From positions 62,001 to 126,000 of the forward strand of contig PMSN01000022.1 in assembly GCA_003167555.1 (NCBI GenBank): 64,000 bases of DNA. The letters are read 5' to 3'. A program made the position numbers and the translations under genes. Shown in pieces: positions 1-64,000 of the stretch (positions are counted from its first letter, which is position 1; each line of letters starts with the position of its first letter). Under the pieces are notes generated by a model. The model was not told where the DNA came from, did no database searches, and saw only the letters and a list, made by a program, of their open reading frames with translations. Source of the stretch: Spartobacteria bacterium. GTDB taxonomy: Bacteria > Verrucomicrobiota > Verrucomicrobiia > Chthoniobacterales > UBA10450.

Positions 1-1
1 C

Positions 2-904
2 CCCGAAGAAGTGGTCGTTGTCCCCGGCGGTAAGCCGATCATCTTTTTCACGATCCTTGCGCTGGTTGAAGAAGGGGATGAGGTCATCTACCCCAATCCC
101 GGATTCCCGATCTACGAATCAATGATCAACTACATCGGCGCGAAAGCGGTGCCGATCCAATTGCGCGAGGAGATGGATTTCCGGCTCGACGTCGACGAAC
201 TCGCCGCGCTGATCAACGGCCGCACGAAGCTCATCATCCTGAATTCACCGCAGAATCCGACCGGCGGAATGCTGACGAAGGAGGACATCGACGGCATCGC
301 TCGTGCGATCGGCGACCGCAACATCATGGTGCTGACGGACGAGATCTACAGCCGCCTCATTTTCGAGGGCGAGCATCATTCCATCATGTCGGTGGCCGGC
401 ATGAAGGAGCGCTGCATTTTGCTCGACGGTTTCTCCAAGACTTACGCCATGACCGGCTGGCGGATGGGCTACGGCGTGATGCGCGCCGATTTGGCGACGC
501 ACGTCGCCCGGTTGATGACCAACTCCAATTCGTGCACGGCCAGCTTCACGCAAGTCGCCGGCATCGAGGCGATCCGCGGGCCGCAGGCGTCGGTCGATGC
601 GATGTGCGCCGAGTTCAAGAAACGGCGCGACGTTATGGTCGCCGGCCTCAACAAGATCAAAGGTTTTTCCTGCCGCTTGCCGAAGGGCGCGTTCTACGTT
701 TTCCCCAACATCAAGCAAACCGGATGGCCATCGAAGAAACTCGCCGACGCGCTGCTCGACGATGCCGGCGTCGCCGCGCTGTCCGGGACCGCTTTCGGTG
801 ACTTCGGCGAGGGTTATTTGCGCTTCAGCGTCGCCAACTCGATCGAGAACATCGAGAAGGCACTCGATCGCGTCGGTACCTGGGTGGACAAGCATCTTCA
901 ATAG
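2..904 (+). CDS. Class I/II PLP aminotransferase, 5' truncated by window edge
   Basis: About 300 residues of a fold-type I aminotransferase (aspartate aminotransferase-like) that transfers an amino group between an amino acid and a 2-oxo acid in the cytoplasm. The frame is open to the left edge, so the true start lies outside the window. Visible family features are the NSPQNPTGG substrate and cofactor loop, the PLP-binding lysine in DGFSKTYAMTGWRMGYG, and the C-terminal arginine in LRFSVANS that binds the substrate carboxylate. The C-terminus is complete. The next gene, a 2-hydroxyacid dehydrogenase, follows on the same strand after 70 bp, which would suit 2-oxo acid metabolism. Substrate cannot be assigned. 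Confidence 0.93.
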   Translation, partial: PEEVVVVPGGKPIIFFTILALVEEGDEVIYPNPGFPIYESMINYIGAKAVPIQLREEMDFRLDVDELAALINGRTKLIILNSPQNPTGGMLTKEDIDGIARAIGDRNIMVLTDEIYSRLIFEGEHHSIMSVAGMKERCILLDGFSKTYAMTGWRMGYGVMRADLATHVARLMTNSNSCTASFTQVAGIEAIRGPQASVDAMCAEFKKRRDVMVAGLNKIKGFSCRLPKGAFYVFPNIKQTGWPSKKLADALLDDAGVAALSGTAFGDFGEGYLRFSVANSIENIEKALDRVGTWVDKHLQ

Positions 905-974
905 ACAGGATTCACAGGATTTTGTGGATTGTTCATAACGGGTCTCGTAAGAATCGGGCAAATCCTGTCTGGGA

Positions 975-2081
975 ATGAAACGAATCTTTGCCACCTCCCG
1001 CATCGGCGATCCGGCCGAGAACCGCCTGCGCGAGCACGGCTACGAGCTCGAGGTCTTCCAAGGCCCCGAGGCGCCGCCGAAGACTCTTATCATCGAGAAA
1101 GTGAAGAGCGGCATCGACGCGTTGATCACTACGCTCCGCGATCCGATCGACGCCGAGATCTTCGAAGTCGGGAAGGGTTCGCTCAAGGTCGTGGCGCAGA
1201 TCGCGGTGGGTTTCGACAACATCAACCGCGCCGACGCCAACAAGTACAAAATCCCATTCACGAATACCGCCGACGTGCTTACTGAAGCGACCGCCGAGTT
1301 CGGTTTTTTCATGCTCGGCATGTTGGCGCGCAAAATGTATTCGAGTGAGCGCCTGGTCCGGGACGGGAAGTGGCCGTCGTGGCATCCGTTCCTGCCGTTC
1401 CTTGGCGATGAGGTCACGGGCAAGACCATCGCCATCATCGGCACCGGACGCATCGGCCTGGCGATGATCAAGAAGTGCTCGGGTTTCGATATGAACATCC
1501 TCTGCTACGACCCGGCGTATCAGAACCACAATTACATCGCGTCCATCCAGGCAGTGATGGACCTGCGCCACGCCACCGGAGTTCAGAAAGAAAGGACCTG
1601 GATCAAGTACGTGGAACTCGAGGAGGCGATGCGCGGCGCCGATTACGTGAGCATCCACGTGCCGCTGTTGCTCGATATCGAAACTGACAAGCCGACCTAC
1701 CACTTTATCAACGAGAAGATGCTCAAGCTGATGAAGCCGACGGCGTACCTGGTAAATACCTCGCGTGGTCCGGTCGTGGACGAGAAGGCACTCGCCAAAG
1801 CATTGAAAGACAAGGTCATCGCCGGGGCGGCGCTAGACGTCTTTGAGAAAGAGCCTCTGCCGGCGGATTCGCCGCTCCTCGATCCCGAAATCGCCGACCG
1901 CACCCGGCTGTTCCATCACTTCGCCAGTGGCGGGCAGATCACGCGGCTCTCGGTCGATCCCGACAAAGGCATGGCCGGGCGCACGGCCCAGGCAGTGATC
2001 GACGTGCTGGAAGGGAACTACGGCGGCGACCCGGCCAAGATGCCGTATGTGGTGAACAAGGAAGCGTTTGAAGAGAAGTAG
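975..2081 (+). CDS. NAD-dependent D-isomer-specific 2-hydroxyacid dehydrogenase
   Basis: A 368-residue oxidoreductase of the D-2-hydroxyacid dehydrogenase family, interconverting 2-oxo acids and D-2-hydroxyacids with NAD(P)H. The Rossmann motif GTGRIG is at residues 156-161. The catalytic arginine lies in VNTSRGPVVDE, the glutamate in LDVFEKEP, and the histidine in LFHHFASGG near the C-terminus. A short insertion (residues about 180-215, with many charged residues) separates the Rossmann core from the catalytic Arg region. The stop codon TAG lies inside the first unit of a purine heptamer repeat. Glyoxylate or hydroxypyruvate reductase activity is possible but the substrate is not determined by sequence. 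Confidence 0.93.
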   Translation: MKRIFATSRIGDPAENRLREHGYELEVFQGPEAPPKTLIIEKVKSGIDALITTLRDPIDAEIFEVGKGSLKVVAQIAVGFDNINRADANKYKIPFTNTADVLTEATAEFGFFMLGMLARKMYSSERLVRDGKWPSWHPFLPFLGDEVTGKTIAIIGTGRIGLAMIKKCSGFDMNILCYDPAYQNHNYIASIQAVMDLRHATGVQKERTWIKYVELEEAMRGADYVSIHVPLLLDIETDKPTYHFINEKMLKLMKPTAYLVNTSRGPVVDEKALAKALKDKVIAGAALDVFEKEPLPADSPLLDPEIADRTRLFHHFASGGQITRLSVDPDKGMAGRTAQAVIDVLEGNYGGDPAKMPYVVNKEAFEEK

Positions 2082-2156
2082 AAAGTAGGAAGTAGGAAGT
2101 AGGAAGTAGAAAAGGAAGAGGTCGGAAGTCGGAGGACAGAAGTCAGAGGTAGAAAA
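2078..2156. repeat. Purine-rich heptamer repeat (GAAGTAG type)
   Basis: Tandem units of GAAGTAG/GAAAGTAG run into degenerate GGACAGAAGTCAGAGG units, almost pure purine on this strand. The dehydrogenase stop codon is inside the first unit. The same unit recurs at 2884, 4187, 5361, 12470, 13385, 15664 and 15764. Confidence 0.85.
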
Positions 2157-2172
2157 AACCAAGTCGGACACG

Positions 2173-2889
2173 ATGCGTATCGCGGAAATGAATTGGATGA
2201 TGGTGGAGGAATACCTTACCCGCGACGATCGCTGTGTCTTGCCGCTCGGGAGCACGGAGCAGCATGCGTATCTGAGTTTGAGCGTGGATAGCATTTTGGC
2301 GGAACGACTCGCCATCGAAGCCGCGGAGCCGCTCGGCTTGCCGGTTTTTCCGGTGCTGGCTTACGGCATTACGCCGTACTTCCGCGCGTTTCCGGGAACG
2401 ATAACGCTGCGAATGCAAACTTACCTGTCGATCTTGCGCGATATTCTCGACGCGATGGCTGAGCAGGGGTTCAAACGCATCCTGATAGTCAACGGCCATG
2501 GCGGGAACGCGCCCGCGCAAGGCTTAATCGGCGAATGGACGGCCGATCATCCGGAGGTGCGGATCAAATTTCACAACTGGTGGAATGCGCCGAAAGTTTG
2601 GGCGCAGGTCCAGGCCATCGATCCGGTCGCGTCGCATGCGTCGTGGATGGAGAATTTTCCCTGGACGCGGCTGGCGAACATCGAGTTGCCGCCCGAACAA
2701 AAGCCGATGAGCGATCTCGAGGTGATCCGCCAGCTCGATCCGAAGTCTTTGCGCGCCTATTTGAAGGACGGAAACTTTGGCGGCCGTTATCAGCGCGATG
2801 ACGAGGAGATGATGAAGATCTGGCGTGTTGGCGTGGAGGAGACGCGGGAGTTGTTAAACGCGGGCTGGGCCGCTGAAATTAGAACGTAG
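2173..2889 (+). CDS. Creatininase family amidohydrolase
   Basis: A 238-residue protein of the creatininase / FAPy-deformylase superfamily, metal-dependent cyclic-amide hydrolases. The family signature appears as LPLGSTEQHAYLSLSVDSILAE, where Glu, His and Asp are the expected metal ligands, and as NGHGGNAP (residues about 105-112), with a further metal-binding histidine. The usual sequence after EQH is GPHLP, so the AYLSLS version is slightly divergent. The length is typical of the family. The actual substrate is unknown; many such genes act on compounds other than creatinine. The stop codon lies in another purine heptamer repeat. Confidence 0.88.
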   Translation: MRIAEMNWMMVEEYLTRDDRCVLPLGSTEQHAYLSLSVDSILAERLAIEAAEPLGLPVFPVLAYGITPYFRAFPGTITLRMQTYLSILRDILDAMAEQGFKRILIVNGHGGNAPAQGLIGEWTADHPEVRIKFHNWWNAPKVWAQVQAIDPVASHASWMENFPWTRLANIELPPEQKPMSDLEVIRQLDPKSLRAYLKDGNFGGRYQRDDEEMMKIWRVGVEETRELLNAGWAAEIRT

Positions 2890-2935
2890 GAAGTAGAAAG
2901 TAGAAAACGTCAGAGGGCAGAGGGGTTATAATTGA
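2884..2935. repeat. Purine-rich heptamer repeat
   Basis: GTAGGAAGTAGAAAGTAGAA followed by CAGAGGGCAGAGGGG, the same composite as at 2078. It contains the creatininase stop codon (2887-2889). Confidence 0.8.
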
Positions 2936-2960
2936 ACATTTCAAGTGCGGCTTAGGCCTT

Positions 2961-3953
2961 TCAGCCCCAAAGCTCGCGAGATGGAAGACCGATCTTTCCA
3001 GCTTGATACAAGAGTCCGTGATGCCGATCACCGGCCAGAAGTAACGGACCGTCCAAGTCAACATAATCTGTAGCACCCGCGAGGAGGCGCGCTGGAGCAA
3101 TTCCCAAGGAAGTGCAGACCATGCAGCCGATCAACAGTTTCAGGCCGCTTTGGCGGGCGCGCTCCGTCAGTAACAAGGCTTCCGTCAGTCCTCCCGTCTT
3201 ATCCAACTTTACGTTGATCGCATCGTAGCGGTTAACGAGTCGGGGTAAGTCGGCGGTGGTATGGCAACTCTCATCCGCGCACACTGGAACCGGATGGTCT
3301 AGGGTTTCCAGGGCGTCATCCGCGTCGGCCGGGAAAGGTTGTTCGATGAGTTCAACTCCTAACCCGCGCAGCGCAGAAACGATCTCTCGATAATGCGACG
3401 GGGACCACGACTCGTTGGCGTCAACCAGCAGACGCGCTGCCGGCGCCGCTCCTCTCACAGCTTCCGCCCGCGGAAGGTCGAGGCTGTCGCCTCCGAGTTT
3501 CAGCTTCAGGATGGGGGCGCTTTTGCTTACTTGGGCAGCCGCGGCCATTTTCTCCGGGGTGTCCAGACTGATTGTAAACGCCGTTTCAACTGCACCAACG
3601 ATTTGAATGTTCGCAAGTTCCCACGCGCGCTTGCCGGAAATTTTCGCTTCCAGATCCCAGAATGCACAGTCCAAAGCGTTCCGTGCGGCAGAGGCGGGCA
3701 GTAATTTTTGAATCTGCTGCCGGTCAATTTTTTCTCCTTTCACAGAGACTTGCTCGAGCTGAGCGACCGTGGACGCGGCGTTTTGACCGTAGCGCGAGAT
3801 TGGAACGGCCTCGCCGCGGCCGGTGTGTTCGCCGTCACTTACTGTGACAACAACGACACGCGCTTCGGTGCTGGCACCGCGAGCAATTCGAAAAGGCTTG
3901 TCGAGCGGCCAACTTTGCTCGGTGACCCTCAATTCAAAGTTGTGCGCGCTCAT
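2961..3953 (-). CDS. Dipeptide epimerase (enolase superfamily, L-Ala-D/L-Glu epimerase type)
   Basis: A 330-residue enolase-superfamily enzyme of the muconate lactonizing subgroup, expected to epimerise dipeptides such as L-Ala-D-Glu released during murein recycling. The catalytic lysine motif KLKLGG (residues about 153-158) is present, as are the metal ligands in DANESW and CADESC and the second catalytic lysine in NVKLDKTGG. An N-terminal capping domain precedes the barrel. The gene faces the creatininase gene tail to tail with 71 bp between them. Specificity for Ala-Glu against other dipeptides cannot be read from the sequence. Confidence 0.9.
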   Translation of the reverse strand: MSAHNFELRVTEQSWPLDKPFRIARGASTEARVVVVTVSDGEHTGRGEAVPISRYGQNAASTVAQLEQVSVKGEKIDRQQIQKLLPASAARNALDCAFWDLEAKISGKRAWELANIQIVGAVETAFTISLDTPEKMAAAAQVSKSAPILKLKLGGDSLDLPRAEAVRGAAPAARLLVDANESWSPSHYREIVSALRGLGVELIEQPFPADADDALETLDHPVPVCADESCHTTADLPRLVNRYDAINVKLDKTGGLTEALLLTERARQSGLKLLIGCMVCTSLGIAPARLLAGATDYVDLDGPLLLAGDRHHGLLYQAGKIGLPSRELWG

Positions 3954-4085
3954 TCAGCGATTTCAGGTTAGCGGCTGCCGTACGCGACGATGAGACGAAG
4001 CGCCAGTTATTTTCGCGGCCCGAAGACGACGAGCATGAGCGAAATCACTTGGAACCGGCTGGGAAAGAGGGAGGGTGAAGGTCTT

Positions 4086-4196
4086 ATGGGAAACAGCCAA
4101 GGCAGAGACAACGTAAGGAAACGCGCATCACGCCGCAAAAAGACCGAGCGGCTCGCGGCCGCCAAGAAAGAAACGAAGAAGAAAAGTGGAAAGTAG
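4086..4196 (+). CDS. Small, highly basic hypothetical protein
   Basis: A 36-residue frame rich in Lys and Arg (RKRASRRKKTERLAAAKKE). The start is chosen at an ATG preceded by GGAGGGTGAAGG five or six bases upstream, a strong ribosome binding site; a longer frame opening at 3990 lacks one. Such a charged peptide could bind nucleic acid or ribosomes, but no family is recognised. The stop codon falls in a purine heptamer repeat. It could also be a chance frame; the ribosome binding site is the main support. Confidence 0.5.
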   Translation: MGNSQGRDNVRKRASRRKKTERLAAAKKETKKKSGK

Positions 4197-4224
4197 GAAT
4201 TAGAAAGTAGAAAACGAAGAGGAC
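4187..4224. repeat. Purine-rich heptamer repeat
   Basis: GGAAAGTAGGAATTAGAAAG and following GTAGAAAACGAAGAGGACAG. It contains the stop of the small basic gene. Confidence 0.75.
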
Positions 4225-4229
4225 AGCAG

Positions 4230-5339
4230 TCAGCGATCGGATGGCGGTTTTGCCCTCGCCGGAATCAGTTTATTAACGAAACCGTTGGTCGCTTTCTCCA
4301 AAATGATTCCCCACGCGCTGAGGACGGCGAGAGTCGCGGCCGCGATGAGCAGAAACATCCAGATAGGTTGTGCGCGAATGCGAAGTCCCAGCCAGATTAC
4401 ATAAGGTTGGTGGACGAGATAAAGGCCATAGGAGAACGTTCCGACCAGGCCGAACAGTTTAGCCGGGCCCGAGAGCAGGGTGATGATTCCGGCAACACCG
4501 ACGACGACGAGGAAACAACACGCGCCCGTGGCAAGATCGACAAAGACGTAGGTGAGACCGTTGTGGTAAAGCCAGAGCGCCGCGGGATAGAGCAGCAATC
4601 CGGCGACCAATCCGGCGCCGCGCAGGAGAAGCCGTTCCGCGGACGCGGGTGATCGGCTGTGCCACATTCCGAGGGCCATGCCCAGGGCGAACTCCGGCAA
4701 CCGGGAAATGGCGAAGCCGCCGAGTATCCACAGTCCGTCTTGTGGATAAACAAAGAGCATCAGATAGCGCACGAAAAATCCCAGGGCGCACGCGATTAAC
4801 AAGAAAATCCACGGGCCGAGTTTTTGTGCGGCCCAAAAGAGCAGGGGAAAGATCAAATAGAATTGGATCAGCATGGAAAAGTACCACCATGCGGCGTTGA
4901 GGTACATGAAGTTCATCGTGATATCGATGAAGCGCAGACCGAGCAGACTCAGAACAATCCTACTGTCCACGGGTTCGAGACGCGCCACGAAAGGCGAAAG
5001 CAGATAAACCAAATGGGCGACCCAGTACATCGGATAAAGACGCAGGAACCGCGCGCGATACCAGTGTCCCCAGTTCATGGCGCCCGACTCCGCGCGGCGG
5101 GCGGTTGATTGCATCAACGCCCAACCGCTCAGGATTATAAAAACGCCGACGGCATGGAAGCCGACGCCGGAAACTTGAATCCACACATATCGCAGAGCCG
5201 TGGCGGCGCCGGCGGCGAGCCCACTCCAGTCGGCGGCGGGAAGGGTTCCGTGCTCGAAGTAGGTTCGGAAGAAGTGAAAGTAAACAACCCAGAGGATCGC
5301 CAGTCCCTTCGCGACATCGAGCCAAAGAAGGCGTTTCAC
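4230..5339 (-). CDS. Acyltransferase 3 family membrane protein (OafA-like)
   Basis: A 369-residue integral membrane protein with about ten hydrophobic segments, of the acyltransferase 3 family that O-acylates sugars of surface polysaccharides or related acceptors. The N-terminal segment RLLWLDVAKGLAILWVVY, followed by a conserved histidine (FHF), is the family signature. TM helices alternate with Arg/Lys-rich loops, and the C-terminus is basic and cytoplasmic (IPARAKPPSDR). No polysaccharide gene cluster is adjacent, so the acceptor is unknown. The 233-bp gap to the SRPBCC gene holds a purine repeat. Confidence 0.9.
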   Translation of the reverse strand: MKRLLWLDVAKGLAILWVVYFHFFRTYFEHGTLPAADWSGLAAGAATALRYVWIQVSGVGFHAVGVFIILSGWALMQSTARRAESGAMNWGHWYRARFLRLYPMYWVAHLVYLLSPFVARLEPVDSRIVLSLLGLRFIDITMNFMYLNAAWWYFSMLIQFYLIFPLLFWAAQKLGPWIFLLIACALGFFVRYLMLFVYPQDGLWILGGFAISRLPEFALGMALGMWHSRSPASAERLLLRGAGLVAGLLLYPAALWLYHNGLTYVFVDLATGACCFLVVVGVAGIITLLSGPAKLFGLVGTFSYGLYLVHQPYVIWLGLRIRAQPIWMFLLIAAATLAVLSAWGIILEKATNGFVNKLIPARAKPPSDR

Positions 5340-5360
5340 TGCATCCGCTTACCAGCACGT

Positions 5361-5423
5361 ACGAAGAGTAGGAAGGAGAAAAGACAGAGGGCGGAAGACG
5401 GAGATCAGAAGACAGAAGTCTAA
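5361..5423. repeat. Purine-rich heptamer repeat, degenerate
   Basis: GAGTAGGAAGGAGAAAAGAC followed by GGAAGACGGAGATCAGAAGA units. Same composite as at 2078, more decayed, upstream of the acyltransferase start. Confidence 0.7.
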
Positions 5424-5572
5424 GGGGGAGGTCGATCGGTTTCAGCGTTGACGAGAGATGCGAATTTTTCGCAGAGTGCCATTCGCTCGCCGCGAGTCTC
5501 TGTCGGAAGGGAGGGCGGCGACGATTCACTCTAACATTGGGAGGACGCGGCTGAGGCAGGAAGGGAGAAAAC

Positions 5573-6028
5573 ACGACCACGAAAAATCAGTCGGCGGAAG
5601 CGGTTGTCATCGAGCGCACGTTCACCGCGTCTGTCGCGCGGGTTTGGAAGGCGCTCACCGATGTGGAGGAAATGCGGCGGTGGTATTTCGATCTGAAGGA
5701 ATTCAGGTCCGAGGTGGGCTTTGAATTTGAGTTCATCGTCGAGCACGAAGGCATGAAGTATCATCATCTTTGCAAGATCACTGAGGTGATTCCGCAAGAG
5801 AAGCTCGCCTATACCTGGCGCTACCAAGGACACGAGGGCAATTCACTGGTCACGTTTGAATTGTTCGCCGATGGCGACAAAACGCGACTGAAGCTGACCC
5901 ATGAGGGTTTGGAAACGTTTCCGAAGACTCCGTCGTTCGCGCGCGAAAATTTTATCGCGGGCTGGACGCAAATCATTGGGTCATCGCTCAAAGAGTTTGT
6001 CGAAAGCGATGGTGCGGATCGGATTTAA
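5573..6028 (+). CDS. SRPBCC / AHSA1-type protein with apparent ACG start
   Basis: A START/Bet v 1-like (SRPBCC) protein of about 151 residues. AHSA1-type domains bind hydrophobic ligands or act as Hsp90-activator-like folds; the function here is unknown. The first in-frame ATG (5663) would remove the conserved first strand and helix VVIERTFTASVARVWKALTD. That conserved part is in frame upstream as far as a TGA at 5552, with no ATG, GTG or TTG before it. An AAGGGAG ribosome binding site sits five bases before ACG at 5573, giving TTKNQSAEAVVIERTF, as expected if ATG had become ACG. The C-terminal helix (FIAGWTQIIGSSLKEFVE) is intact. ACG initiation, a start-codon mutation or a base error are all possible. 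Confidence 0.8.
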   Translation, partial: TTTKNQSAEAVVIERTFTASVARVWKALTDVEEMRRWYFDLKEFRSEVGFEFEFIVEHEGMKYHHLCKITEVIPQEKLAYTWRYQGHEGNSLVTFELFADGDKTRLKLTHEGLETFPKTPSFARENFIAGWTQIIGSSLKEFVESDGADRI

Positions 6029-6219
6029 GTTCTATCCATAGGTTATTTCAGCGGCAATGTGGTCACGTTATCAGCGACCTTGGCGCGATCAGGAGAACGT
6101 TCTTCATGGGGATCAGGTCGTTTCTGTGACAAGTCCGGCATCGGAATCAACCAACATTTTCGCTTAGCCGATAATTTTCCTTCGAAAGTTAGATGATCTC
6201 GACAGCAGCGTCGAGTTCT

Positions 6220-6657
6220 TCAGCTCGGCTGGCTGCGGTCGTAAGGAATAATATTATCCCATTCCTCGGCTGAGGAGCGGGCGACAAAGGCCACGACGGG
6301 TTCGGTGTCGCTCATGTTGAAGACTTCGTGAGGCACCCCGGGCTTTATGTAAATGAAATCGCCGGCCTGGTTCTCCAACACTTGCTTAAGCCCGGGCCCG
6401 AACTCGTGGCGCACTCTTCCTTCGAGGATGTAAAGGATCAACTCGAAGCCGACATGAATATGCGCGTAGGCCACACCACCCGGAGGTATCGTGGCGATGT
6501 TGGCTGATAGCTTGGTCGTGCCCACATTTTTGGCGGACATGCCCTGCTTATAGTGAATGCCATTCCAATCCCGCCGGGCGCCGCCGCCACGAATGGTCAA
6601 TATCCCATCGTGATCTTCCACCGCGCTGAGTTGAATGTTATTTTTGTCGTCGGTCAT
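6220..6657 (-). CDS. Cupin domain protein
   Basis: A 145-residue single-domain cupin. The first cupin motif is visible as GGVAYAHIHVGFELILYILEG (split here between metal ligands His, His and Glu) and the second as PGVPHEVFNMS, with the last metal-binding histidine. The start at 6657 (MTDDKNN) has AGGATC upstream; a longer frame to 6978 overlaps the divergent thioredoxin-like gene and is unlikely. Cupins of this size can be metal-dependent enzymes or sugar or acid sensors; no substrate is indicated. Confidence 0.88.
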   Translation of the reverse strand: MTDDKNNIQLSAVEDHDGILTIRGGGARRDWNGIHYKQGMSAKNVGTTKLSANIATIPPGGVAYAHIHVGFELILYILEGRVRHEFGPGLKQVLENQAGDFIYIKPGVPHEVFNMSDTEPVVAFVARSSAEEWDNIIPYDRSQPS

Positions 6658-6814
6658 AACGAGTGATCCTGAATTTAGACAGCCGGGCGTCTGCCGGCAA
6701 CAAATCCCCGCTTTTGCTGCGGAGGAGGTGTGGAAACTCGTGCCACTACACCTATCCCAGGGGCAAAGAAATTGTTGAATCCAATCTGATGCTCCGTCGC
6801 ATCGAACTGTTAAC

Positions 6815-8017
6815 ATGAAACAACCGTTTATTGTGATCCTAACCACGACGCTAGGGATAATCACAGCAAGTGCCGGGTCGCAAAGCGATGTGGATCGTGC
6901 GCGAGAAGTTCTCGAGAGATCGGCCGGGGCATACAGAAACGTAGAGGCATTGCGCGACAGCCTTTCGTATGTCGTCAAGGCGCCAGGATCGGAGCAAGAG
7001 ACAAAAACGCAGGAGTACGGATTTGGCCCGGGCCGTCGAATGTTCGTAAAGAATGCGCTGCTGGAAGCGGTCGCGCTGGATGGAATGTTCTATCTTACCC
7101 AGAGCGACGTGCCCGACCGATATGTCTCCGCGAGTTACGACCGCGATTTTGGGAGCATTCTCCGGAGCGTGTCCGGCGCCGGGTCTCTTTTTGAACCGCC
7201 ACCGCTGGCCATGCATGAAGGGAAGAACATTGATGCCTGCGTGGATACCTTTCGCTTCAATCTTCTCGAACAACTGCAGATCGAGGGGTATCGGCAGGTC
7301 ATCGGCGACGATAAGAAGGTATACGATGAGATCCATTTTTCCGCTAGCAATGGGGAACTGGACTTGAGGATTAATTCGGGAACTCATTTTTTCGACAGAA
7401 TTTCGTTTCAAGTAAAGCCGGCCGGCGCGCCGGAAGGATTTCTTGTGCGCGTGAACGGCACATTTTCGCCACGCGCATCAGCCGAACCGCCGATTACTTT
7501 CGCGGCTGGTTCGCGCAGCGCAGTCAACAATCTAACCGAACTGACATCGAAGCGACTCGCGCCAGGTTCTCCCGCGCCGGATTTTGCGCTCGAAACCCTG
7601 GACGGAAAAAGAATCGCGTTGCGGGAACTTCGAGGGTCCGTGGTGCTGGTGGATTTCTGGGCAACGTGGTGTGTCCCTTGTTGGAAGGCATTAAAGGAGA
7701 CTCAAGCCCTCGCCAACTGGGCGGCTGTCGAAAAATTGCCGGTCAAAGTCTTCGCCGTGAACACGCTCGAACAAGGGGCGGACACAAATGGGAAATTGAA
7801 AAGGGTGCAGGCGTTTTGGCGATCTCAAGGGTTCACGATGCCGACGTTGTTCGATTCCAAGTCGGAAATGTTCAAGGCCTACGCCAGCCCGGGCCTTCCA
7901 AGCATGGTCTTGATCTCGCAAACGGGTACGATTCTTCGTTACCACGAAGGACTGTTTCCCGAAATGGAAGAAACGCTGAAGCGGGAACTCCGGGAAAGTC
8001 TGACCGAAGCCAAGTAA
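6815..8017 (+). CDS. Exported DUF2092 plus thioredoxin-like (TlpA-type) redoxin
   Basis: A 400-residue protein with a signal peptide (residues about 1-21), an N-terminal DUF2092-like lipoprotein-localisation fold (residues about 30-240) and a C-terminal TlpA/AhpC-type thioredoxin domain (residues about 250-395). The redox pair C286-V-P-C289 lies in FWATWCVPCW. The cis-proline region is GLPSMVLIS. The domain pairing suggests an envelope thiol reductase or a protein involved in haem or outer-membrane lipid handling; this is inference. The gene is followed at 8061 by a small unrelated protein. Confidence 0.9.
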   Translation: MKQPFIVILTTTLGIITASAGSQSDVDRAREVLERSAGAYRNVEALRDSLSYVVKAPGSEQETKTQEYGFGPGRRMFVKNALLEAVALDGMFYLTQSDVPDRYVSASYDRDFGSILRSVSGAGSLFEPPPLAMHEGKNIDACVDTFRFNLLEQLQIEGYRQVIGDDKKVYDEIHFSASNGELDLRINSGTHFFDRISFQVKPAGAPEGFLVRVNGTFSPRASAEPPITFAAGSRSAVNNLTELTSKRLAPGSPAPDFALETLDGKRIALRELRGSVVLVDFWATWCVPCWKALKETQALANWAAVEKLPVKVFAVNTLEQGADTNGKLKRVQAFWRSQGFTMPTLFDSKSEMFKAYASPGLPSMVLISQTGTILRYHEGLFPEMEETLKRELRESLTEAK

Positions 8018-8060
8018 CGGTCCGGTTTTTAATTGCGTGACAAGAGGTGTATCAGGAGAA

Positions 8061-8477
8061 ATGTCCGATCCACGAAACGTCGCCCACGCCAAGAAGGTCA
8101 CGCAGGAGAAAGTGCATCATCCCGAATCCGGCTCGGGTGCGAGGCCGAGGAAGAATCGCAAAAAGACAGCCACTCAGAACGACGCGGCCGCGAGCAAACC
8201 AGCGCCAGCGGAAGCCGCGAAAGTGGAGCAGGCGCCCGGTGATCTGGAGAAATCCGTCGCGGTTCTGTCGAAGCTGAAAGACATGGAGTTCCATTCCCGG
8301 GCGAATATCGAGACGCTGGCCGGGTTGATTCTGACGATTGAAGACGAATTGAAACAGAAAGAGTTCTCCGACCCGATCGGCGCGCTCTATGCGGCGCAAG
8401 ATGGGTTTCACACCAAAATCGCTGCCTTGATCGAGAGCTATGAAGCGAAGTGCGAGAGTCTGAAGCCGTCGTCCTAG
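8061..8477 (+). CDS. Hypothetical protein with basic N-terminus and helical C-terminus
   Basis: A 138-residue protein of no recognised family. The start is set at ATG 8061 because AGGAGAA directly precedes it. Residues 1-60 are Lys/Arg/Ala/Pro-rich and probably disordered; residues 65-138 are amphipathic helices (LEKSVAVLSKLKDMEF and IEDELKQKEFSDPIGAL). It could be a nucleoid- or ribosome-associated factor, but nothing in the context proves this. Confidence 0.65.
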   Translation: MSDPRNVAHAKKVTQEKVHHPESGSGARPRKNRKKTATQNDAAASKPAPAEAAKVEQAPGDLEKSVAVLSKLKDMEFHSRANIETLAGLILTIEDELKQKEFSDPIGALYAAQDGFHTKIAALIESYEAKCESLKPSS

Positions 8478-8509
8478 GTTCGAGCGGTGGCAGGCAGATG
8501 TTTCCCGCC

Positions 8510-8974
8510 TCAGATCTCACGTCGCATCGTGACGGCTCGCTCGCTTTGCTGCACGATCTTGAAACCGAATCGTTCGTAGAGCCGCACGGCCGGATTATTC
8601 GCCGCGGCGCTGATCGATACAGCGGAGCAGTGCGGATTCGCTTTGACCAATTGCGTGAGCAGCGCCGCCCCAATGCCACGCTTGCGATGTCCGGATTTCA
8701 CCGCGAAGGCAAGTTCGGGCATGGCTTGCTCTTCGGCCTTTGCTGGCGGTAAGCGGAACCAAACCGCCCCGAGCAATTCATCCTTCTTCTCGGCATCGTA
8801 TGCGACGAAGCCGGTGTCGCCCGCGCGGCCCCAACCCTCGACATGGCGCGCGTATTCGGGCTGCCGCACAATGTCTCGCGGCGGCGCATCCTCCGATGTC
8901 CGCAAGGCTTGATACAACATCTCCCAGAGGACGGGCTCATCCGCGCTCGTGAGTGGGTGAATCACGTAATCCAT
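8510..8974 (-). CDS. GNAT family N-acetyltransferase
   Basis: A 154-residue GCN5-related acetyltransferase. The acetyl-CoA-binding motif is GHRKRGIGAALLTQL (residues about 95-109), followed by SISAAANNPAVRLYERFGFKI, typical of motif B. Acceptor unknown. The 5' end lies beside a decayed region with a tag remnant, on the same strand. Confidence 0.88.
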   Translation of the reverse strand: MDYVIHPLTSADEPVLWEMLYQALRTSEDAPPRDIVRQPEYARHVEGWGRAGDTGFVAYDAEKKDELLGAVWFRLPPAKAEEQAMPELAFAVKSGHRKRGIGAALLTQLVKANPHCSAVSISAAANNPAVRLYERFGFKIVQQSERAVTMRREI

Positions 8975-9070
8975 AATCTCAAAGGTTCGCGGTTTATCTC
9001 GATTGCGACAAGTGTGATGAATAGCCGGGCATGCAGACGAATCCGGCGTCGGGGAAAGTTAGTGATCTGA

Positions 9071-9187
9071 TCAGGCAACGGCGATGGCCGGGGAGTCGAC
9101 TGCCGGAATGTTCCGTTGCGCGTCCATGAGCAGCAGGGCCAAGCCCGCGCACAACCAGAGGACGCCATAGATCCACCACAAGAGCAT
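9071..9187 (-). pseudogene. C-terminal remnant of a membrane protein
   Basis: A 38-codon frame MLLWWIYGVLWLCAGLALLL followed by MDAQRNIPAVDSPAIAVA and a stop reads as a last transmembrane helix with a short tail. The frame stays open upstream for several codons (DPEATF) and then runs into the tag remnant in another frame. Too short to name. It could be a chance hydrophobic frame. Confidence 0.4.
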
Positions 9188-9195
9188 GAACGTGG

Positions 9196-9345
9196 CTTCA
9201 GGATCGTGATCCAACTCAAGCCGGCTTGCGCGCCTTCGAGGATTAGGAACTCGAACAGCATCCGATCATCGTGCAAAGGGACGCCCCATTCCTCATCGTG
9301 ATAGGTGATGGCGGGTTCAGTCGTAGCCCAAGGACAACGCGGCAT
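9196..9345 (-). pseudogene. tag: 3-methyladenine DNA glycosylase I (Tag) N-terminal fragment
   Basis: About 50 codons match the start of Tag, the glycosylase that removes 3-methyladenine from DNA: MPRCPWATTEPAITYHDEEW, then GVPLHDDRMLFEFLILEGAQ and AGLSWITILK. The start and N-terminal Zn/catalytic region are intact, but after ITILK the Tag-like sequence ends abruptly. The remaining roughly 130 residues are absent, and the sequence passes into a hydrophobic frame of unrelated type. A deletion junction is the simplest explanation; an assembly join is the alternative. Confidence 0.8.
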
Positions 9346-9440
9346 GCGATGACCCTGCCCGGTCGCAGCCGCAGGTTAACAGCAAATTGAGCCACACAGC
9401 CCACGCTTTCCCGATCGCGTCCGCTGCGTAAATTCGCCGG

Positions 9441-10558
9441 ATGTCGCTGGAGCGCACAGCATCGCGGAAAGCCAAGGCGGGATCGAAGGACGATCCGGAC
9501 GATAGCCGCATCGTTCTGGTGAATCAGGAGCCATTGCGAGAGACGGCTGCGGCCGATTGCACGAGCGCGAGGGTGCGCCTGGAACGCGCGCGCGCCGGCT
9601 GGCATCGGTTTGAGCGCAAAGACAAACCAGCTTTTGTCCGCTGGAGGGCGCGCGAATTCGGCGCGCTCCTCAGCAGGGCACGCGAAGTCGAAGAGCAGAT
9701 TCGCGACAGCCCGGCGCTCGTCCACGAAGTGGAAATGGAAATGCGTCGTGGTTTCCAGAACGCGCATAGCGCCTACCAGCGCGTGATGTTTCGGCGGGAG
9801 AATCCTTCAGCGGCGGTGGAAGAAGAAGAGGTCGACGTTTCGCGAGAAAGCCGTGGAGCATCGAGCAAGCTGAGCGATTTCGAAAAGGAAGCGCTCTTCC
9901 AGCAATGGGTGCAACGATCACTCGGAACGAACCCGGACAAGATGGATGACGCGGCCTACTCGACCACGTTCGAAGCCTTCAAGTCACACATGTTCCGAAG
10001 CGCGCCGGAAGAGAAGGAGCCACGGAACATCAATAGGCCAAGTGCGAAGAAGCGAATCGCAGTGGAGTCAGAGGAAGAGGCAAAGGTGGATGCGCGGGTG
10101 AAGGAGCTCTACCGGATCCTCGTTAGGCGATTGCATCCATGATCTGCGCGCCGATGCGAGCGTGGCGGTCTCCGCGCTTTGGCACGAGGTGCAGGAAGCT
10201 TATGCCGCCGGCGACGTCGCCCACATGGAAATCCTTCTCGCCTTAAGCGATATCGAATCAAACCAAGTGGGCGCGGCAGACCAGCGTCGGCCAAATGCGC
10301 GCGGTCCTGGCGGAACTGGAGCGAGCTTTGCGTGCGCTGGAGAAGAGCTTGCTGGAGGCGGAGGGCGAAGATGCGTGGAACTTCGCGCAAAGCGGGCCGA
10401 ATGCGGATCTGCGGCTGCGGGTTGAGCGGCAGCTGAAGTTGGATCTCGCCGCCCGCACCATGCGCCTCGCTGTTCTCACGAAAGCGATCGCGGCCTGGGC
10501 CCAGGGTCCCATTGTCCATCGCACGGCCGCGCTGGCGCGTCAGTATTCGCGCGTTTGA
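9441..10558 (+). pseudogene. J-domain-like protein broken by two frameshifts
   Basis: Three overlapping frames join into one protein of about 370 residues. Frame one (9441 to a TGA at 10140) ends in LYRILVRRLHP. Shifting one base continues it as DLRADASVAVSALWHEVQEA, so the J-domain signature tripeptide HPD is split exactly at the first shift. A second shift near 10262 leads from LALSDIES into QTSVGQMRAVLAELERALR, which ends at 10558. Both shifts look like one extra base each. The N-terminal 200 residues are charged and helical. DnaJ-type proteins assist Hsp70, but the rest of this one is not a standard DnaJ. True decay or base errors cannot be told apart here. Confidence 0.75.
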
Positions 10559-10626
10559 TTCGGTAGTATCGAATGCGCATAAGAACAGATGCGGAATCGG
10601 CCTGACGGACGATAGTCCCGGCTCAA

Positions 10627-11940
10627 ATGTCCTTTCGCGCACTCAATCTTTCGCCCCAAGTCCTGCTCGCTGTCCGCGACGCGGGCTACACTGAGCCGAC
10701 TCCGATTCAGATCGCGGCGATCCCGCACATTCTCGCGGGTCATGACGTGATCGGTATCGCGCAGACCGGCACCGGAAAGACGGCGGCGTTCGTGCTGCCG
10801 ATCCTGACGAGGTTGGCCGCTTCGATGCAGAGCGGACAGAGACGCGGCACGCGCGCGCTGGTCGTGGCGCCGACGCGTGAGCTCGTCGTGCAGATCGAGG
10901 AGAACGTGCGCGCGTACGCGAAACATCTTCCGTTGCGCATGGCCACCGTTTTCGGGGGCGTGAGTGAGCGTCCGCAGCTCGAGGCTTTGCGTTCTGGCGT
11001 GGATCTCGTCGTGGCCACACCGGGCCGGTTGATCGACTTGATGGGGCAACGCGCCGCGAATTTTTCCGGCATCGAATTTCTCGTGCTCGACGAAGCCGAT
11101 CGGATGCTCGACATGGGTTTTCTTCCGCCGATTCGCCAGATCGTGAAAGCGTTGCCGCAAAAACGCCAGACGCTCATGTTCTCCGCGTCGCTCTCGCGTG
11201 AAATCGAGAAGCTGACGCACGAGTTCCAACGCTCGCCGAAGATGGTTGAGATTGGCCGGCGCGCGAACCCAGCCGACACGGTGACGCAGTTTGCCTACGA
11301 AGTGCGCGCGCACTTGAAGCCCGCGCTGCTGCTCCATCTCCTGGGCGATCCGCAATTCGATACCGTCCTCGTATTCGCGCGCACCAAGCACGGGGCCGAT
11401 CGGATCGCGCGCCGTCTCGAAAGCAGCGGAATCAAAACGGGCACGATCCATTCGAATCGCTCGCAGAGCCAGCGGCTCCGCGCGCTGAAGGATTTCAAAT
11501 CCGGCGCCGTCCGCGTCCTGGTGGCTACTGACATCGCCGCGCGCGGGATCGACGTCGATGGGATCTCGCATGTGGTGAACTACGATTTCCCAATGCACTC
11601 GGAGGATTACGTCCACCGCATTGGTCGCACCGGCCGGGCGCATGCGATCGGCGACGCGATCAGCTTTATCACGCCGGAAGACCACGGACCACTGCGCTCG
11701 CTCGAACGTTTCATCGGGCGCGGCATCGTGCGGAAACGCGCGGAAGGCTTCGATTACAATGCGGCTGCTCCGCCGCGCGACGAACGGGGCAGGGGAGAAC
11801 GACGGCAATCTCCCCCGAAGATGGAACCGAAATCACCTGGAAATTCCGCGCGCGGCAGCGGCGATGCCGCGCAACGCAACAGCGGGCGGCGTCCCCGTGG
11901 CTTTTCTTCGACTCGCAGATCGTGGGGAAGATCGCGCTGA
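10627..11940 (+). CDS. DEAD-box ATP-dependent RNA helicase (RhlE-like)
   Basis: A 437-residue DEAD-box helicase that unwinds RNA duplexes in ribosome assembly or RNA turnover. The Q motif is PTPIQ, Walker A is AQTGTGKT (residues 45-52) and DEAD is at 155-158. Motif III reads SAS where most relatives have SAT, and motif VI is HRIGRTGRA. The C-terminal 70 residues are Arg/Gly/Pro-rich and presumably bind RNA. RhlE is the nearest of the named subgroups by length and tail, though this is a general resemblance. Confidence 0.93.
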   Translation: MSFRALNLSPQVLLAVRDAGYTEPTPIQIAAIPHILAGHDVIGIAQTGTGKTAAFVLPILTRLAASMQSGQRRGTRALVVAPTRELVVQIEENVRAYAKHLPLRMATVFGGVSERPQLEALRSGVDLVVATPGRLIDLMGQRAANFSGIEFLVLDEADRMLDMGFLPPIRQIVKALPQKRQTLMFSASLSREIEKLTHEFQRSPKMVEIGRRANPADTVTQFAYEVRAHLKPALLLHLLGDPQFDTVLVFARTKHGADRIARRLESSGIKTGTIHSNRSQSQRLRALKDFKSGAVRVLVATDIAARGIDVDGISHVVNYDFPMHSEDYVHRIGRTGRAHAIGDAISFITPEDHGPLRSLERFIGRGIVRKRAEGFDYNAAAPPRDERGRGERRQSPPKMEPKSPGNSARGSGDAAQRNSGRRPRGFSSTRRSWGRSR

Positions 11941-11970
11941 GGAAGTTCGACTCGTTTGGGAAGCGCTGAA

Positions 11971-12462
11971 TCAGCGATAGTGCAAACGAATCAGGCGAGG
12001 TTTCTCCTCGAGCACGAGAACGAACAAATTGTCGTAATCGTTCTCCTCAATGCTAATCGGCGTGGCGATACCAAATCCTTTGATCAGATCCGGAATGGTA
12101 TTGCCATGGCCGACGACCAGGACGTTGCCGGTTGAACTTCGTAGTTTAGCGAGGAGCGCGGCAGAATCTTTCGCCGGCACGATTACCGGATCGACATGAA
12201 GCAACTTCGCCAACGGCGCGGCGGTTTGCTGGGTGCGCTTGAGATCCGTCACATAAATCGCGGAGACGGCCCCGTCTTTCAGCGTGGTCGCGAGTGATTC
12301 GGCGCGAGCGCGGCCCGCTTCCGACAGATCAGGATTATCGCCGCCGGTTCCGGATTTCTCGGCGTGCCGGACAAAGAAGATCGTTGATTGCGCGGCAGCC
12401 GCAGAAATGAAGAGGCCCGAGAAGAGAAGAAAAAGAATGAAACGTTTGATAGGGAAGTTCAT
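11971..12462 (-). CDS. Exported histidine phosphatase (SixA/phosphoglycerate mutase-like)
   Basis: A 163-residue protein with a signal peptide (residues 1-24, ending AAAAQS) and a histidine phosphatase core. The catalytic RHAEKSG is at residues 32-38 and the second histidine is in VVGHGNTIPDLIKG. The predicted export sets it apart from cytoplasmic SixA; the substrate is unknown. Its start region is preceded on the coding strand by a purine heptamer repeat. Confidence 0.88.
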   Translation of the reverse strand: MNFPIKRFILFLLFSGLFISAAAAQSTIFFVRHAEKSGTGGDNPDLSEAGRARAESLATTLKDGAVSAIYVTDLKRTQQTAAPLAKLLHVDPVIVPAKDSAALLAKLRSSTGNVLVVGHGNTIPDLIKGFGIATPISIEENDYDNLFVLVLEEKPRLIRLHYR

Positions 12463-12469
12463 GGCAAAT

Positions 12470-12500
12470 TAGAAAGTAGGAAGGAGGAAGTAGAATTGGA
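12470..12500. repeat. Purine-rich heptamer repeat
   Basis: TAGAAAGTAGGAAGGAGGAA followed by GTAGAATTGG. It lies directly upstream of the histidine phosphatase start, which is read from the other strand. Confidence 0.7.
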
Positions 12501-12587
12501 AGAAGTTAGATATGTTAAGAGAGCAAAGCAGTCAGCGGTCTTTCGGCCGGCGATATTGAGCGGGCGCGAAGTCAAGCAGTCGACTGC

Positions 12588-13379
12588 TTAATCCAGCAAC
12601 TCGACGGGATCGCCTTTGCGGATGGTGCCTTCCACGAGGACGGCGCCGTAGACGCCGATCTTGCCGTCGTGGGCTTGGACCACTTGTTTTAAGACGACGG
12701 GAGTTTTCTCTGCGGTATCAGGATCGAGCGTGACAAGCATGCAGCGCGGGTCGCGTTCCAGAATCGAGAGGGTGACCTGCGAGCCGATGCGAAGAGAACG
12801 GCCGACATAGCTGTCCTCGGAAAATCCTTCGGCGTCGCTCAAATCGAGATAGATGTTTGTCCGGAAGCGGAGCTTGTCGATCTTGATGCCGGTCTCGTCG
12901 GCGAGCTGGTGCACTGATTGCAATGAGAGGAGCGAGAGCGGGCGACAGTCGGTCATCGCGCGCTGGGAGTGAACTAACGTGAGCTGATGTTTGTCGTCGA
13001 TCCCGGCGCGAAGCATGTCGATCAGCGCGGGATCATTGAGGGCCACCGTGTTTCCCGCCGGTGTCTCGACATCGAGCATCAGCTCCGTTGCGTCAGCGTA
13101 AACGGGAGTCGCGCCGGGAGGCATGCTCTGGGCTTCGGTCAGGTTGACGGGCGCCGCCGCTTTGTCGGGATGACGGAAGCGCGGGCGATACCGAATCATC
13201 TGGCGCTGATCGCGCGCGGTCAGGTAGGGGAATCCCTTTGGGCTGGCGGAACTGTGGAAGGCAAAGAGGCGATCACCGTAGATGCCGGAGAATCCCGCGA
13301 ACAATTCGTTCACCTCCTCGCCGCGCATACTTTTTACCGGATAGCGCCAGAGACTTTCGATTTTTCCGACAACGCTCAT
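12588..13379 (-). CDS. MOSC domain protein
   Basis: A 263-residue protein with an N-terminal beta-barrel MOSC_N domain (ESLWRYPVKSMRGEEV) and a C-terminal MOSC domain (residues about 110-255), the molybdenum-cofactor sulfurase C-terminal fold used to carry sulfur or bind Moco. The conserved cysteine is in ERDPRCMLVTLDPDTAEKTP. Such proteins can reduce N-hydroxylated compounds or traffic sulfur; the exact role is unknown. Confidence 0.9.
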   Translation of the reverse strand: MSVVGKIESLWRYPVKSMRGEEVNELFAGFSGIYGDRLFAFHSSASPKGFPYLTARDQRQMIRYRPRFRHPDKAAAPVNLTEAQSMPPGATPVYADATELMLDVETPAGNTVALNDPALIDMLRAGIDDKHQLTLVHSQRAMTDCRPLSLLSLQSVHQLADETGIKIDKLRFRTNIYLDLSDAEGFSEDSYVGRSLRIGSQVTLSILERDPRCMLVTLDPDTAEKTPVVLKQVVQAHDGKIGVYGAVLVEGTIRKGDPVELLD

Positions 13380-13384
13380 GGAGA

Positions 13385-13412
13385 AATTATAAAGTAGAAG
13401 TTAGAAAGTGGA
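13385..13412. repeat. Purine-rich heptamer repeat
   Basis: TTATAAAGTAGAAGTTAGAA followed by AGTGGAAC, just upstream of the MOSC gene start. Confidence 0.65.
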
Positions 13413-13427
13413 ACCTGGAATGCGTGA

Positions 13428-14270
13428 TCAGTTTCGTTTACCGAAGACGCTGTTGATCTCGGCGAAAGGGACAGCGCCAGAAAGCGAATTGAAGGTGCCG
13501 CTTTCCGCGATCTCGCGCGCGGACCGGATGAATGCGCCCCAGGCGACACAGGCTAGAGCTGATCCCACGGAAATCCGGCGAACGCCAAGATCGGCCAGGC
13601 GCGCGACCGAAAGTTTTTCGCTGGGGCGCGACACCAGGACGTTGACTGGTTTCGGCGCGACCGCCTTCACGAGCTGGCCGATCTCATCGGGCTCGCGCAC
13701 GCCGGGAGCGTACAAGCAATCCGCGCCCGCTTCCGCGTAAGCGACGAGTCTCTTGCGCGCGAAGTTCAAGGCATCGGGATGCCCGATGAGCCACGCTTCG
13801 CAGCGCCCGGTCAGCACGACGGGGATTTTCGAATCATCGATCGCCGTGCGCGCGGCCTGGACACGCTCGATCGCGAGACGCTCCTCGTAAAGCGGCGCTG
13901 CGTCATCGCCGGTGGAATCTTCGATGGATAATCCGGCTGCCCCAGTCGCGACGCAGAGCTTCACATTGACCGCGACATCTTCGGGCTCCGCGGCGAAACC
14001 GTTAAGGAAATCTGCGTTCACCGGCAACGAAGTCGCGCCGGCGATTTCGCGGATGTGCGCGAGCATCTCGTCGCGCGCCACTTTTCCGTCCGGCAATCCG
14101 CGCGAAAAGGCGAAGCCGGCCGAGGTGGTCGCGAGCGCCTTGAACCCGAGATGTTGGAGATAAATCGCCGTGCCCACGTCCCACGGATTGGGCAGGACAA
14201 AGCAGCCGGATTTGTGGAGCGCGCGGAAATGCGCGACGGAGGAGGATTGCGTGGACTCGTTGTGGTTCAT
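13428..14270 (-). CDS. Isocitrate lyase / PEP mutase family protein
   Basis: A 280-residue TIM-barrel enzyme of the isocitrate lyase / phosphoenolpyruvate mutase superfamily. The family features LPVNADFLNGFA and AAGLSIEDSTGDD (the metal-binding Asp/Glu region) are visible. Members include oxaloacetate decarboxylases, methylisocitrate lyases and PEP phosphonomutase. The catalytic KKCGH motif of true isocitrate lyases is absent, so a smaller C-C or P-C lyase is likelier. It sits in a run of leftward single genes and the substrate is not indicated. Confidence 0.88.
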   Translation of the reverse strand: MNHNESTQSSSVAHFRALHKSGCFVLPNPWDVGTAIYLQHLGFKALATTSAGFAFSRGLPDGKVARDEMLAHIREIAGATSLPVNADFLNGFAAEPEDVAVNVKLCVATGAAGLSIEDSTGDDAAPLYEERLAIERVQAARTAIDDSKIPVVLTGRCEAWLIGHPDALNFARKRLVAYAEAGADCLYAPGVREPDEIGQLVKAVAPKPVNVLVSRPSEKLSVARLADLGVRRISVGSALACVAWGAFIRSAREIAESGTFNSLSGAVPFAEINSVFGKRN

Positions 14271-14302
14271 CTACCGATTAGCTTTCCTTTCCCAAGGTAA
14301 GC

Positions 14303-14779
14303 TTATTTCGGAGAAGTGGACCGGAGCTTGATGTCGATCTCGGATTTGAGCGTGCGATGAACGGGGCATTTCCCGGCGACCTCCATGAGCTTGGCGCGTT
14401 GCTCTGGCGTCAAGGGGCCGGTGAGGTCGAGCTCCACGTCGATTCGGTCGAGCATCCCTTCTTTTGTAAGGCACTCCTCGCAATCCTTCGCGTGGATCCG
14501 CGAGTGCCGGAGCGAAACAGTAATGTTCTCCAGCGGCAATTGCTTTCGCCGCGCGTACAAGCCGACGGTCATGGAAGTGCACGCACCCAGCCCCGCCAGC
14601 AAATAATCATACGGGCCGGGGCCGGCATCGCCGCCGCCAACATTCACGGGTTCATCGGCGCGCAAGCGGTGCGTACGGGTTGCAACTTCCTGGAGAAATC
14701 CACTCGCGTTGCCGCGTACGACCACGTCTGCCGGTGTGGCGCTAGTTTGTTGCGTTGGAGCTGTAGTTACCGTGTCCAT
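14303..14779 (-). CDS. OsmC family peroxiredoxin-like protein
   Basis: A 158-residue OsmC/Ohr-type protein. The first catalytic cysteine is C67 in GPYDYLLAGLGACTSM. The paired cysteine is in DCEECLTK (C100 and C103), giving one extra cysteine beside the usual position. OsmC proteins reduce organic hydroperoxides using the two cysteines. The gene follows the PEP mutase-like gene on the same strand with 32 bp between them. Confidence 0.9.
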   Translation of the reverse strand: MDTVTTAPTQQTSATPADVVVRGNASGFLQEVATRTHRLRADEPVNVGGGDAGPGPYDYLLAGLGACTSMTVGLYARRKQLPLENITVSLRHSRIHAKDCEECLTKEGMLDRIDVELDLTGPLTPEQRAKLMEVAGKCPVHRTLKSEIDIKLRSTSPK

Positions 14780-14899
14780 GGTTCCAACATACTGGCTGAA
14801 ACCGCTCGGCAGCGACTAGAAACGCCTCATACCTTCACGCGGTTTGCCTCCGCCGACGAGTGCTCGGTCGGCGGAGGACACTTTGGGAAAAAGGAGCCG

Positions 14900-15613
14900 C
14901 TATTTTTTCCGCGTGTAGGCGATCTCCATCGACTTCATTTCGCCGGCGCCGCGGTCTTCGTAGTACTCCATGGTGTGATGATTGGCGTCGGCCACCTTTA
15001 TTACTTCACGAAACTTTATTTTCATCCCGGGCATCATTTCGTAATCGCCGATGTAGGTGAATGTCTTGGTGGCGGCATCGTAGCTGCCTTCCGAGAGACC
15101 GATGCCGGTGCCCATGTTGTCGCACCAGGTGGCGACGAATTTTTTCTTCACGTTGTCGTAGCCTTCAAGCGCCATGCCTTGGAACTCCATGTCCTTCGGC
15201 TTGCCGTCGGCTCCGGGCATTTGCATTTTGCCGGCGACTTCGAAGGTGAAGTAGCGCCCGCCCATGACGGCTTTCCGGACGCCGGTGCCGGTGGACATCA
15301 TCGGCGGCGCGCCAGGAGCCATCCACATTTTTACGTTGTAGCTCCAGGTGCCGGCCATGGTCGCGAGGATCTTGTGGTTCTCGCCCAGCTTCGAGAGCTC
15401 CATCATTTGCTTCATCATCTCGGCCTCGTTGGGCTGGGTGGTGGAGGTGGAGCTTGTGGTGGCGGGGGCCGTCGTGGTCGAAGTGGGGGCCTGGATGATG
15501 TTCGCAGGAGCAGGGCTCGAAACGGTAGTGGCGCTCGTTGGCTTGGTCTCTTGCGCAAAGGCGATCGAGGCGGCGGCGAAAAGCGCTGTCAGAGTTACGG
15601 ATGCAGTTTTCAT
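14900..15613 (-). CDS. Exported DUF1579 protein
   Basis: A 237-residue protein starting at MKTASVTLTALFAAASIAFA, a signal peptide. Residues about 22-75 are a Thr/Ala/Pro-rich linker. Residues 80-237 form a DUF1579 domain (GTWSYNVKMWMAPGAPPMM, then YTYIGDYEMMPGMKIKFREV in pattern). The likely role is a secreted or periplasmic lipocalin-like protein of unknown function. The start at 15613 is preferred over 15631 because it begins at the signal peptide. Confidence 0.85.
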   Translation of the reverse strand: MKTASVTLTALFAAASIAFAQETKPTSATTVSSPAPANIIQAPTSTTTAPATTSSTSTTQPNEAEMMKQMMELSKLGENHKILATMAGTWSYNVKMWMAPGAPPMMSTGTGVRKAVMGGRYFTFEVAGKMQMPGADGKPKDMEFQGMALEGYDNVKKKFVATWCDNMGTGIGLSEGSYDAATKTFTYIGDYEMMPGMKIKFREVIKVADANHHTMEYYEDRGAGEMKSMEIAYTRKK

Positions 15614-15663
15614 GGAGCGCATTCTGCACAAACGAGGGAAGGGGAGTCAAGCCTCGGGACGAG

Positions 15664-15788
15664 GCGAAGTAGAAAGTAGAAAGTAGGAAGTAGGAAGTAG
15701 GAAGTAGAAACGGGAAGCGGGCGAACGAGAGGGGCGAGACAAAGGTCAAACGGTTGCCTCACTCTTCCCTCTTACTTTCTACTTTTGT
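15664..15788. repeat. Purine heptamer arrays, one per strand
   Basis: GAAGTAGAAAGTAGAAAGTA and further GGAAGTA units occupy 15664-15712. The complement (CTTACTTTCTACTTTTG) is at 15772-15788, where it encodes the C-terminal tail VESKREE of the next leftward gene. Between them the sequence is purine-rich and degenerate. Confidence 0.8.
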
Positions 15789-16490
15789 CCCCCAGATTCC
15801 TAATGTTTGTAACTGACGTGTGGCGATGGAGGGCCAGTCGCGGTTCGCGGCGGGGCTGGCGGGGCTGGGATGCAAAATGCGGCCGAGCCGGATCGGTGTG
15901 TCGCGCAAGACTTGCTCCGCGCGTTTCGTGGCGAAGTCGCCGATGCCGACAAGCCATTCGGGTTGAAGAACGCGCAGGAGCTCGCGCAGATGTTCGTCGC
16001 ACGCGGCGAAGAGCGCGGCGCGTTCGCGAGACGGCAGCTTGTCGGGCGTGCGATTCCGGCCGCTGCTCTCGAGGAACGCGAGCGGACAATAGTTCATCAC
16101 CAAGTGCTCAGCGAAGAACGCTTGGGCGCGGCCGAATCGGTCGGCGAACAACGCCCACAGTCGTTGTCCGCTGATCTCACTCCGCGCGCAGGCGAATCCG
16201 GTCACGAGCCGTTTGGGATGTTCGTGCGCGGGCCGGCCGATTTTTGTTTCAATCCCGAGCCAATCGCGCACGGCCGCGATCTGGCCAAAGGGTATGCCGG
16301 TCTGCGCCATCCCGAATGGGCCCGGATTCATCCCGAGAAACAGGACGCGCTTTTGGTTGCTCGCGTAACGGCGCAAATAAGCTTCGTGCGCGGCCCAGGC
16401 GTAATCGAGCGGATTGTAAATGTGCGTGACCGGCGGCGCGAAAGTGAGTTTGTTCACCGCCGCGCGCAGCTTTCGCGCAGCAAGGATCAA
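15759..16490 (-). CDS. SMUG1-like uracil-DNA glycosylase
   Basis: About 243 residues of the SMUG1 family, which removes uracil and oxidised pyrimidines from DNA. The signature GMNPGPFGMAQTGIPFG and the histidine of HPSPASPAANRDW are present. The start is uncertain. A frame reaching 16748 exists, but its first 86 codons overlap the antitoxin gene on the same strand in a different frame. A TTG at 16490, before a matching SMUG1 first helix (LILAARKLRAAV), is used here. The final seven residues come from a purine heptamer repeat. Confidence 0.85.
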   Translation of the reverse strand: MILAARKLRAAVNKLTFAPPVTHIYNPLDYAWAAHEAYLRRYASNQKRVLFLGMNPGPFGMAQTGIPFGQIAAVRDWLGIETKIGRPAHEHPKRLVTGFACARSEISGQRLWALFADRFGRAQAFFAEHLVMNYCPLAFLESSGRNRTPDKLPSRERAALFAACDEHLRELLRVLQPEWLVGIGDFATKRAEQVLRDTPIRLGRILHPSPASPAANRDWPSIATRQLQTLGIWGTKVESKREE

Positions 16491-16584
16491 CTCGCGGCTG
16501 AGTCCTTTATTTGTTTTTGCGATAACGGACTGAGGTCTCTCCTTCGAACTTCTCTTCGAGGTTCTTTGCTGTGGTCGGCAGCAG

Positions 16585-16806
16585 TTACAATCCCAGTCCT
16601 TTTGCGGCGTCCCGCAACGGAGTGCCCGGCTTCCCCGCGTTGCGTTTCTTGGCAGCGGTGAGAGCGCGCCGGTCTTCAAGGTCTTCCAGGGCAGCCTTGA
16701 GTTCACGCAGCACCGCCTTGCCGCGGCGAATCTGTTTTTCGATGTCAATGCCGCCGATTTGGTGATTCCTCGCGGTTGGCTTTGATCTCAGGGCGCTGCT
16801 GTTCAT
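16585..16806 (-). CDS. Antitoxin of a RelBE-type pair
   Basis: A 73-residue protein whose second half, LEDLEDRRALTAAKKRNAGK and then PGTPLRDAAKGLGL, resembles the tail of RelB/PHD-type antitoxins (helix, basic patch, then a Pro-led helix ending in LGL). The ATG overlaps the stop of the upstream RelE-type frame as ATGA, the usual coupling of toxin-antitoxin pairs. The N-terminus is short and not a clear DNA-binding domain. The name rests on context plus a weak motif. Confidence 0.6.
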   Translation of the reverse strand: MNSSALRSKPTARNHQIGGIDIEKQIRRGKAVLRELKAALEDLEDRRALTAAKKRNAGKPGTPLRDAAKGLGL

Positions 16807-17051
16807 CGGTAAATATTCGTTCGCGGCCCGACAGCATAGACTATCACAGTGCGCCCTTCGAGTTCAAAGAGCACCCGTCAATTGCGCACGCGCAGACGGT
16901 ATTCATTGTCCGAGCCTTTGAGTTTCTTTACGTCGCCGGCCAAGTTCTCTTCGAGCAGGAAGAGTTTGTGGCCAATCTCGCGCCGGATTAATTGTGGCAG
17001 GGCACGCAGCTTGTCTTTGATTTCGTCGGTGAGAACGACGTTATAGTGCAT
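16803..17051 (-). pseudogene. RelE/ParE-type toxin with an in-frame nonsense codon
   Basis: An 83-codon frame MHYNVVLTDEIKDKLRALPQ, LIRREIGHKLFLLEENLAGD, VKKLKGSDNEYRLRVRN, then TGA at 16878-16880, and on in frame as RVLFELEGRTVIVYAVGPRT before NIYR and the true stop. The pattern YRLRVRxxRVLFELEGRT..V..VGPR.NIYR is the RelE/ParE core. The TGA takes the place of the aromatic residue expected between Asn and Arg (Trp or Tyr). Codons downstream stay intact, so the break looks recent or is a base error. The gene begins 16 bp from the end of nuoN and overlaps the antitoxin by ATGA. Confidence 0.78.
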
Positions 17052-17066
17052 GTGGCAGGTGACCGC

Positions 17067-18554
17067 CTACGGCAACGCTCCGACGATCAGCGTCACCAAT
17101 CCACCAGGCAGGACGCCGAGAAACAGGACCACCAATGCGAGCACGGCCAGCGAGATTCGTTCGAGGAAATCGGAAGATGGCGAGGTCCGAGTCGGACGGG
17201 GATCGTTGAGCAATTGAGTTGTAGCGGGCGATGGCTCCTCCACGAAAATCGCTTTGAGCACGGCGAGGTAATAATAGAGTGAAATCAGGCTGCCGAAGAG
17301 GGCCAGCGCGACGAGCCAAAGCAGTCCGTGGTTGGCACCTGTGCGTAAGGCGGCGCTGAAGAGGTAAAACTTTCCGAAGAACCCGGCGAGCGGCGGCAGG
17401 CCGGCGAGCGACAGCATGAAGATCGCCATGCAACCGGCGAGCAAAGGAGAACGCGACCGCAGCGCGCGAAAATGAGTGAGATCATCGCCGCCGGTTTCGC
17501 GGCGCACGAGCGCGACGACGCCGAACGCGCCGACGAGCGTGAATGCGTAGACCGTCGTGTAAAACAGCGTCGCGCCAAAGCCGTCGCGTCCCCCAGCGAC
17601 GAGGCCGAGCAACGTGTAGCCGGCGTGGGCGACAGCAGAGTAGGCGAGAAGCCGGCGGACGTTCGATTGCGCGAGCGCGACGAGATTGCCGACTACGATC
17701 GAGAGAGCCGCGAGCGCGGCCAAGACCGGCGCCCAGCCGGCAATCAGTCCGTGCCACGCCGCGCTGCCCTGTGCCGGTGCGAAACCGACGAGCACGATTT
17801 TTCCAAGCACGACGAACGACGCCACCTTCGAGCCGGACGCGATGAACGCGGCGCTCGCGACCGGCGCGCCCTGGTAAGCGTCGGGCGCCCAGAGATGGAA
17901 AGGCGCGGCGGCGATCTTGAAGGCGAAGCCGATGAGCGTCATGACGATGCCGGCGGCGAGGAGCGGTTGAACCGGGATGGCGTCGAGTTTTCCGCCGATC
18001 GCGGCGAGGCCAGTCGTGCCGCACATTCCGTAGACGAGGCTCAAACCAAAAAGCGTGAACGCGCTGGCGGTGCTGCCGAAAAGAAAATATTTGAGGCCCG
18101 CTTCGGCGGAGCGCGGATCGGTTTTGTCGAACCCGGCCATGACGTAAAGCGAGAGACCAGTCAGCTCGAGTCCGATGAAAATCATGAGCAACTCTTCACT
18201 GCCGACGAGAAGCATGAGTCCGATCGTGGCGAGGAGAAGGAGCGCGAGGTATTCGCCCTGGTTGCGCGCGGAACGATCGCTCCGCGCGAGGATCACCGTG
18301 AAGAAGGCGAGCGTGAGACAGATGGTCTTGAAGAGGGAAGTGAGCGGTGTGATGACGTGCATGCCGCCGAAGAGTGTTGCGTTCGGTGGCAGCATAACGA
18401 CGGCGGCCATCGCGAAGAGGAGGCCGGCGGCGGCGGCGGCGGAGCAGATTCCGGCGACGCGTCCGCGCGCCAACCCGAGCGCAAGCACGACGAGCGCGGT
18501 GACCGCGACGACGGCTTCGGGCGCAGCGAGCTTAAGGAGTTCGAGGTAGTTCAT
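17067..18554 (-). CDS. nuoN: NADH-quinone oxidoreductase subunit N
   Basis: A 495-residue antiporter-like subunit of complex I, with about 14 transmembrane helices. The key lysine region AFKIAAAPFHLWAPDAYQGA is present and LLLATIGLMLLVGSEELLMIFIGLEL carries the TM5 glutamate (shown in parts; read as separate motifs). It is the distal proton-channel subunit next to NuoM in known structures. The gene ends the leftward nuo run, 13 bp after nuoM2. Confidence 0.96.
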   Translation of the reverse strand: MNYLELLKLAAPEAVVAVTALVVLALGLARGRVAGICSAAAAAGLLFAMAAVVMLPPNATLFGGMHVITPLTSLFKTICLTLAFFTVILARSDRSARNQGEYLALLLLATIGLMLLVGSEELLMIFIGLELTGLSLYVMAGFDKTDPRSAEAGLKYFLFGSTASAFTLFGLSLVYGMCGTTGLAAIGGKLDAIPVQPLLAAGIVMTLIGFAFKIAAAPFHLWAPDAYQGAPVASAAFIASGSKVASFVVLGKIVLVGFAPAQGSAAWHGLIAGWAPVLAALAALSIVVGNLVALAQSNVRRLLAYSAVAHAGYTLLGLVAGGRDGFGATLFYTTVYAFTLVGAFGVVALVRRETGGDDLTHFRALRSRSPLLAGCMAIFMLSLAGLPPLAGFFGKFYLFSAALRTGANHGLLWLVALALFGSLISLYYYLAVLKAIFVEEPSPATTQLLNDPRPTRTSPSSDFLERISLAVLALVVLFLGVLPGGLVTLIVGALP

Positions 18555-18567
18555 CTGGGCAGCGCAC

Positions 18568-20046
18568 TTATTTCAAAAACCTCATGGATTCCACAGCGGG
18601 CAGGATCCGATCGAGTAACAGCTTGGGATAAAGGCCGACCGCGAGCGTGGCGAACATGAGCAGACCGGCGCCCAACTTTTCCGCAGTGGTGATTGCAGCT
18701 TGCTCGTTCGAATCCGGATCGAGCGGCGCGTGACCTTGTGGCGCGGGAACATTCGACGCCGCGTCCGCAAAGAAAGATTTCTTCAGCGCGCGAAGTGTGA
18801 ACGCAGCCACGAGCACCATCCCGGCTCCGGTTATCCACACCGCCATCGGATACGCTTTCCAGGCGCCGATCAGGATCGTGATTTCCGCGGCGAATCCGCT
18901 GAAACCCGGGATACCCATCGACGCGGCGGATGCGATGACGAAACAAAACGCGGCGAAGGGCAGCGCGCGACTCAGGTTCAGGCACGACAGATCGTCGAGG
19001 TCGCGCGTGTGGGTGCGGCGATAAATCATGCGGCCGGCCACGGCGAAGAGAAGGGCGGCGATCACGCCGTGCGAAAACATTTGCAGGACCGCGCCGCCGA
19101 CGCCGAACGCGTTGGCCGTGGCCAGACCCAGCAGCACGAAACCCATGTGGCTCACGCTCGAATAACCGATGACAAACTTCAGGTCGCGCTGCCGGAGGGC
19201 CACGCCGGCGGCGTAAACAATTCCGATGACAGCGAGCACGGCGATCCATTTGCTCCACAAGTGGAAACCTTCCGGGAAGAGATTCATGGCCACACGCAAG
19301 CTGCCGTAGGCGCCGAGTTTCATCACGATGCCGGCCAGCAACATCGAACCCGCAGTCGGTGCGGCGACGTGGCCGGTCGGCGCCCAGGTGTGCAATGGCC
19401 AGATGCCCGCCAGGACGGCGAACCCGAGAAACAAAACGGGGAACGCCCACGATTGGAGCTGCGGCGTGAATTGGAATTGCGCGAGCTGCTGAAGATCGAG
19501 CGATCCGGCGTTCGCGTAGGCGGCGATGATTCCGATGAAAACGAGCGCACCGCCGAAGAAGGAATAAAGCGTCAGCTTCATCGCGCCGTACTCCTTGTTG
19601 GTGGATCCCCAGATCGCGATGAGGAAATATTTCGGCACGATGACCAGCTCGTAAAAAAGAAAGAGGAGAAACAAATCGGCGCTGAGAAAAACGCCGTAGG
19701 AGCCGCCGACGACGAGCAGAAGCCAGAAAAAGAACTCGTTAGGCCGGTGGTCGACATCCCAGGAAAAGAGCACCGCGCTGACCGCGGTGAGACCGGTGAC
19801 GAGTGCGAGTGTCAGGCTGATGCCATCGACGGCGAGATGATATTCCATCCCGAGCATCGGCACCCATGGCGCGCGAGCGATTGTGCTGAAATGCGCAGGG
19901 TCGATCTCGTCACAAAAAAGAGAAGCGAGACTGATGGCAAACCCGGCTGCTGCGGTGGCGAGCGCGATCCAACGCGCGAAAGTGCGCGGCATAAATAGCA
20001 GCAAGGCCGCGCCGCCGAATGTGAGGTAAATGGTCCAGGCGATCAT
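18568..20046 (-). CDS. nuoM: NADH-quinone oxidoreductase subunit M, second copy (M2)
   Basis: A 492-residue antiporter-like NuoM paralogue. The TM5 glutamate E133 (FYELVIVPKYFLIAIWG), the TM8 lysine (LAGIVMKLGAYG) and the TM12 glutamate (GFAAEITIL) are kept. At TM7, however, where the first copy and E. coli NuoM have AVKxP, this copy has AVLAG (L212), so the central lysine is missing. The next segment is WPLHTWAPTGHVAAPTAG, unlike the WLPDA of M1. It therefore belongs to a distinct NuoM subtype, possibly a non-pumping or differently pumping extra subunit. It starts by ATGA overlap with the ORF6N gene. Confidence 0.92.
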   Translation of the reverse strand: MIAWTIYLTFGGAALLLFMPRTFARWIALATAAAGFAISLASLFCDEIDPAHFSTIARAPWVPMLGMEYHLAVDGISLTLALVTGLTAVSAVLFSWDVDHRPNEFFFWLLLVVGGSYGVFLSADLFLLFLFYELVIVPKYFLIAIWGSTNKEYGAMKLTLYSFFGGALVFIGIIAAYANAGSLDLQQLAQFQFTPQLQSWAFPVLFLGFAVLAGIWPLHTWAPTGHVAAPTAGSMLLAGIVMKLGAYGSLRVAMNLFPEGFHLWSKWIAVLAVIGIVYAAGVALRQRDLKFVIGYSSVSHMGFVLLGLATANAFGVGGAVLQMFSHGVIAALLFAVAGRMIYRRTHTRDLDDLSCLNLSRALPFAAFCFVIASAASMGIPGFSGFAAEITILIGAWKAYPMAVWITGAGMVLVAAFTLRALKKSFFADAASNVPAPQGHAPLDPDSNEQAAITTAEKLGAGLLMFATLAVGLYPKLLLDRILPAVESMRFLK

Positions 20047-20612
20047 CGGTTGTTCCTGGATCGACGCGTGCGGGCCAGATAGCGTGGCGCTTTCTCGCGA
20101 ACATGAAATCCGATCTCGCGTCGAGGCTTTAGCGGCGGAGCCATCAATTGCCGGATCGCGTCGATGATGGCCACGATCTCATCGTCATGTTTGCCGACAT
20201 GTTTTTCGAGTTCGGAGAATTTCCTGGCGAACTCGCGATTTGTTTCGAGCGTCCTGCGCAGTCTCACGAACGCGCGCATGATCGCGATGTTCACCTTCAC
20301 CGCGCGATCGCTTTTTAACACGCTCGAGAGCATGGCGACACCCTGTTCGGTGAAGGCGTATGGTCGGTACTTTCGGTGTTGTCCCCTCTTTAAGGTCACA
20401 ATTTGTGACCTTAAAAGACCAATTTCGTCTGCGCTCAGCCGGAACATGAAATCATCTGGGAAGCGTGCTGCGTTACGTTTGACTGCCTGATTGAGAACCT
20501 TGGTCGCCACTCCGTCCAAAGCCGCCAGATCCGAATCGAGCAGCACCTTCTCTTCGCGCAGCAAGTAAATGGATTGCATGATCCGCTTCGCGGGAATGAT
20601 TTCTTGTTTCAT
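20043..20612 (-). CDS. ORF6N domain protein inserted in the nuo operon
   Basis: A 189-residue protein starting MKQEIIPAKRIMQSIYLLRE. It is the ORF6N fold (phage antirepressor or KilA-N neighbour family), with hallmark stretches VLLDSDLAALDGVATKVLNQ, then AVKRNAARFPDDFMFRL, and KYRPYAFTEQGVAMLSSVLK. A helical tail follows (FSELEKHVGKHDDEIVAI). Its ATG overlaps the nuoM1 stop as ATGA, and its own stop overlaps the nuoM2 start as ATGA, so it is translationally coupled on both sides. ORF6N proteins are mostly known from phage and mobile DNA; they bind DNA. Nothing links one to complex I, so it is a mobile-gene insertion that kept the operon intact. Confidence 0.92.
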   Translation of the reverse strand: MKQEIIPAKRIMQSIYLLREEKVLLDSDLAALDGVATKVLNQAVKRNAARFPDDFMFRLSADEIGLLRSQIVTLKRGQHRKYRPYAFTEQGVAMLSSVLKSDRAVKVNIAIMRAFVRLRRTLETNREFARKFSELEKHVGKHDDEIVAIIDAIRQLMAPPLKPRREIGFHVREKAPRYLARTRRSRNNR

Positions 20613-22096
20613 CCCAATGTGGTCAGGGCAAACAACCGGGTCATTTGAACGACGGTTGTGTTGAAGATGTTGAAGACGAACTGGGGCGCGATTCCGACTG
20701 CGAACATGAGCATCGTGACAGGAACCACGATCCACTTTTCATTCCACTGCAGATCGGGAAAGGTGCTGGCGCTTTCCGCCAGCGGGCCGCTGAAGAGCGC
20801 CTGCATCGCGCGCAGGAAAACGATCGCGGTGACGAGCAGGCCGATCACCGCCACAGCCGTGAACGAAGCGGCGACGGCGAACGAACCTTTGAAGATCAGA
20901 AATTCGCCGATGAATCCGTTCAGCCCGGGCAAGCCGAGCGACGAAAACATCGCGACACTCATCCAGCCGCAGAGCAACGGTGTTCGCTGCATGAGTCCGC
21001 CGAAATCGCCGAGGCCGCGAAGGCCGCGCCGCTGCTCCAGCAAACCGACGTAGTAGAACAACGCGGCGGCCGTGATGCCGTGGTTGAAGATTTGCATGAA
21101 GACTCCGCTCAACGCCGCCTGCATTTCTTGCGCGGGGCGCACCGTCGTCGCGGTGATCGCGAAAAGACCGAGCATGCAATAGCCGAGATGGTTGATGGAA
21201 AGATAAGCAACCATCCTTTTCAGATCGGACTGGGCCCACGCCGCCAGCGACGCGAAGACGATTGAGCACACGGCCAGAGCGAGCAGCCACGGAGCGACGA
21301 TCCTGATTTCATTCGGGAAAAGCGGGAGCAACAGGCGCACGAAACCGTAGACGCCCATTTTCGAAAGGACACCGGTGAGCACCATCGAGACCCCGGTCGG
21401 CGCGGTTTCGTACGCGTCCGGCAGCCAGGTGTGAAATGGGAAGAGCGGCACTTTCACCGCGAGGCCGAGAAAGATCCCGGCAAAGGCGAACCACGCGACG
21501 TTGCCAGTGAGCAGTCCGTGTTTTCCCAGATCGGCGAGCGCGGCGAAATCGAACGTGCCTTTCGCGAAAAAGATTCCGAGGAACGAGAGCAGCATCGCGA
21601 CGCTGCCCAGAAATGTGTAGACGAAAAACTTCGTCGCGGCGCGGTCGCGCTTTTCGCCACCCCAGATTTTGATGAGGAGGAACGCCGGGATAAGGCTCAT
21701 CTCGTAAAACAAAAACCAGAGAACAAAATTCTGCGCGGTGAAGGTGCCGTAGAGCGCCGCTTGCATCACGAGCATGAGCGCGCAAGCGCCGCGCGTCATG
21801 CGTTGCGCGAGAAACGCGAATGGAAAAATGAGAGACGTGAGCAATACAAGCAGAAGGCTCAAGCCGTCGACGCCGACGAGGTATTCGGCGCCGATCGCGG
21901 GGATCCAGACGTGACGCTCGACCATCTGGAGACCGCCCGCCGTGGTGTCGAAGTTTCGCCACAGCGTGATGGCGAGAATGGCGGTGAGCACGTTGAACCC
22001 GAGCGCGACGGCGCGGGCGGAGTTCTGGCGCGCTACGCTCACGAAGAGAGCGCCGGCAAGCGGCAGGAGAATCAGCGCTGTCGTTAGGCCAGCCAT
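20609..22096 (-). CDS. nuoM: NADH-quinone oxidoreductase subunit M, first copy (M1)
   Basis: A 495-residue NuoM with the standard catalytic features: TM5 glutamate E132 (FYEMSLIPAFLLIKIWG), the TM7 lysine K215 (LAVKVPLFPFHTWLPDAYE), the TM8 lysine (VLSKMGVYGF) and the TM12 glutamate (GFIGEFLIF). It overlaps nuoL by 13 bp upstream and the ORF6N gene by ATGA downstream. This is the expected proton-pumping copy. Confidence 0.95.
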   Translation of the reverse strand: MAGLTTALILLPLAGALFVSVARQNSARAVALGFNVLTAILAITLWRNFDTTAGGLQMVERHVWIPAIGAEYLVGVDGLSLLLVLLTSLIFPFAFLAQRMTRGACALMLVMQAALYGTFTAQNFVLWFLFYEMSLIPAFLLIKIWGGEKRDRAATKFFVYTFLGSVAMLLSFLGIFFAKGTFDFAALADLGKHGLLTGNVAWFAFAGIFLGLAVKVPLFPFHTWLPDAYETAPTGVSMVLTGVLSKMGVYGFVRLLLPLFPNEIRIVAPWLLALAVCSIVFASLAAWAQSDLKRMVAYLSINHLGYCMLGLFAITATTVRPAQEMQAALSGVFMQIFNHGITAAALFYYVGLLEQRRGLRGLGDFGGLMQRTPLLCGWMSVAMFSSLGLPGLNGFIGEFLIFKGSFAVAASFTAVAVIGLLVTAIVFLRAMQALFSGPLAESASTFPDLQWNEKWIVVPVTMLMFAVGIAPQFVFNIFNTTVVQMTRLFALTTLG

Positions 22097-24057
22097 GCGT
22101 AAAGAATCAGCAACGCGAGCGCGCCGACGCCGGCGGCGCGCAGATAGGTTTGGATTTGGCCCGAGTGCCGCGCGGCGATGAAACGGCCGAGACCACGCGC
22201 GCCGGTCGTGGCTCCGTCCACACCGGAGTTAATGCCGCGTTCGTCGAAGTGGCTGCTCAGAATTCCGAAAAGCTGACCGACTCCGGCCAAGGCCCGCACG
22301 AGACTATCCCAGAAATAGCGATCCATCACATCGGAGAAGCGCGCGGCGAAATGCGCGAAGGCCAGGACAGTGCGCGCGTAGAATTCATCCAACCACATTT
22401 TGTTTTCGAGGAAACGAAAGATGGCGGGTTGCGCCTGGGCGAGCGGATCGGTCGCTCCTGCCTTGCGATAAAACAAAACACCGAGCCCGATGCCGCCGGC
22501 CACGAGCGCGAGCGAAAGGAAAAGCATCGGCTGGATCAATTGCCCGATCTCGAAATGGGCCGGCTCTCCCGAGAGGTAACCGTGCAGCCACGGCCAGGCC
22601 GGCGTGAGCGCGATGCTGAAAACAATCGCGCAGACCGCGAGCACGATCAGCGGCATCGTCATGACGCGCGGACTTTCGTGCGCGTGTTCCGAAGCCGCCC
22701 GTTTGTCGCCGAAGAAAACGTAGATCATTTGCCGCGTCATGTAGAGCGCGGTCAGCACGACTCCGGCGAGCATGAGGTAATACGGCACGGACGATTTCGG
22801 CCAGTGCGCCGTGGCATGTAGAATTTCTTCTTTCGTCCACGCGCCGGAAAAGAAGAGCGGCACGCCACTGAGAGTCATCATACCGATCGCGTAGGTCAGG
22901 AACGTCACGGGCATGAGGCGGCGCAGCCCGCCCATGTTGCGAATGTCTTGTTCTTCGTGACAGCCGTGAATGACCGAGCCGGAGCCGAGGAAGAGGAGCG
23001 CTTTAAAAAATCCGTGCGCGAGCAAATGCATGATGCCGGCCGCGACGCCGCCGACGCCTAACGACACCATCATCAACCCCAACTGCGAGACGGTGGAGTA
23101 AGCCAGGATGCGTTTGATGTCGGCCTGGGCGAGCGCGATGAGCGCGGCCATCAGCGCGGTGACGACGCCGATCCAGACGACTACCGTGAGCGATGGCGTC
23201 ACGCCGTCGATCGCGCCTAACGAGAAGAGTGGGTAGACTCGCGCCACCAGAAATACGCCGGCCGCGACCATAGTGGCGGCGTGGATCAGTGCGCTGACCG
23301 GCGTCGGACCTTCCATCGCGTCCGGCAACCAGACGTGAAGCGGGAATTGTCCTGACTTGCCGGCGGCGCCGCAGAAAATCAGGAGCGCGATGAACGTGGC
23401 GCTCGCGCCCACCAGCAACAGTCCCGCGTTCTCGAGACAGCCATTGCCATGATCATAAAAGAGGAGCGTGCCGCTCCGGCCGTAAAGCCAGAGAATGCCG
23501 AGGAAAAATCCGATGTCGCCGATGCGCGTGGTGATGAACGCCTTTTTCGCCGCGGCGGCGGCGCTTGGTTTGTGAATCCAGAATCCGATCAACAGATACG
23601 ACGCGAGCCCGACCAACTCCCAGCAGACGAAGAGAAGCAGCAAGCTGTTGGCGATGACCACGCCGAGCATCGCGGCGGAAAAAAAGGAGAGGTAAGCAAA
23701 GAAGCGCGTGAAATTTTTGTCCTTCGCCATGTAGCCGATGCTGAAGACAAAAATGCAGAGGCCGACGAGCGTGATCATCACGAGCATCGCGGCCGCGAGC
23801 GGGTCGATCACCCAGCCGATGCGGAGCGTTTGTTCGCCGAAGGTGAACCAGGTGAAATTGTGGAAGGCGCGGTAGCCGGGCGTTTGCAACGTTGGCAGGA
23901 AGGCGGCGACCGCCATCGTTAATGCGACGACTTGGCCAAAAATTGCGAGTGCGGCGGAGGCGGTGCGACGGGAATTCGCGAGCATCAGAATCACGAGCGA
24001 TGCCGCGAGCGGAACGGCGGGAATCAGCCAGAGATAGGTGACGATCCAGGAACTCAT
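22084..24057 (-). CDS. nuoL: NADH-quinone oxidoreductase subunit L
   Basis: A 657-residue distal antiporter-like subunit, larger than the 613 residues of the E. coli protein. The TM7 lysine GAAGKSGQFPLHVWLPDAM and the TM5 glutamate (CWELVGLASYLLIG) are present. The C-terminal part holds the long lateral helix that runs beneath the antiporter subunits. The extra length is of interest because the locus has two NuoM copies: an additional antiporter subunit would need a longer lateral helix, but the place of the extra residues was not mapped. It starts 4 bp inside nuoK. Confidence 0.95.
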   Translation of the reverse strand: MSSWIVTYLWLIPAVPLAASLVILMLANSRRTASAALAIFGQVVALTMAVAAFLPTLQTPGYRAFHNFTWFTFGEQTLRIGWVIDPLAAAMLVMITLVGLCIFVFSIGYMAKDKNFTRFFAYLSFFSAAMLGVVIANSLLLLFVCWELVGLASYLLIGFWIHKPSAAAAAKKAFITTRIGDIGFFLGILWLYGRSGTLLFYDHGNGCLENAGLLLVGASATFIALLIFCGAAGKSGQFPLHVWLPDAMEGPTPVSALIHAATMVAAGVFLVARVYPLFSLGAIDGVTPSLTVVVWIGVVTALMAALIALAQADIKRILAYSTVSQLGLMMVSLGVGGVAAGIMHLLAHGFFKALLFLGSGSVIHGCHEEQDIRNMGGLRRLMPVTFLTYAIGMMTLSGVPLFFSGAWTKEEILHATAHWPKSSVPYYLMLAGVVLTALYMTRQMIYVFFGDKRAASEHAHESPRVMTMPLIVLAVCAIVFSIALTPAWPWLHGYLSGEPAHFEIGQLIQPMLFLSLALVAGGIGLGVLFYRKAGATDPLAQAQPAIFRFLENKMWLDEFYARTVLAFAHFAARFSDVMDRYFWDSLVRALAGVGQLFGILSSHFDERGINSGVDGATTGARGLGRFIAARHSGQIQTYLRAAGVGALALLILYAWLA

Positions 24058-24368
24058 CCTTTAAGCTGATTGAGTTTGTCGACGTTGGTCGTGCGGTAGT
24101 GGCGGTAGACGGCGATCACGAGCGCCAGTCCGACAGCCGCTTCGGCGGCGGCGATTGCGATGGAAAAAATCGCGACGATCACGCCGGTGGGTTGCGCGGG
24201 TTCCGGACTGAACCGCCAGAAGGCGACGAAGTTCACGTTCGCCGCGGCGAGCATCAGGTCGATCCCGATCAGGATGAAGATTGCGTGGCGCCGGCTGAGC
24301 GCGGCGAGCAAACCGATGCAAAACAAGGCTGCGGACAAGATGAGGAAAATGGTGAGCGTCGGTGTCAT
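24054..24368 (-). CDS. nuoK: NADH-quinone oxidoreductase subunit K
   Basis: A 104-residue three-helix subunit. The start at 24368 overlaps the nuoJ stop by one base (TGATG). The second conserved glutamate is in IAAAEAAVGLALV (TM3). In TM2 the residue matching E. coli Glu36 is aspartate: ILIGIDLMLAAANVNF (D37) against LIGLEIMINASALAF. The C-terminus VDKLNQLKG is typical of the family. Confidence 0.94.
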   Translation of the reverse strand: MTPTLTIFLILSAALFCIGLLAALSRRHAIFILIGIDLMLAAANVNFVAFWRFSPEPAQPTGVIVAIFSIAIAAAEAAVGLALVIAVYRHYRTTNVDKLNQLKG

Positions 24369-24847
24369 CACCGTTTTTCCTCCGCGACGAGAATCAGCGC
24401 GCCAATGAGCGCGGCGGTCAGGAGAAGCCCGACGCATTGCAGGGGCCAAACGTAATTCGTCATCAGCACCTCTCCGATTCGCTTCACCGTGAGCGGATCA
24501 ATTTGGGGCGCGGCGTCGGAAACACGAGTGTGGAGAATCGCCCAGACCAAACCGCAAAAGACCGCGATGGCTACGACCACGCCGCCCCAGCTAAAGCCGC
24601 GGGTGTCTTCTTGCCCTCGCCGCGTGAGCAGAATGGTGAAGACGATCAAGACCGCAACGGCGCCGACGTAGACGAAGATCTGCACCAAACCGACGAACTC
24701 CGCGCCGAGCAAAAAGTAAAACGCCGCGATGCCGATGAACGCCAAGACCAGGCTGAGCGCGGCGTGGATGAGCCTCGGCATCGTCGCCGCGGCGATCGCT
24801 CCGGCGAGCGTGAAAATGGCGATGACGATGAAGGCGGCAGCACTCAT
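24368..24847 (-). CDS. nuoJ: NADH-quinone oxidoreductase subunit J
   Basis: A 159-residue five-helix subunit, start MSAAAFIVIAIFTLAGAIAA at 24847. The conserved TM3 segment FVGLVQIFVYVGAVAVLIVF (with the pi-bulge region) is present. It overlaps nuoH by ATGA upstream and nuoK by one base downstream. Confidence 0.94.
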   Translation of the reverse strand: MSAAAFIVIAIFTLAGAIAAATMPRLIHAALSLVLAFIGIAAFYFLLGAEFVGLVQIFVYVGAVAVLIVFTILLTRRGQEDTRGFSWGGVVVAIAVFCGLVWAILHTRVSDAAPQIDPLTVKRIGEVLMTNYVWPLQCVGLLLTAALIGALILVAEEKR

Positions 24848-26034
24848 TCGGCGAATCGGTAAGTGCGCGTTGCAAATTTCCGGCGCGTATCGAGCAAACG
24901 CGAGAGCCCGAGATAAACAACCGCGACTATGCCCAATGATGAAAGCCATCCGGCCCAGCCATGCGCTTGGTAATGCCAGACGGCCGCCGCGATGACGCAG
25001 GTGAACGCCATCGGCAGCATGAATTTCCAGGCGAAGCTCATGACCTGATCGATGCGCGTGCGTGGCAGCGTCCCGCGAATCCAGATAAAAACAAAAAGCA
25101 GCACGGCGAGCTTCGCAAAAAACCAGAGATAAGATGGAACGACTTCGAGCCAGGCGATCGGCGCGTGCCAGCCGCCCAGAAAGAGCGTCACGGCCAGGCC
25201 GCTGACCGCGAACATCCCGAAATATTCCGCCATGAAAAACGTGGCGTACTTGAATCCGGAATATTCCGTCATGTGTCCGGCGACGATTTCAGATTCGCCT
25301 TCCGGCACATCGAACGGAGTGCGGTTCGATTCGACGAGGCCTGCGACGAAAAACAAAATGAACGCGGCCGCGCCCCACGGCGTGAGGACAAACCAGCGCG
25401 GCACGATGCCCCATTTGTAGCCGTCCTGCGCGGCGACGATCGCGTCGGGCGAGAGCGAGCCGACGATCATCACGACCGGCAGCACAACGATGAGCAGCGG
25501 CAGCTCGTAGCTGACCATTTGCGCGATCGCGCGCATGGCGCCGAGCATCGAGAATTTGTTGTTGCTGCCCCAGCCAGCCATGAAGACGGCCAGCTCCGCG
25601 GCGGAACCGACCGCGAAGAAAAACAAAATGCCGCCATCGATCGAGAACGCCGTCATGTTTCGCCCGTACGGAATCACGCCGAGCGCGAGGATCGCCGGCA
25701 GGAGCATCATGATCGGCGCGAGAAAGTGCACGACTTTGTCGGCGCGGATCGGGACGACGTCTTCCTTGATAAGCATCTTGATGCCGTCGGCCACCGGCTG
25801 GAGGAGTCCGAAGGGTCCGACGCGATTTGGTCCGTAACGGTTTTGAATGCGTCCCAAAATTTTCCGCTCGAGAACCGAGATCAGCGCGAAGAGCGTGGCG
25901 AAAACGCCGAGCAACAGGATGATGTTCAAGAGAGCGGAGGCGATCTGCACCACCCAATCCGGCGCGTGGGGCAAGAGCGAAAGGAGCCAGCGTTTTGCGG
26001 CAACAAAGATCTGATCAACAAACTCGCCGGGCAT
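24844..26034 (-). CDS. nuoH: NADH-quinone oxidoreductase subunit H
   Basis: A 396-residue membrane subunit that anchors the quinone-binding region to the proton channels. The signature GPNRVGPFGLLQPVADGIK and ESNRTPFDVPEGESEIVAGH are present. It begins the leftward operon, 60 bp from the decayed MFS gene. There is no nuoG upstream and no nuoI downstream, unlike the standard order A-N. Confidence 0.95.
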   Translation of the reverse strand: MPGEFVDQIFVAAKRWLLSLLPHAPDWVVQIASALLNIILLLGVFATLFALISVLERKILGRIQNRYGPNRVGPFGLLQPVADGIKMLIKEDVVPIRADKVVHFLAPIMMLLPAILALGVIPYGRNMTAFSIDGGILFFFAVGSAAELAVFMAGWGSNNKFSMLGAMRAIAQMVSYELPLLIVVLPVVMIVGSLSPDAIVAAQDGYKWGIVPRWFVLTPWGAAAFILFFVAGLVESNRTPFDVPEGESEIVAGHMTEYSGFKYATFFMAEYFGMFAVSGLAVTLFLGGWHAPIAWLEVVPSYLWFFAKLAVLLFVFIWIRGTLPRTRIDQVMSFAWKFMLPMAFTCVIAAAVWHYQAHGWAGWLSSLGIVAVVYLGLSRLLDTRRKFATRTYRFAE

Positions 26035-26093
26035 CTGCGATTAAGAAAGCGGTCGCCGATTCTTTAATCAAGGAAGAACCGAGAATAGCGCAG

Positions 26094-26789
26094 TCAGTTT
26101 CGCGGGCGAGCAATCGTGAAGAGCGGTATCGCCGTGCGGACCATCGAGAAAAGATCCCGCCACAACAGGCGCATCCGATCGCGCACGCCCTCAGTCGCGA
26201 CGATCCGCACATCCGAAGCAAAATAGATCGCGGCCGCGGATGCCAACATCGCGACGGCCAACGTTCCATCGGCAACTTCCTTGGAGAAATGACTCGCGAG
26301 CCAGACTCCGGCACCGCCACCGACCCCATTTCCGCCGAGATTGCCCGCTTGGTACGATCCCGCCGCGCGTCCTTTTGCATCTTCGCCAACGGTGTGCGCC
26401 ATCAGACCGCCCGCCGGCAGCACGATCAATGTTCCCGCGACTTGCGAAACGAAAACGACCGTCATCAAGAATGGAATCGCGTTTTGTTAAAACGGAATCA
26501 GCCCGAGAATCAGCAGCGTGATTGCCGCTGTGCCTAACCCGATAAAATACCAGCGGCGCGCGGTCAGCGTCAGATCCGCCACCGGCCCCCAGAGAAAGCG
26601 CCAAAGATTCGCCGAGACGCCGACGGCAACAATCGACGCCGCCAGCGCAACGGAAAAACCGGCGCGGACAAGGACGAAAGGGAGGGTAATCGAAACAAAA
26701 CCGCTGCTGATTCCGTACGGCAGCACCAGAAAAAAGAACGTGATCGGGGCCGTCAACGCGCGGTCGCGCCGAAATCCGCCCTCGTTCAT
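26094..26789 (-). pseudogene. Decayed MFS transporter, N-terminal half
   Basis: About 230 codons of a major facilitator transporter with one in-frame TAA at 26487-26489 (reading LGLIPF-stop-QNAIPFLMTVVF). Six hydrophobic segments are visible, starting MNEGGFRRDRALTAPITFFF. A normal MFS protein has twelve and about 400 residues; the last half is missing, with the frame ending in PLFTIARPRN next to the nuoH start. It separates the two nuo gene runs. The substrate is unknown. Confidence 0.8.
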
Positions 26790-26869
26790 TCCGAATGGCT
26801 GACAGAATCAACTGGCGGGAGCAAGGAGTCTCGGTTAACAAACGCCGTGGATGATTTGATCCGCATCGC

Positions 26870-27259
26870 ATGACGCCTAACCCTTATTTCTTCATCGTGA
26901 TCTTTGTCGGCGTCGCGGTGGTGTTTCCACTGATGCCGCTCGGGCTGGCCTGGCTTTGGCGCCATTTCTTTCAGCCGCCGAAACCCGGCGCGCAAAAAAA
27001 TGCGACCTACGAGTGCGGAGTCGAATCACTGGGCGAAGCGCACGTGCAGTTCCAGTCGCAGTATTATCTCTACTGCATCATTTTCTTGATCTTCGACGTG
27101 GAAGCGGTCTTTCTCGTTCCTTTCGCGGTGGCCTTCACCGGTTTGCCGGTCGGCGCGTTCGTTGCCATCCTCATCTTCCTGCTGCTGCTGATCGAAGGAC
27201 TGGTCTGGGCGTGGAGTAAGGGGTGTTTGAGTTGGGCGCGGGAAAAAAGCGTGGAGTAG
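26870..27259 (+). CDS. nuoA: NADH-quinone oxidoreductase subunit A
   Basis: A 129-residue three-helix subunit with YECGVESLGEAHVQF in the first loop, the redox-sensing cysteine of the family (YECG), and FLIFDVEAVFLVPFAVAF in TM2. It opens the rightward nuoA-B-C-D-I run. The start MTPNPYFFIVIFV is preferred. Confidence 0.94.
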   Translation: MTPNPYFFIVIFVGVAVVFPLMPLGLAWLWRHFFQPPKPGAQKNATYECGVESLGEAHVQFQSQYYLYCIIFLIFDVEAVFLVPFAVAFTGLPVGAFVAILIFLLLLIEGLVWAWSKGCLSWAREKSVE

Positions 27260-27285
27260 TGCAGTCTTGGAGTAATGGCTGAAGA

Positions 27286-27909
27286 ATGAGCGAACAGATC
27301 GACGAAGGGCTGAAGAGCGAACTGCAAAAGCAGGGGATTTGGGTGACTTCCACCCAGGAGCTCTACAATTGGGGGCGGCGCAATTCGATCTGGCCGCTTC
27401 AGTTCGGGCTCGCCTGTTGCGCGATTGAGATGATCGCCACGGCGGCTTCGCGCTATGATCTGGCGCGTTTCGGCGGAGAAGTTTTCCGGCCCTCGCCGCG
27501 CCAGGCCGATCTCATGATCGTGGCCGGCACGGTCACAAAGAAAATGGCTCCGCAGATCGTGCGGCTTTACAACCAGATGCCGGACCCGAAATACGTGATC
27601 TCGATGGGCGCATGCGCGATTTCCGGCGGGCCGTTCAAGCAAGGCTACAACGTTTTGAAAGGAATCGACCGCTACATCCCGGTCGATGTTTACATTCCCG
27701 GGTGTCCGCCACGGCCAGAGGCGCTTCTGCACGCTTTTATGGAATTGCAGCGAAAAATCGACGGGCAGAAATTGACGGGTGAAAACAAGGCCGCCCACCT
27801 CGATCGGGCTCAGCCAAGCGAGTTTCCCGTGCCTGCCTTTGGCGCTCACGACTTGGAGCCGCCGTCGAACCTGGATTTGTTCCGGCCGCCGCAGATTGAG
27901 CGCGTTTAG
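27286..27909 (+). CDS. nuoB: NADH-quinone oxidoreductase subunit B (N2 cluster)
   Basis: A 207-residue peripheral-arm subunit holding the terminal 4Fe-4S cluster N2. The ligands are the tandem cysteines C44-C45 ([11 protein letters not shown]), C110 ([11 protein letters not shown]) and C140 ([12 protein letters not shown]). The C-terminal 30 residues are a family-variable tail. Confidence 0.97.
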
Positions 27910-27911
27910 AG

Positions 27912-28577
27912 ATGGAGTCGCTCGAAGAAATCAAGACGCGGGTGGAGGCGGCTGTTCCTGGAGCGGACATCTCGATCATCCCGAACCCGGGTCCAGCGAA
28001 CCAGCCGTCATTGTTAATCGACAACGAGCACGCGCCACATGTCGCCCGGTTCTTGCGCGACGATCCAGCTCTTCGACTCGATCATTGCTCGAATGTAACC
28101 GGAGTCGATTGGCTTGATCGAACGGTCACAAAGAAGGTGAAAGTAAAGAAGCTCGTCGAGGGCGAAGAAAAGGAAGTCGAGGAGACGCACGAGGAATTCT
28201 TCCCCGGCTATCTCGAAAGCGTCTACCACCTTTACTCCATGGCGCTCAAGCAAGGCCCGGTCATCATTCGCATGCGCACCGCCGATCGCGGAGAAGGCGC
28301 GCGTTTACCGTCGCTGACTCCTGTGTACCGGAGCGCCGATTTCCAGGAGCGGGAGATTTTTGATCTCTACGGCATTCGCTTCGACGGGCATCCGGATTTG
28401 CGCCGCATTCTGATGTGGGACGAATTCGAGGATTATCCGATGCGGAAAGATTATCGGGAACCGGACGATTACGAATACGAGCCGACTCCGCACGACGACG
28501 TGCTGGAGAAGGCCAAGCAACACTACAGCACCCGGCCGCAACTGGACGGCGCGGAAGAATTAACGGCACAAGAATGA
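27912..28577 (+). CDS. nuoC: NADH-quinone oxidoreductase subunit C
   Basis: A 221-residue 30-kDa-type subunit. The signature ERTAPVFRxAxFxERE is represented by [20 protein letters not shown] and the [20 protein letters not shown] that closes it. A lysine/glutamate-rich insertion ([20 protein letters not shown]) lies near residue 85. It is separate from nuoD (not fused), and its TGA overlaps the ATG of nuoD as ATGA. Confidence 0.95.
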
Positions 28578-29785
28578 ACATGTCATCCCGAGCGGAGCGC
28601 AGCGTAGTCGAGGGACCCCGCGATGGAACGTCGCCGGTAATTCCTCGGGATCCCTCGACTGCGCTCGGGATGACGACGCGGCTCGATGGCGAGTTACTCG
28701 AAGTATCGATGGGGCCGCAGCATCCCTCGACCCATGGCGTCTTTCGCATGAACGTTGCGCTCGACGGCGAAACCGTGGTCAAGCTCAAGCCGGTCTTCGG
28801 TTACTTGCATCGCAACCACGAAAAGATTGGCGAGAACACGAGCTACCTTGGCTCGATGCCTTACACTGACAGGCTCGATTACTTTTGCTCGCTGACTAAC
28901 AACTGGGCCTACGCGCTAAGTGTCGAAAAGCTGGCGGGCATCGAAGTGCCTGAGCGCGCCGAATACCTTCGTATCATCCTCGCCGAGCTTACCCGGTTGC
29001 AGAACCACGCGTCATTGCTCGGTTTCTTACTTAGCGATATGGGCGCTTGGGGCACGCCGCTTATGTATGCCTTCCGCGAGCGCGAGAAAATCTTGGATTT
29101 GTTTGAGTCGCTCGCCGGCTCGCGAATGATGTGCGACTACATGCGTTTCGGCGGCTGCCGGGTCGATGCCGGGCCAGATTGGATCGGCCGCGCCAAGAAA
29201 GTGCTCGATGCTTTCCCGCGTTTCCTGGACGAGTTCGAAAAGCTGCTCGTCTCGAACGAAATCGTGATTGCCCGCACGCAGCACATCGGAAAATTGACAG
29301 CCGACCTCGCGATTAGCGCGGGCATCACCGGCCCAATGCTTCGAGCATCTGGCGTTAACTACGACTTACGGAAGGTGGATGGATACGGGTTCTATCCGCG
29401 CTTCAAGTTCCGGGTGCCGCTCGGCGACCACGGGGATACCTACGATAGGCTCATGATGCGGGTCTTGGAAATGCGCGAAAGCATCGAGATTCTGAAACAG
29501 GCCTTTGAACAAATACCAGCCGGCCCGGTAATGAATCCAAAGGTAAAGCTCCGCAGCTTTCGTCCGCCAGTGGGCGAAGCGTATGGACGCATCGAAGGTC
29601 CGAAAGGCGAGCTGGGCTTCTACCTGATCAGCGATGGGAGCTCGAATCCCTATCGTTACCGGGTGCGCCCGCCGAGCTTCATTAACTTGACCATCCTGGA
29701 AGATCTTTGTTTGGGACATACCGTGGCGGATGTGATGGTGATCCTGGGCAGCGTGGACATTGTGATGGGAGAAGTAGATCGATGA
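28574..29785 (+). CDS. nuoD: NADH-quinone oxidoreductase subunit D, N-terminus partly from a repeat
   Basis: A 403-residue 49-kDa-type subunit that forms the quinone pocket. The signature [13 protein letters not shown] is present and the C-terminus IVMGEVDR is complete. The start overlaps nuoC by ATGA (28574). Residues about 4-34 are encoded by palindromic element A (28582-28673). An alternative start is the ATG of GGGATGACG at 28670, which lies in the end of that same element and gives 371 residues. Both give a frame that continues into [14 protein letters not shown]. The element therefore supplies either the start or a 31-residue insertion. Confidence 0.95.
28582..28673. repeat. Palindromic element A, inside the nuoD frame
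   Basis: A 92-bp imperfect palindrome. The left arm GTCATCCCGAGCG then GTCGAGGGACCCCG pairs with right arm CGGGATCCCTCGAC then GCTCGGGATGAC. The left arm has an extra 12 bp inside it. Related to the copy at 44875. Ends share GTCATCCCGAGC with element B. Confidence 0.9.
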
Positions 29786-30321
29786 TCGGCATAGGGATCC
29801 TAAGTGGCATGGCAGTTACCCTACGGAACTTCGTCGGGAGTTACTTCGAGAAGGACCGTCTGATTACGGTGCAGTATCCCGAGGAACGCGAAACGTTGCC
29901 GGAGAACTACCGGAACTTTCCCTTCCTGGTTTACGATACCGACGATGCGGCGGCGGGATTGCGCTGCGTGGCATGCAAGATTTGCGAGAAGGAATGTCCG
30001 CCGCAATGCATCTACATCGTCAAGAGCGACGACAAGAAGCCCGATTACATGGGCAAGCTGCAACTCTATCCGAAAGTCTTCGATATCGATATTTCGGTCT
30101 GCATGAGCTGCCAGATTTGCGTCGAGGTCTGTCCGTTCGAAGCGATAAAGATGGACAAGGTTTTCGAGCTAAGCTGCCGTGAACGCTTCGACACCCTGCT
30201 CATGCGCAAGGAGGAGCTGTCCAAGTCCAACATCTATTATCACAAGATCCATCCCGTCGAGGCCGCTGAGGTCGATGCCAATCTTGCCGCCGCAGCCGAA
30301 GCGAAAAAGAAGAAGGCATAA
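29782..30321 (+). CDS. nuoI: NADH-quinone oxidoreductase subunit I
   Basis: A 179-residue ferredoxin-type subunit. Cluster one is [15 protein letters not shown] (C62, C65, C68, C72) and cluster two is [14 protein letters not shown] (C107, C110, C113, C117), the two 4Fe-4S sites N6a and N6b. The ATG overlaps the nuoD stop by ATGA. The C-terminal tail is Ala/Lys-rich. The neighbours nuoE, nuoF and nuoG, which would normally be near, are absent. Confidence 0.94.
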
Positions 30322-30326
30322 CCCGA

Positions 30327-31085
30327 GTGGCAAGCTCCGGTTCCGATCTGGCTGAGTACCTTCGCGCCTCGCAAAACGCGCTCATCTTCACCGGTGCAGG
30401 CATTTCGACGGGAAGCGGGATTCCCGATTTCCGCGGGCCGCAAGGTGTCTGGACGCGGCGGAAGCCGGTCTTCATCCAGGATTTCATGACTTCGGAGACC
30501 GCGCGGATCGAGCACTGGGATTACAAACTGGAAGGTTGGGATACCTTTCGAAATGCCCAGCCCAATGCCGTCCATCATGCACTCGTTAGGTTCGAGCGAG
30601 CCGGGAAGCTCCTCATGGTAGTGACGCAAAACATCGACGGCTTGCATGGGCTCGCCGGGACTTCGCCGGAGCGTCTGATCGAGCTGCACGGAACAAATTC
30701 ATTGGTGGAATGCGTGAGTTGTCACTTCCGTGACGACCCGCAGCCGCACTTTGAATATTTCCGAAACCATCACAGACCGCCGCTCTGTTCTTGCGGAGGA
30801 TTTTTGAAACCCGCCACGATCAGCTTCGGGCAAGGTCTCGATCCGGCGGAGCTGCAGCGTGCCCACGACGCTGCCATGCGTGCTGACCTAGTCCTGGCGC
30901 TCGGCTCCACGTTGTCCGTGTATCCGGCAGCGTCTTTCCCGCTCTTGGCGGCGCGCCGGGGAGTGCCTTACATCATCGTCAACCGCGGCGAGACGGAGCA
31001 CGATCACGATCCATTGGTCTCTCTGCGGATCGAAGGTGAAGTGAGCGAAATTCTCCCGAGTGCCATCGACGCCGCGCTGCGGTAG
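30327..31085 (+). CDS. Sir2 family NAD-dependent protein deacylase
   Basis: A 252-residue sirtuin starting at GTG (30327), five bases after nuoI. The NAD-binding motifs FTGAGISTGSGIPDFRG and TQNIDGLH and the catalytic histidine in LIELHGTN are visible. The zinc cysteines are in ECVSCHF and LCSCGGFL. Sirtuins remove acyl groups from lysine and use NAD; co-transcription with nuo is possible but not shown. Confidence 0.94.
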   Translation: MASSGSDLAEYLRASQNALIFTGAGISTGSGIPDFRGPQGVWTRRKPVFIQDFMTSETARIEHWDYKLEGWDTFRNAQPNAVHHALVRFERAGKLLMVVTQNIDGLHGLAGTSPERLIELHGTNSLVECVSCHFRDDPQPHFEYFRNHHRPPLCSCGGFLKPATISFGQGLDPAELQRAHDAAMRADLVLALGSTLSVYPAASFPLLAARRGVPYIIVNRGETEHDHDPLVSLRIEGEVSEILPSAIDAALR

Positions 31086-31151
31086 GCCCCTCGAATCCGT
31101 GGTTTCTATTTTAGCATTGTTCGCCCGCGCCAACGGGCGTATAAATCCTCC

Positions 31152-31652
31152 ATGATTATACGAGTTCTCGTTACGCTAGTCATTGCATTCCTCTTTAGGC
31201 CGGCCATAGCTTTTTCGGCCGGGGAGCACCCGGAGCATCCGCAATCGCCGCCGGCCACGCAGCCGTCGGACCAGGTGAAGCCGGCGATCAGCAAGGCCGA
31301 AGAGAAAAAAATTACCATGGCTCAGATTTCGACCGGGATTAAGAAACACATCGCGGCTGAGACCACAAAAGCGAGTGACAAGAAGTTTCACACGAAACAT
31401 GGGGGCAAAGATCTGGCTCTCGATCTGGTCAAGGTGCATGAAGAACGGCTTTCGGGTCTCGGCGGTGGCAAATACTTCGCGTGCGTCGATATGAAAGCAG
31501 CCGATGGCACAGTTTACGACATCGATTTCTTCCTGAGCGGAACGCCGGACAACATGCAGGTCACGGAGACTTCCGTGCACAAGATCAATGGCAAGGCGCT
31601 CTATAGTTGGAAAGAAGAAGCCGGCGTCTGGAAGAAAGTGCCTACGTCCTAG
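31152..31652 (+). CDS. Exported hypothetical protein
   Basis: A 166-residue protein with a signal peptide (MIIRVLVTLVIAFLFRPAIA) and a Pro/Gln-rich linker, then about 100 residues with conserved-looking segments FHTKHGGKDLALDLVKVHEE and YDIDFFLSGTPDNMQVTETS. No family name can be given from sequence alone. The next gene is 11 bp away on the same strand with AGGAG before its start. Confidence 0.75.
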   Translation: MIIRVLVTLVIAFLFRPAIAFSAGEHPEHPQSPPATQPSDQVKPAISKAEEKKITMAQISTGIKKHIAAETTKASDKKFHTKHGGKDLALDLVKVHEERLSGLGGGKYFACVDMKAADGTVYDIDFFLSGTPDNMQVTETSVHKINGKALYSWKEEAGVWKKVPTS

Positions 31653-31663
31653 GAGTGGTCGCT

Positions 31664-32608
31664 ATGCGTCGTCTAGCTGTCCTGACTCTAATCCTGAGCG
31701 GAGCCTTTCTCTGTGGCGCTGCCAATGAGCCCGGCATTGTTACCGGTTCAGACGAGTTCGAGTTTGTTTACCGGGTCAAGCTACCGGAGATAAAAGGCGA
31801 AGCTCGCCTTTGGATACCACTGGCCAGGACTGATGCGTTCCAAACAGTCAAGATGGAGGAACCAAGCATCCCGATGAAGTGGGAGAAGGTGCAGGATCGC
31901 GAATACGGTAACGACATCTGCGTGTTGCGCGCGCAACCGGCGGATAGCGGCAAAACGATCGAGTTGCGTTACAAGGTCGTGCGGAAGGAGAAGGCGGCTT
32001 ACTCCGCGTCTGGTGAAGACGCCGCGCGCTTTCTTCGTCCAGAGAAGCTGGTGCCCATCAACGAGACCTTCAAGTCGCTTGCGGAGACAGCGACCGCCGG
32101 GAAACATGGCGATCTCGAACGCGCCCGCGGGTTATACGACAGCGTGCTGGCGCGGATGCGCTACGACAAGTCAGGGACAGGTTGGGGCAGGGGCGATGCC
32201 GTCTATGCGTGCGACGCCAAGACCGGCAATTGCTCTGACTTCCACTCGTACTTTATAGCCCTGGCCCGGAGCATTGGAATTCCGGCGCGTTTTGCCATCG
32301 GCGCGACCATCCCCGCCGATAAAAAAGAAGGCCTGATCGAGGGTTACCATTGCTGGGCGGAATTTTTTGCTGACGGTCGCTGGGTCCCGGTAGACATCAG
32401 TGAGGCGTGGAAGAATCCGAAGCTGGCCGACTACTACTTCGGTCACAATCCGGCCAACCGATTCGAGCTGGCCAGAGGCCGCGATCTTATCGTTGATCCC
32501 GCGCCGGCGACGGGTCCGATAAATTTTCTTGTCTATCCGCTTCTCGAGATGGATGGCAAAGGAGTTAAGGCCGAGACAACCTTCACCTTCCGCCGCACTC
32601 GCGCCTGA
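31664..32608 (+). CDS. Exported transglutaminase-like protein
   Basis: A 314-residue protein, start MRRLAVLTLILSGAFLCGAA (signal peptide), with AGGAG eight bases upstream. The transglutaminase-like core has the cysteine in KTGNCSDFHSYFIAL, the histidine in EGYHCWAEFF and the aspartate in WVPVDISEAW. Many such proteins are cysteine proteases or peptide-crosslinking-fold hydrolases acting outside the cytoplasm. The substrate is not known. Confidence 0.9.
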   Translation: MRRLAVLTLILSGAFLCGAANEPGIVTGSDEFEFVYRVKLPEIKGEARLWIPLARTDAFQTVKMEEPSIPMKWEKVQDREYGNDICVLRAQPADSGKTIELRYKVVRKEKAAYSASGEDAARFLRPEKLVPINETFKSLAETATAGKHGDLERARGLYDSVLARMRYDKSGTGWGRGDAVYACDAKTGNCSDFHSYFIALARSIGIPARFAIGATIPADKKEGLIEGYHCWAEFFADGRWVPVDISEAWKNPKLADYYFGHNPANRFELARGRDLIVDPAPATGPINFLVYPLLEMDGKGVKAETTFTFRRTRA

Positions 32609-32641
32609 AACGTGTCGGGACATTCAGAAGGCCGAGCTAAG

Positions 32642-33439
32642 ATGAACCGGCCTTTTGTTTCGATCGTTGTTCCGGTCCTGAATGAATCGGCGCTTATTCG
32701 TGAGTTCTTGCAACATGTGCGCGGAACGATCCCGAGCGCCGAAATCATTGTGGTCGATGGTGGCAGCGCCGATGGCACTTCGGAGCTAAGCACAGACCTG
32801 GCGGATCGTGTCCTGTTGGCCCCGCCCGGTCGTGGCAAACAGATGAATGCGGGCGCGGCCGTCGCGCGCGGCGAAGTGCTTTGGTTCCTGCACGCGGACG
32901 CGATCGTTCCTGATGATGCCTTGGAAGAAATCGCGAAGATTCTCGGTGACGACTCGAATCTCGGCGGATGTTTTCGCCTTCGCCTGCCGCGGCCCGAATG
33001 GATTTACCGCGTGAGCGATTCGCTTGGGAACATCGGTGTCCACATTTTCGGGTTCGCGCTGGGCGATCATGGGATTTTCTGCCGGCGTCAGGCGTTTCTA
33101 AGAATAGGCGGGTTTCCGGAAATACCACTCATGGAGGACGCCGAGTGCTATCGCGCTTTGCGGCGGAAAGGACGAATGACTCAACTGCGATCGTTTATCA
33201 TGGGCAGCCCGCGTCGCTATGAGCAGCTCGGCCCTTATCGTACTACGTTTTACTATATCCTCGTTCTTGGCCTATACGTGGCCGGAGCGCGGATGAGCAC
33301 GCTGACTTCCGTTTATCGGCGGCTTACGAGCGGCAGCTCCGCGACTGATCCGCAGCCTCATTCCGCCAGCTTTGCCGGGTTTGGTTCGGCCGAGGCGTTC
33401 TCGCGCTCGACCGCGGCGCCGGCGGGAGTGCGCCAGTAG
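32642..33439 (+). CDS. Family 2 glycosyltransferase (TIGR04283 type)
   Basis: A 265-residue GT2 enzyme starting MNRPFVSIVVPVLNESALIR. The nucleotide-sugar region VVDGGSADGTSE, the RGKQMNAGA motif and the HADAIVP DXD-like motif are visible. Features such as HIFGFALGDHGIFCRR fit the TIGR04283 group. A GTG at 32612 in the same frame is an alternative start. The last 82 bp overlap the convergent sterol-desaturase-like gene. Confidence 0.9.
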   Translation: MNRPFVSIVVPVLNESALIREFLQHVRGTIPSAEIIVVDGGSADGTSELSTDLADRVLLAPPGRGKQMNAGAAVARGEVLWFLHADAIVPDDALEEIAKILGDDSNLGGCFRLRLPRPEWIYRVSDSLGNIGVHIFGFALGDHGIFCRRQAFLRIGGFPEIPLMEDAECYRALRRKGRMTQLRSFIMGSPRRYEQLGPYRTTFYYILVLGLYVAGARMSTLTSVYRRLTSGSSATDPQPHSASFAGFGSAEAFSRSTAAPAGVRQ

Positions 33440-34218
33440 TCGCGCTGTTTCCGAAACGGCATCAGCAGCGCGCTCGGTACGGTGTTGTCCTCCGGCAGAG
33501 AGTAGCCGGGGACGCCGATCGTTATCTCAGACTGTGGAATATTAAGACCCAGGGTGCGATGCAGTCGATCCCACCACGGAAAGACCGTGCCGAAATTGGA
33601 ATTGTTCTCGCAGTGGACCTGCGAATGGTGAATGCCATGCATGCGCGGTGTGACAATCACCTTGTTCAGGAACCGCTCGAAACGAATCGGAAGCCGCAGG
33701 TTGCTATGGTGAAAAAGCACTTCAGCCTGAAACGCGAGTTGGTAGATGGCAAAAGCCCAGGGCGAAATACCAATGAGACTTATCTGGACAATGTTGAACC
33801 CGCTCGAGAGCGCGATCTCGCCGAAATGAAAGCGAAAGGCAGTCGAAACATCCAGCTCGGGGTCTGCATGGTGCACGTTATGAAAACGCCAGAGAAACGG
33901 AGCGCGATGATTAGCGAGATGCCAGTAATAGAAAGCGAGATCCATCAGCAGGAAACTAAGAGTCAACTCCAGCCATGAAGGCAGAGCTGCCAGATGGACG
34001 ACACCGAAAGGTCTGTTCGCGGACCAGTGCAACGCCCATTGCGCCGCCGGTTGCACTAAAGTAGCTGCCGCGAGAAAAGTAAGGGCTGAGACCGCAACGT
34101 TGACCACAAGCCGTCCCAGAAGTGAGCGCGTCCCTTTCCGCAAAGGAAAGACGCGTTCCAGTCCAAAGAACAACGCAAAGAGCGCCGCGGCGATCAAGGT
34201 GATGGCAAGCGTATTCAT
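33358..34218 (-). CDS. Sterol desaturase / fatty acid hydroxylase family protein
   Basis: A 286-residue membrane di-iron hydroxylase with three histidine-rich sets: YWHLANHRAPFLW, HNVHHADPEL and HGIHHSQVHCEN. It has four to six hydrophobic segments. It probably hydroxylates or desaturates a lipid; the substrate is unknown. It overlaps the glycosyltransferase gene tail to tail by 82 bp. Confidence 0.9.
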   Translation of the reverse strand: MNTLAITLIAAALFALFFGLERVFPLRKGTRSLLGRLVVNVAVSALTFLAAATLVQPAAQWALHWSANRPFGVVHLAALPSWLELTLSFLLMDLAFYYWHLANHRAPFLWRFHNVHHADPELDVSTAFRFHFGEIALSSGFNIVQISLIGISPWAFAIYQLAFQAEVLFHHSNLRLPIRFERFLNKVIVTPRMHGIHHSQVHCENNSNFGTVFPWWDRLHRTLGLNIPQSEITIGVPGYSLPEDNTVPSALLMPFRKQRDYWRTPAGAAVERENASAEPNPAKLAE

Positions 34219-34337
34219 GTCGCTCTCCTGATGCTCATGGTTTTTTAGCTAAGCCGTTACTGCGCTAATCGCACGTGCGCTGCTGTTCGTTGGCGGAGTG
34301 CAGCTAGAATTTCAGCGATGGTGCTCACAGCGCCAGG

Positions 34338-34582
34338 CATTGCGGCCGGTAGGTTGGGTCGAGTGTGACGTATGCGCCGCCGGTTTTCAAGGCGCCTCAC
34401 AAGACGACGATGATGATTTCGACGGAGCGCTTGGGGGGGAGACCCACCGGCGTATTCGGATTCACTCCCCGTTTGCGCAGGTAATGCGCGAGACGATTGA
34501 CGGGCCGATTCAGTTCGCCATCGCTGACCTGCTCCGCCCCGAACACCACCGCCACGCTGTCCGGGCGCCGTTCAGCGCTGCA
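34338..34582 (-). pseudogene. NRPS adenylation-domain relic
   Basis: Reverse-strand codons read RRPDSVAVVFGAEQVSDGEL, then NRPVNRLAHYLRKRG, then PPKRSVEIIIVVL, a TGA at about 34400, and GALKTGGAYVTLDPTYRPQC before another stop. The pattern (PDxVAVVFG, LNRxxNRLAHYLRxRG, LKxGGAYVxLDPxYP) is the first part of an NRPS adenylation domain. No other NRPS genes are near and the fragment is only about 80 residues, so it is a relic. The rest of the 34219-34667 gap shows nothing else. Confidence 0.75.
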
Positions 34583-34667
34583 CGCCGGAGAAGGTGGCGC
34601 CGGCGATGCCAAACGCGCCAGCCTTGGAATAGCGCCATTCCAAGCCGGAGCTGGCCGGGGATTTGCT

Positions 34668-35738
34668 ATGGAAAGGAGACTTGTTGCCCGGGTCCCGATG
34701 AGATTTGTCACTGCCTTTCAACGCCAACCGCGCGGATGGATTTTCGCGGAAGCTACCGCTGTGCTCTTGCCGATTGGATTTTACGATTTCAGCTCGGGCT
34801 ACGAAGTCAGCCTGACAATTCTATATTGCGTCCCCATTTTCATCGTCGCCTGGTGTTGTGACCGGAAATCGGGATTGCTGATGGCGCTCATGGCGGGAAT
34901 TACCTGGTGGTGGGCCGATGTGCAGTCAGGTCATCCCTATCTGCACAGCTGGATCGAGGGGTGGGAAGTGTTCGTGCGTTGTGGCTTTTTCATTATCACG
35001 GCGATCGGCACCTCGGCTGTGAAACATCAGCGAGACGCGAGCGCGTCGCGTATTGCGCTGCTCGAATATTCTCAACGCCTGGAACGCGAGATCATCGGCA
35101 TCAGCGAGCGCGAGCAGGAGCGGATCGGCCAGGATCTGCACGATGGAATCTGTCAATATCTGGCCGCGTTGAGTTGCAGCGCGGCGTCCTTGAAGAGCGA
35201 TCTCGAAGGGTATGACCTTCCCGCGGAGGCAAAGCGGGCGGATGAACTTGCCGGATTTCTGCGCGATGCCGTCGCGCAGACTCGGAATCTGGCGCGTGGT
35301 CTTGTGCCGGTGCAAATGGCTGAAGAGGGTCTTGCCTCCGCCTTGGAGGAGCTCACGGCGTCGGCCACGCGATTGCTGGGCATTCGCTGCGTTTATGAAT
35401 CTTCCGGCGTGCCCTTGATCGGGGACAACGTGGTGGCGATGCATCTCTATCGGATCGCACAGGAAGCGATCAATAATGCAACCAAACATGGCAAGGCCAC
35501 GAACGTTCTCGTCTCACTTATCGAGGATGGCAAAGCGACGACCCTGCGCATCGCGGACGACGGCGCGGGTTTATCGAAAACTGCAAACGGAAGCGATGGA
35601 ATGGGATTGGGCCTGATGTATTACCGCGCTCGTCTCGTCGGCGGTGACTTTCGGATAGACGAGCTCGATACCGGAGGCACGGTCGTGTCCTGCGGAATCC
35701 CGCTCCAGAGAAATGAATGGGGGCAACATGCCGCGTGA
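34668..35738 (+). CDS. Membrane sensor histidine kinase (NarL-type partner)
   Basis: A 356-residue kinase. Four hydrophobic segments (residues about 20-115) precede a HisKA_3 phosphoacceptor in ERIGQDLHDGICQYLAAL and a HATPase domain with IAQEAINNATKHGKA (N-box) and LRIADDGAGL (G1). The start is set at ATG 34668; an ATG at 34698 and an upstream TTG at 34497 are possible. It overlaps the response regulator gene by 11 bp. The signal is unknown. Confidence 0.9.
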   Translation: MERRLVARVPMRFVTAFQRQPRGWIFAEATAVLLPIGFYDFSSGYEVSLTILYCVPIFIVAWCCDRKSGLLMALMAGITWWWADVQSGHPYLHSWIEGWEVFVRCGFFIITAIGTSAVKHQRDASASRIALLEYSQRLEREIIGISEREQERIGQDLHDGICQYLAALSCSAASLKSDLEGYDLPAEAKRADELAGFLRDAVAQTRNLARGLVPVQMAEEGLASALEELTASATRLLGIRCVYESSGVPLIGDNVVAMHLYRIAQEAINNATKHGKATNVLVSLIEDGKATTLRIADDGAGLSKTANGSDGMGLGLMYYRARLVGGDFRIDELDTGGTVVSCGIPLQRNEWGQHAA

Positions 35739-36399
35739 AACGAGAGCCAACGTCGCGCTGGTCGAGGATCACCCGATGTTTCGGGAGCAATTGGCCCATC
35801 TCATCAACAAGCAAGCGGACATGGTTGTTTGCGCAGAGGCGGATAACGCGAGCGACGGCCTCGCACTGATTATTCGCCAGCTGCCGTCACTGGCCATCAT
35901 CGATATTACTCTCAAAGGTTCGAGTGGCTTGGAACTGTTGAAGGACCTCCGTGCGCAGGAAATCAACGTGCCCGTCTTGATGCTCTCGATGCATCCCGAG
36001 TCCCTTTACGCCGAGCGGGCGTTGCGTGCCGGTGCGAATGGCTACATCACGAAGGAAGAGGCGTCCGCCAAAGTAATGACGGCGATCCGCCAGGTTCTCG
36101 CCGGTGAGGTCTACCTCGATCCACACTTCATGAAACGCGTCGTCAGCAAGCTGCTGGTCAATCCGAGGAACAATTTAGCGGCTCCGATCGAGCGCCTGAC
36201 CGATCGCGAGCTGGCCGTTTTCGAGCTGATCGGCGAAGGCCGCACGACACGTGAGATTGGAATGCGGCTGCACGTAGGCGTCGCGACCATCGAGACGTAT
36301 CGTGCCCGCATCAAAGAAAAGCTCGGTCTTGAAAATGCGGGCCAATTGCACGCCAAGGCGAGCAGTTGGATCCACGAGCGTCACGCGATCGCGAGTTAA
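35728..36399 (+). CDS. NarL/FixJ family response regulator
   Basis: A 223-residue regulator. The receiver has acidic EDHP near the start and the phosphorylatable aspartate in LAIIDITLKGSSGLELL, with TNxK in place as ANGYITKEEAS. A LuxR-type HTH follows (TDRELAVFELIGEGRTTREI, then VGVATIETYRARIKEKLG). The start at 35728 has GGGGG five bases upstream and overlaps the kinase gene; 35713 is an alternative. Confidence 0.92.
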   Translation: MPRETRANVALVEDHPMFREQLAHLINKQADMVVCAEADNASDGLALIIRQLPSLAIIDITLKGSSGLELLKDLRAQEINVPVLMLSMHPESLYAERALRAGANGYITKEEASAKVMTAIRQVLAGEVYLDPHFMKRVVSKLLVNPRNNLAAPIERLTDRELAVFELIGEGRTTREIGMRLHVGVATIETYRARIKEKLGLENAGQLHAKASSWIHERHAIAS

Positions 36400-36515
36400 A
36401 TCCGGAAGGCGTTTGCGGTTTCCACGTAAACTGCCTGTAATGGTTTCCAGTACAAAAGTAAACTGGGTCTTGTCATGCGGTTCGGGTCTCGCGCCTGCTT
36501 TATTACCGCGCAATT

Positions 36516-36914
<399 letters not shown>

Positions 36915-36951
36915 GCTGATTTGCAGCGTGCCCGTCGCCCCCTGCAAGGCG

Positions 36952-37026
36952 TGGCTCCAGAGGTAGGATTCGAACCTACGACCAATCGGTTAACAGCCGA
37001 CCGCTCTACCACTGAGCTACTCTGGA
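36952..37026 (-). tRNA. tRNA-Asn (GTT)
   Basis: A 75-nt cloverleaf: acceptor TCCAGAG pairs with CTCTGGA, anticodon loop CTGTTAA, T arm GTAGGTTCGAATCCTAC and encoded CCA. Confidence 0.96.
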
Positions 37027-37175
37027 TCGTCTCGTCCGTCGATTTGACGGGCATATATCTTGCCTACGGCACAATCAGCGGCAAGTCCTCTTTTGCGATG
37101 CGCCCGCGAGAAAATCATGGGGAAACGATTTTGGATTTGCGTTCCGTTCGGTGCGCTCCATAATACGCCCCAAGA

Positions 37176-37252
37176 CGCGGGGTGGAGCAGCCTGGTAGCT
37201 CGTCAGGCTCATAACCTGAAGGCCGCGGGTTCAAATCCCGCCCCCGCAACCA
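37176..37252 (+). tRNA. Initiator tRNA-fMet (CAT)
   Basis: A 77-nt cloverleaf: CGCGGGG against CCCCGCA, with C1-A72 unpaired as in initiator tRNAs, anticodon loop CTCATAA, T arm GCGGGTTCAAATCCCGC and encoded CCA. Confidence 0.96.
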
Positions 37253-37308
37253 ATTTCCATTTCGGAAATTAGCTTGCCTCCGCAATTGCCGCGCTGCCTT
37301 TATTCCTC

Positions 37309-38253
37309 GTGGTTGCCAAGAGAACTCCGGCACGTGATGGCGGCAGAATCCTCGTTGGCACGGCAAGCTGGTCGGATCCAGGTTTTGTCGAGCGTTGGTA
37401 TCCGAAAAAAATGCCGGCGGGCGAACGGCTGGCTTGGTACGCGCAGCATTTCGACATGGTCGAGGTGAACTCGACGTTTTATTCGGTGCCGGACGCGCGG
37501 ATGGTGGAACGCTGGTGCGGCAGCACGCCGGAGAATTTCACGTTCGATGTGAAGCTGCACCAACTTCTCTCGAGACATTCCACGAATGTGAAACTGTTGC
37601 CGCCGGCTTTGCAGCGCGCCGCGGAGACGGACGCGAAAGGCAAAGTGAAACTCACTCCGGAAATCGAGCAGGCGATGATCGCCGAGCTTCGGAAGCCGAT
37701 CGAAATCTTGCGCGCGTCGGGCAAGCTCGGTGCGCTCCTCTTGCAATTGTCTCCGGCATTTTCGCCGAAGATGCACGAGCTGAGTGAGCTCGAGCCGCTT
37801 CTCGAAGCGTTGTCCGGATTTCCCATCGCGCTTGAGTTGCGAAATCGAAATTGGGCGGAGGGCGAACGGCTGCAGACGCTGCTCGATTTTCTTCGCGCGC
37901 ATTCGGTCGCTCTGGTTTCCGTTGATGCGCCGGCTGAAAAGCATTTCACGATCATGCCGCCGGCCCTGGACGAAATTACAAATCCCGCGCTCGCGTATCT
38001 GCGATTGCACGGGCGCGATGCGCGGGCCTACACCACGGGCAAAACGGTCGCGGCGCGTTTCAATTATGATTACAGCGACGATGAAGTCGACGAGGTCGCG
38101 CAGCGGGCCCGCAAGCTCGCGAAGAAGGCGTCGGAGGTGCACGTTGTTTTCAACAACAACGCGCTCGACTATGCGCCGCACGCTGCCGCGCGCTTGCGGG
38201 TTGCGCTCGGACAAATGATTGCGGACATCCCGCGGCAAACAGAGTTATTCTAG
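37309..38253 (+). CDS. DUF72 domain protein
   Basis: A 314-residue DUF72 (YecE-like TIM-barrel) protein starting at GTG 37309, with typical features ILVGTASWSDPGFVERWYP, MVEVNSTFYSVP, ALELRNRNW and LAYLRLHGRDARAY. The function of DUF72 is not established. The next gene begins 3 bp after the stop, so they are probably one operon. Confidence 0.9.
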   Translation: MVAKRTPARDGGRILVGTASWSDPGFVERWYPKKMPAGERLAWYAQHFDMVEVNSTFYSVPDARMVERWCGSTPENFTFDVKLHQLLSRHSTNVKLLPPALQRAAETDAKGKVKLTPEIEQAMIAELRKPIEILRASGKLGALLLQLSPAFSPKMHELSELEPLLEALSGFPIALELRNRNWAEGERLQTLLDFLRAHSVALVSVDAPAEKHFTIMPPALDEITNPALAYLRLHGRDARAYTTGKTVAARFNYDYSDDEVDEVAQRARKLAKKASEVHVVFNNNALDYAPHAAARLRVALGQMIADIPRQTELF

Positions 38254-38256
38254 GGA

Positions 38257-38793
38257 ATGCCGGATCAACCTCGGGACGACCAGGTGGAAAGCGCGCGCGG
38301 CGGCGAGATCGCGCGGCCGGGCGGGTGGGCGCGGCTCAAGCTCTGGCTGCAAGCGCATCACCTGACATTGATGGCGCTGCCGGACACGCCGCACGCGATC
38401 GCACTCGGCTCGGCCATCGGGATGTTCTTCGGGTTCACGCCGCTGTTTGGGATGAAGACTTTGTTGTCGCTCGCGGCGGCGTGGTTGCTCAAAGGGAACA
38501 AGATCGCGGCGATCATCAGCGTCACTTTGCACGATATCATCCTGCCGTTTTGGCCGGCGATTTTCCTCTGGGAATACCGGATGGGAATGTGGACGTTGCA
38601 TCGCCGCATTCCGGAACGCCCCGGGTTCCGGCACGTGGCGCTGCGCGACTACATGGAATGGACGACGTTTTTTACCTGGGGCCAGCCGCTCCTGGTCGGA
38701 TCGCTCTTCCTGGCGTTGCCGGCCGCGGTCGTGATCTATTTCGCTTTGCGCGGGGTGCTCATTCGGGCTCGCGCGAAGAAAGACGAGACGTGA
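38257..38793 (+). CDS. DUF2062 membrane protein
   Basis: A 178-residue protein with three to four hydrophobic segments. LGSAIGMFFGFTPLFGMKTL and NKIAAIISVTLHDIILPFWP are typical of DUF2062. It probably spans the inner membrane; its function is unknown. Starts 3 bp after the DUF72 gene. Confidence 0.88.
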   Translation: MPDQPRDDQVESARGGEIARPGGWARLKLWLQAHHLTLMALPDTPHAIALGSAIGMFFGFTPLFGMKTLLSLAAAWLLKGNKIAAIISVTLHDIILPFWPAIFLWEYRMGMWTLHRRIPERPGFRHVALRDYMEWTTFFTWGQPLLVGSLFLALPAAVVIYFALRGVLIRARAKKDET

Positions 38794-38802
38794 GTTGAGA
38801 TT

Positions 38803-38877
38803 TGGCAGCGCATACGGGGATCGAACCCGTGCACCAGCCTTGAGAGGGCTGTGTCCTAGCCACTAGACGAATGCGCC
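38803..38877 (-). tRNA. tRNA-Glu (CTC)
   Basis: A 75-nt cloverleaf: GGCGCAT pairs with ATGCGCT (a G-T first pair), anticodon loop CTCTCAA, T arm CACGGGTTCGATCCCCGTA and CCA encoded. Confidence 0.94.
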
Positions 38878-38966
38878 GTTATGCGGTTTCGGCGAAAATC
38901 CTAGCGGCGATTTCGGCGTTCGGCAAGCGCCGGGTCGCCGGCGAATTGGTCGTTAGGCCAAAGCGA

Positions 38967-39635
38967 TCAAGGCGTCGGGTTGGGCGCGGGAGTCGGCGTC
39001 GGGGTGGAAACCGGCAGGGGCTCCGGAGGGAGCACTGAGCTTGGCGCCGGCGTGGGCGTCGGTTTGGGCTTTGGCGTCGGACGGACGTACGGCTGGGCGA
39101 GGCCGCCGAGCGCTTCGTTTTTCTTTGCCTCGAGATAATTTTTTAGCTCCGGCGTGTCCGCGAGCGCCAGCATGCGCGCATAATAGATCTTGTAATAAGC
39201 GCGCAACCGCTCGCGTTTCACCACGTCGGTTCGCGTTCCGTCGATCGCGGCTTTGGCCGCGACCACATCAGGATCATACGATGCGCGATTCTGGAGTTCG
39301 CGCCAGGCGATGTGAAGGAGATGTTCTTGTTCCGCCGATGCCAATGGGGAACGTTGGAAGGCGGCATCCAGTTCGGACAACGGCGGCGCTTTTGATTTCG
39401 TGGCCGGCGCCACTGGGCTCGCGCCCGGAGAGGAATCCGGGACCAATTGCGGCGGCTCGATCGGAATCTCCGGAATGTTCAGTTGCGGGCGCGGGCTGGC
39501 GCTCGGGATCGCGGCGGGAGAGGGCTCGGGGTTTTCGGTTTTCGCTGGCAAACGAGGTTCCTGCGCGATCGCGAATCGAAGGGAAGCCAAAAGGCCCGCG
39601 AAAATCGTCGCCCAAACAAATTTCATCCGTTTCAT
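38967..39635 (-). CDS. Exported proline-rich protein
   Basis: A 222-residue protein with a signal peptide (MKRMKFVWATIFAGLLASLR, cut after AIA) and Pro/Ser/Ala-rich flanks (residues 30-85 and 185-222, the latter built of PTPKPKPTPTP-like units). A helical core lies between (AFQRSPLASAEQEHLLHIAW, then KRERLRAYYKIYYARMLALA). No named family; probably a periplasmic or envelope protein. Confidence 0.8.
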   Translation of the reverse strand: MKRMKFVWATIFAGLLASLRFAIAQEPRLPAKTENPEPSPAAIPSASPRPQLNIPEIPIEPPQLVPDSSPGASPVAPATKSKAPPLSELDAAFQRSPLASAEQEHLLHIAWRELQNRASYDPDVVAAKAAIDGTRTDVVKRERLRAYYKIYYARMLALADTPELKNYLEAKKNEALGGLAQPYVRPTPKPKPTPTPAPSSVLPPEPLPVSTPTPTPAPNPTP

Positions 39636-39717
39636 TCGACGGTCGTCAAAAGGTCATCGAGTTCATCAAAAATAAGATATCCCGAGGGCCTGTCAGTTGA
39701 TTCCGAGACGGAGAGAA

Positions 39718-39791
<74 letters not shown>

Positions 39792-39956
39792 CCTAATGCG
39801 CGTGACTTAACACGCGACTGCTCCCTGCGCATCCAAATTCTGGAAGTCCGGATATTCGCGCAACCAAATGAAAACTTGCGCCGCAACGCGTTCGCAGCGA
39901 AGATGACTTCTCGATTCGCATCCTTTGTGGACGCGCGCTGCGTCCCGACTCGCCTC

Positions 39957-40876
39957 ATGTTTAAGCACGACAAACTCAATCTCTTTCTTTTCGTTATTCT
40001 GATCGCTCTTCAAGTTCTCGGCGTCGTCGCGGTCTGGACGCGCTTCGAATGGACGTTTCTCCCGATCATGCTGGCCGTTTATCTCTGGGGCGGAATCAGC
40101 ACCACGCTTTATCTGCATCGCTACCTCACGCATCGCGGTTTCGAGATGCCGGGTTGGCTGAAATTTTTCTTTGCCACCGGCTCGGCCGTCGCGCTCTCGG
40201 GCGATCCGGTGACGTGGGTGGGTGACCATCGTTATCATCATTTGAAATCGGACACGGACGAAGACATTCACAGTCCGCTCCATGGATTTCCCTACGCCCA
40301 CATGATGTGGCTCGTGCGCAAACCGCCGGGCTTTCGCGATCGTTCGATGCGTTACGCGGCGGATGTCCGCAAATTCTGGTACTGCAAGCTGTGGGAGCGC
40401 CCTTATTTTTATGTGCTACCGCATCTGTGTGTCGCGGCGCTTCTCTATTTCACGCTGGGCGGGGCCGGGCTGCTTTGGTGTCTCTACGTGCCGATGCTCG
40501 TCGTTTACAATTTCACCTGGGCGGTGAACTCGATCTGTCACATGCCTTCGCTGGGCTACCGGAATTTCGACACCACCGATCACAGCAAGAACAATTTCTG
40601 GATCGGGCTCGGCGCTTTTGGCGAGGGTTACCACAACAATCACCATGCAAAGCCGCGCTGCGCCGCGCATGGACTGCGCTGGTGGGAATTTGACCTGACC
40701 CGTTACATTATCTGGTCGCTCGAGAAATGCGGCCTGGCTTGGAACGTAGTCTGGCCGCAACCGGAGGTTTCTCCAGACGCGGTCGATCCTGTCTCGGCGG
40801 ATGAGGCCGGCGCCTTGCTCCTTTTCGGCGCGCAGATTCGCGATCCGCGTCTCGACGCCGAGAAAAAAGCGGAACG

Positions 40877-40883
<7 letters not shown>
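39957..40883 (+). CDS. Acyl-CoA desaturase (delta-9 type)
   Basis: A membrane di-iron fatty-acid desaturase. The three histidine sets are [26 protein letters not shown] and [17 protein letters not shown], in the expected order. Hydrophobic segments flank them. The start is unclear: an ATG at 39957 ([12 protein letters not shown]) fits the conserved region and 39903 is an in-frame alternative; neither has a strong ribosome binding site. The 3' end overlaps metH tail to tail by 7 bp. Confidence 0.92.
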
Positions 40884-44794
<3,911 letters not shown>

Positions 44795-44844
44795 GTTGAG
44801 CGAGAACTAAACGCCAGTTCCGGGCCACGGCAACAAACAAATTG

Positions 44845-44860
44845 ACGCATCATGATGCGT
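44845..44860. promoter_or_regulatory. 16-bp perfect palindrome upstream of metH
   Basis: ACGCATCATGATGCGT reads the same on both strands. It lies 50 bp upstream of the metH start in the divergent region with the MFS gene, a position suited to an operator. No regulator can be named; several SAM-responsive repressors use short palindromes, but this sequence is not a known one to me. Confidence 0.4.
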
Positions 44861-44874
44861 AGATGTGTTGCTGC

Positions 44875-44967
44875 GTCATTCCGAGCGCAGTCGAGGAATC
44901 CCGTGGCCAAGGCTTAAAGGTAATAACCCGGGATCCTTCGACTCCGCTGCGCTTCGCTTACGATGAC
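44875..44967. repeat. Palindromic element A copy
   Basis: About 93 bp, arms GTCATTCCGAGCGCAGTCGA and the matching TCGACTCCGCTGCGCTTCGC region ending GATGAC. Homologous to 28582 (nuoD). Its middle differs and it has an open frame on the + strand. Confidence 0.85.
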
Positions 44968-45027
44968 ACGCGCTTTCTTTATATTCGAGCTTCCACCCTT
45001 CTCGCGCGAAAAGTTAGATTCGCCCGA

Positions 45028-46263
45028 ATGGAATCGATCCGGCTTTTCAAAGCGCTCACGCGGGACCAGCGCAATACCTTCATCGCCTGTTTCCTCGGCT
45101 GGGCGCTCGACGCGCTTGATTTTTTCCTGCTCACCTTCGTCTTCTCCGCCGTGGGCCAGGAATTCGGGAGGACGGTTCCGGAAGTCGCTTTCTCGAGCAT
45201 GCTTACGCTGATGATGCGCCCGGTGGGTGCGTTGCTCTTCGGGTTATTGGGCGATCGATTCGGACGCCGGATCCCGTTGATGGTCGACATCATTTTTTAT
45301 TCGGTGATCGAATTGTGCACCGCCTTCTCGCCCAACTTCACCGTCTTCCTGATTCTGCGCGCGCTTTTCGGAGTCGGCATGGGAGGCGAGTGGGGATTGG
45401 GGGCATCGCTCGCGATGGAAACGTTGCCGGCGAAAGCGCGGGGCCTTTTTTCCGGCATTCTCCAGCAAGGTTACGCCTTCGGATTTCTCCTCGCGGCGAT
45501 CGTCTACTGGCTTGTCTTTCCGCATTTCGGCTGGCGCGGCCTTTTCATCGCGGGCGCGATGCCGGCGGTGCTCGTTCTTTTCATTCGGACCAAGGTCCCG
45601 GAATCGCCGGCTTGGGAGCGACAGAAAACCAGCGTGGCGGCGAAAATCGCACGCCCTTTTTCGCAAACGGTCCGCCAGCATTGGCGCCTTTTTCTTTATG
45701 CGATTTTGCTCATGACTGCGTTCAATTGCATGTCGCATGGCACGCAGGATCTTTATCCAACGTTCCTGCAAAAGCAGTGCGGCCTCGACGTCGCGCAGGT
45801 GCGGAACGTCAGCATCATCTACAGCCTCGGCGCGATTTGTGGCGGCACGCTTGTTGGCGCGCTCTCGCAACGCTGGGGGCGGCGCCGTGCTATCATCGCG
45901 GCGGCTGGGCTGGGCATCCTGCTCATTCCGGCCTGGATGTTTTCGCCGAGCCTGCCGCTGTTAATCGCCGGAGGATTCGGCATGCAGTTCATGGTGCAGG
46001 GCGCGTGGGGCGTCGTGCCGGTGCATTTGAATGAATTGTCGCCGCCGGAATTGCGCGGGACGTTTCCGGGTTTCGCTTATCAGCTTGGAAATCTTTTCGC
46101 CGCACCGATTGCTGTGATCGAAGCGAAGCTCGCGGAAAATTTTCCGACTGCGAGCGGCGGCGCGGGTTATGCCGCGTCGCTTGGAATCGTGACGTTGATC
46201 GTTTTTATCGCGCTGATCGCGCTCGCGAAAGTTGGACGCGAGGCGCGCGGGATCGAGTTCTGA
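45028..46263 (+). CDS. MFS transporter (carboxylate/sialate-type)
   Basis: A 411-residue major facilitator with 12 helices. The start MESIRLFKALTRDQRNTFIA is chosen because the longer frame from 44863 would translate element A. Typical motifs are GDRFGRRIPLMVD (motif A) and ALFGVGMGGEWGLGASLAME. The pattern is that of carboxylate or sialic acid carriers (metabolite:H+ symport); the substrate is unknown. It meets the amidase gene tail to tail with no gap. Confidence 0.92.
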   Translation: MESIRLFKALTRDQRNTFIACFLGWALDALDFFLLTFVFSAVGQEFGRTVPEVAFSSMLTLMMRPVGALLFGLLGDRFGRRIPLMVDIIFYSVIELCTAFSPNFTVFLILRALFGVGMGGEWGLGASLAMETLPAKARGLFSGILQQGYAFGFLLAAIVYWLVFPHFGWRGLFIAGAMPAVLVLFIRTKVPESPAWERQKTSVAAKIARPFSQTVRQHWRLFLYAILLMTAFNCMSHGTQDLYPTFLQKQCGLDVAQVRNVSIIYSLGAICGGTLVGALSQRWGRRRAIIAAAGLGILLIPAWMFSPSLPLLIAGGFGMQFMVQGAWGVVPVHLNELSPPELRGTFPGFAYQLGNLFAAPIAVIEAKLAENFPTASGGAGYAASLGIVTLIVFIALIALAKVGREARGIEF

Positions 46264-46962
46264 TTACTCCGGGTGCGCGGAGGTCGCGGCAGAATCGGCG
46301 GCAGCCGTGGCCGGCACCCGATAAGTTCCCTTGCCGTAACGTTCGTCGACGATCGCTTCGGCGATTTTGTCTGCCAGATCGTCGCGGCGACTGGCGCTGC
46401 GCGCGGCCGCGCCTTCCTTGCGGTTACTCAAGAATCCGCATTCGACCAGCACCGCCGGATATGCCGCTTTGCGCAGGACGCGAAAATTGGCCGTCTTCAC
46501 GCCGCGATTCGAAGCGCCCGGCAGCGTCATTAACTGTTGTTGAATGCGATAGGCGAGGGGCCTTGCCACCGGCGAGTGGTAGTACGTCTCGAATCCGCGA
46601 ATGCCGCGCCGGCCGGAATCGTTGAAATGCACGCTGACAAAGATCGCGTTTTTCTGGCTGTTTGAGATGGCGGCGCGCTCATCGAGCGGAATGAAGACAT
46701 CGTTCGATCGAGTCATGACAACGCGGAACTGTGATTCACGCAACTTGGCCGCGAGCCGCGTAGCGACATCGAGCGTGGCATTTTTTTCCGCGCCTCCGTA
46801 GCGGCGAAACGCGCCATTGTCCTTCCCCCCGTGACCTGCGTCGACCACCACCGTGGTGAAAGTGCGCGTCGTGTCTTTGACGTTCGCTTCCCGGACGGTG
46901 CCGCAACTCGCCAAGAAAACGCAGGCGGCCGAAACGAGGAGACAACGGATGAATCGCGACAT
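46264..46962 (-). CDS. N-acetylmuramoyl-L-alanine amidase (Amidase_3), lipoprotein
   Basis: A 232-residue amidase. The start at 46962 (MSRFIRCLLVSAACVFLASC) has a lipoprotein signal with lipobox LASC. The zinc ligands are in VVVDAGHGGKD (His), then the Glu of GAEKNATLDVA, His in IFVSVHFNDS, and the catalytic Glu in AVLVECGFLSN. It cleaves amide bonds of peptidoglycan stem peptides. An in-frame ATG at 46974 is an alternative start. Confidence 0.93.
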   Translation of the reverse strand: MSRFIRCLLVSAACVFLASCGTVREANVKDTTRTFTTVVVDAGHGGKDNGAFRRYGGAEKNATLDVATRLAAKLRESQFRVVMTRSNDVFIPLDERAAISNSQKNAIFVSVHFNDSGRRGIRGFETYYHSPVARPLAYRIQQQLMTLPGASNRGVKTANFRVLRKAAYPAVLVECGFLSNRKEGAAARSASRRDDLADKIAEAIVDERYGKGTYRVPATAAADSAATSAHPE

Positions 46963-47106
46963 CAGCGTTTCCATAGCCGAATAGGGGCAGCATGCCAGCG
47001 ATTTTTGAACGAGCAGCGGCCTCAAATAATGACAAGCGCGTGGCGAGCCGCGGCAAAAACCGCTTGTTTTTTCCACGCGCCAAACTAAAGGCCTTTACCC
47101 GATTTT

Positions 47107-48381
47107 ATGCTCACTCGATTCGCAATTATTCCATTGCTCCTGACGCTCAGTTTCTCTGCCTGCAAGAAGCCCGCGACCGCCGCGAACAACAACTCAGCGC
47201 CGAACACGACATTGGCCTTCTCGACCGCGCCCGGAGCGACAGCCACGCCTGCTGCCGCCATCCCCGCAGCTACGCCCGTTCCCGCGAAACCCGTCATCGA
47301 TCAGAACGCGCAGGTCGTAATTTTCGGGTATCACCGGTTCGTTAACAATGTCCGGCGACCCGACACGGAGATCACGCCGCAAGCGTTCGAAGCGCAGATG
47401 CAGGAGCTGAAGAACAAGGGGATCGCCGTGATTCCCATGCAGGATTTTCTGGCCTGGAGACGCGGCGAGAAAGCAATCCCGGCGAAGAGCGCGGTCATCA
47501 CGTTCGATGACGGCTGGAAATCGCAGCACGAAGTCGCGTGGCCGATCCTGAAAAAGTTCAACTATCCGGTGACGCTTTTCATTTACACGGAAGGCATCAA
47601 GCCCGGGCATTTCAGCGGCGGGGAATCGATGAGCTGGGACCAGCTGGCGGAGATGCGCGATGCCGGTATCGACATCCAGGGGCACACGGCGACGCACCAG
47701 GATTTGCGCCGGCCGTACGACAAAGTAGCCAAGAAAAAATTGAGCCCGCCCGAGTATGAGCAATGGCTGGAGAACGAGGTCGTGGGCTCGAAGCAAACGA
47801 TCGAGCAGAAACTCGGCGTGAAAGTGAACTGCTTCGCCGTGCCCTACGGCTTCTACAACGACCACATCAAAGACGTGGCGATGAAGGCCGGCTACGAAGC
47901 GTTGTTCACGGTCTACGGCCAGCCCATCACCGTGCGGACGCCGATGAATTCCGTTGGCCGCTATTTGATTGAAGCGAACAAGCCGAAGACGTTTGCCGAC
48001 GCCGTGTCCGCCATCGCCACGACCGCGAGCGGCCCGGTTGTCGCGGAAGTTTCCGCCTCAGGTTTGCAAACCCAGCCGGCCGATGGCGAGACGATCAAGA
48101 ATCCGTTGCCGCTGATCAGAGCAAACATCTCCTCGCTCGGGACCATCGATCCCGGCACGACTCCGGAGATGCGCGTGAGTGGGCTCGGAAAAGTCGACGC
48201 GAGTTTCGATCCCAAAACTTCGATGGTTGCCTATCAAGTCACGCAGCGACTGAAAGACAAGACGTGCACAGTGATCGTGAGTGCGAAATCCGGCGGCAAG
48301 AAAGTGGAAACGCATTGGACGTTTAAGATCGAAGACGCCGGAGCGGGGGCGGCGCCCCCGGCCGCGACGCCGAAGAAGTAG
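47107..48381 (+). CDS. Polysaccharide deacetylase-like lipoprotein
   Basis: A 424-residue protein with a lipoprotein signal (MLTRFAIIPLLLTLSFSAC; the Cys of FSAC is the anchor), a Thr/Ala/Pro linker and a NodB-type deacetylase domain. Motif 1 is VITFDDGWKS (two Asp), motif 2 HTATHQDL (metal histidines) and FAVPYGFYND is a later motif. The C-terminal 120 residues form an extra domain of unknown function. It probably deacetylates a cell-surface glycan. Confidence 0.9.
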   Translation: MLTRFAIIPLLLTLSFSACKKPATAANNNSAPNTTLAFSTAPGATATPAAAIPAATPVPAKPVIDQNAQVVIFGYHRFVNNVRRPDTEITPQAFEAQMQELKNKGIAVIPMQDFLAWRRGEKAIPAKSAVITFDDGWKSQHEVAWPILKKFNYPVTLFIYTEGIKPGHFSGGESMSWDQLAEMRDAGIDIQGHTATHQDLRRPYDKVAKKKLSPPEYEQWLENEVVGSKQTIEQKLGVKVNCFAVPYGFYNDHIKDVAMKAGYEALFTVYGQPITVRTPMNSVGRYLIEANKPKTFADAVSAIATTASGPVVAEVSASGLQTQPADGETIKNPLPLIRANISSLGTIDPGTTPEMRVSGLGKVDASFDPKTSMVAYQVTQRLKDKTCTVIVSAKSGGKKVETHWTFKIEDAGAGAAPPAATPKK

Positions 48382-48416
48382 CGCGCGATTCTGCGCGGCG
48401 GTTTCCAGGTTCCACC

Positions 48417-49736
48417 ATGTTTTCGCAACTCGGCGACAAGCTCCAGGACATCTTCAAAGATCTCCGTGGGCACGGGACGATCAGCGAGACCAACATCAAC
48501 GAGGCACTGCGCCAGGTGCGGCTCGCGTTGCTGGAAGCGGATGTCGATTTCCAAGTCGCGAAAAATTTCATCGCGCGCGTCCGGGAAAAGGCGCTGGGCG
48601 AAGACGTGCTGCGCAGTGTCACGCCCGGCCAGCAGATTGTTAAGATTTTTCACGACGAGCTGACGGCATTGCTCGGTGGCGATGCAGCGCCGCTGAATCT
48701 GGAGAAACCGGCGCGCATTCTGATGGTCGGCTTGAATGGCGCAGGGAAAACCACGTCATCGGCCAAGCTCGCGCGCCTCCTGAAAAAACAAGGGCGCGCG
48801 CCTTTACTGATCGCGTGCGATTTGCAGCGGCCGGCCGCGATCGAACAGCTCGCCACGCTTGGCCGCCAGGTGGAGGTGCCCGTTTACACGCCGGATCCGG
48901 CGGAAAAAAATGTGCTGCGTTCAGCGGCGGCGAGCCTCGATTGGGCGGCGCAACAAAGCGGCAACGTCCAGATTTTCGACACGGCAGGGCGGCAGGAAAT
49001 CGACGCGGCATTGATCGAGGAAATCAAAAGGCTGAAGGAATTTTTGAAGCCGCAGGAAGTCCTGCTCGTGGCGGACGCGGCGACAGGACAACAAGCGGTC
49101 AGTGTCGCGACCCATTTTCACGAGGCGCTGGGCATCACGGGAATTGTGCTGACAAAACTCGACGGCGACGCGCGCGGCGGCGCCGCGCTCTCGATGCGAG
49201 AAGTCACGCAGCGGCCCATCAAGTTCGCCGGCGTGGGCGAGAAGCTCGATCAATTCGAGGTATTCGTGCCCGACCGTCTGGCGGGCCGGATTCTCGGCAT
49301 GGGCGACATCGTCGGTCTCGTGGAGAAAGCAGCGGAAGCGGTCGACGAAGAAGAAGCGGCGCGGCTGGAGCGGAAACTCAAGACGGCGTCGTTCGATTTC
49401 AACGATTTCCTCGCGCAGTTCAAAATGATGCGGAAAATGGGGCCGCTGGAGAATATCCTTGGCATGATCCCGGGGATGAGTAACGTGCAGGGCCTCTCCG
49501 TGGACGAGAAGCAGCTCAAGCGAACGGAAGCGATTGTGCTTTCGATGACGCACGAGGAGCGAACGCGGCCCGACATTCTAAATGCGCGGCGGCGTCAACG
49601 AATCGCCCGCGGCAGTGGCAGCAGCGTCACCGAAGTGAACGATCTGCTCCAGCGTTTCAATCAGATGCGAAAGATGATGAAGAGCGCCGGGAAAATGAAA
49701 AAGATGATGGCGCAGATGGCGCGAATGAAAAAATAA
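48417..49736 (+). CDS. ffh: Signal recognition particle protein Ffh
   Basis: A 439-residue SRP54 GTPase that binds signal sequences and 4.5S RNA. The G1 motif is [16 protein letters not shown]3 is DTAGRQEID and the M domain ends [13 protein letters not shown], Met-rich. It opens the ffh-rpsP-khpA-trmD cluster. Confidence 0.97.
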
Positions 49737-49740
49737 CGAT

Positions 49741-50073
49741 ATGGCAGTTTCAATCAGGTTACGCAGAGAAGGAGCGAAGAACCGCCCTTATTACAAAGTC
49801 GTGGTGGCGGACAGCCGCAGCCCGCGCGAGGGAAAATTCATCGAGCTCATCGGGACGTACGATCCGAAGAAGCCCGATCACAACAGCACGTTGAAACTGG
49901 ATCGGATCGAGCATTGGATTTCAAAGGGCGCGCAGCCGTCCGACACGGTGCGCAGTTTGATTAAGAAGAACAAGAAGCAAGCCGCGAGCGCGCCGGCGGA
50001 AGCTGCGGCGCCAGCTGCTCCGGCTGCTCCCGCGGAGGAATCGCCCGCCGCGCCGGCGACGGCGACCGAGTGA
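49741..50073 (+). CDS. rpsP: 30S ribosomal protein S16
   Basis: A 110-residue S16, with [20 protein letters not shown] and [15 protein letters not shown]-like [18 protein letters not shown]. The last 30 residues are an Ala/Pro-rich tail. It starts 4 bp after ffh, and the stop is directly followed by palindromic element C. Confidence 0.97.
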
Positions 50074-50076
50074 TTT

Positions 50077-50147
50077 CTGTAGCGGCGGTCTCTGACCGCC
50101 GAATGCGTTGCGTGAATTCGTTCGGCGGTCAGAGACCGCCGCTACAG
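50077..50147. repeat. Palindromic element C
   Basis: 71 bp, perfect 27-bp arms CTGTAGCGGCGGTC to GACCGCCGAA and the complement ending CCGCTACAG. Each arm is itself a hairpin (CGGCGGTC and GACCGCCG around three bases). Copies at 54132 and 59154 (half); a decayed half at 50187-50213. It lies just after rpsP. Confidence 0.92.
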
Positions 50148-50215
50148 GAGAAACTGAAACCCTGTCGCCAAAAAAAGATTTTCAATTCGTCGTGCGCAGA
50201 CCGTCGCTATAGCAA

Positions 50216-50848
50216 ATGAAGCGACTTTTGATCTCTCTCTTCGGTATCGCTCTCGCGTTGCCGGCATTCGCCCAAAGCGTCTCCGTCAAAGACGGCAACA
50301 TTCAGTTCACGGACAAGGCCGGACAAACGACCGCGCTCACCTCAAGCGGACGCGATTCCGGCCCAGTTCTGTCTCCGGACGGGAAATGGGTTGTTTTTGT
50401 GCGGAAAGTGGACGGGAAAAAAATCGCCACCGGTTCCGATGAAGTTGATCCGAGTGAGCTTTGGCAGGTCCGCGCTGATGGAAAAGAGGCCACTCTGCTA
50501 CTCAGGTGTCGTGCATCCCAACAAGCGGAGTCCGTAATCGCGGCGTTCGAGAACCTGCAATTCTCCACGAATGGGAAGCTGGTTTATTTTGTTACTCCAG
50601 CCTGGGCCACCTCGGGCGCCGTGCACGTGGTGGATACGACGAATCGAAAAGAACGGTACCTTTTTCCGGGCAACGACTTGAAGATCGTTCCTTCCGGCGA
50701 ATACAAGGATTGCCTGCTCGTCCAGCAACATCGCTATTTCATTGGCGGCGGTTCGTACGATTGGTTCTGGCTTCTGCGTCCCGATGGCAAGGAAGTCGGC
50801 CCCGTCGGAGAGGACACCTCGACTTTCGAGGCGACATACGGAAAGTAG
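50216..50848 (+). CDS. Exported beta-propeller-like hypothetical protein
   Basis: A 210-residue protein with a signal peptide (MKRLLISLFGIALALPAFAQ) and WD40/TolB-type repeats (GPVLSPDGKWVVFVRKVDGK, and LQFSTNGKLVYFVTPAW). A single-propeller fragment. It sits where rimM would lie in the usual ffh-rpsP-khpA-rimM-trmD order but is unrelated to it. The stop is followed at once by element G. Confidence 0.8.
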   Translation: MKRLLISLFGIALALPAFAQSVSVKDGNIQFTDKAGQTTALTSSGRDSGPVLSPDGKWVVFVRKVDGKKIATGSDEVDPSELWQVRADGKEATLLLRCRASQQAESVIAAFENLQFSTNGKLVYFVTPAWATSGAVHVVDTTNRKERYLFPGNDLKIVPSGEYKDCLLVQQHRYFIGGGSYDWFWLLRPDGKEVGPVGEDTSTFEATYGK

Positions 50849-50928
50849 GTGGATCGAGCGCTCCGCCGCTCGATGTCTGTTTCCCAGCTGCGCCGGACGT
50901 CATCGCGCGACGGAGCGCGCGATCCACC
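50849..50928. repeat. Palindromic element G
   Basis: 80 bp between the hypothetical gene and khpA. Arms GGTGGATCG..CGCTCCG and CGGAGCG..CGATCCACC are complementary; each arm holds a 6-bp hairpin (CGAGCG/CGCTCG and CGCGCG/CGCGCG). Confidence 0.88.
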
Positions 50929-50974
50929 AAGCGCGCGACGTGACAAACGGCCAAGTTCGCATACACTCGGGCTC

Positions 50975-51205
50975 GTGAAACAATTTCTCGAGTTCATCAT
51001 CCGGCAGCTCGTCGAGTTTCCGGACGAAATGATGCTCTCGGAAATTCCATCCGGGAAAACCACAATTTTCCGAGTGCAACTGCGCCAGACCGACGTGGGC
51101 CGCATCATTGGTCGCAACGGGCAGACGATCCAGGCGATCCGCGCGTTGCTGGCCAGCTCGGCCGCGCGTCACGGCCTACGCGCCACCCTCGAGATCGTGG
51201 AATAG
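50975..51205 (+). CDS. khpA: KH-domain RNA-binding protein KhpA
   Basis: A 76-residue KH protein starting at GTG 50975, with the RNA-binding loop [15 protein letters not shown]. KhpA binds RNA and is usually next to rpsP and trmD. Its upstream in-frame codons belong to element G and are not part of the gene. Confidence 0.88.
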
Positions 51206-51216
51206 GTCTCGTTTTT

Positions 51217-51274
51217 GGTAGGGCGACGCTCCGCGGAGCCGATCGCTCACGGCTCGACAGAGTCTCGCCCTACC
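51217..51274. repeat. Palindromic element F
   Basis: 58 bp between khpA and trmD; arms GGTAGGGCGACGCTCC and the complement ending TCGCCCTACC, imperfect. The left arm contains the hairpin GCTCC/GGAGC. Confidence 0.8.
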
Positions 51275-51312
51275 GTGTTTGCGTTCAACGTCGCACGTTG
51301 GACGTTGCTGCC

Positions 51313-52005
51313 ATGCGCATCGATATTCTGACTCTATTCCCCGAGGTTTGCCGTGCGCCGCTCAACGAAAGCATGATGAAGCGTGCGCAGGAAAGCGGCG
51401 CGCTGGAATTGCGCATTCACAACCTGCGTGATTGGACCACGGACAAGCATCACGTCGTCGATGATGCGCCGTTTGGCGGCGGCCCTGGGATGGTGATGAA
51501 ACCGGAGCCGATCTTCGCCGCGGTGGAATCACTGCGAAACGAAAACAGCTTCGTCGTTCTGATGACACCGCAAGGCCGCCGGCTCACTCAAACAATTGCG
51601 AAAGAAATCTCAGCGCGCTCGCATCTCATCGTGGTCTGCGGTCACTATGAGGGGGTTGATCACCGCGTCGCGGAACACCTGGCCGACGCGGAAATCTCCA
51701 TCGGCGATTACGTTCTCACGAATGGCGCGATCGCCGCGGTGGTGCTCGTCGATGCCGTGGCGCGTCTGCTGCCGGGTGTTCTCGGTCATGAACTATCGGC
51801 CGCGGACGATAGTTTCAGCGGTGGGATCCTGGAAGGTCCGCAGTACACGCGGCCCGCTGAGTTCCGCGGATGGAAAGTGCCGGACGTGTTGTTGTCGGGT
51901 AATCATGCGGAAATCGCCGCGTGGCGGAAAGAGCAGGCGTTGCAACGAACAAAAAAAAACCGTCCGGATCTGTTAGGTGGCGCTGATAAGGGCATGTCAT
52001 CCTGA
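51313..52005 (+). CDS. trmD: tRNA (guanosine-37-N1)-methyltransferase
   Basis: A 230-residue SPOUT methyltransferase that makes m1G37 in tRNA. It has [20 protein letters not shown], the knot region [20 protein letters not shown] and [20 protein letters not shown]. The final residues GMSS and the TGA are encoded by element B, so the C-terminus may differ from the ancestral form. rimM and rplS are not next to it. Confidence 0.96.
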
Positions 52006-52149
52006 GCCGCGCAGACGGCGAAGGACTTCCCAACTGCAAGCTGCGCTATCGCAAAGGCGGCGGCGCACTCTGGCGAATTACGCCTGTCCTAGCGCGAAAG
52101 CGGTAGAACGCCTGCGAGGTCCCTCGTCGTCTTCGCGACTCGGGATGAC
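51996..52149. repeat. Palindromic element B
   Basis: 154 bp, left end GTCATCCTGAGCCGCGCAGA, right end TCTTCGCGACTCGGGATGAC. It carries the trmD stop. Homologous to the copy at 56973; its middle has CAACTGCAAGCTGCGC against CAACTGCAAGTTGCGC there. Confidence 0.9.
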
Positions 52150-52164
52150 TCGTCGGCCCGCAGG

Positions 52165-53406
52165 TCACACTCTCCCCAGAATCACGCACGAATTGATCCC
52201 GCCGAAGCCGAAGGAATTGCTCAGAACGTAATTCAATTTCGCCGCGCGGCCGCGATGCGGGACCACATCGAGATCGCACGCGGGATCTGGTTCGTTTCGA
52301 TTCAACGTGGGCGGCAACCAGTTTTCATCGATAGCCAGCGCGCAGATCGCCGCCTCGATCGCACCCGTCGCGCCGAGCGGATGCGCGGTGTATGCCTTCG
52401 TCCCGCTCACCGCCAGTCGCTGCGCGTGCTCGCCGAACGCCGCTTTGATGGCCATCGTCTCCGTACTGTCGCTTAGCTGCGTCGAGCTGGCGTGCGCGTT
52501 GATGTAATCGATTTGCTCCGGCGCGAGATGCGCATCCGCCAGCGCGTCCTGGATCGCACGAATGCACGATTCGCCGCTCGGCAGCGGCGAAGTCATATGG
52601 AACGCATCGTTGTTCAAGCTGTAGCCGAGGACTTCCGCGTAAATGTGCGCGCCGCGTTGCCGCGCATGTTCGAGCTCTTCGATCACGAGCGACGTCGCGC
52701 CTTCGCCCATGACAAATCCGTCGCGCTTCAGATCGAACGGCCTGCAAGCGAGCATGGGATTGCCCGTCCACCGGCTCATCGTTCTGATGATCGCGAACGC
52801 GCCGAAGGTGAGGGGACTGAGCGGCGCTTCGGCGCCTCCCGCCACGATCACGTCCGCGAAATCGTCGCGAATATAGCGAAGCGCTTCGCCCACCGCGATG
52901 GTGCCGCTGGCGCAACTGTTCGAGTTCGTCGTGCCGACGCCGCGAAAGCCAAATTCGATCGCGATATTCGAATGGGCCGAACCGCCGAAGACCTGGAGCG
53001 CCAGCGTCTGGTTCACGCCACGCGTTCCTTTCTTCAAGAAATGCGCGTGCTGATATTCCGCATTCGCGATCCCGCCCAGCGCCGTGCCAAAACTGACGCC
53101 GACGCGGTGCTGCGGGGTCTGGGGTGAATACGGAAGCCCGGCATCATCGAGCGCCATCTTCGCGGACGCGACCGCAAACTGCGCGTAACGATCAAGCCGT
53201 TTCAAACGGTGCGGCGGAAAATAATCTTCCGGAATCCAATCGGGAATTTCCCCGCCGCACTGCGCGTTGAATTCCGCGGTGTCGAAACTGGTGATTCGCC
53301 GGATCCCGCTTTTCTCGGCGAGGATTCCGCGCCAGAAATCCGCGCGTCCCGTCCCGATGCAGGTGATGGGTCCGATCCCGGTGATGACGGCGCGGCGCTT
53401 AGACAT
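52165..53406 (-). CDS. fabF: Beta-ketoacyl-ACP synthase II
   Basis: A 413-residue condensing enzyme. The active-site cysteine is C165 in SNSCASGTIAVG; the histidines lie in YINAHASSTQL and AYTAHPLGATG. It elongates acyl chains on ACP. It is followed on the same strand by nothing and preceded by the cyclase-like gene, overlapping it by 8 bp. Confidence 0.93.
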   Translation of the reverse strand: MSKRRAVITGIGPITCIGTGRADFWRGILAEKSGIRRITSFDTAEFNAQCGGEIPDWIPEDYFPPHRLKRLDRYAQFAVASAKMALDDAGLPYSPQTPQHRVGVSFGTALGGIANAEYQHAHFLKKGTRGVNQTLALQVFGGSAHSNIAIEFGFRGVGTTNSNSCASGTIAVGEALRYIRDDFADVIVAGGAEAPLSPLTFGAFAIIRTMSRWTGNPMLACRPFDLKRDGFVMGEGATSLVIEELEHARQRGAHIYAEVLGYSLNNDAFHMTSPLPSGESCIRAIQDALADAHLAPEQIDYINAHASSTQLSDSTETMAIKAAFGEHAQRLAVSGTKAYTAHPLGATGAIEAAICALAIDENWLPPTLNRNEPDPACDLDVVPHRGRAAKLNYVLSNSFGFGGINSCVILGRV

Positions 53407-53863
53407 TTTGGATTGGCCGCAGCGCAGCGGATTGCTCGAGATGCGCTTTCATGCAGCGCAGCGTTTTGCTTGCGACGGGGTGGATGAAAAGCTTGCCGAT
53501 GATTGGTTCAACCAACGGCGCCAGCATCCGGTTGCGAAATTTCAGATCGTGCACAATCTCCACCAGGACGCCCGCTGGCGTTTCTTTGAACGACCAGACG
53601 ACCCGCATTCCTTTCGTCCACGCTTTCAGATGATGAAACCGGATCTCGACTTTGTCGCGGTCGATGATCTGCTCCGATGTCCACGAAATCGGAATGCCGG
53701 AACGGACGGCGGCCATCACGACGAGATTGCGCTCGGGCCCGCGCGCAAGGTAACGGATATAACGATAGTGCGGCAGAATTTTCGGCCACAGCTCGAGGTT
53801 GGCGGCCGTCTCGAAGATGTCGCTTTTCGGCGCATTGATAATGATCGAGTTCGCCTTGTGCAT
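53399..53863 (-). CDS. SRPBCC polyketide cyclase-like protein
   Basis: A 154-residue SRPBCC protein with the helix-grip fold of aromatase/cyclase-type proteins (NSIIINAPKSDIFETAANLE, LWPKILPHYRYIRYLA, and FKETPAGVLVEIVHDLKFRN). It overlaps fabF by 8 bp and the two are probably co-transcribed. A synthase plus cyclase pair hints at modification of an acyl or polyketide chain, but no ACP or other partner is near. Confidence 0.82.
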   Translation of the reverse strand: MHKANSIIINAPKSDIFETAANLELWPKILPHYRYIRYLARGPERNLVVMAAVRSGIPISWTSEQIIDRDKVEIRFHHLKAWTKGMRVVWSFKETPAGVLVEIVHDLKFRNRMLAPLVEPIIGKLFIHPVASKTLRCMKAHLEQSAALRPIQNV

Positions 53864-53941
53864 GACGGGGGAAACGCTCGCGCGAATCCACGACGCACGA
53901 TAAACTTGGGGAGATCGTTGGCAACGACGCGAAAAGTAACA

Positions 53942-54137
53942 ATGGCGTTACTAATGAAACCAAGCTGCGAGAAATGCGGGCCGCTCTCTGGCGGAACGCG
54001 ATGTGGCTTTGATTTGCAGCTACGAATGCACTTTTTGCGCGGAGTGCACCGAAGTGATGGGCCACGGCTGCCCTAATTGCGGCGGCGAGCTGGTGCGGCG
54101 GCCGCGGCGGGGCAACGCAGAGGGAATATCCCTGTAG
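53942..54137 (+). pseudogene. DUF1272 zinc-ribbon protein with a frameshift
   Basis: Codons 53942 onward read MALLMKPSCEKCG. Shifting one base (one G in the run of three at about 53978 looks extra) gives RSLAERDVALICSYECTFCA, then ECTEVMGHGCPNCGGELVRR and PRRGNAEGISL before TAG. Four Cys pairs are those of DUF1272, a small zinc-ribbon-like family of unknown role. The TAG lies in element C. A base error could explain the shift. Confidence 0.8.
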
Positions 54138-54205
54138 CGGCGGTCTATGACCGCCGACAAACTATTACAAGCCACGCGTTCGGCGGTCAGAGACCGCCGC
54201 TACAG
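54132..54205. repeat. Palindromic element C copy
   Basis: 74 bp, arms CTGTAGCGGCGGTCTATGAC and GTTCGGCGGTCAGAGACCGC, one mismatch in the left arm (TCTATGACC against TCTCTGACC). It contains the stop of the DUF1272 frame. Confidence 0.9.
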
Positions 54206-54216
54206 AAAAATGTCGA

Positions 54217-54990
54217 TTATCGCCGGTGCTTGATCCGGTAGGTGAGGAAGCATTCCTCACCTACGATCTGTATTTCCGTGAGCGAACATCTCACGCTCCG
54301 GGGCAGGAATTCCCTGTTCAGTCCCGTCAGCGTCGGCGCGTTAGCGCCTCCGAACAGGTACGGCGCGATCGTCAGATTGAGCTGATCGACCAGGTCTTGT
54401 TCGAGCAGCGCGCGGAAAAGCGTGGCGCCGCCTTCACAGGCCACGAATCGCACTCCATACTCGCTCCGCAATTGTTGCAGCATCCAGGTGAGATCGACTG
54501 CGCGCGCATCGCTCAGATGAAGCGTCGCTTTCTGGCGCAGCAATTTCTGATAACGCGTCGGCATACGGACCGTGGAAAAAATCACGATCGGCGAGATGTC
54601 CGTTTGAAAAATCTTCAGGCGGGGATCGATGCGACCTTCGTTGGAAACGATCACGCGCAACGGATACGGTGTTTGCCCGCGCGCGACGCGCACTTCCCGC
54701 ATCTCCGCCTGCGGCAAACCGAGCCGGACGTTGTCGTGTTTGAGGGTGCTGTGGCCGATCAAGACTGCGTCGCCGAGCGCGCGTTGCCGGAACAAATGCA
54801 GCTTGTCTTCGCGCGAAGTGAAATCGACCGGCGTGAAATTCTTTGTCGTGATCTTCCCATCCACCGTCATTGCGAAAGTCACCGCGACGAACGGGCGTTT
54901 GGGAATGTGGGAGGGACCTTTGCGTCCCGATCCCGGTCGCCGCACCAAGGCGCCACCCACCTTCTTATTCTTCTTTCTCGGTGATTTCAT
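54217..54990 (-). CDS. RibD C-terminal (dihydrofolate-reductase-fold) reductase
   Basis: A 257-residue RibD-C domain protein (5-amino-6-ribosylamino-uracil reductase or related). Motifs: RPFVAVTFAMTVDGKITTKN, GDAVLIGHSTLKHDN and FVACEGGATLFRALLEQDLV (NADPH-binding). Residues 12-28 (VGGALVRRPGSGRKGPS) come from palindromic element D. The 5' part overlaps the flippase-like gene by 26 bp. The frame is intact. Confidence 0.9.
   Translation of the reverse strand: MKSPRKKNKKVGGALVRRPGSGRKGPSHIPKRPFVAVTFAMTVDGKITTKNFTPVDFTSREDKLHLFRQRALGDAVLIGHSTLKHDNVRLGLPQAEMREVRVARGQTPYPLRVIVSNEGRIDPRLKIFQTDISPIVIFSTVRMPTRYQKLLRQKATLHLSDARAVDLTWMLQQLRSEYGVRFVACEGGATLFRALLEQDLVDQLNLTIAPYLFGGANAPTLTGLNREFLPRSVRCSLTEIQIVGEECFLTYRIKHRR
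54904..54960. repeat. Palindromic element D copy, inside the RibD-C gene
   Basis: 57 bp, AATGTGGGAGGGACC to GCGCCACCCAC, with CCCGATCCCGGTCGC in its loop. It aligns with 43662 (metH), and the two genes read it in different frames. Confidence 0.88.
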
Positions 54991-56026
54991 GCTCGAGCGT
55001 GACGAACTCTTCTTTCATTTCGCGCATTTTCACATGACGCTTCTCGCCGCTCGGTTTGTAGAAGAAATAAACGATCCCGCCCGGCAGACAGCACAGAAGG
55101 ATGACCGTGAATCCCGTCAGCCCGATCATCCTGGCGACGGCGGGCGGGACGGCGCAGAGATTGAATAACATCACCTGCAGGATGAATTCGCGCGTTCCGA
55201 CTCCGGCGAAACTAATCGGCAGCGACGAGATCGTCCGCTCGATCGGCATGATGGCGAAGAAATCAACCGGCGCGACACCGGCCCGAAAAGCGTAGGCCAC
55301 GCAAAGAAACGTCGCGAATGTTCCCAGATGGCAGACGAGCGACGCGCCGAACGCGCCCGCGGTCGCGCGCCAGTGATGCGCATACAAATGATAAGCGGCC
55401 GAGATCTCGATCAGCTTTTCGCGCCCGGGAAATTTATGCGGCAGTTTGTGCAGCAGATTGAAGCCACTCACGATGAAAGTCGTGACAACGAAAAGGACTG
55501 AGCTTCCGAAAACGGCGAGCACCACCCAGACGTAGAAGCGCGGATTATGGAGCGCATTGCTGTCGAGCTGCGCCGCGGTCTCGCGCGTGAGCCAGCTGTA
55601 GCGCAGAAAAATCAAGACGCCGGTGATGATGATCAACGCGATGAGACCGATCATTCGATCGAACAGGACCGCGAGGAGCGCGCCCGGTTTTTTTCCAGGA
55701 GTCTCCTTCCAAAGCAGATAGGTTTTGACCACGTCGCCGCCGGTGCCGCCGGGGAGAAATTGATTGTAAAACATCCCGATCAGAAATAGCCCGGTGATGC
55801 GCGGAGTGGTGAGATTGATGCCTTGGACCTTGAGGAGAATTCTCCAGCGCACGACCGCGCCGACTTCCACAACGACGTAGGCTAGAATGGCAGCCACGAT
55901 CCAGCGGAAGTCAGCTTCCCGAATCGCGACGCCCATGGCCGTGCGCACCGCCGGATCGTGAAAGACCCAGTAAAGAAGCGCGCCGGTGACTGCGAGCTGG
56001 AGCGCGGTGAGCAGGATTTTTTTCAT
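54965..56026 (-). CDS. Flippase-like membrane protein (LPG synthase-like domain)
   Basis: A 353-residue membrane protein of the lysylphosphatidylglycerol synthase TM region / UPF0104 family, with eight hydrophobic segments, FYNQFLPGGTGGDVVKTYLL and LPISFAGVGTREFILQVMLF being typical. It starts MKKILLTALQLAVTGALLYW and overlaps the isomerase-like gene by ATGA. These proteins are thought to move lipids or act with lipid glycosyltransferases; the exact role is unknown. Confidence 0.88.
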   Translation of the reverse strand: MKKILLTALQLAVTGALLYWVFHDPAVRTAMGVAIREADFRWIVAAILAYVVVEVGAVVRWRILLKVQGINLTTPRITGLFLIGMFYNQFLPGGTGGDVVKTYLLWKETPGKKPGALLAVLFDRMIGLIALIIITGVLIFLRYSWLTRETAAQLDSNALHNPRFYVWVVLAVFGSSVLFVVTTFIVSGFNLLHKLPHKFPGREKLIEISAAYHLYAHHWRATAGAFGASLVCHLGTFATFLCVAYAFRAGVAPVDFFAIMPIERTISSLPISFAGVGTREFILQVMLFNLCAVPPAVARMIGLTGFTVILLCCLPGGIVYFFYKPSGEKRHVKMREMKEEFVTLEHEITEKEE

Positions 56027-56934
56027 TCGCCGAAGCGTTCTTTCCAAGTCGTGACTGAACGGCGGATTTCCTCTGGCGTCCTGCGCGGACTCATTTCCCA
56101 GACAAATAAGCAGTTCGGCGGAAGGAGCGGAACAAGTTTCTCCAGATCGACCTCACCGGCGAACGGCGCCTGATGATCTTGGGCCGGCCATTTGCAATCC
56201 TGCATGTGGCAACCGATCGCGCGCGCTCCGATGGTGCGAAGCCATTCGGCGTGATTGAGGAAGCCGAGATTTTCTTTGATCTGGATGTGTCCCATGTCGT
56301 GCCAGTAACCGAGCTGGGGTGAGTTCACTTCATCCAGCAGTGAGGGCAATTCCCGTTCGCTCGGGATTTCTTCGTAGCCGCGCCGGCCTTCCACGCCGAG
56401 CCGGATATTTTTCTTCCCGGCGTACTCAGCCACGCGGCGGAGCGAATCCCTCACGCGCTCGAGGTACGGCGGGGCCGCGGCCTCGCGGGTCTGCACCGCC
56501 GTTACTTTCCGGCGCACGTATTCGCGCGAATACATTTCGCCTTTCTTGGCCAGCGCGATCAGCTCGTCGGTGATTGGGTTCATCTCGATCTCGCCGCAAT
56601 GCAAAACGACGAAAGGCGCACCGAGACGCTCCGCGAAATCGATGGTCTGGAATGTATGCTTGATCGCGCGCTCGCGTTCCTTGGAGTACGCGGCCGAGAA
56701 TTTGTAACAATCGGGCGACGCCTGCATGATCTCGACGGGGAGAGGACAGAAGTTGTGCAAGCTGCTGAATTCGATTTCGCCCGCGTCGAACATTTTTTGG
56801 ATTCCCGGCATGAGCGAGATGCGAATGCCGTGACCGAGTTCAACACGGTTGAAGCCGAGGTCCTTGATCTCGCGAAGCATTTCGTCGCCCGCGGTGTGGC
56901 GGCCCGAGTTCCAGCAGGTGGAGAAGGAGATCAT
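56023..56934 (-). CDS. Xylose isomerase-like TIM-barrel protein
   Basis: A 303-residue sugar phosphate isomerase/epimerase family protein. Metal-ligand patterns are LHCGEIEMNP, LGVEGRRGYEEIP, WHDMGHIQIKENLG and CHMQDCKWPA. The family includes hydroxypyruvate isomerases and endonuclease IV-like enzymes; the sugar is unknown. It is coupled to the flippase-like gene. Confidence 0.88.
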   Translation of the reverse strand: MISFSTCWNSGRHTAGDEMLREIKDLGFNRVELGHGIRISLMPGIQKMFDAGEIEFSSLHNFCPLPVEIMQASPDCYKFSAAYSKERERAIKHTFQTIDFAERLGAPFVVLHCGEIEMNPITDELIALAKKGEMYSREYVRRKVTAVQTREAAAPPYLERVRDSLRRVAEYAGKKNIRLGVEGRRGYEEIPSERELPSLLDEVNSPQLGYWHDMGHIQIKENLGFLNHAEWLRTIGARAIGCHMQDCKWPAQDHQAPFAGEVDLEKLVPLLPPNCLFVWEMSPRRTPEEIRRSVTTWKERFGE

Positions 56935-56972
56935 TGATCGAGCTTGGTTTTACCAAACGCCTTCGAAGCTGT

Positions 56973-57125
56973 GTCATCCCGAGCCGCGCAGACGGCGAGG
57001 GACCTCGCAACTGCAAGTTGCGCGCTCTTGATACAGGAGGCGTGACCTGACGAATACGCCTGCTTTGGCGCGGAAGCGTAAGAACCCTTGTGGGGTCCCT
57101 CGCCGTCTGCGCGGCTCGGGATGAC
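56973..57125. repeat. Palindromic element B copy
   Basis: 153 bp with perfect 32-bp outer arms starting GTCATCCCGAGCCGCGCAGA. Inside, CGCAACT/AGTTGCG (loop GCA) and AGGCGT/ACGCCT pair. It fills most of the gap between the isomerase-like and MFS genes; the remaining bases hold nothing else. Confidence 0.92.
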
Positions 57126-57146
57126 AATTTGGGAAGATAACATCGC

Positions 57147-58433
57147 TTACACGGCTGTCGCCGGCGTAGCTGCCGTTTCAGACTCCGCTCCGACGGTCTC
57201 CGGGCATTCGCACACCGTTCGCCCCGCTGCGCTCAGTACCAGGACGGACCCAATGCCAAAGAGAATCGCGGCGATCGCCAGGGCCGGTCGCATTCCGATC
57301 CAGTCCGACAGCCCCGTGATCATCAATCCGGCAATCGGCATCAACCCAAAAAAGCTCAGACCGAAAATCGCCGAGACGCGCCCGCGCAATGGGGCGGGCG
57401 AACGTTCCTGCACGATCGTGCCGGCGAGACCGAAATTGAGCGAGAGCCCGATCGCGAGCGTCCCCATGCAGCACGCCGTCAGCGCGAAGCTGTTCGAGCG
57501 CGACAGGAAAAAAAGCGCGACCGCCACGAACACCGCAGCAGCGGTCATGAACTTGAAGCGAAGTGCACGCGCCACGCTGAGCAGCCCGATCGACCCCGAG
57601 AGCGATCCGATCGCCGAGATGCCCATCAACATTCCCATTCGATCCGGGCCGAGTTGAAGAACATTGCGCACGTAAAGCGGCAGCATGACCGAGATGACCG
57701 GGAAAACGAAAATCGTCGTCAGCGCGATCAGCGCGATCATGGAAAGAATCGTGCGATCCGAGCGGACGAAGCGCAGGCCTTCCTTGAAACCGCTGCGCCG
57801 TTGCTCTTCTTCTTCGGCGGTGCCTTTGGCTCGCGGCGGCAAGGAGATGAGCGCGATGATCAAGGCGATGAACGAGATCGCGTTGCAAAAAAAGGCCGAG
57901 GCTGCTCCCCACCACGCCACGAATAATCCCGCCAGGAACGGCCCGACCAGACGCGAGCCATGAAAGACAGAACGATCCAGCGCGATCGCCGTCGCGATCT
58001 GCTCCTTCTTCACCAACTCCGGGACGAGCGCGCTGATCGCCGGCATTTCGAACGCGATGCAAGTGCCGAGAACGGCCGCGATCAAAACCACATGCCAGAT
58101 TTGAATCCGGCCCGTCATCACAAGCGCTCCTAGCGTGATGGCGGTTGCGATTTGCACCACCTGCGTCGCGATCAGGATCATGCGTTTATCGTGACGGTCT
58201 GCCACCGAGCCACCGATCATGGTGAGCGCGAGCGTGGGAATTCCCGCCGCGAAGTTCACCATGCCGAGCATGAGCGCGTGATTGGTGAGCGCGCTCATCA
58301 CCCAACCCTGCGCCATCACCTGCATCCACGTGCCCGTATCGGAGATGGCCGACCCGATGATGTAACGCCGGAACGGTCCCTCGCGCAGCAACGTCAGCGT
58401 GCGACTCGCGAAGTTTTTTTCCTGGACGGTCAT
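57147..58433 (-). CDS. MFS exporter (EntS-like)
   Basis: A 428-residue MFS transporter with 12 hydrophobic segments and the motif GGSVADRHDKRMILIATQ in the 2-3 loop, as in EntS/YfiS-type exporters. N-terminus MTVQEKNFASRTLTLLREGP; the C-terminus has an acidic tail (PETVGAESETAATP). The substrate is unknown. Confidence 0.9.
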   Translation of the reverse strand: MTVQEKNFASRTLTLLREGPFRRYIIGSAISDTGTWMQVMAQGWVMSALTNHALMLGMVNFAAGIPTLALTMIGGSVADRHDKRMILIATQVVQIATAITLGALVMTGRIQIWHVVLIAAVLGTCIAFEMPAISALVPELVKKEQIATAIALDRSVFHGSRLVGPFLAGLFVAWWGAASAFFCNAISFIALIIALISLPPRAKGTAEEEEQRRSGFKEGLRFVRSDRTILSMIALIALTTIFVFPVISVMLPLYVRNVLQLGPDRMGMLMGISAIGSLSGSIGLLSVARALRFKFMTAAAVFVAVALFFLSRSNSFALTACCMGTLAIGLSLNFGLAGTIVQERSPAPLRGRVSAIFGLSFFGLMPIAGLMITGLSDWIGMRPALAIAAILFGIGSVLVLSAAGRTVCECPETVGAESETAATPATAV

Positions 58434-58541
58434 CGGCCAGACTCATACGCGGAGAAGGCGCGGCTCGCAATCGCACAGGAACACCTGCGCAAGACTGATG
58501 GTCTCCGAATTTGAGTAGGAAGCGTTGCGATAGAATGTCTG

Positions 58542-58704
58542 GGTAGCGCATGCGTCTCGCGTGCTAGTTTCGGCGTCTCGCCGAAACAATCTTTTCCGAG
58601 ACGCCCGCGCTTCTATTTTGCCCTTTTCCCCGGCGAAAGGACGTGAGCGAAAGTCCGCACTGGCGGGACGCCAGTGCCATCACGTGAGACGCGTGCGCTA
58701 CCCA
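58542..58704. repeat. Palindromic element H, Y-shaped
   Basis: 163 bp with outer arms GGGTAGCGCATGCGTCTCGC and the complement GCGTGCGCTACCC (2 mismatches in 23), and two inner hairpins, GTTTCGGCG/CGCCGAAAC (loop TCT) and GCACTGGCG/CGCCAGTGC (loop GGA). It lies in the 440-bp gap 58434-58873, in which no gene is evident. Confidence 0.9.
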
Positions 58705-58873
58705 ATCATTCGGCAGCGAAGCGCGCAAAGGTAACTCGGTCTCTTTGTTCCAGTGCATTGCAGCGGCCCGGAGATCACGCGCAGGTCTCAGCAGCTTCAG
58801 CAACGCTGTAGAATTCGCGATCGGCGAAACTTGCCAATTGCACCAAAGACGTCAAGACGTCTAAGGTAAAGCG

Positions 58874-60061
58874 GTGAAATATTCCGAAGAGAAATCCAAG
58901 GAGAAACGCAAGCCAGGCGCGGTGAGGGATGCGATCATGGAGACGCTGGCTTACCGCACACACGGCGCGACGGTGGCGCAAATTGCGGAAAGCGTGAGTC
59001 AGCGGATTGGGCCAACGCCGCCATCGTCCGTGCGCTCGTATTTGCGGCTCAACACGCCGAGGCTCTTCAGGAAGATGGATCGCGGACATTATGTCGTGCG
59101 CGAGGAGGCGCAAGCGACGCTGGTTTTCGCGAACGGTGCGCAGGCGAGTTCGGTTCGGCGGTCAGAGACCGCCGCTACAGGTCCGGAGCGCGAGGCGTTT
59201 CGGTTTGGGAATGCGACGCTCATTCATGGCGATTGTTTCGACTGGCTGGCGAAAGCGCCGACGAACAGCGTCGAAGCGGTCGTGACCGATCCGCCTTATG
59301 GGCTGGTCGAGTACAGCGAGCAGGAACAGGCAAAATTACGCAAGGGACGCGGCGGTGTCTGGCGCATCCCGCCCTCGTTCGACGGGAACAAGCGCGCGCC
59401 GCTTCCGCGTTTCACTGTGCTGACGCGGGAAGATATCGGCGAGCTGGAACGCTTCTTCTTTGCCTGGGCGCGGTTGCTCCTTCCGGTGGTTGTTCCCGGC
59501 GGGCATGTTCTGATCGCGTCGAATCCGCTCCTTTCGTTTGTGGTTGCGACTGCCGTGACGCGCGCGGGATTCGAGCGGCGGGGCGAGATCATTCGGTTGA
59601 CTATGACGATGCGGGGCGGAGATCGGCCGAAAGCCGCGCACACTGAGTTTGCGGATGTGAGCGTGATGCCGCGCTCGATGTGGGAACCGTGGTTGATTTT
59701 TCGCAAGCCGATCGAAGGTCGCGTGCAGGATAATTTGCGCCGCTGGAAGACAGGCGGGTTTCGCCGGCCATCGAAGGATCAGCCTTTTGGCGATGTAATC
59801 GCGTCTTCTCCGACGCGGAAACAGGAGCGCGCTCTCGCGCCGCATCCGAGTCTCAAGCCGCAGACGTTCATGCGAAAGATTGTTCGGGCCGTATTGCCGC
59901 TCGGCGAAGGTACGGTGCTCGATACTTTTGCCGGCGCTGGTTCCACCCTCGCCGCCGCAGAAGCGATCGGTTACGCGAGCATCGGGATCGAGAAGGACCA
60001 GCGTTACTTCGACACGGCGCGGACTGCGATTCCGAAACTGCGCGCGATGAAAATCAGCTAA
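58874..60061 (+). CDS. Beta-class DNA methyltransferase with N-terminal winged helix
   Basis: A 395-residue amino-methyltransferase (N4-cytosine or N6-adenine). A winged-helix-like domain (residues about 10-75, with HGATVAQIAESVSQRIGPT) precedes the catalytic DPPYGL at 139-144 and the AdoMet motif FAGAGST near 352 (catalytic motif first, so beta class). Residues about 94-102 (VRRSETAAT) are half of element C. It faces the endonuclease gene tail to tail and overlaps it by 8 bp, as in type II restriction-modification pairs. The recognition site is unknown. Confidence 0.92.
   Translation: MKYSEEKSKEKRKPGAVRDAIMETLAYRTHGATVAQIAESVSQRIGPTPPSSVRSYLRLNTPRLFRKMDRGHYVVREEAQATLVFANGAQASSVRRSETAATGPEREAFRFGNATLIHGDCFDWLAKAPTNSVEAVVTDPPYGLVEYSEQEQAKLRKGRGGVWRIPPSFDGNKRAPLPRFTVLTREDIGELERFFFAWARLLLPVVVPGGHVLIASNPLLSFVVATAVTRAGFERRGEIIRLTMTMRGGDRPKAAHTEFADVSVMPRSMWEPWLIFRKPIEGRVQDNLRRWKTGGFRRPSKDQPFGDVIASSPTRKQERALAPHPSLKPQTFMRKIVRAVLPLGEGTVLDTFAGAGSTLAAAEAIGYASIGIEKDQRYFDTARTAIPKLRAMKIS
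59154..59180. repeat. Half of palindromic element C, inside the methyltransferase gene
   Basis: TTCGGCGGTCAGAGACCGCC then GCTACAG, 27 bp and a perfect match to the right arm at 50121-50147. It is nine codons and keeps the frame. The left arm is absent. Confidence 0.92.
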
Positions 60062-60665
60062 CCTTGTCCTTGTAGATCCAGTTCTCGCGCAGCTTCAAGA
60101 CGCCCTCGCGATGCAGAGTAGCGGTGCGAGTCCCGAGTTCACCGCGCGCATTCTTGCGGAAGTCGGCGATCGACACCTGGGCTAGATAGATTTCGGTGAA
60201 CGCCATCGGCATGCGTTTGCGGGCTGGTTCGGTGACGTTGTCGGTATTGTAGACAAAGACCGCCATCCATTGGTCGCGGGCTCCGTGCGTATCGACCGCG
60301 CCGCCACTCTTTCGCGTCGTCTTGATCTCGACGCCTTCCGTGCCCGCTTTGACCGAGTCGTTCGGATAGGCGCCCTTTACGACGAGATCGGGATGCCCGT
60401 TGAAGTATTTGTTTTGGGTCAGAGAGCGCGAATGCTTCGACAGGCTCGCTGTGAGCAGATCGGAAAGGAAGCCGGACATGATTGCTGGGCGAAGGAAGTC
60501 GTCGAGGCGTTCCAGTCCTTTTTCGAGGAGGCCGGTATTGATGTCGTGGAAGAGATCGTAAACATCCTGCATCGCGATTTCGAAGTCTTTTAGTCGGAGC
60601 TGAAACGGAAGCGATGCGGCGGCGTTGAAATTATCGCGCTTCGGCCGGTTACGCTGCGCGGGCAT
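60054..60665 (-). CDS. PD-(D/E)XK type II restriction endonuclease
   Basis: A 203-residue protein with a nuclease core: HPDLVV (P92-D93) and, 20 residues later, GVEIKTTRK (E113-I-K115), the PD-(D/E)XK pattern. The length suits a type II enzyme. It overlaps the methyltransferase gene by 8 bp, end to end. The target sequence is not known and no relative is recognised with certainty. Confidence 0.82.
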   Translation of the reverse strand: MPAQRNRPKRDNFNAAASLPFQLRLKDFEIAMQDVYDLFHDINTGLLEKGLERLDDFLRPAIMSGFLSDLLTASLSKHSRSLTQNKYFNGHPDLVVKGAYPNDSVKAGTEGVEIKTTRKSGGAVDTHGARDQWMAVFVYNTDNVTEPARKRMPMAFTEIYLAQVSIADFRKNARGELGTRTATLHREGVLKLRENWIYKDKVS

Positions 60666-60759
60666 GGATAGAACTCAGCCGAGCGCCCGTCTCGACGCAA
60701 GATCAAATGAGCGACGTCCCAACGGTTGCCGCGATGAGCACCGAGAGTAATCTCAACTC

Positions 60760-63330
60760 ATGCGGCCGGATAAATTCACGCAGAAGATGCAGGAGGCGCT
60801 GCAGGCGGCGCAGGATGGCGCGGCGCAGTTTAATCAGCAGGAAATTACGAACGAGCATTTCCTCCTCGCGCTCCTCGACCAAAGCGAAGGTGTGACGCGG
60901 CCGCTCCTGGAGAAAATCGGCGTCCCGGTTTCCGATCTACGCGGCCGTTTGACGCAGGAGATCGAGCGGCGTCCGAGAATTCAGGGAGGGAGTTACGAAC
61001 AGCGGATCGGGAACGAGCTGCGGGCGACGATCGATGCGGCGGAGAAGGAGATGTCGAAGCTGAAGGATGAATTCCTCAGCGCCGAACATTACTTGCTCGC
61101 GCTGGCGGATTCGAAAGGCGCGGCGGCGAAATTACTGAAGGACGCCGGCGTCACGCGCGACAAGCTGATGCAAGCGTTGCAGCAGGTGCGCGGATCGCAG
61201 CGGGTGACGGACCAGAACCCGGAAGGGAAATATCAGACGCTCGAGAAATATGGGCGCGATCTAACGGAGTTGGCGCGGAAGGGGAAGATCGATCCGGTCA
61301 TCGGGCGCGATAACGAGATTCGGCGGGTGATGCAGGTGCTTTCGCGCCGGACGAAGAATAATCCGGTGTTGATCGGCGAGCCGGGCGTAGGGAAGACGGC
61401 GATCGTGGAAGGCCTCGCGCGTCGCATCATCAGCGGCGACGTGCCGGAATCGCTCAAGAAAAAGCGGATCATCGCAATGGACATCGGCTCGATGGTGGCG
61501 GGCGCGAAATTCCGCGGCGAGTTCGAAGACCGGCTGAAAGCGTTTCTGAAAGAGGTGACCGATTCGCAGGGCGAAGTCATCTTGTTCATCGATGAGCTGC
61601 ACACGATCGTCGGCGCGGGCGCGGCGGAGGGATCGGTGGATGCTTCGAATTTGTTGAAGCCGCAACTGGCGCGCGGCGAATTGCGCACGATCGGCGCGAC
61701 GACGCTCGATGAGTATCGCAAATACATCGAGAAGGACGCGGCGCTGGAGAGACGATTTCAGCCGGTGATGGTGAATGAGCCGAGCGTGGAAGATACGATC
61801 GCGATCCTGCGCGGATTGAAGGAGCGCTACGAAGTCCATCACGGCGTGCGCATTCAGGACGCGGCGCTCGTCGCGGCGGCGGTGTTGTCGCATCGCTACA
61901 TCAGCGATCGGTTTTTGCCGGACAAAGCGGTCGACCTCATGGATGAAGCGGCGTCGCGGCTGAAGATCGAGCTGGATTCGATGCCGACGGAAGTGGACGT
62001 GGTCGAGCGCGAGATCATGCAGCACGAGATGGAGCGGCAGGCGCTCAAGAAGGAGAAGGACGCGGCCAGCAAGGAGCGCTTGAAGAAATTGGAGAAGGAG
62101 CTGGCGGAATTGAAGGAGAAGTCGTCCGCGCTCAAAGCCGAATGGCAAAAGGAAAAAGCGGTCATCGACGGCCAGCGGAAAATTAAGGAGGCGCTCGACC
62201 AGGTGCGGACTGAGCTGGAGCGAGCCCAACGCCGCGGCGAACTGGCGAAAGCGAGCGAGCTTCAATACGGCCGGATTCCCGAGCTGGAGAAAAAACTGCG
62301 CGACATCGAGGAGAAGATCAAAGAGGGCGGGAACCGTTTGTTGCGCGAAGAGGTGACGGAGGAAGACATCGCGCAAGTCGTCTCGAGCTGGACGCACATT
62401 CCCGTTTCACGTTTGCAGGAAGGCGAGCGCGAGAAGCTGGTGGCAATGGAGGCGCGGTTGATGCAGCGGGTCGTCGGACAGACGCAGGCAATTGTGGCGG
62501 TCTCGAACGCTGTCCGCCGCGCGCGCGCCGGTTTGCAGGACGAGAACCGGCCGATCGGTTCGTTCATTTTTCTCGGACCGACCGGGGTCGGCAAAACCGA
62601 ATTGTCGCGTGCTCTGGCGGAGTTTTTGTTCGACGACGAGAACGCCATGATTCGGATCGACATGAGCGAATACATGGAGAAACACACCGTCTCGCGGCTG
62701 ATCGGCGCTCCGCCCGGTTACGTTGGCTACGAAGAAGGCGGCCAACTCAGCGAGGCGGTGCGGCGGAAGCCGTATTCGGTGGTGTTGTTCGATGAGATCG
62801 AGAAAGCGCACCAGGATGTCTTCAACGTGTTGCTGCAAGTGCTCGATGACGGCCGCATCACGGATGGGCAGGGGAGGACGGTCGATTTCAAGAACACCGT
62901 CATCATCATGACTTCGAATATCGGCTCGCAATTCATCAGCGAGGAAGCCTCGAGCGAAGGACGGACGCGGTTGGTGATGGATGCGCTCCGGCAACATTTC
63001 CGGCCGGAGTTTTTGAATCGGATCGACGAGATCATCATTTTCGATCGGCTGAGCGAGGAGGATCTGAAGCATATCGTCGAGATCCAGTTGAAACGACTCG
63101 TTAGGCGGCTGGAGAACCAAAAGATCACGCTGGAATTATCGGACGCGGCCAAGGCGTTCATCGCGCGGGATGGCTACGATCCGGTCTACGGCGCGCGGCC
63201 ACTAAAGCGCGCGATCCAGAAGGACATTCTCGATCCACTGAGCATGGCAATTCTCGAAGGGAAATTTCACGAAGGCCAGAAAATCAGGGTTGACGTGGAA
63301 AACGAAATGCTGAAATTCACCGCCGACTAA
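60760..63330 (+). CDS. clpB: ATP-dependent disaggregase ClpB
   Basis: An 856-residue Hsp100. N-terminal Clp_N repeats (1-150), first AAA+ domain with GEPGVGKT (about 207-214), coiled-coil middle domain (about 405-525), second AAA+ with GPTGVGKT (about 607-614) and a C-terminal small domain. It resolubilises aggregates with DnaK. Start ATGCGGCCGGAT at 60760 is chosen by family N-terminus ([15 protein letters not shown]); the ribosome binding site is weak. Confidence 0.97.
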
Positions 63331-63360
63331 CCCCAAACAATCATCCAGCTCCCTGGAACT

Positions 63361-64000
63361 ATGAAAAACAGAATTGTTATCTTCACAATCGTTGCGCTCA
63401 CTCTCACCCTGGCGTGGCCCGCTGGGGCGGCCGAAAAAGGAGAATGGGTGCGAATTCCGAGCAAATGGCTCCTCCACCGATTCGTCCGCCCTTCCAGCGC
63501 GCCGCCTCATACTTACCGCATCGCCCTGGTCGTACCGCCGGGCGCGAAGCAGGCGAAAGTTGCGCAATCGTCGGGTCTCAGCGATGTGGATGAGCTAGCT
63601 GGCGATTTCGCTCTGGGATCGATTGAGAGCAATGCGGCCCTGAAGGCGCTGGCCAAATCGAAAGAGCTCTACTTTCAATTCGTCGTCACTCCACCGATGC
63701 TCGACATCAAGATGCGAAGTAAGGAGGGCCAGCGTCCCGCACCGGCCGGCAAAGAGCTTTACACACCAACCGCCCAGACTTTTTACACGTCAGCCAATCA
63801 AAACGAAGCGACGTCGCGGAGTGGAAAACTGTCCGTGATCTTCCCGCCGGAGGGAGGATATGCTTCCGAAGCGCTGGTAACTCTCTCGACAAGGGAATCC
63901 AGCCGTGGACCGTTATTATCTGCATTCCGCGGCGCTAAACTGGCAGACGACTCGCAAGTCCTCGAAGGAGCAAATTCTCCGAACCACCTTTGGTGCCGCG
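63361..64000 (+). CDS. Exported hypothetical protein, 3' truncated by window edge
   Basis: 213 codons, with a signal peptide (MKNRIVIFTIVALTLTLAWP, then AGAAEKG) and no stop before the edge. Features such as VQLVVPPGAKQ-like RIALVVPPGAKQAKVAQSSG and FVVTPPMLDIKMRSKEGQ give no family. It lies 30 bp after clpB. Confidence 0.75.
   Translation, partial: MKNRIVIFTIVALTLTLAWPAGAAEKGEWVRIPSKWLLHRFVRPSSAPPHTYRIALVVPPGAKQAKVAQSSGLSDVDELAGDFALGSIESNAALKALAKSKELYFQFVVTPPMLDIKMRSKEGQRPAPAGKELYTPTAQTFYTSANQNEATSRSGKLSVIFPPEGGYASEALVTLSTRESSRGPLLSAFRGAKLADDSQVLEGANSPNHLWCR

Follow-up and report, generated by a model that had tools for sequence, protein, structure and literature searches.

A solitary GTAG-type REP hairpin in the interdomain linker of a DNA methyltransferase gene, shared by two spartobacterial sister species

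Introduction

How does half of an inverted repeat come to stand alone inside the gene of an enzyme, and does such a half travel by itself or outlive a lost partner? The question arises from a stretch of 64,000 nucleotides, here called the window, in the genome of a Spartobacteria bacterium (G000; 4.2 Mb in 29 contigs, assembly 98 % complete). A preliminary description of this DNA reported a 27-bp copy of one repeat arm within a methyltransferase gene and took it as a sign that one hairpin can move or survive alone. The locus was compared with the sister species G003, which belongs to the same genus and is only about 80 % identical in DNA; its contig is the same as that of the MAG palsa_1413 (PLCN01000015.1).

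Results and discussion

The sequence TTCGGCGGTCAGAGACCGCCGCTACAG is present exactly at positions 59154-59180, 50121-50147 and 54179-54205 on the plus strand and at 50077-50103 on the minus strand; in dinucleotide-shuffled windows it was never matched and 0.00 matches were expected. Outside the methyltransferase gene the copies form two inverted pairs. Element C (50077..50147) consists of a minus arm (50077-50103) and a plus arm (50121-50147) with the GTAG heads outward, and the second paired copy (54132..54205) of the plus arm at 54179-54205 and a fourth arm on the minus strand (54132-54158), a copy with two mismatches. Both pairs are common to G000 and G003, element C at the orthologous place. 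REPs are defined by a GTAG (GT(A/G)G) head beside an imperfect or perfect palindrome of 20-40 bp (PMC2817692, PMC3733652). The unit found here has a GTAG head, an 8-bp stem and a 3-base loop and is a perfect palindrome. Read on the minus strand, the solo copy at 59154..59180 is CTGTAG-CGGCGGTC-TCT-GACCGCCG-AA, a GTAG-type REP identified by the exact match and by its folding, with energies of -10.2 kcal/mol as DNA (z -3.3) and -15.4 as RNA (z -2.4). Two inverted REPs at one site, the hallmark of a REPIN, are seen at 50077 and 54132; the methyltransferase copy is solo in both species. A search for a left arm within 85 bases on the inner side of 59154-59180 gave at best 9 mismatches over 18 defined positions, against a shuffle median of 8 mismatches, and a hidden decayed arm was therefore rejected; a trace of it was found neither in G000 nor in G003. 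The identity with the right arm of C and the lack of a left arm, both described before, are thus confirmed. A putative decayed copy at the end of an MFS gene (57165-57200), suspected from the peptide AESETAAT, was discarded as its DNA differs from the repeat. A different palindromic element lies at 58533-58711, about 160 bases upstream of the methyltransferase gene, with 50-nt inverted ends (78 %), GTAGCGCAYGCGTCTC heads and two inner hairpins.

The host gene (58874..60061, plus strand) codes for an N6/N4 DNA methyltransferase of 395 amino acids according to Pfam and fold. The Pfam domain N6_N4_Mtase spans residues 133-382, and the modelled fold is of the CcrM/TTHA0409 type. The first letter of the REP is base 2 of codon 94 and its last is base 1 of codon 103; in the sense of the gene it encodes (V)RRSETAAT(G), residues 94-103, and the sense strand of the repeat is free of stops in all three frames. 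In the AlphaFold model, helices and strands at residues 16-75 are followed by disorder at 85-104 and by the catalytic fold from 108 onwards, which agrees with the earlier placement of the repeat between the winged-helix and the catalytic part. The pLDDT falls below 50 at exactly residues 85-104, with good confidence on both adjoining sides. Between G000 and G003 the dN/dS is 0.054 outside codons 81-110 and 1.16 within these linker codons, a small sample. By this comparison the enzyme has been kept under strong purifying selection since the split of the two species while the linker drifted, and the REP lies wholly inside an apparently functional gene with the frame kept.

Methyltransferase homologues with a readable linker were compared in 82 records, a few genomes being counted twice. 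The nine residues were absent from 79 of the 82 and, among the homologues, occurred only in G003, where they are encoded by the same hairpin DNA. The preliminary description would have fallen with homologues that encode VRRSETAAT by other DNA; none appeared, and the idea of ancestral residues was rejected. Since only G003 shares residues and hairpin, the insertion is older than the divergence of the two species, and the sequences place the REP in the methyltransferase gene of their common ancestor. In G003 one loop base of the hairpin and two bases of its head end (CTACAG to CTATAA) are altered, three changes in all; both species, about 0.6 synonymous substitutions per site apart, still have an intact stem. 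Measured between the chosen marks, the linker has 42 residues in most homologues, 48-52 in near relatives and 54 in G000 and G003, a net gain of six codons versus G012 and of five versus G094 and G062. Of the earlier statement that nine codons keep the frame, the reading frame and the repeat length of nine codons hold, but the linker has gained only five to six. To judge from these lengths, the insertion either did not add nine codons cleanly or was trimmed later by small losses. The exact insertion ends could not be read from G012, which is 85 % identical with a linker that differs throughout, and none of the relatives compared offered an empty site close enough in sequence.

Convergent to the methyltransferase gene lies an ORF of 203 amino acids (60054..60665, minus strand), a predicted restriction endonuclease of the EcoRV/NaeI/BglI-like kind (HPDL...GVEIKTTRK). 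Its model found EcoRV as the best Foldseek match (E 1e-3, probability 0.98), and the similarities to EcoRV, NaeI and BglI were weak but consistent (E about 1e-3, probability 0.96-0.99, TM-scores below 0.45). The ORF is conserved (dN/dS 0.095 between G000 and G003) and adjoins the methyltransferase gene in most homologous loci of several phyla; the arrangement at 58874-60665 recurs in Verrucomicrobia, Chloroflexota, Nitrospirota, Proteobacteria and others. Pfam, NCBIfam and PADLOC did not recognise the predicted nuclease. By sequence and model, the two genes are a putative type II-like restriction-modification pair. A dead methyltransferase beside a working nuclease should be lethal, and from this we infer that the hairpin is tolerated by the enzyme. 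The locus offers a dated case of an in-frame REP in an enzyme whose absence, next to an intact nuclease, should carry a cost; what such an in-gene REP costs could be measured in a simple protection assay.

A search of the whole G000 genome with at most one mismatch revealed 99 matches to the REP pattern, about 10 of them of a related GGAG type, and G003 contained 195; the high copy number expected of GTAG REPs is thus found in both, and searches with the reversed pattern gave no match. The G000 copies occupy about 60 sites, of which 34 hold inverted pairs and about 26 a solo. In the pairs, the heads point outward and the spacers of 9-38 nt have no common sequence, the inverted dimers typical of such REPs. 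The family was detected in 77 of 83 genomes of the taxonomic family. Among 20 orthologous REP arms a concerted loop turnover was observed: 13 have the loop AGA in G000 and ATA in G003, the loops in each genome following the majority there, and the spacers have diverged (window 50077-50147 and 54132-54205, G003 L200 and others). The pattern suggests that REP copies convert one another or that REPs insert again at the same places. Hairpins of a second family, headed by GGAG (GGAGCGGCGGTTTGAAACCGCCG), were present at locus L162 4788-5565 (G000:C23:521467-521739) and at L177-L180, and very similar hairpins (GGAGCGGCGATTTTCAATCGCCG) flank a RAYT of 208 amino acids.

The transposase that belongs to the REPs was encountered in the sister species. 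In G003, a RAYT of 163 amino acids (C3:211405-211857; NCBIfam REP_Tyr_transpos, 97 bits) lies between two inverted REPs of this family, and one more REP is located outside the two. The 98 % complete assembly of G000 yielded no cognate RAYT: the nearest RAYT there is 42 % identical and not flanked by these REPs, and the other Y1_Tnp genes were dismissed because they are accompanied by other hairpins or by none of these REPs. The family may thus be an orphan in G000, or its gene may be hidden in the 2 % that the assembly lacks. RAYTs elsewhere in the genus are associated with hairpins of other stems, mostly with the same GTAG head, as is expected if RAYT and REP co-evolve. By this association and by analogy with the literature, a RAYT of the G003 type presumably mobilises the REPs.

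Solo half-elements, a search for which had been proposed, number about 26 among some 60 sites. Only three or four of them retain a recognisable decayed partner, and about 22 show none. Twenty-five G000 sites could be placed in G003 stretches, which were mostly chosen around G003 REPs, so that empty sites are under-sampled; clean empty sites were for this reason, and with about 80 % DNA identity, mostly out of reach. All G000 pairs that were placed with both flanks are paired in G003 too, and four G000 solos (L125, L141, L168, L172) are pairs there. At L141 2001-2031 (G000:C14:38511-38537) only one hairpin is left of a pair like that of G003, by a precise collapse that cost about 46 bp; it has GTAG on both ends and flanks of 91-94 % identity. 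Arm decay is thereby documented as one way in which solos come about. Bertels and Rainey (PMC3116915) described the same two routes to REP singlets, pair decay and pair collapse, regarded singlets as defunct, and observed excision of doublets but never of singlets. Survival of a lone hairpin, one half of the earlier claim, is borne out by the four loci; movement is not, as the methyltransferase solo is shared with G003 and no recent movement is seen. How pairs give rise to single REPs is directly visible in the comparison with G003, which supports the reading of singlets as relics. The methyltransferase copy, solo in both species, fits the loss of a pair partner with an older date of loss.

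In our judgement, the 27 bp are quite likely a single REP that is tolerated as a relic in the disordered linker and stems from a RAYT-made insertion, probably a pair of which one arm was lost. An insertion, probably a normal inverted pair, would have arrived within the linker or close to it; the loss of one arm together with a few codons beside it, before the species split, would have left a frame-compatible solo. The REP would have escaped removal because its sense strand has no stop in any of the three frames and differences in length are tolerated by the linker. It would have no necessary role in the protein and, as proposed for REP singlets in Pseudomonas, would no longer be able to move alone. 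The pair origin at this site we infer from the other sites, since a left-arm trace is missing here in both species; the failure to find a cognate RAYT in G000 also speaks against this explanation. Its strongest competitor, although on balance somewhat unlikely, is the insertion of a single hairpin by a RAYT with one REP, not a pair, as the unit of movement: about 22 of the 26 solos have no recognisable partner and the methyltransferase REP is solo in both species, but every paired site placed with both flanks is paired in both species, the sister species has pairs at the sites of four solos, excision was seen for doublets and not for singlets, and the net gain is five to six codons rather than nine.

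That the hairpin has been kept for a function, as a structure of mRNA or DNA or because the nine residues help the enzyme, appears improbable. The stem persists while the surrounding linker drifts between G000 and G003, and the hairpin folds better than its shuffles; a few unchanged stem bases are, however, unsurprising in 27 bp, the linker has a dN/dS of about 1.2, G003 has altered the loop and the GTAG head end, and the 79 records without the hairpin do without it. Coincidence, with ancestral residues that resemble the repeat by convergent coding, can be considered negligible: the linker varies and the repeat shares the high G+C of the genome, but an exact 27-mer is not met in shuffles and the one other species with the residues has them from the same DNA.

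Other in-gene REPs of the family, identified by ORF, codon-position G+C and Pfam, bring the in-gene sites to about 7 of 60. Pairs are located in frame in the genes for the Obg GTPase (L138), a DEAD-box helicase (L152), an alpha-amylase (L128, common to G003) and a PMT-type glycosyltransferase (L127), and a solo REP in frame in the gene of a GDSL-lipase-like protein (L146). RarA/MgsA (L163), 18 amino acids longer than most relatives, contains in frame a pair with one decayed arm, which is found decayed in G003 too. This fraction is much smaller than the proportion of coding DNA that bacterial genomes generally have; few in-gene REPs are expected if most insertions into genes are purged.

The methyltransferase REP joins an already known kind: a catalogue of 2013 lists GTAG REPs inside genes, both as singles and as pairs, with Opitutus terrae, a verrucomicrobium, as the richest host (Di Nocera et al. 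2013, PMC3733652). The resemblance extends to the GTAG head, the short palindrome, the inverted dimers, the RAYT association and the in-frame copies in genes, single or dimeric, many of which are in DNA-handling genes in that catalogue; the stem sequence, the family and the host, a Spartobacteria-type MAG, are different. The main text of that paper has no mention of a methyltransferase host. Beyond the catalogue, the present copy is datable by a shared orthologue and its host enzyme is shown to be under constraint. In the REPINs and REP singlets of PMC3116915, inverted pairs are likewise the common form and singlets include decayed pairs and products of pair collapse, whereas the methyltransferase copy, unlike a REPIN, is not a pair. 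Rickettsia palindromic elements are also in-frame palindromic repeats in genes probably encoding functional proteins; RPE-4 and RPE-6 are the counterparts of CGTC REPs in R. conorii, and RPE-1 has a greater length (PMC3733652). The repeat in the methyltransferase gene differs from them by its GTAG head and its RAYT association, and neither a CGTC-type nor an RPE-1 sequence is present. With IS200/IS605 elements the system shares a related HUH transposase, the RAYT, and hairpins at the ends, but a solo REP has no gene and corresponds to one end only.

Whole RAYT genes were also encountered inside housekeeping genes, called as open frames of at least 500 amino acids without internal stop. One RAYT subfamily is nearly always located in frame inside host genes (63 of 72 matches, in 49 of 83 genomes), by Pfam recG, metH (at two sites) and alaS; a second group resides in carB, valS and a Sua5 gene. 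Peptides encoded by REPs are present at the joins. We hold it conceivable, with considerable doubt, that hairpins, pairs and whole RAYTs are regularly housed in ORFs of this verrucomicrobial family, with the methyltransferase hairpin as the smallest member. No prior description of RAYTs in frame inside housekeeping genes was found in the open-access literature; RAYT genes in frame inside essential genes would matter more than the methyltransferase REP. In G000 the recG insertion occupies L121 3780-4235, within the recG ORF 2727-5693 (minus strand) on contig C1, and further in-gene loci are L344, L345, L346, L247, L254 and L348-L377. The recG insertion is found at one site in G000, G001, G003, G005, G007 and several other genera, and probably also in one genome of another family; recG of G002, G004 and G006, of the same genus, has no RAYT and a normal length of 695-715 amino acids. 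On both sides of the RAYT, recG shows a dN/dS of 0.06-0.08 and thus purifying selection. The RAYT within it keeps the HUH motif (pN 0.107, synonymous sites near saturation). The in-gene RAYTs resemble an intein-like residence without a known splicing domain.
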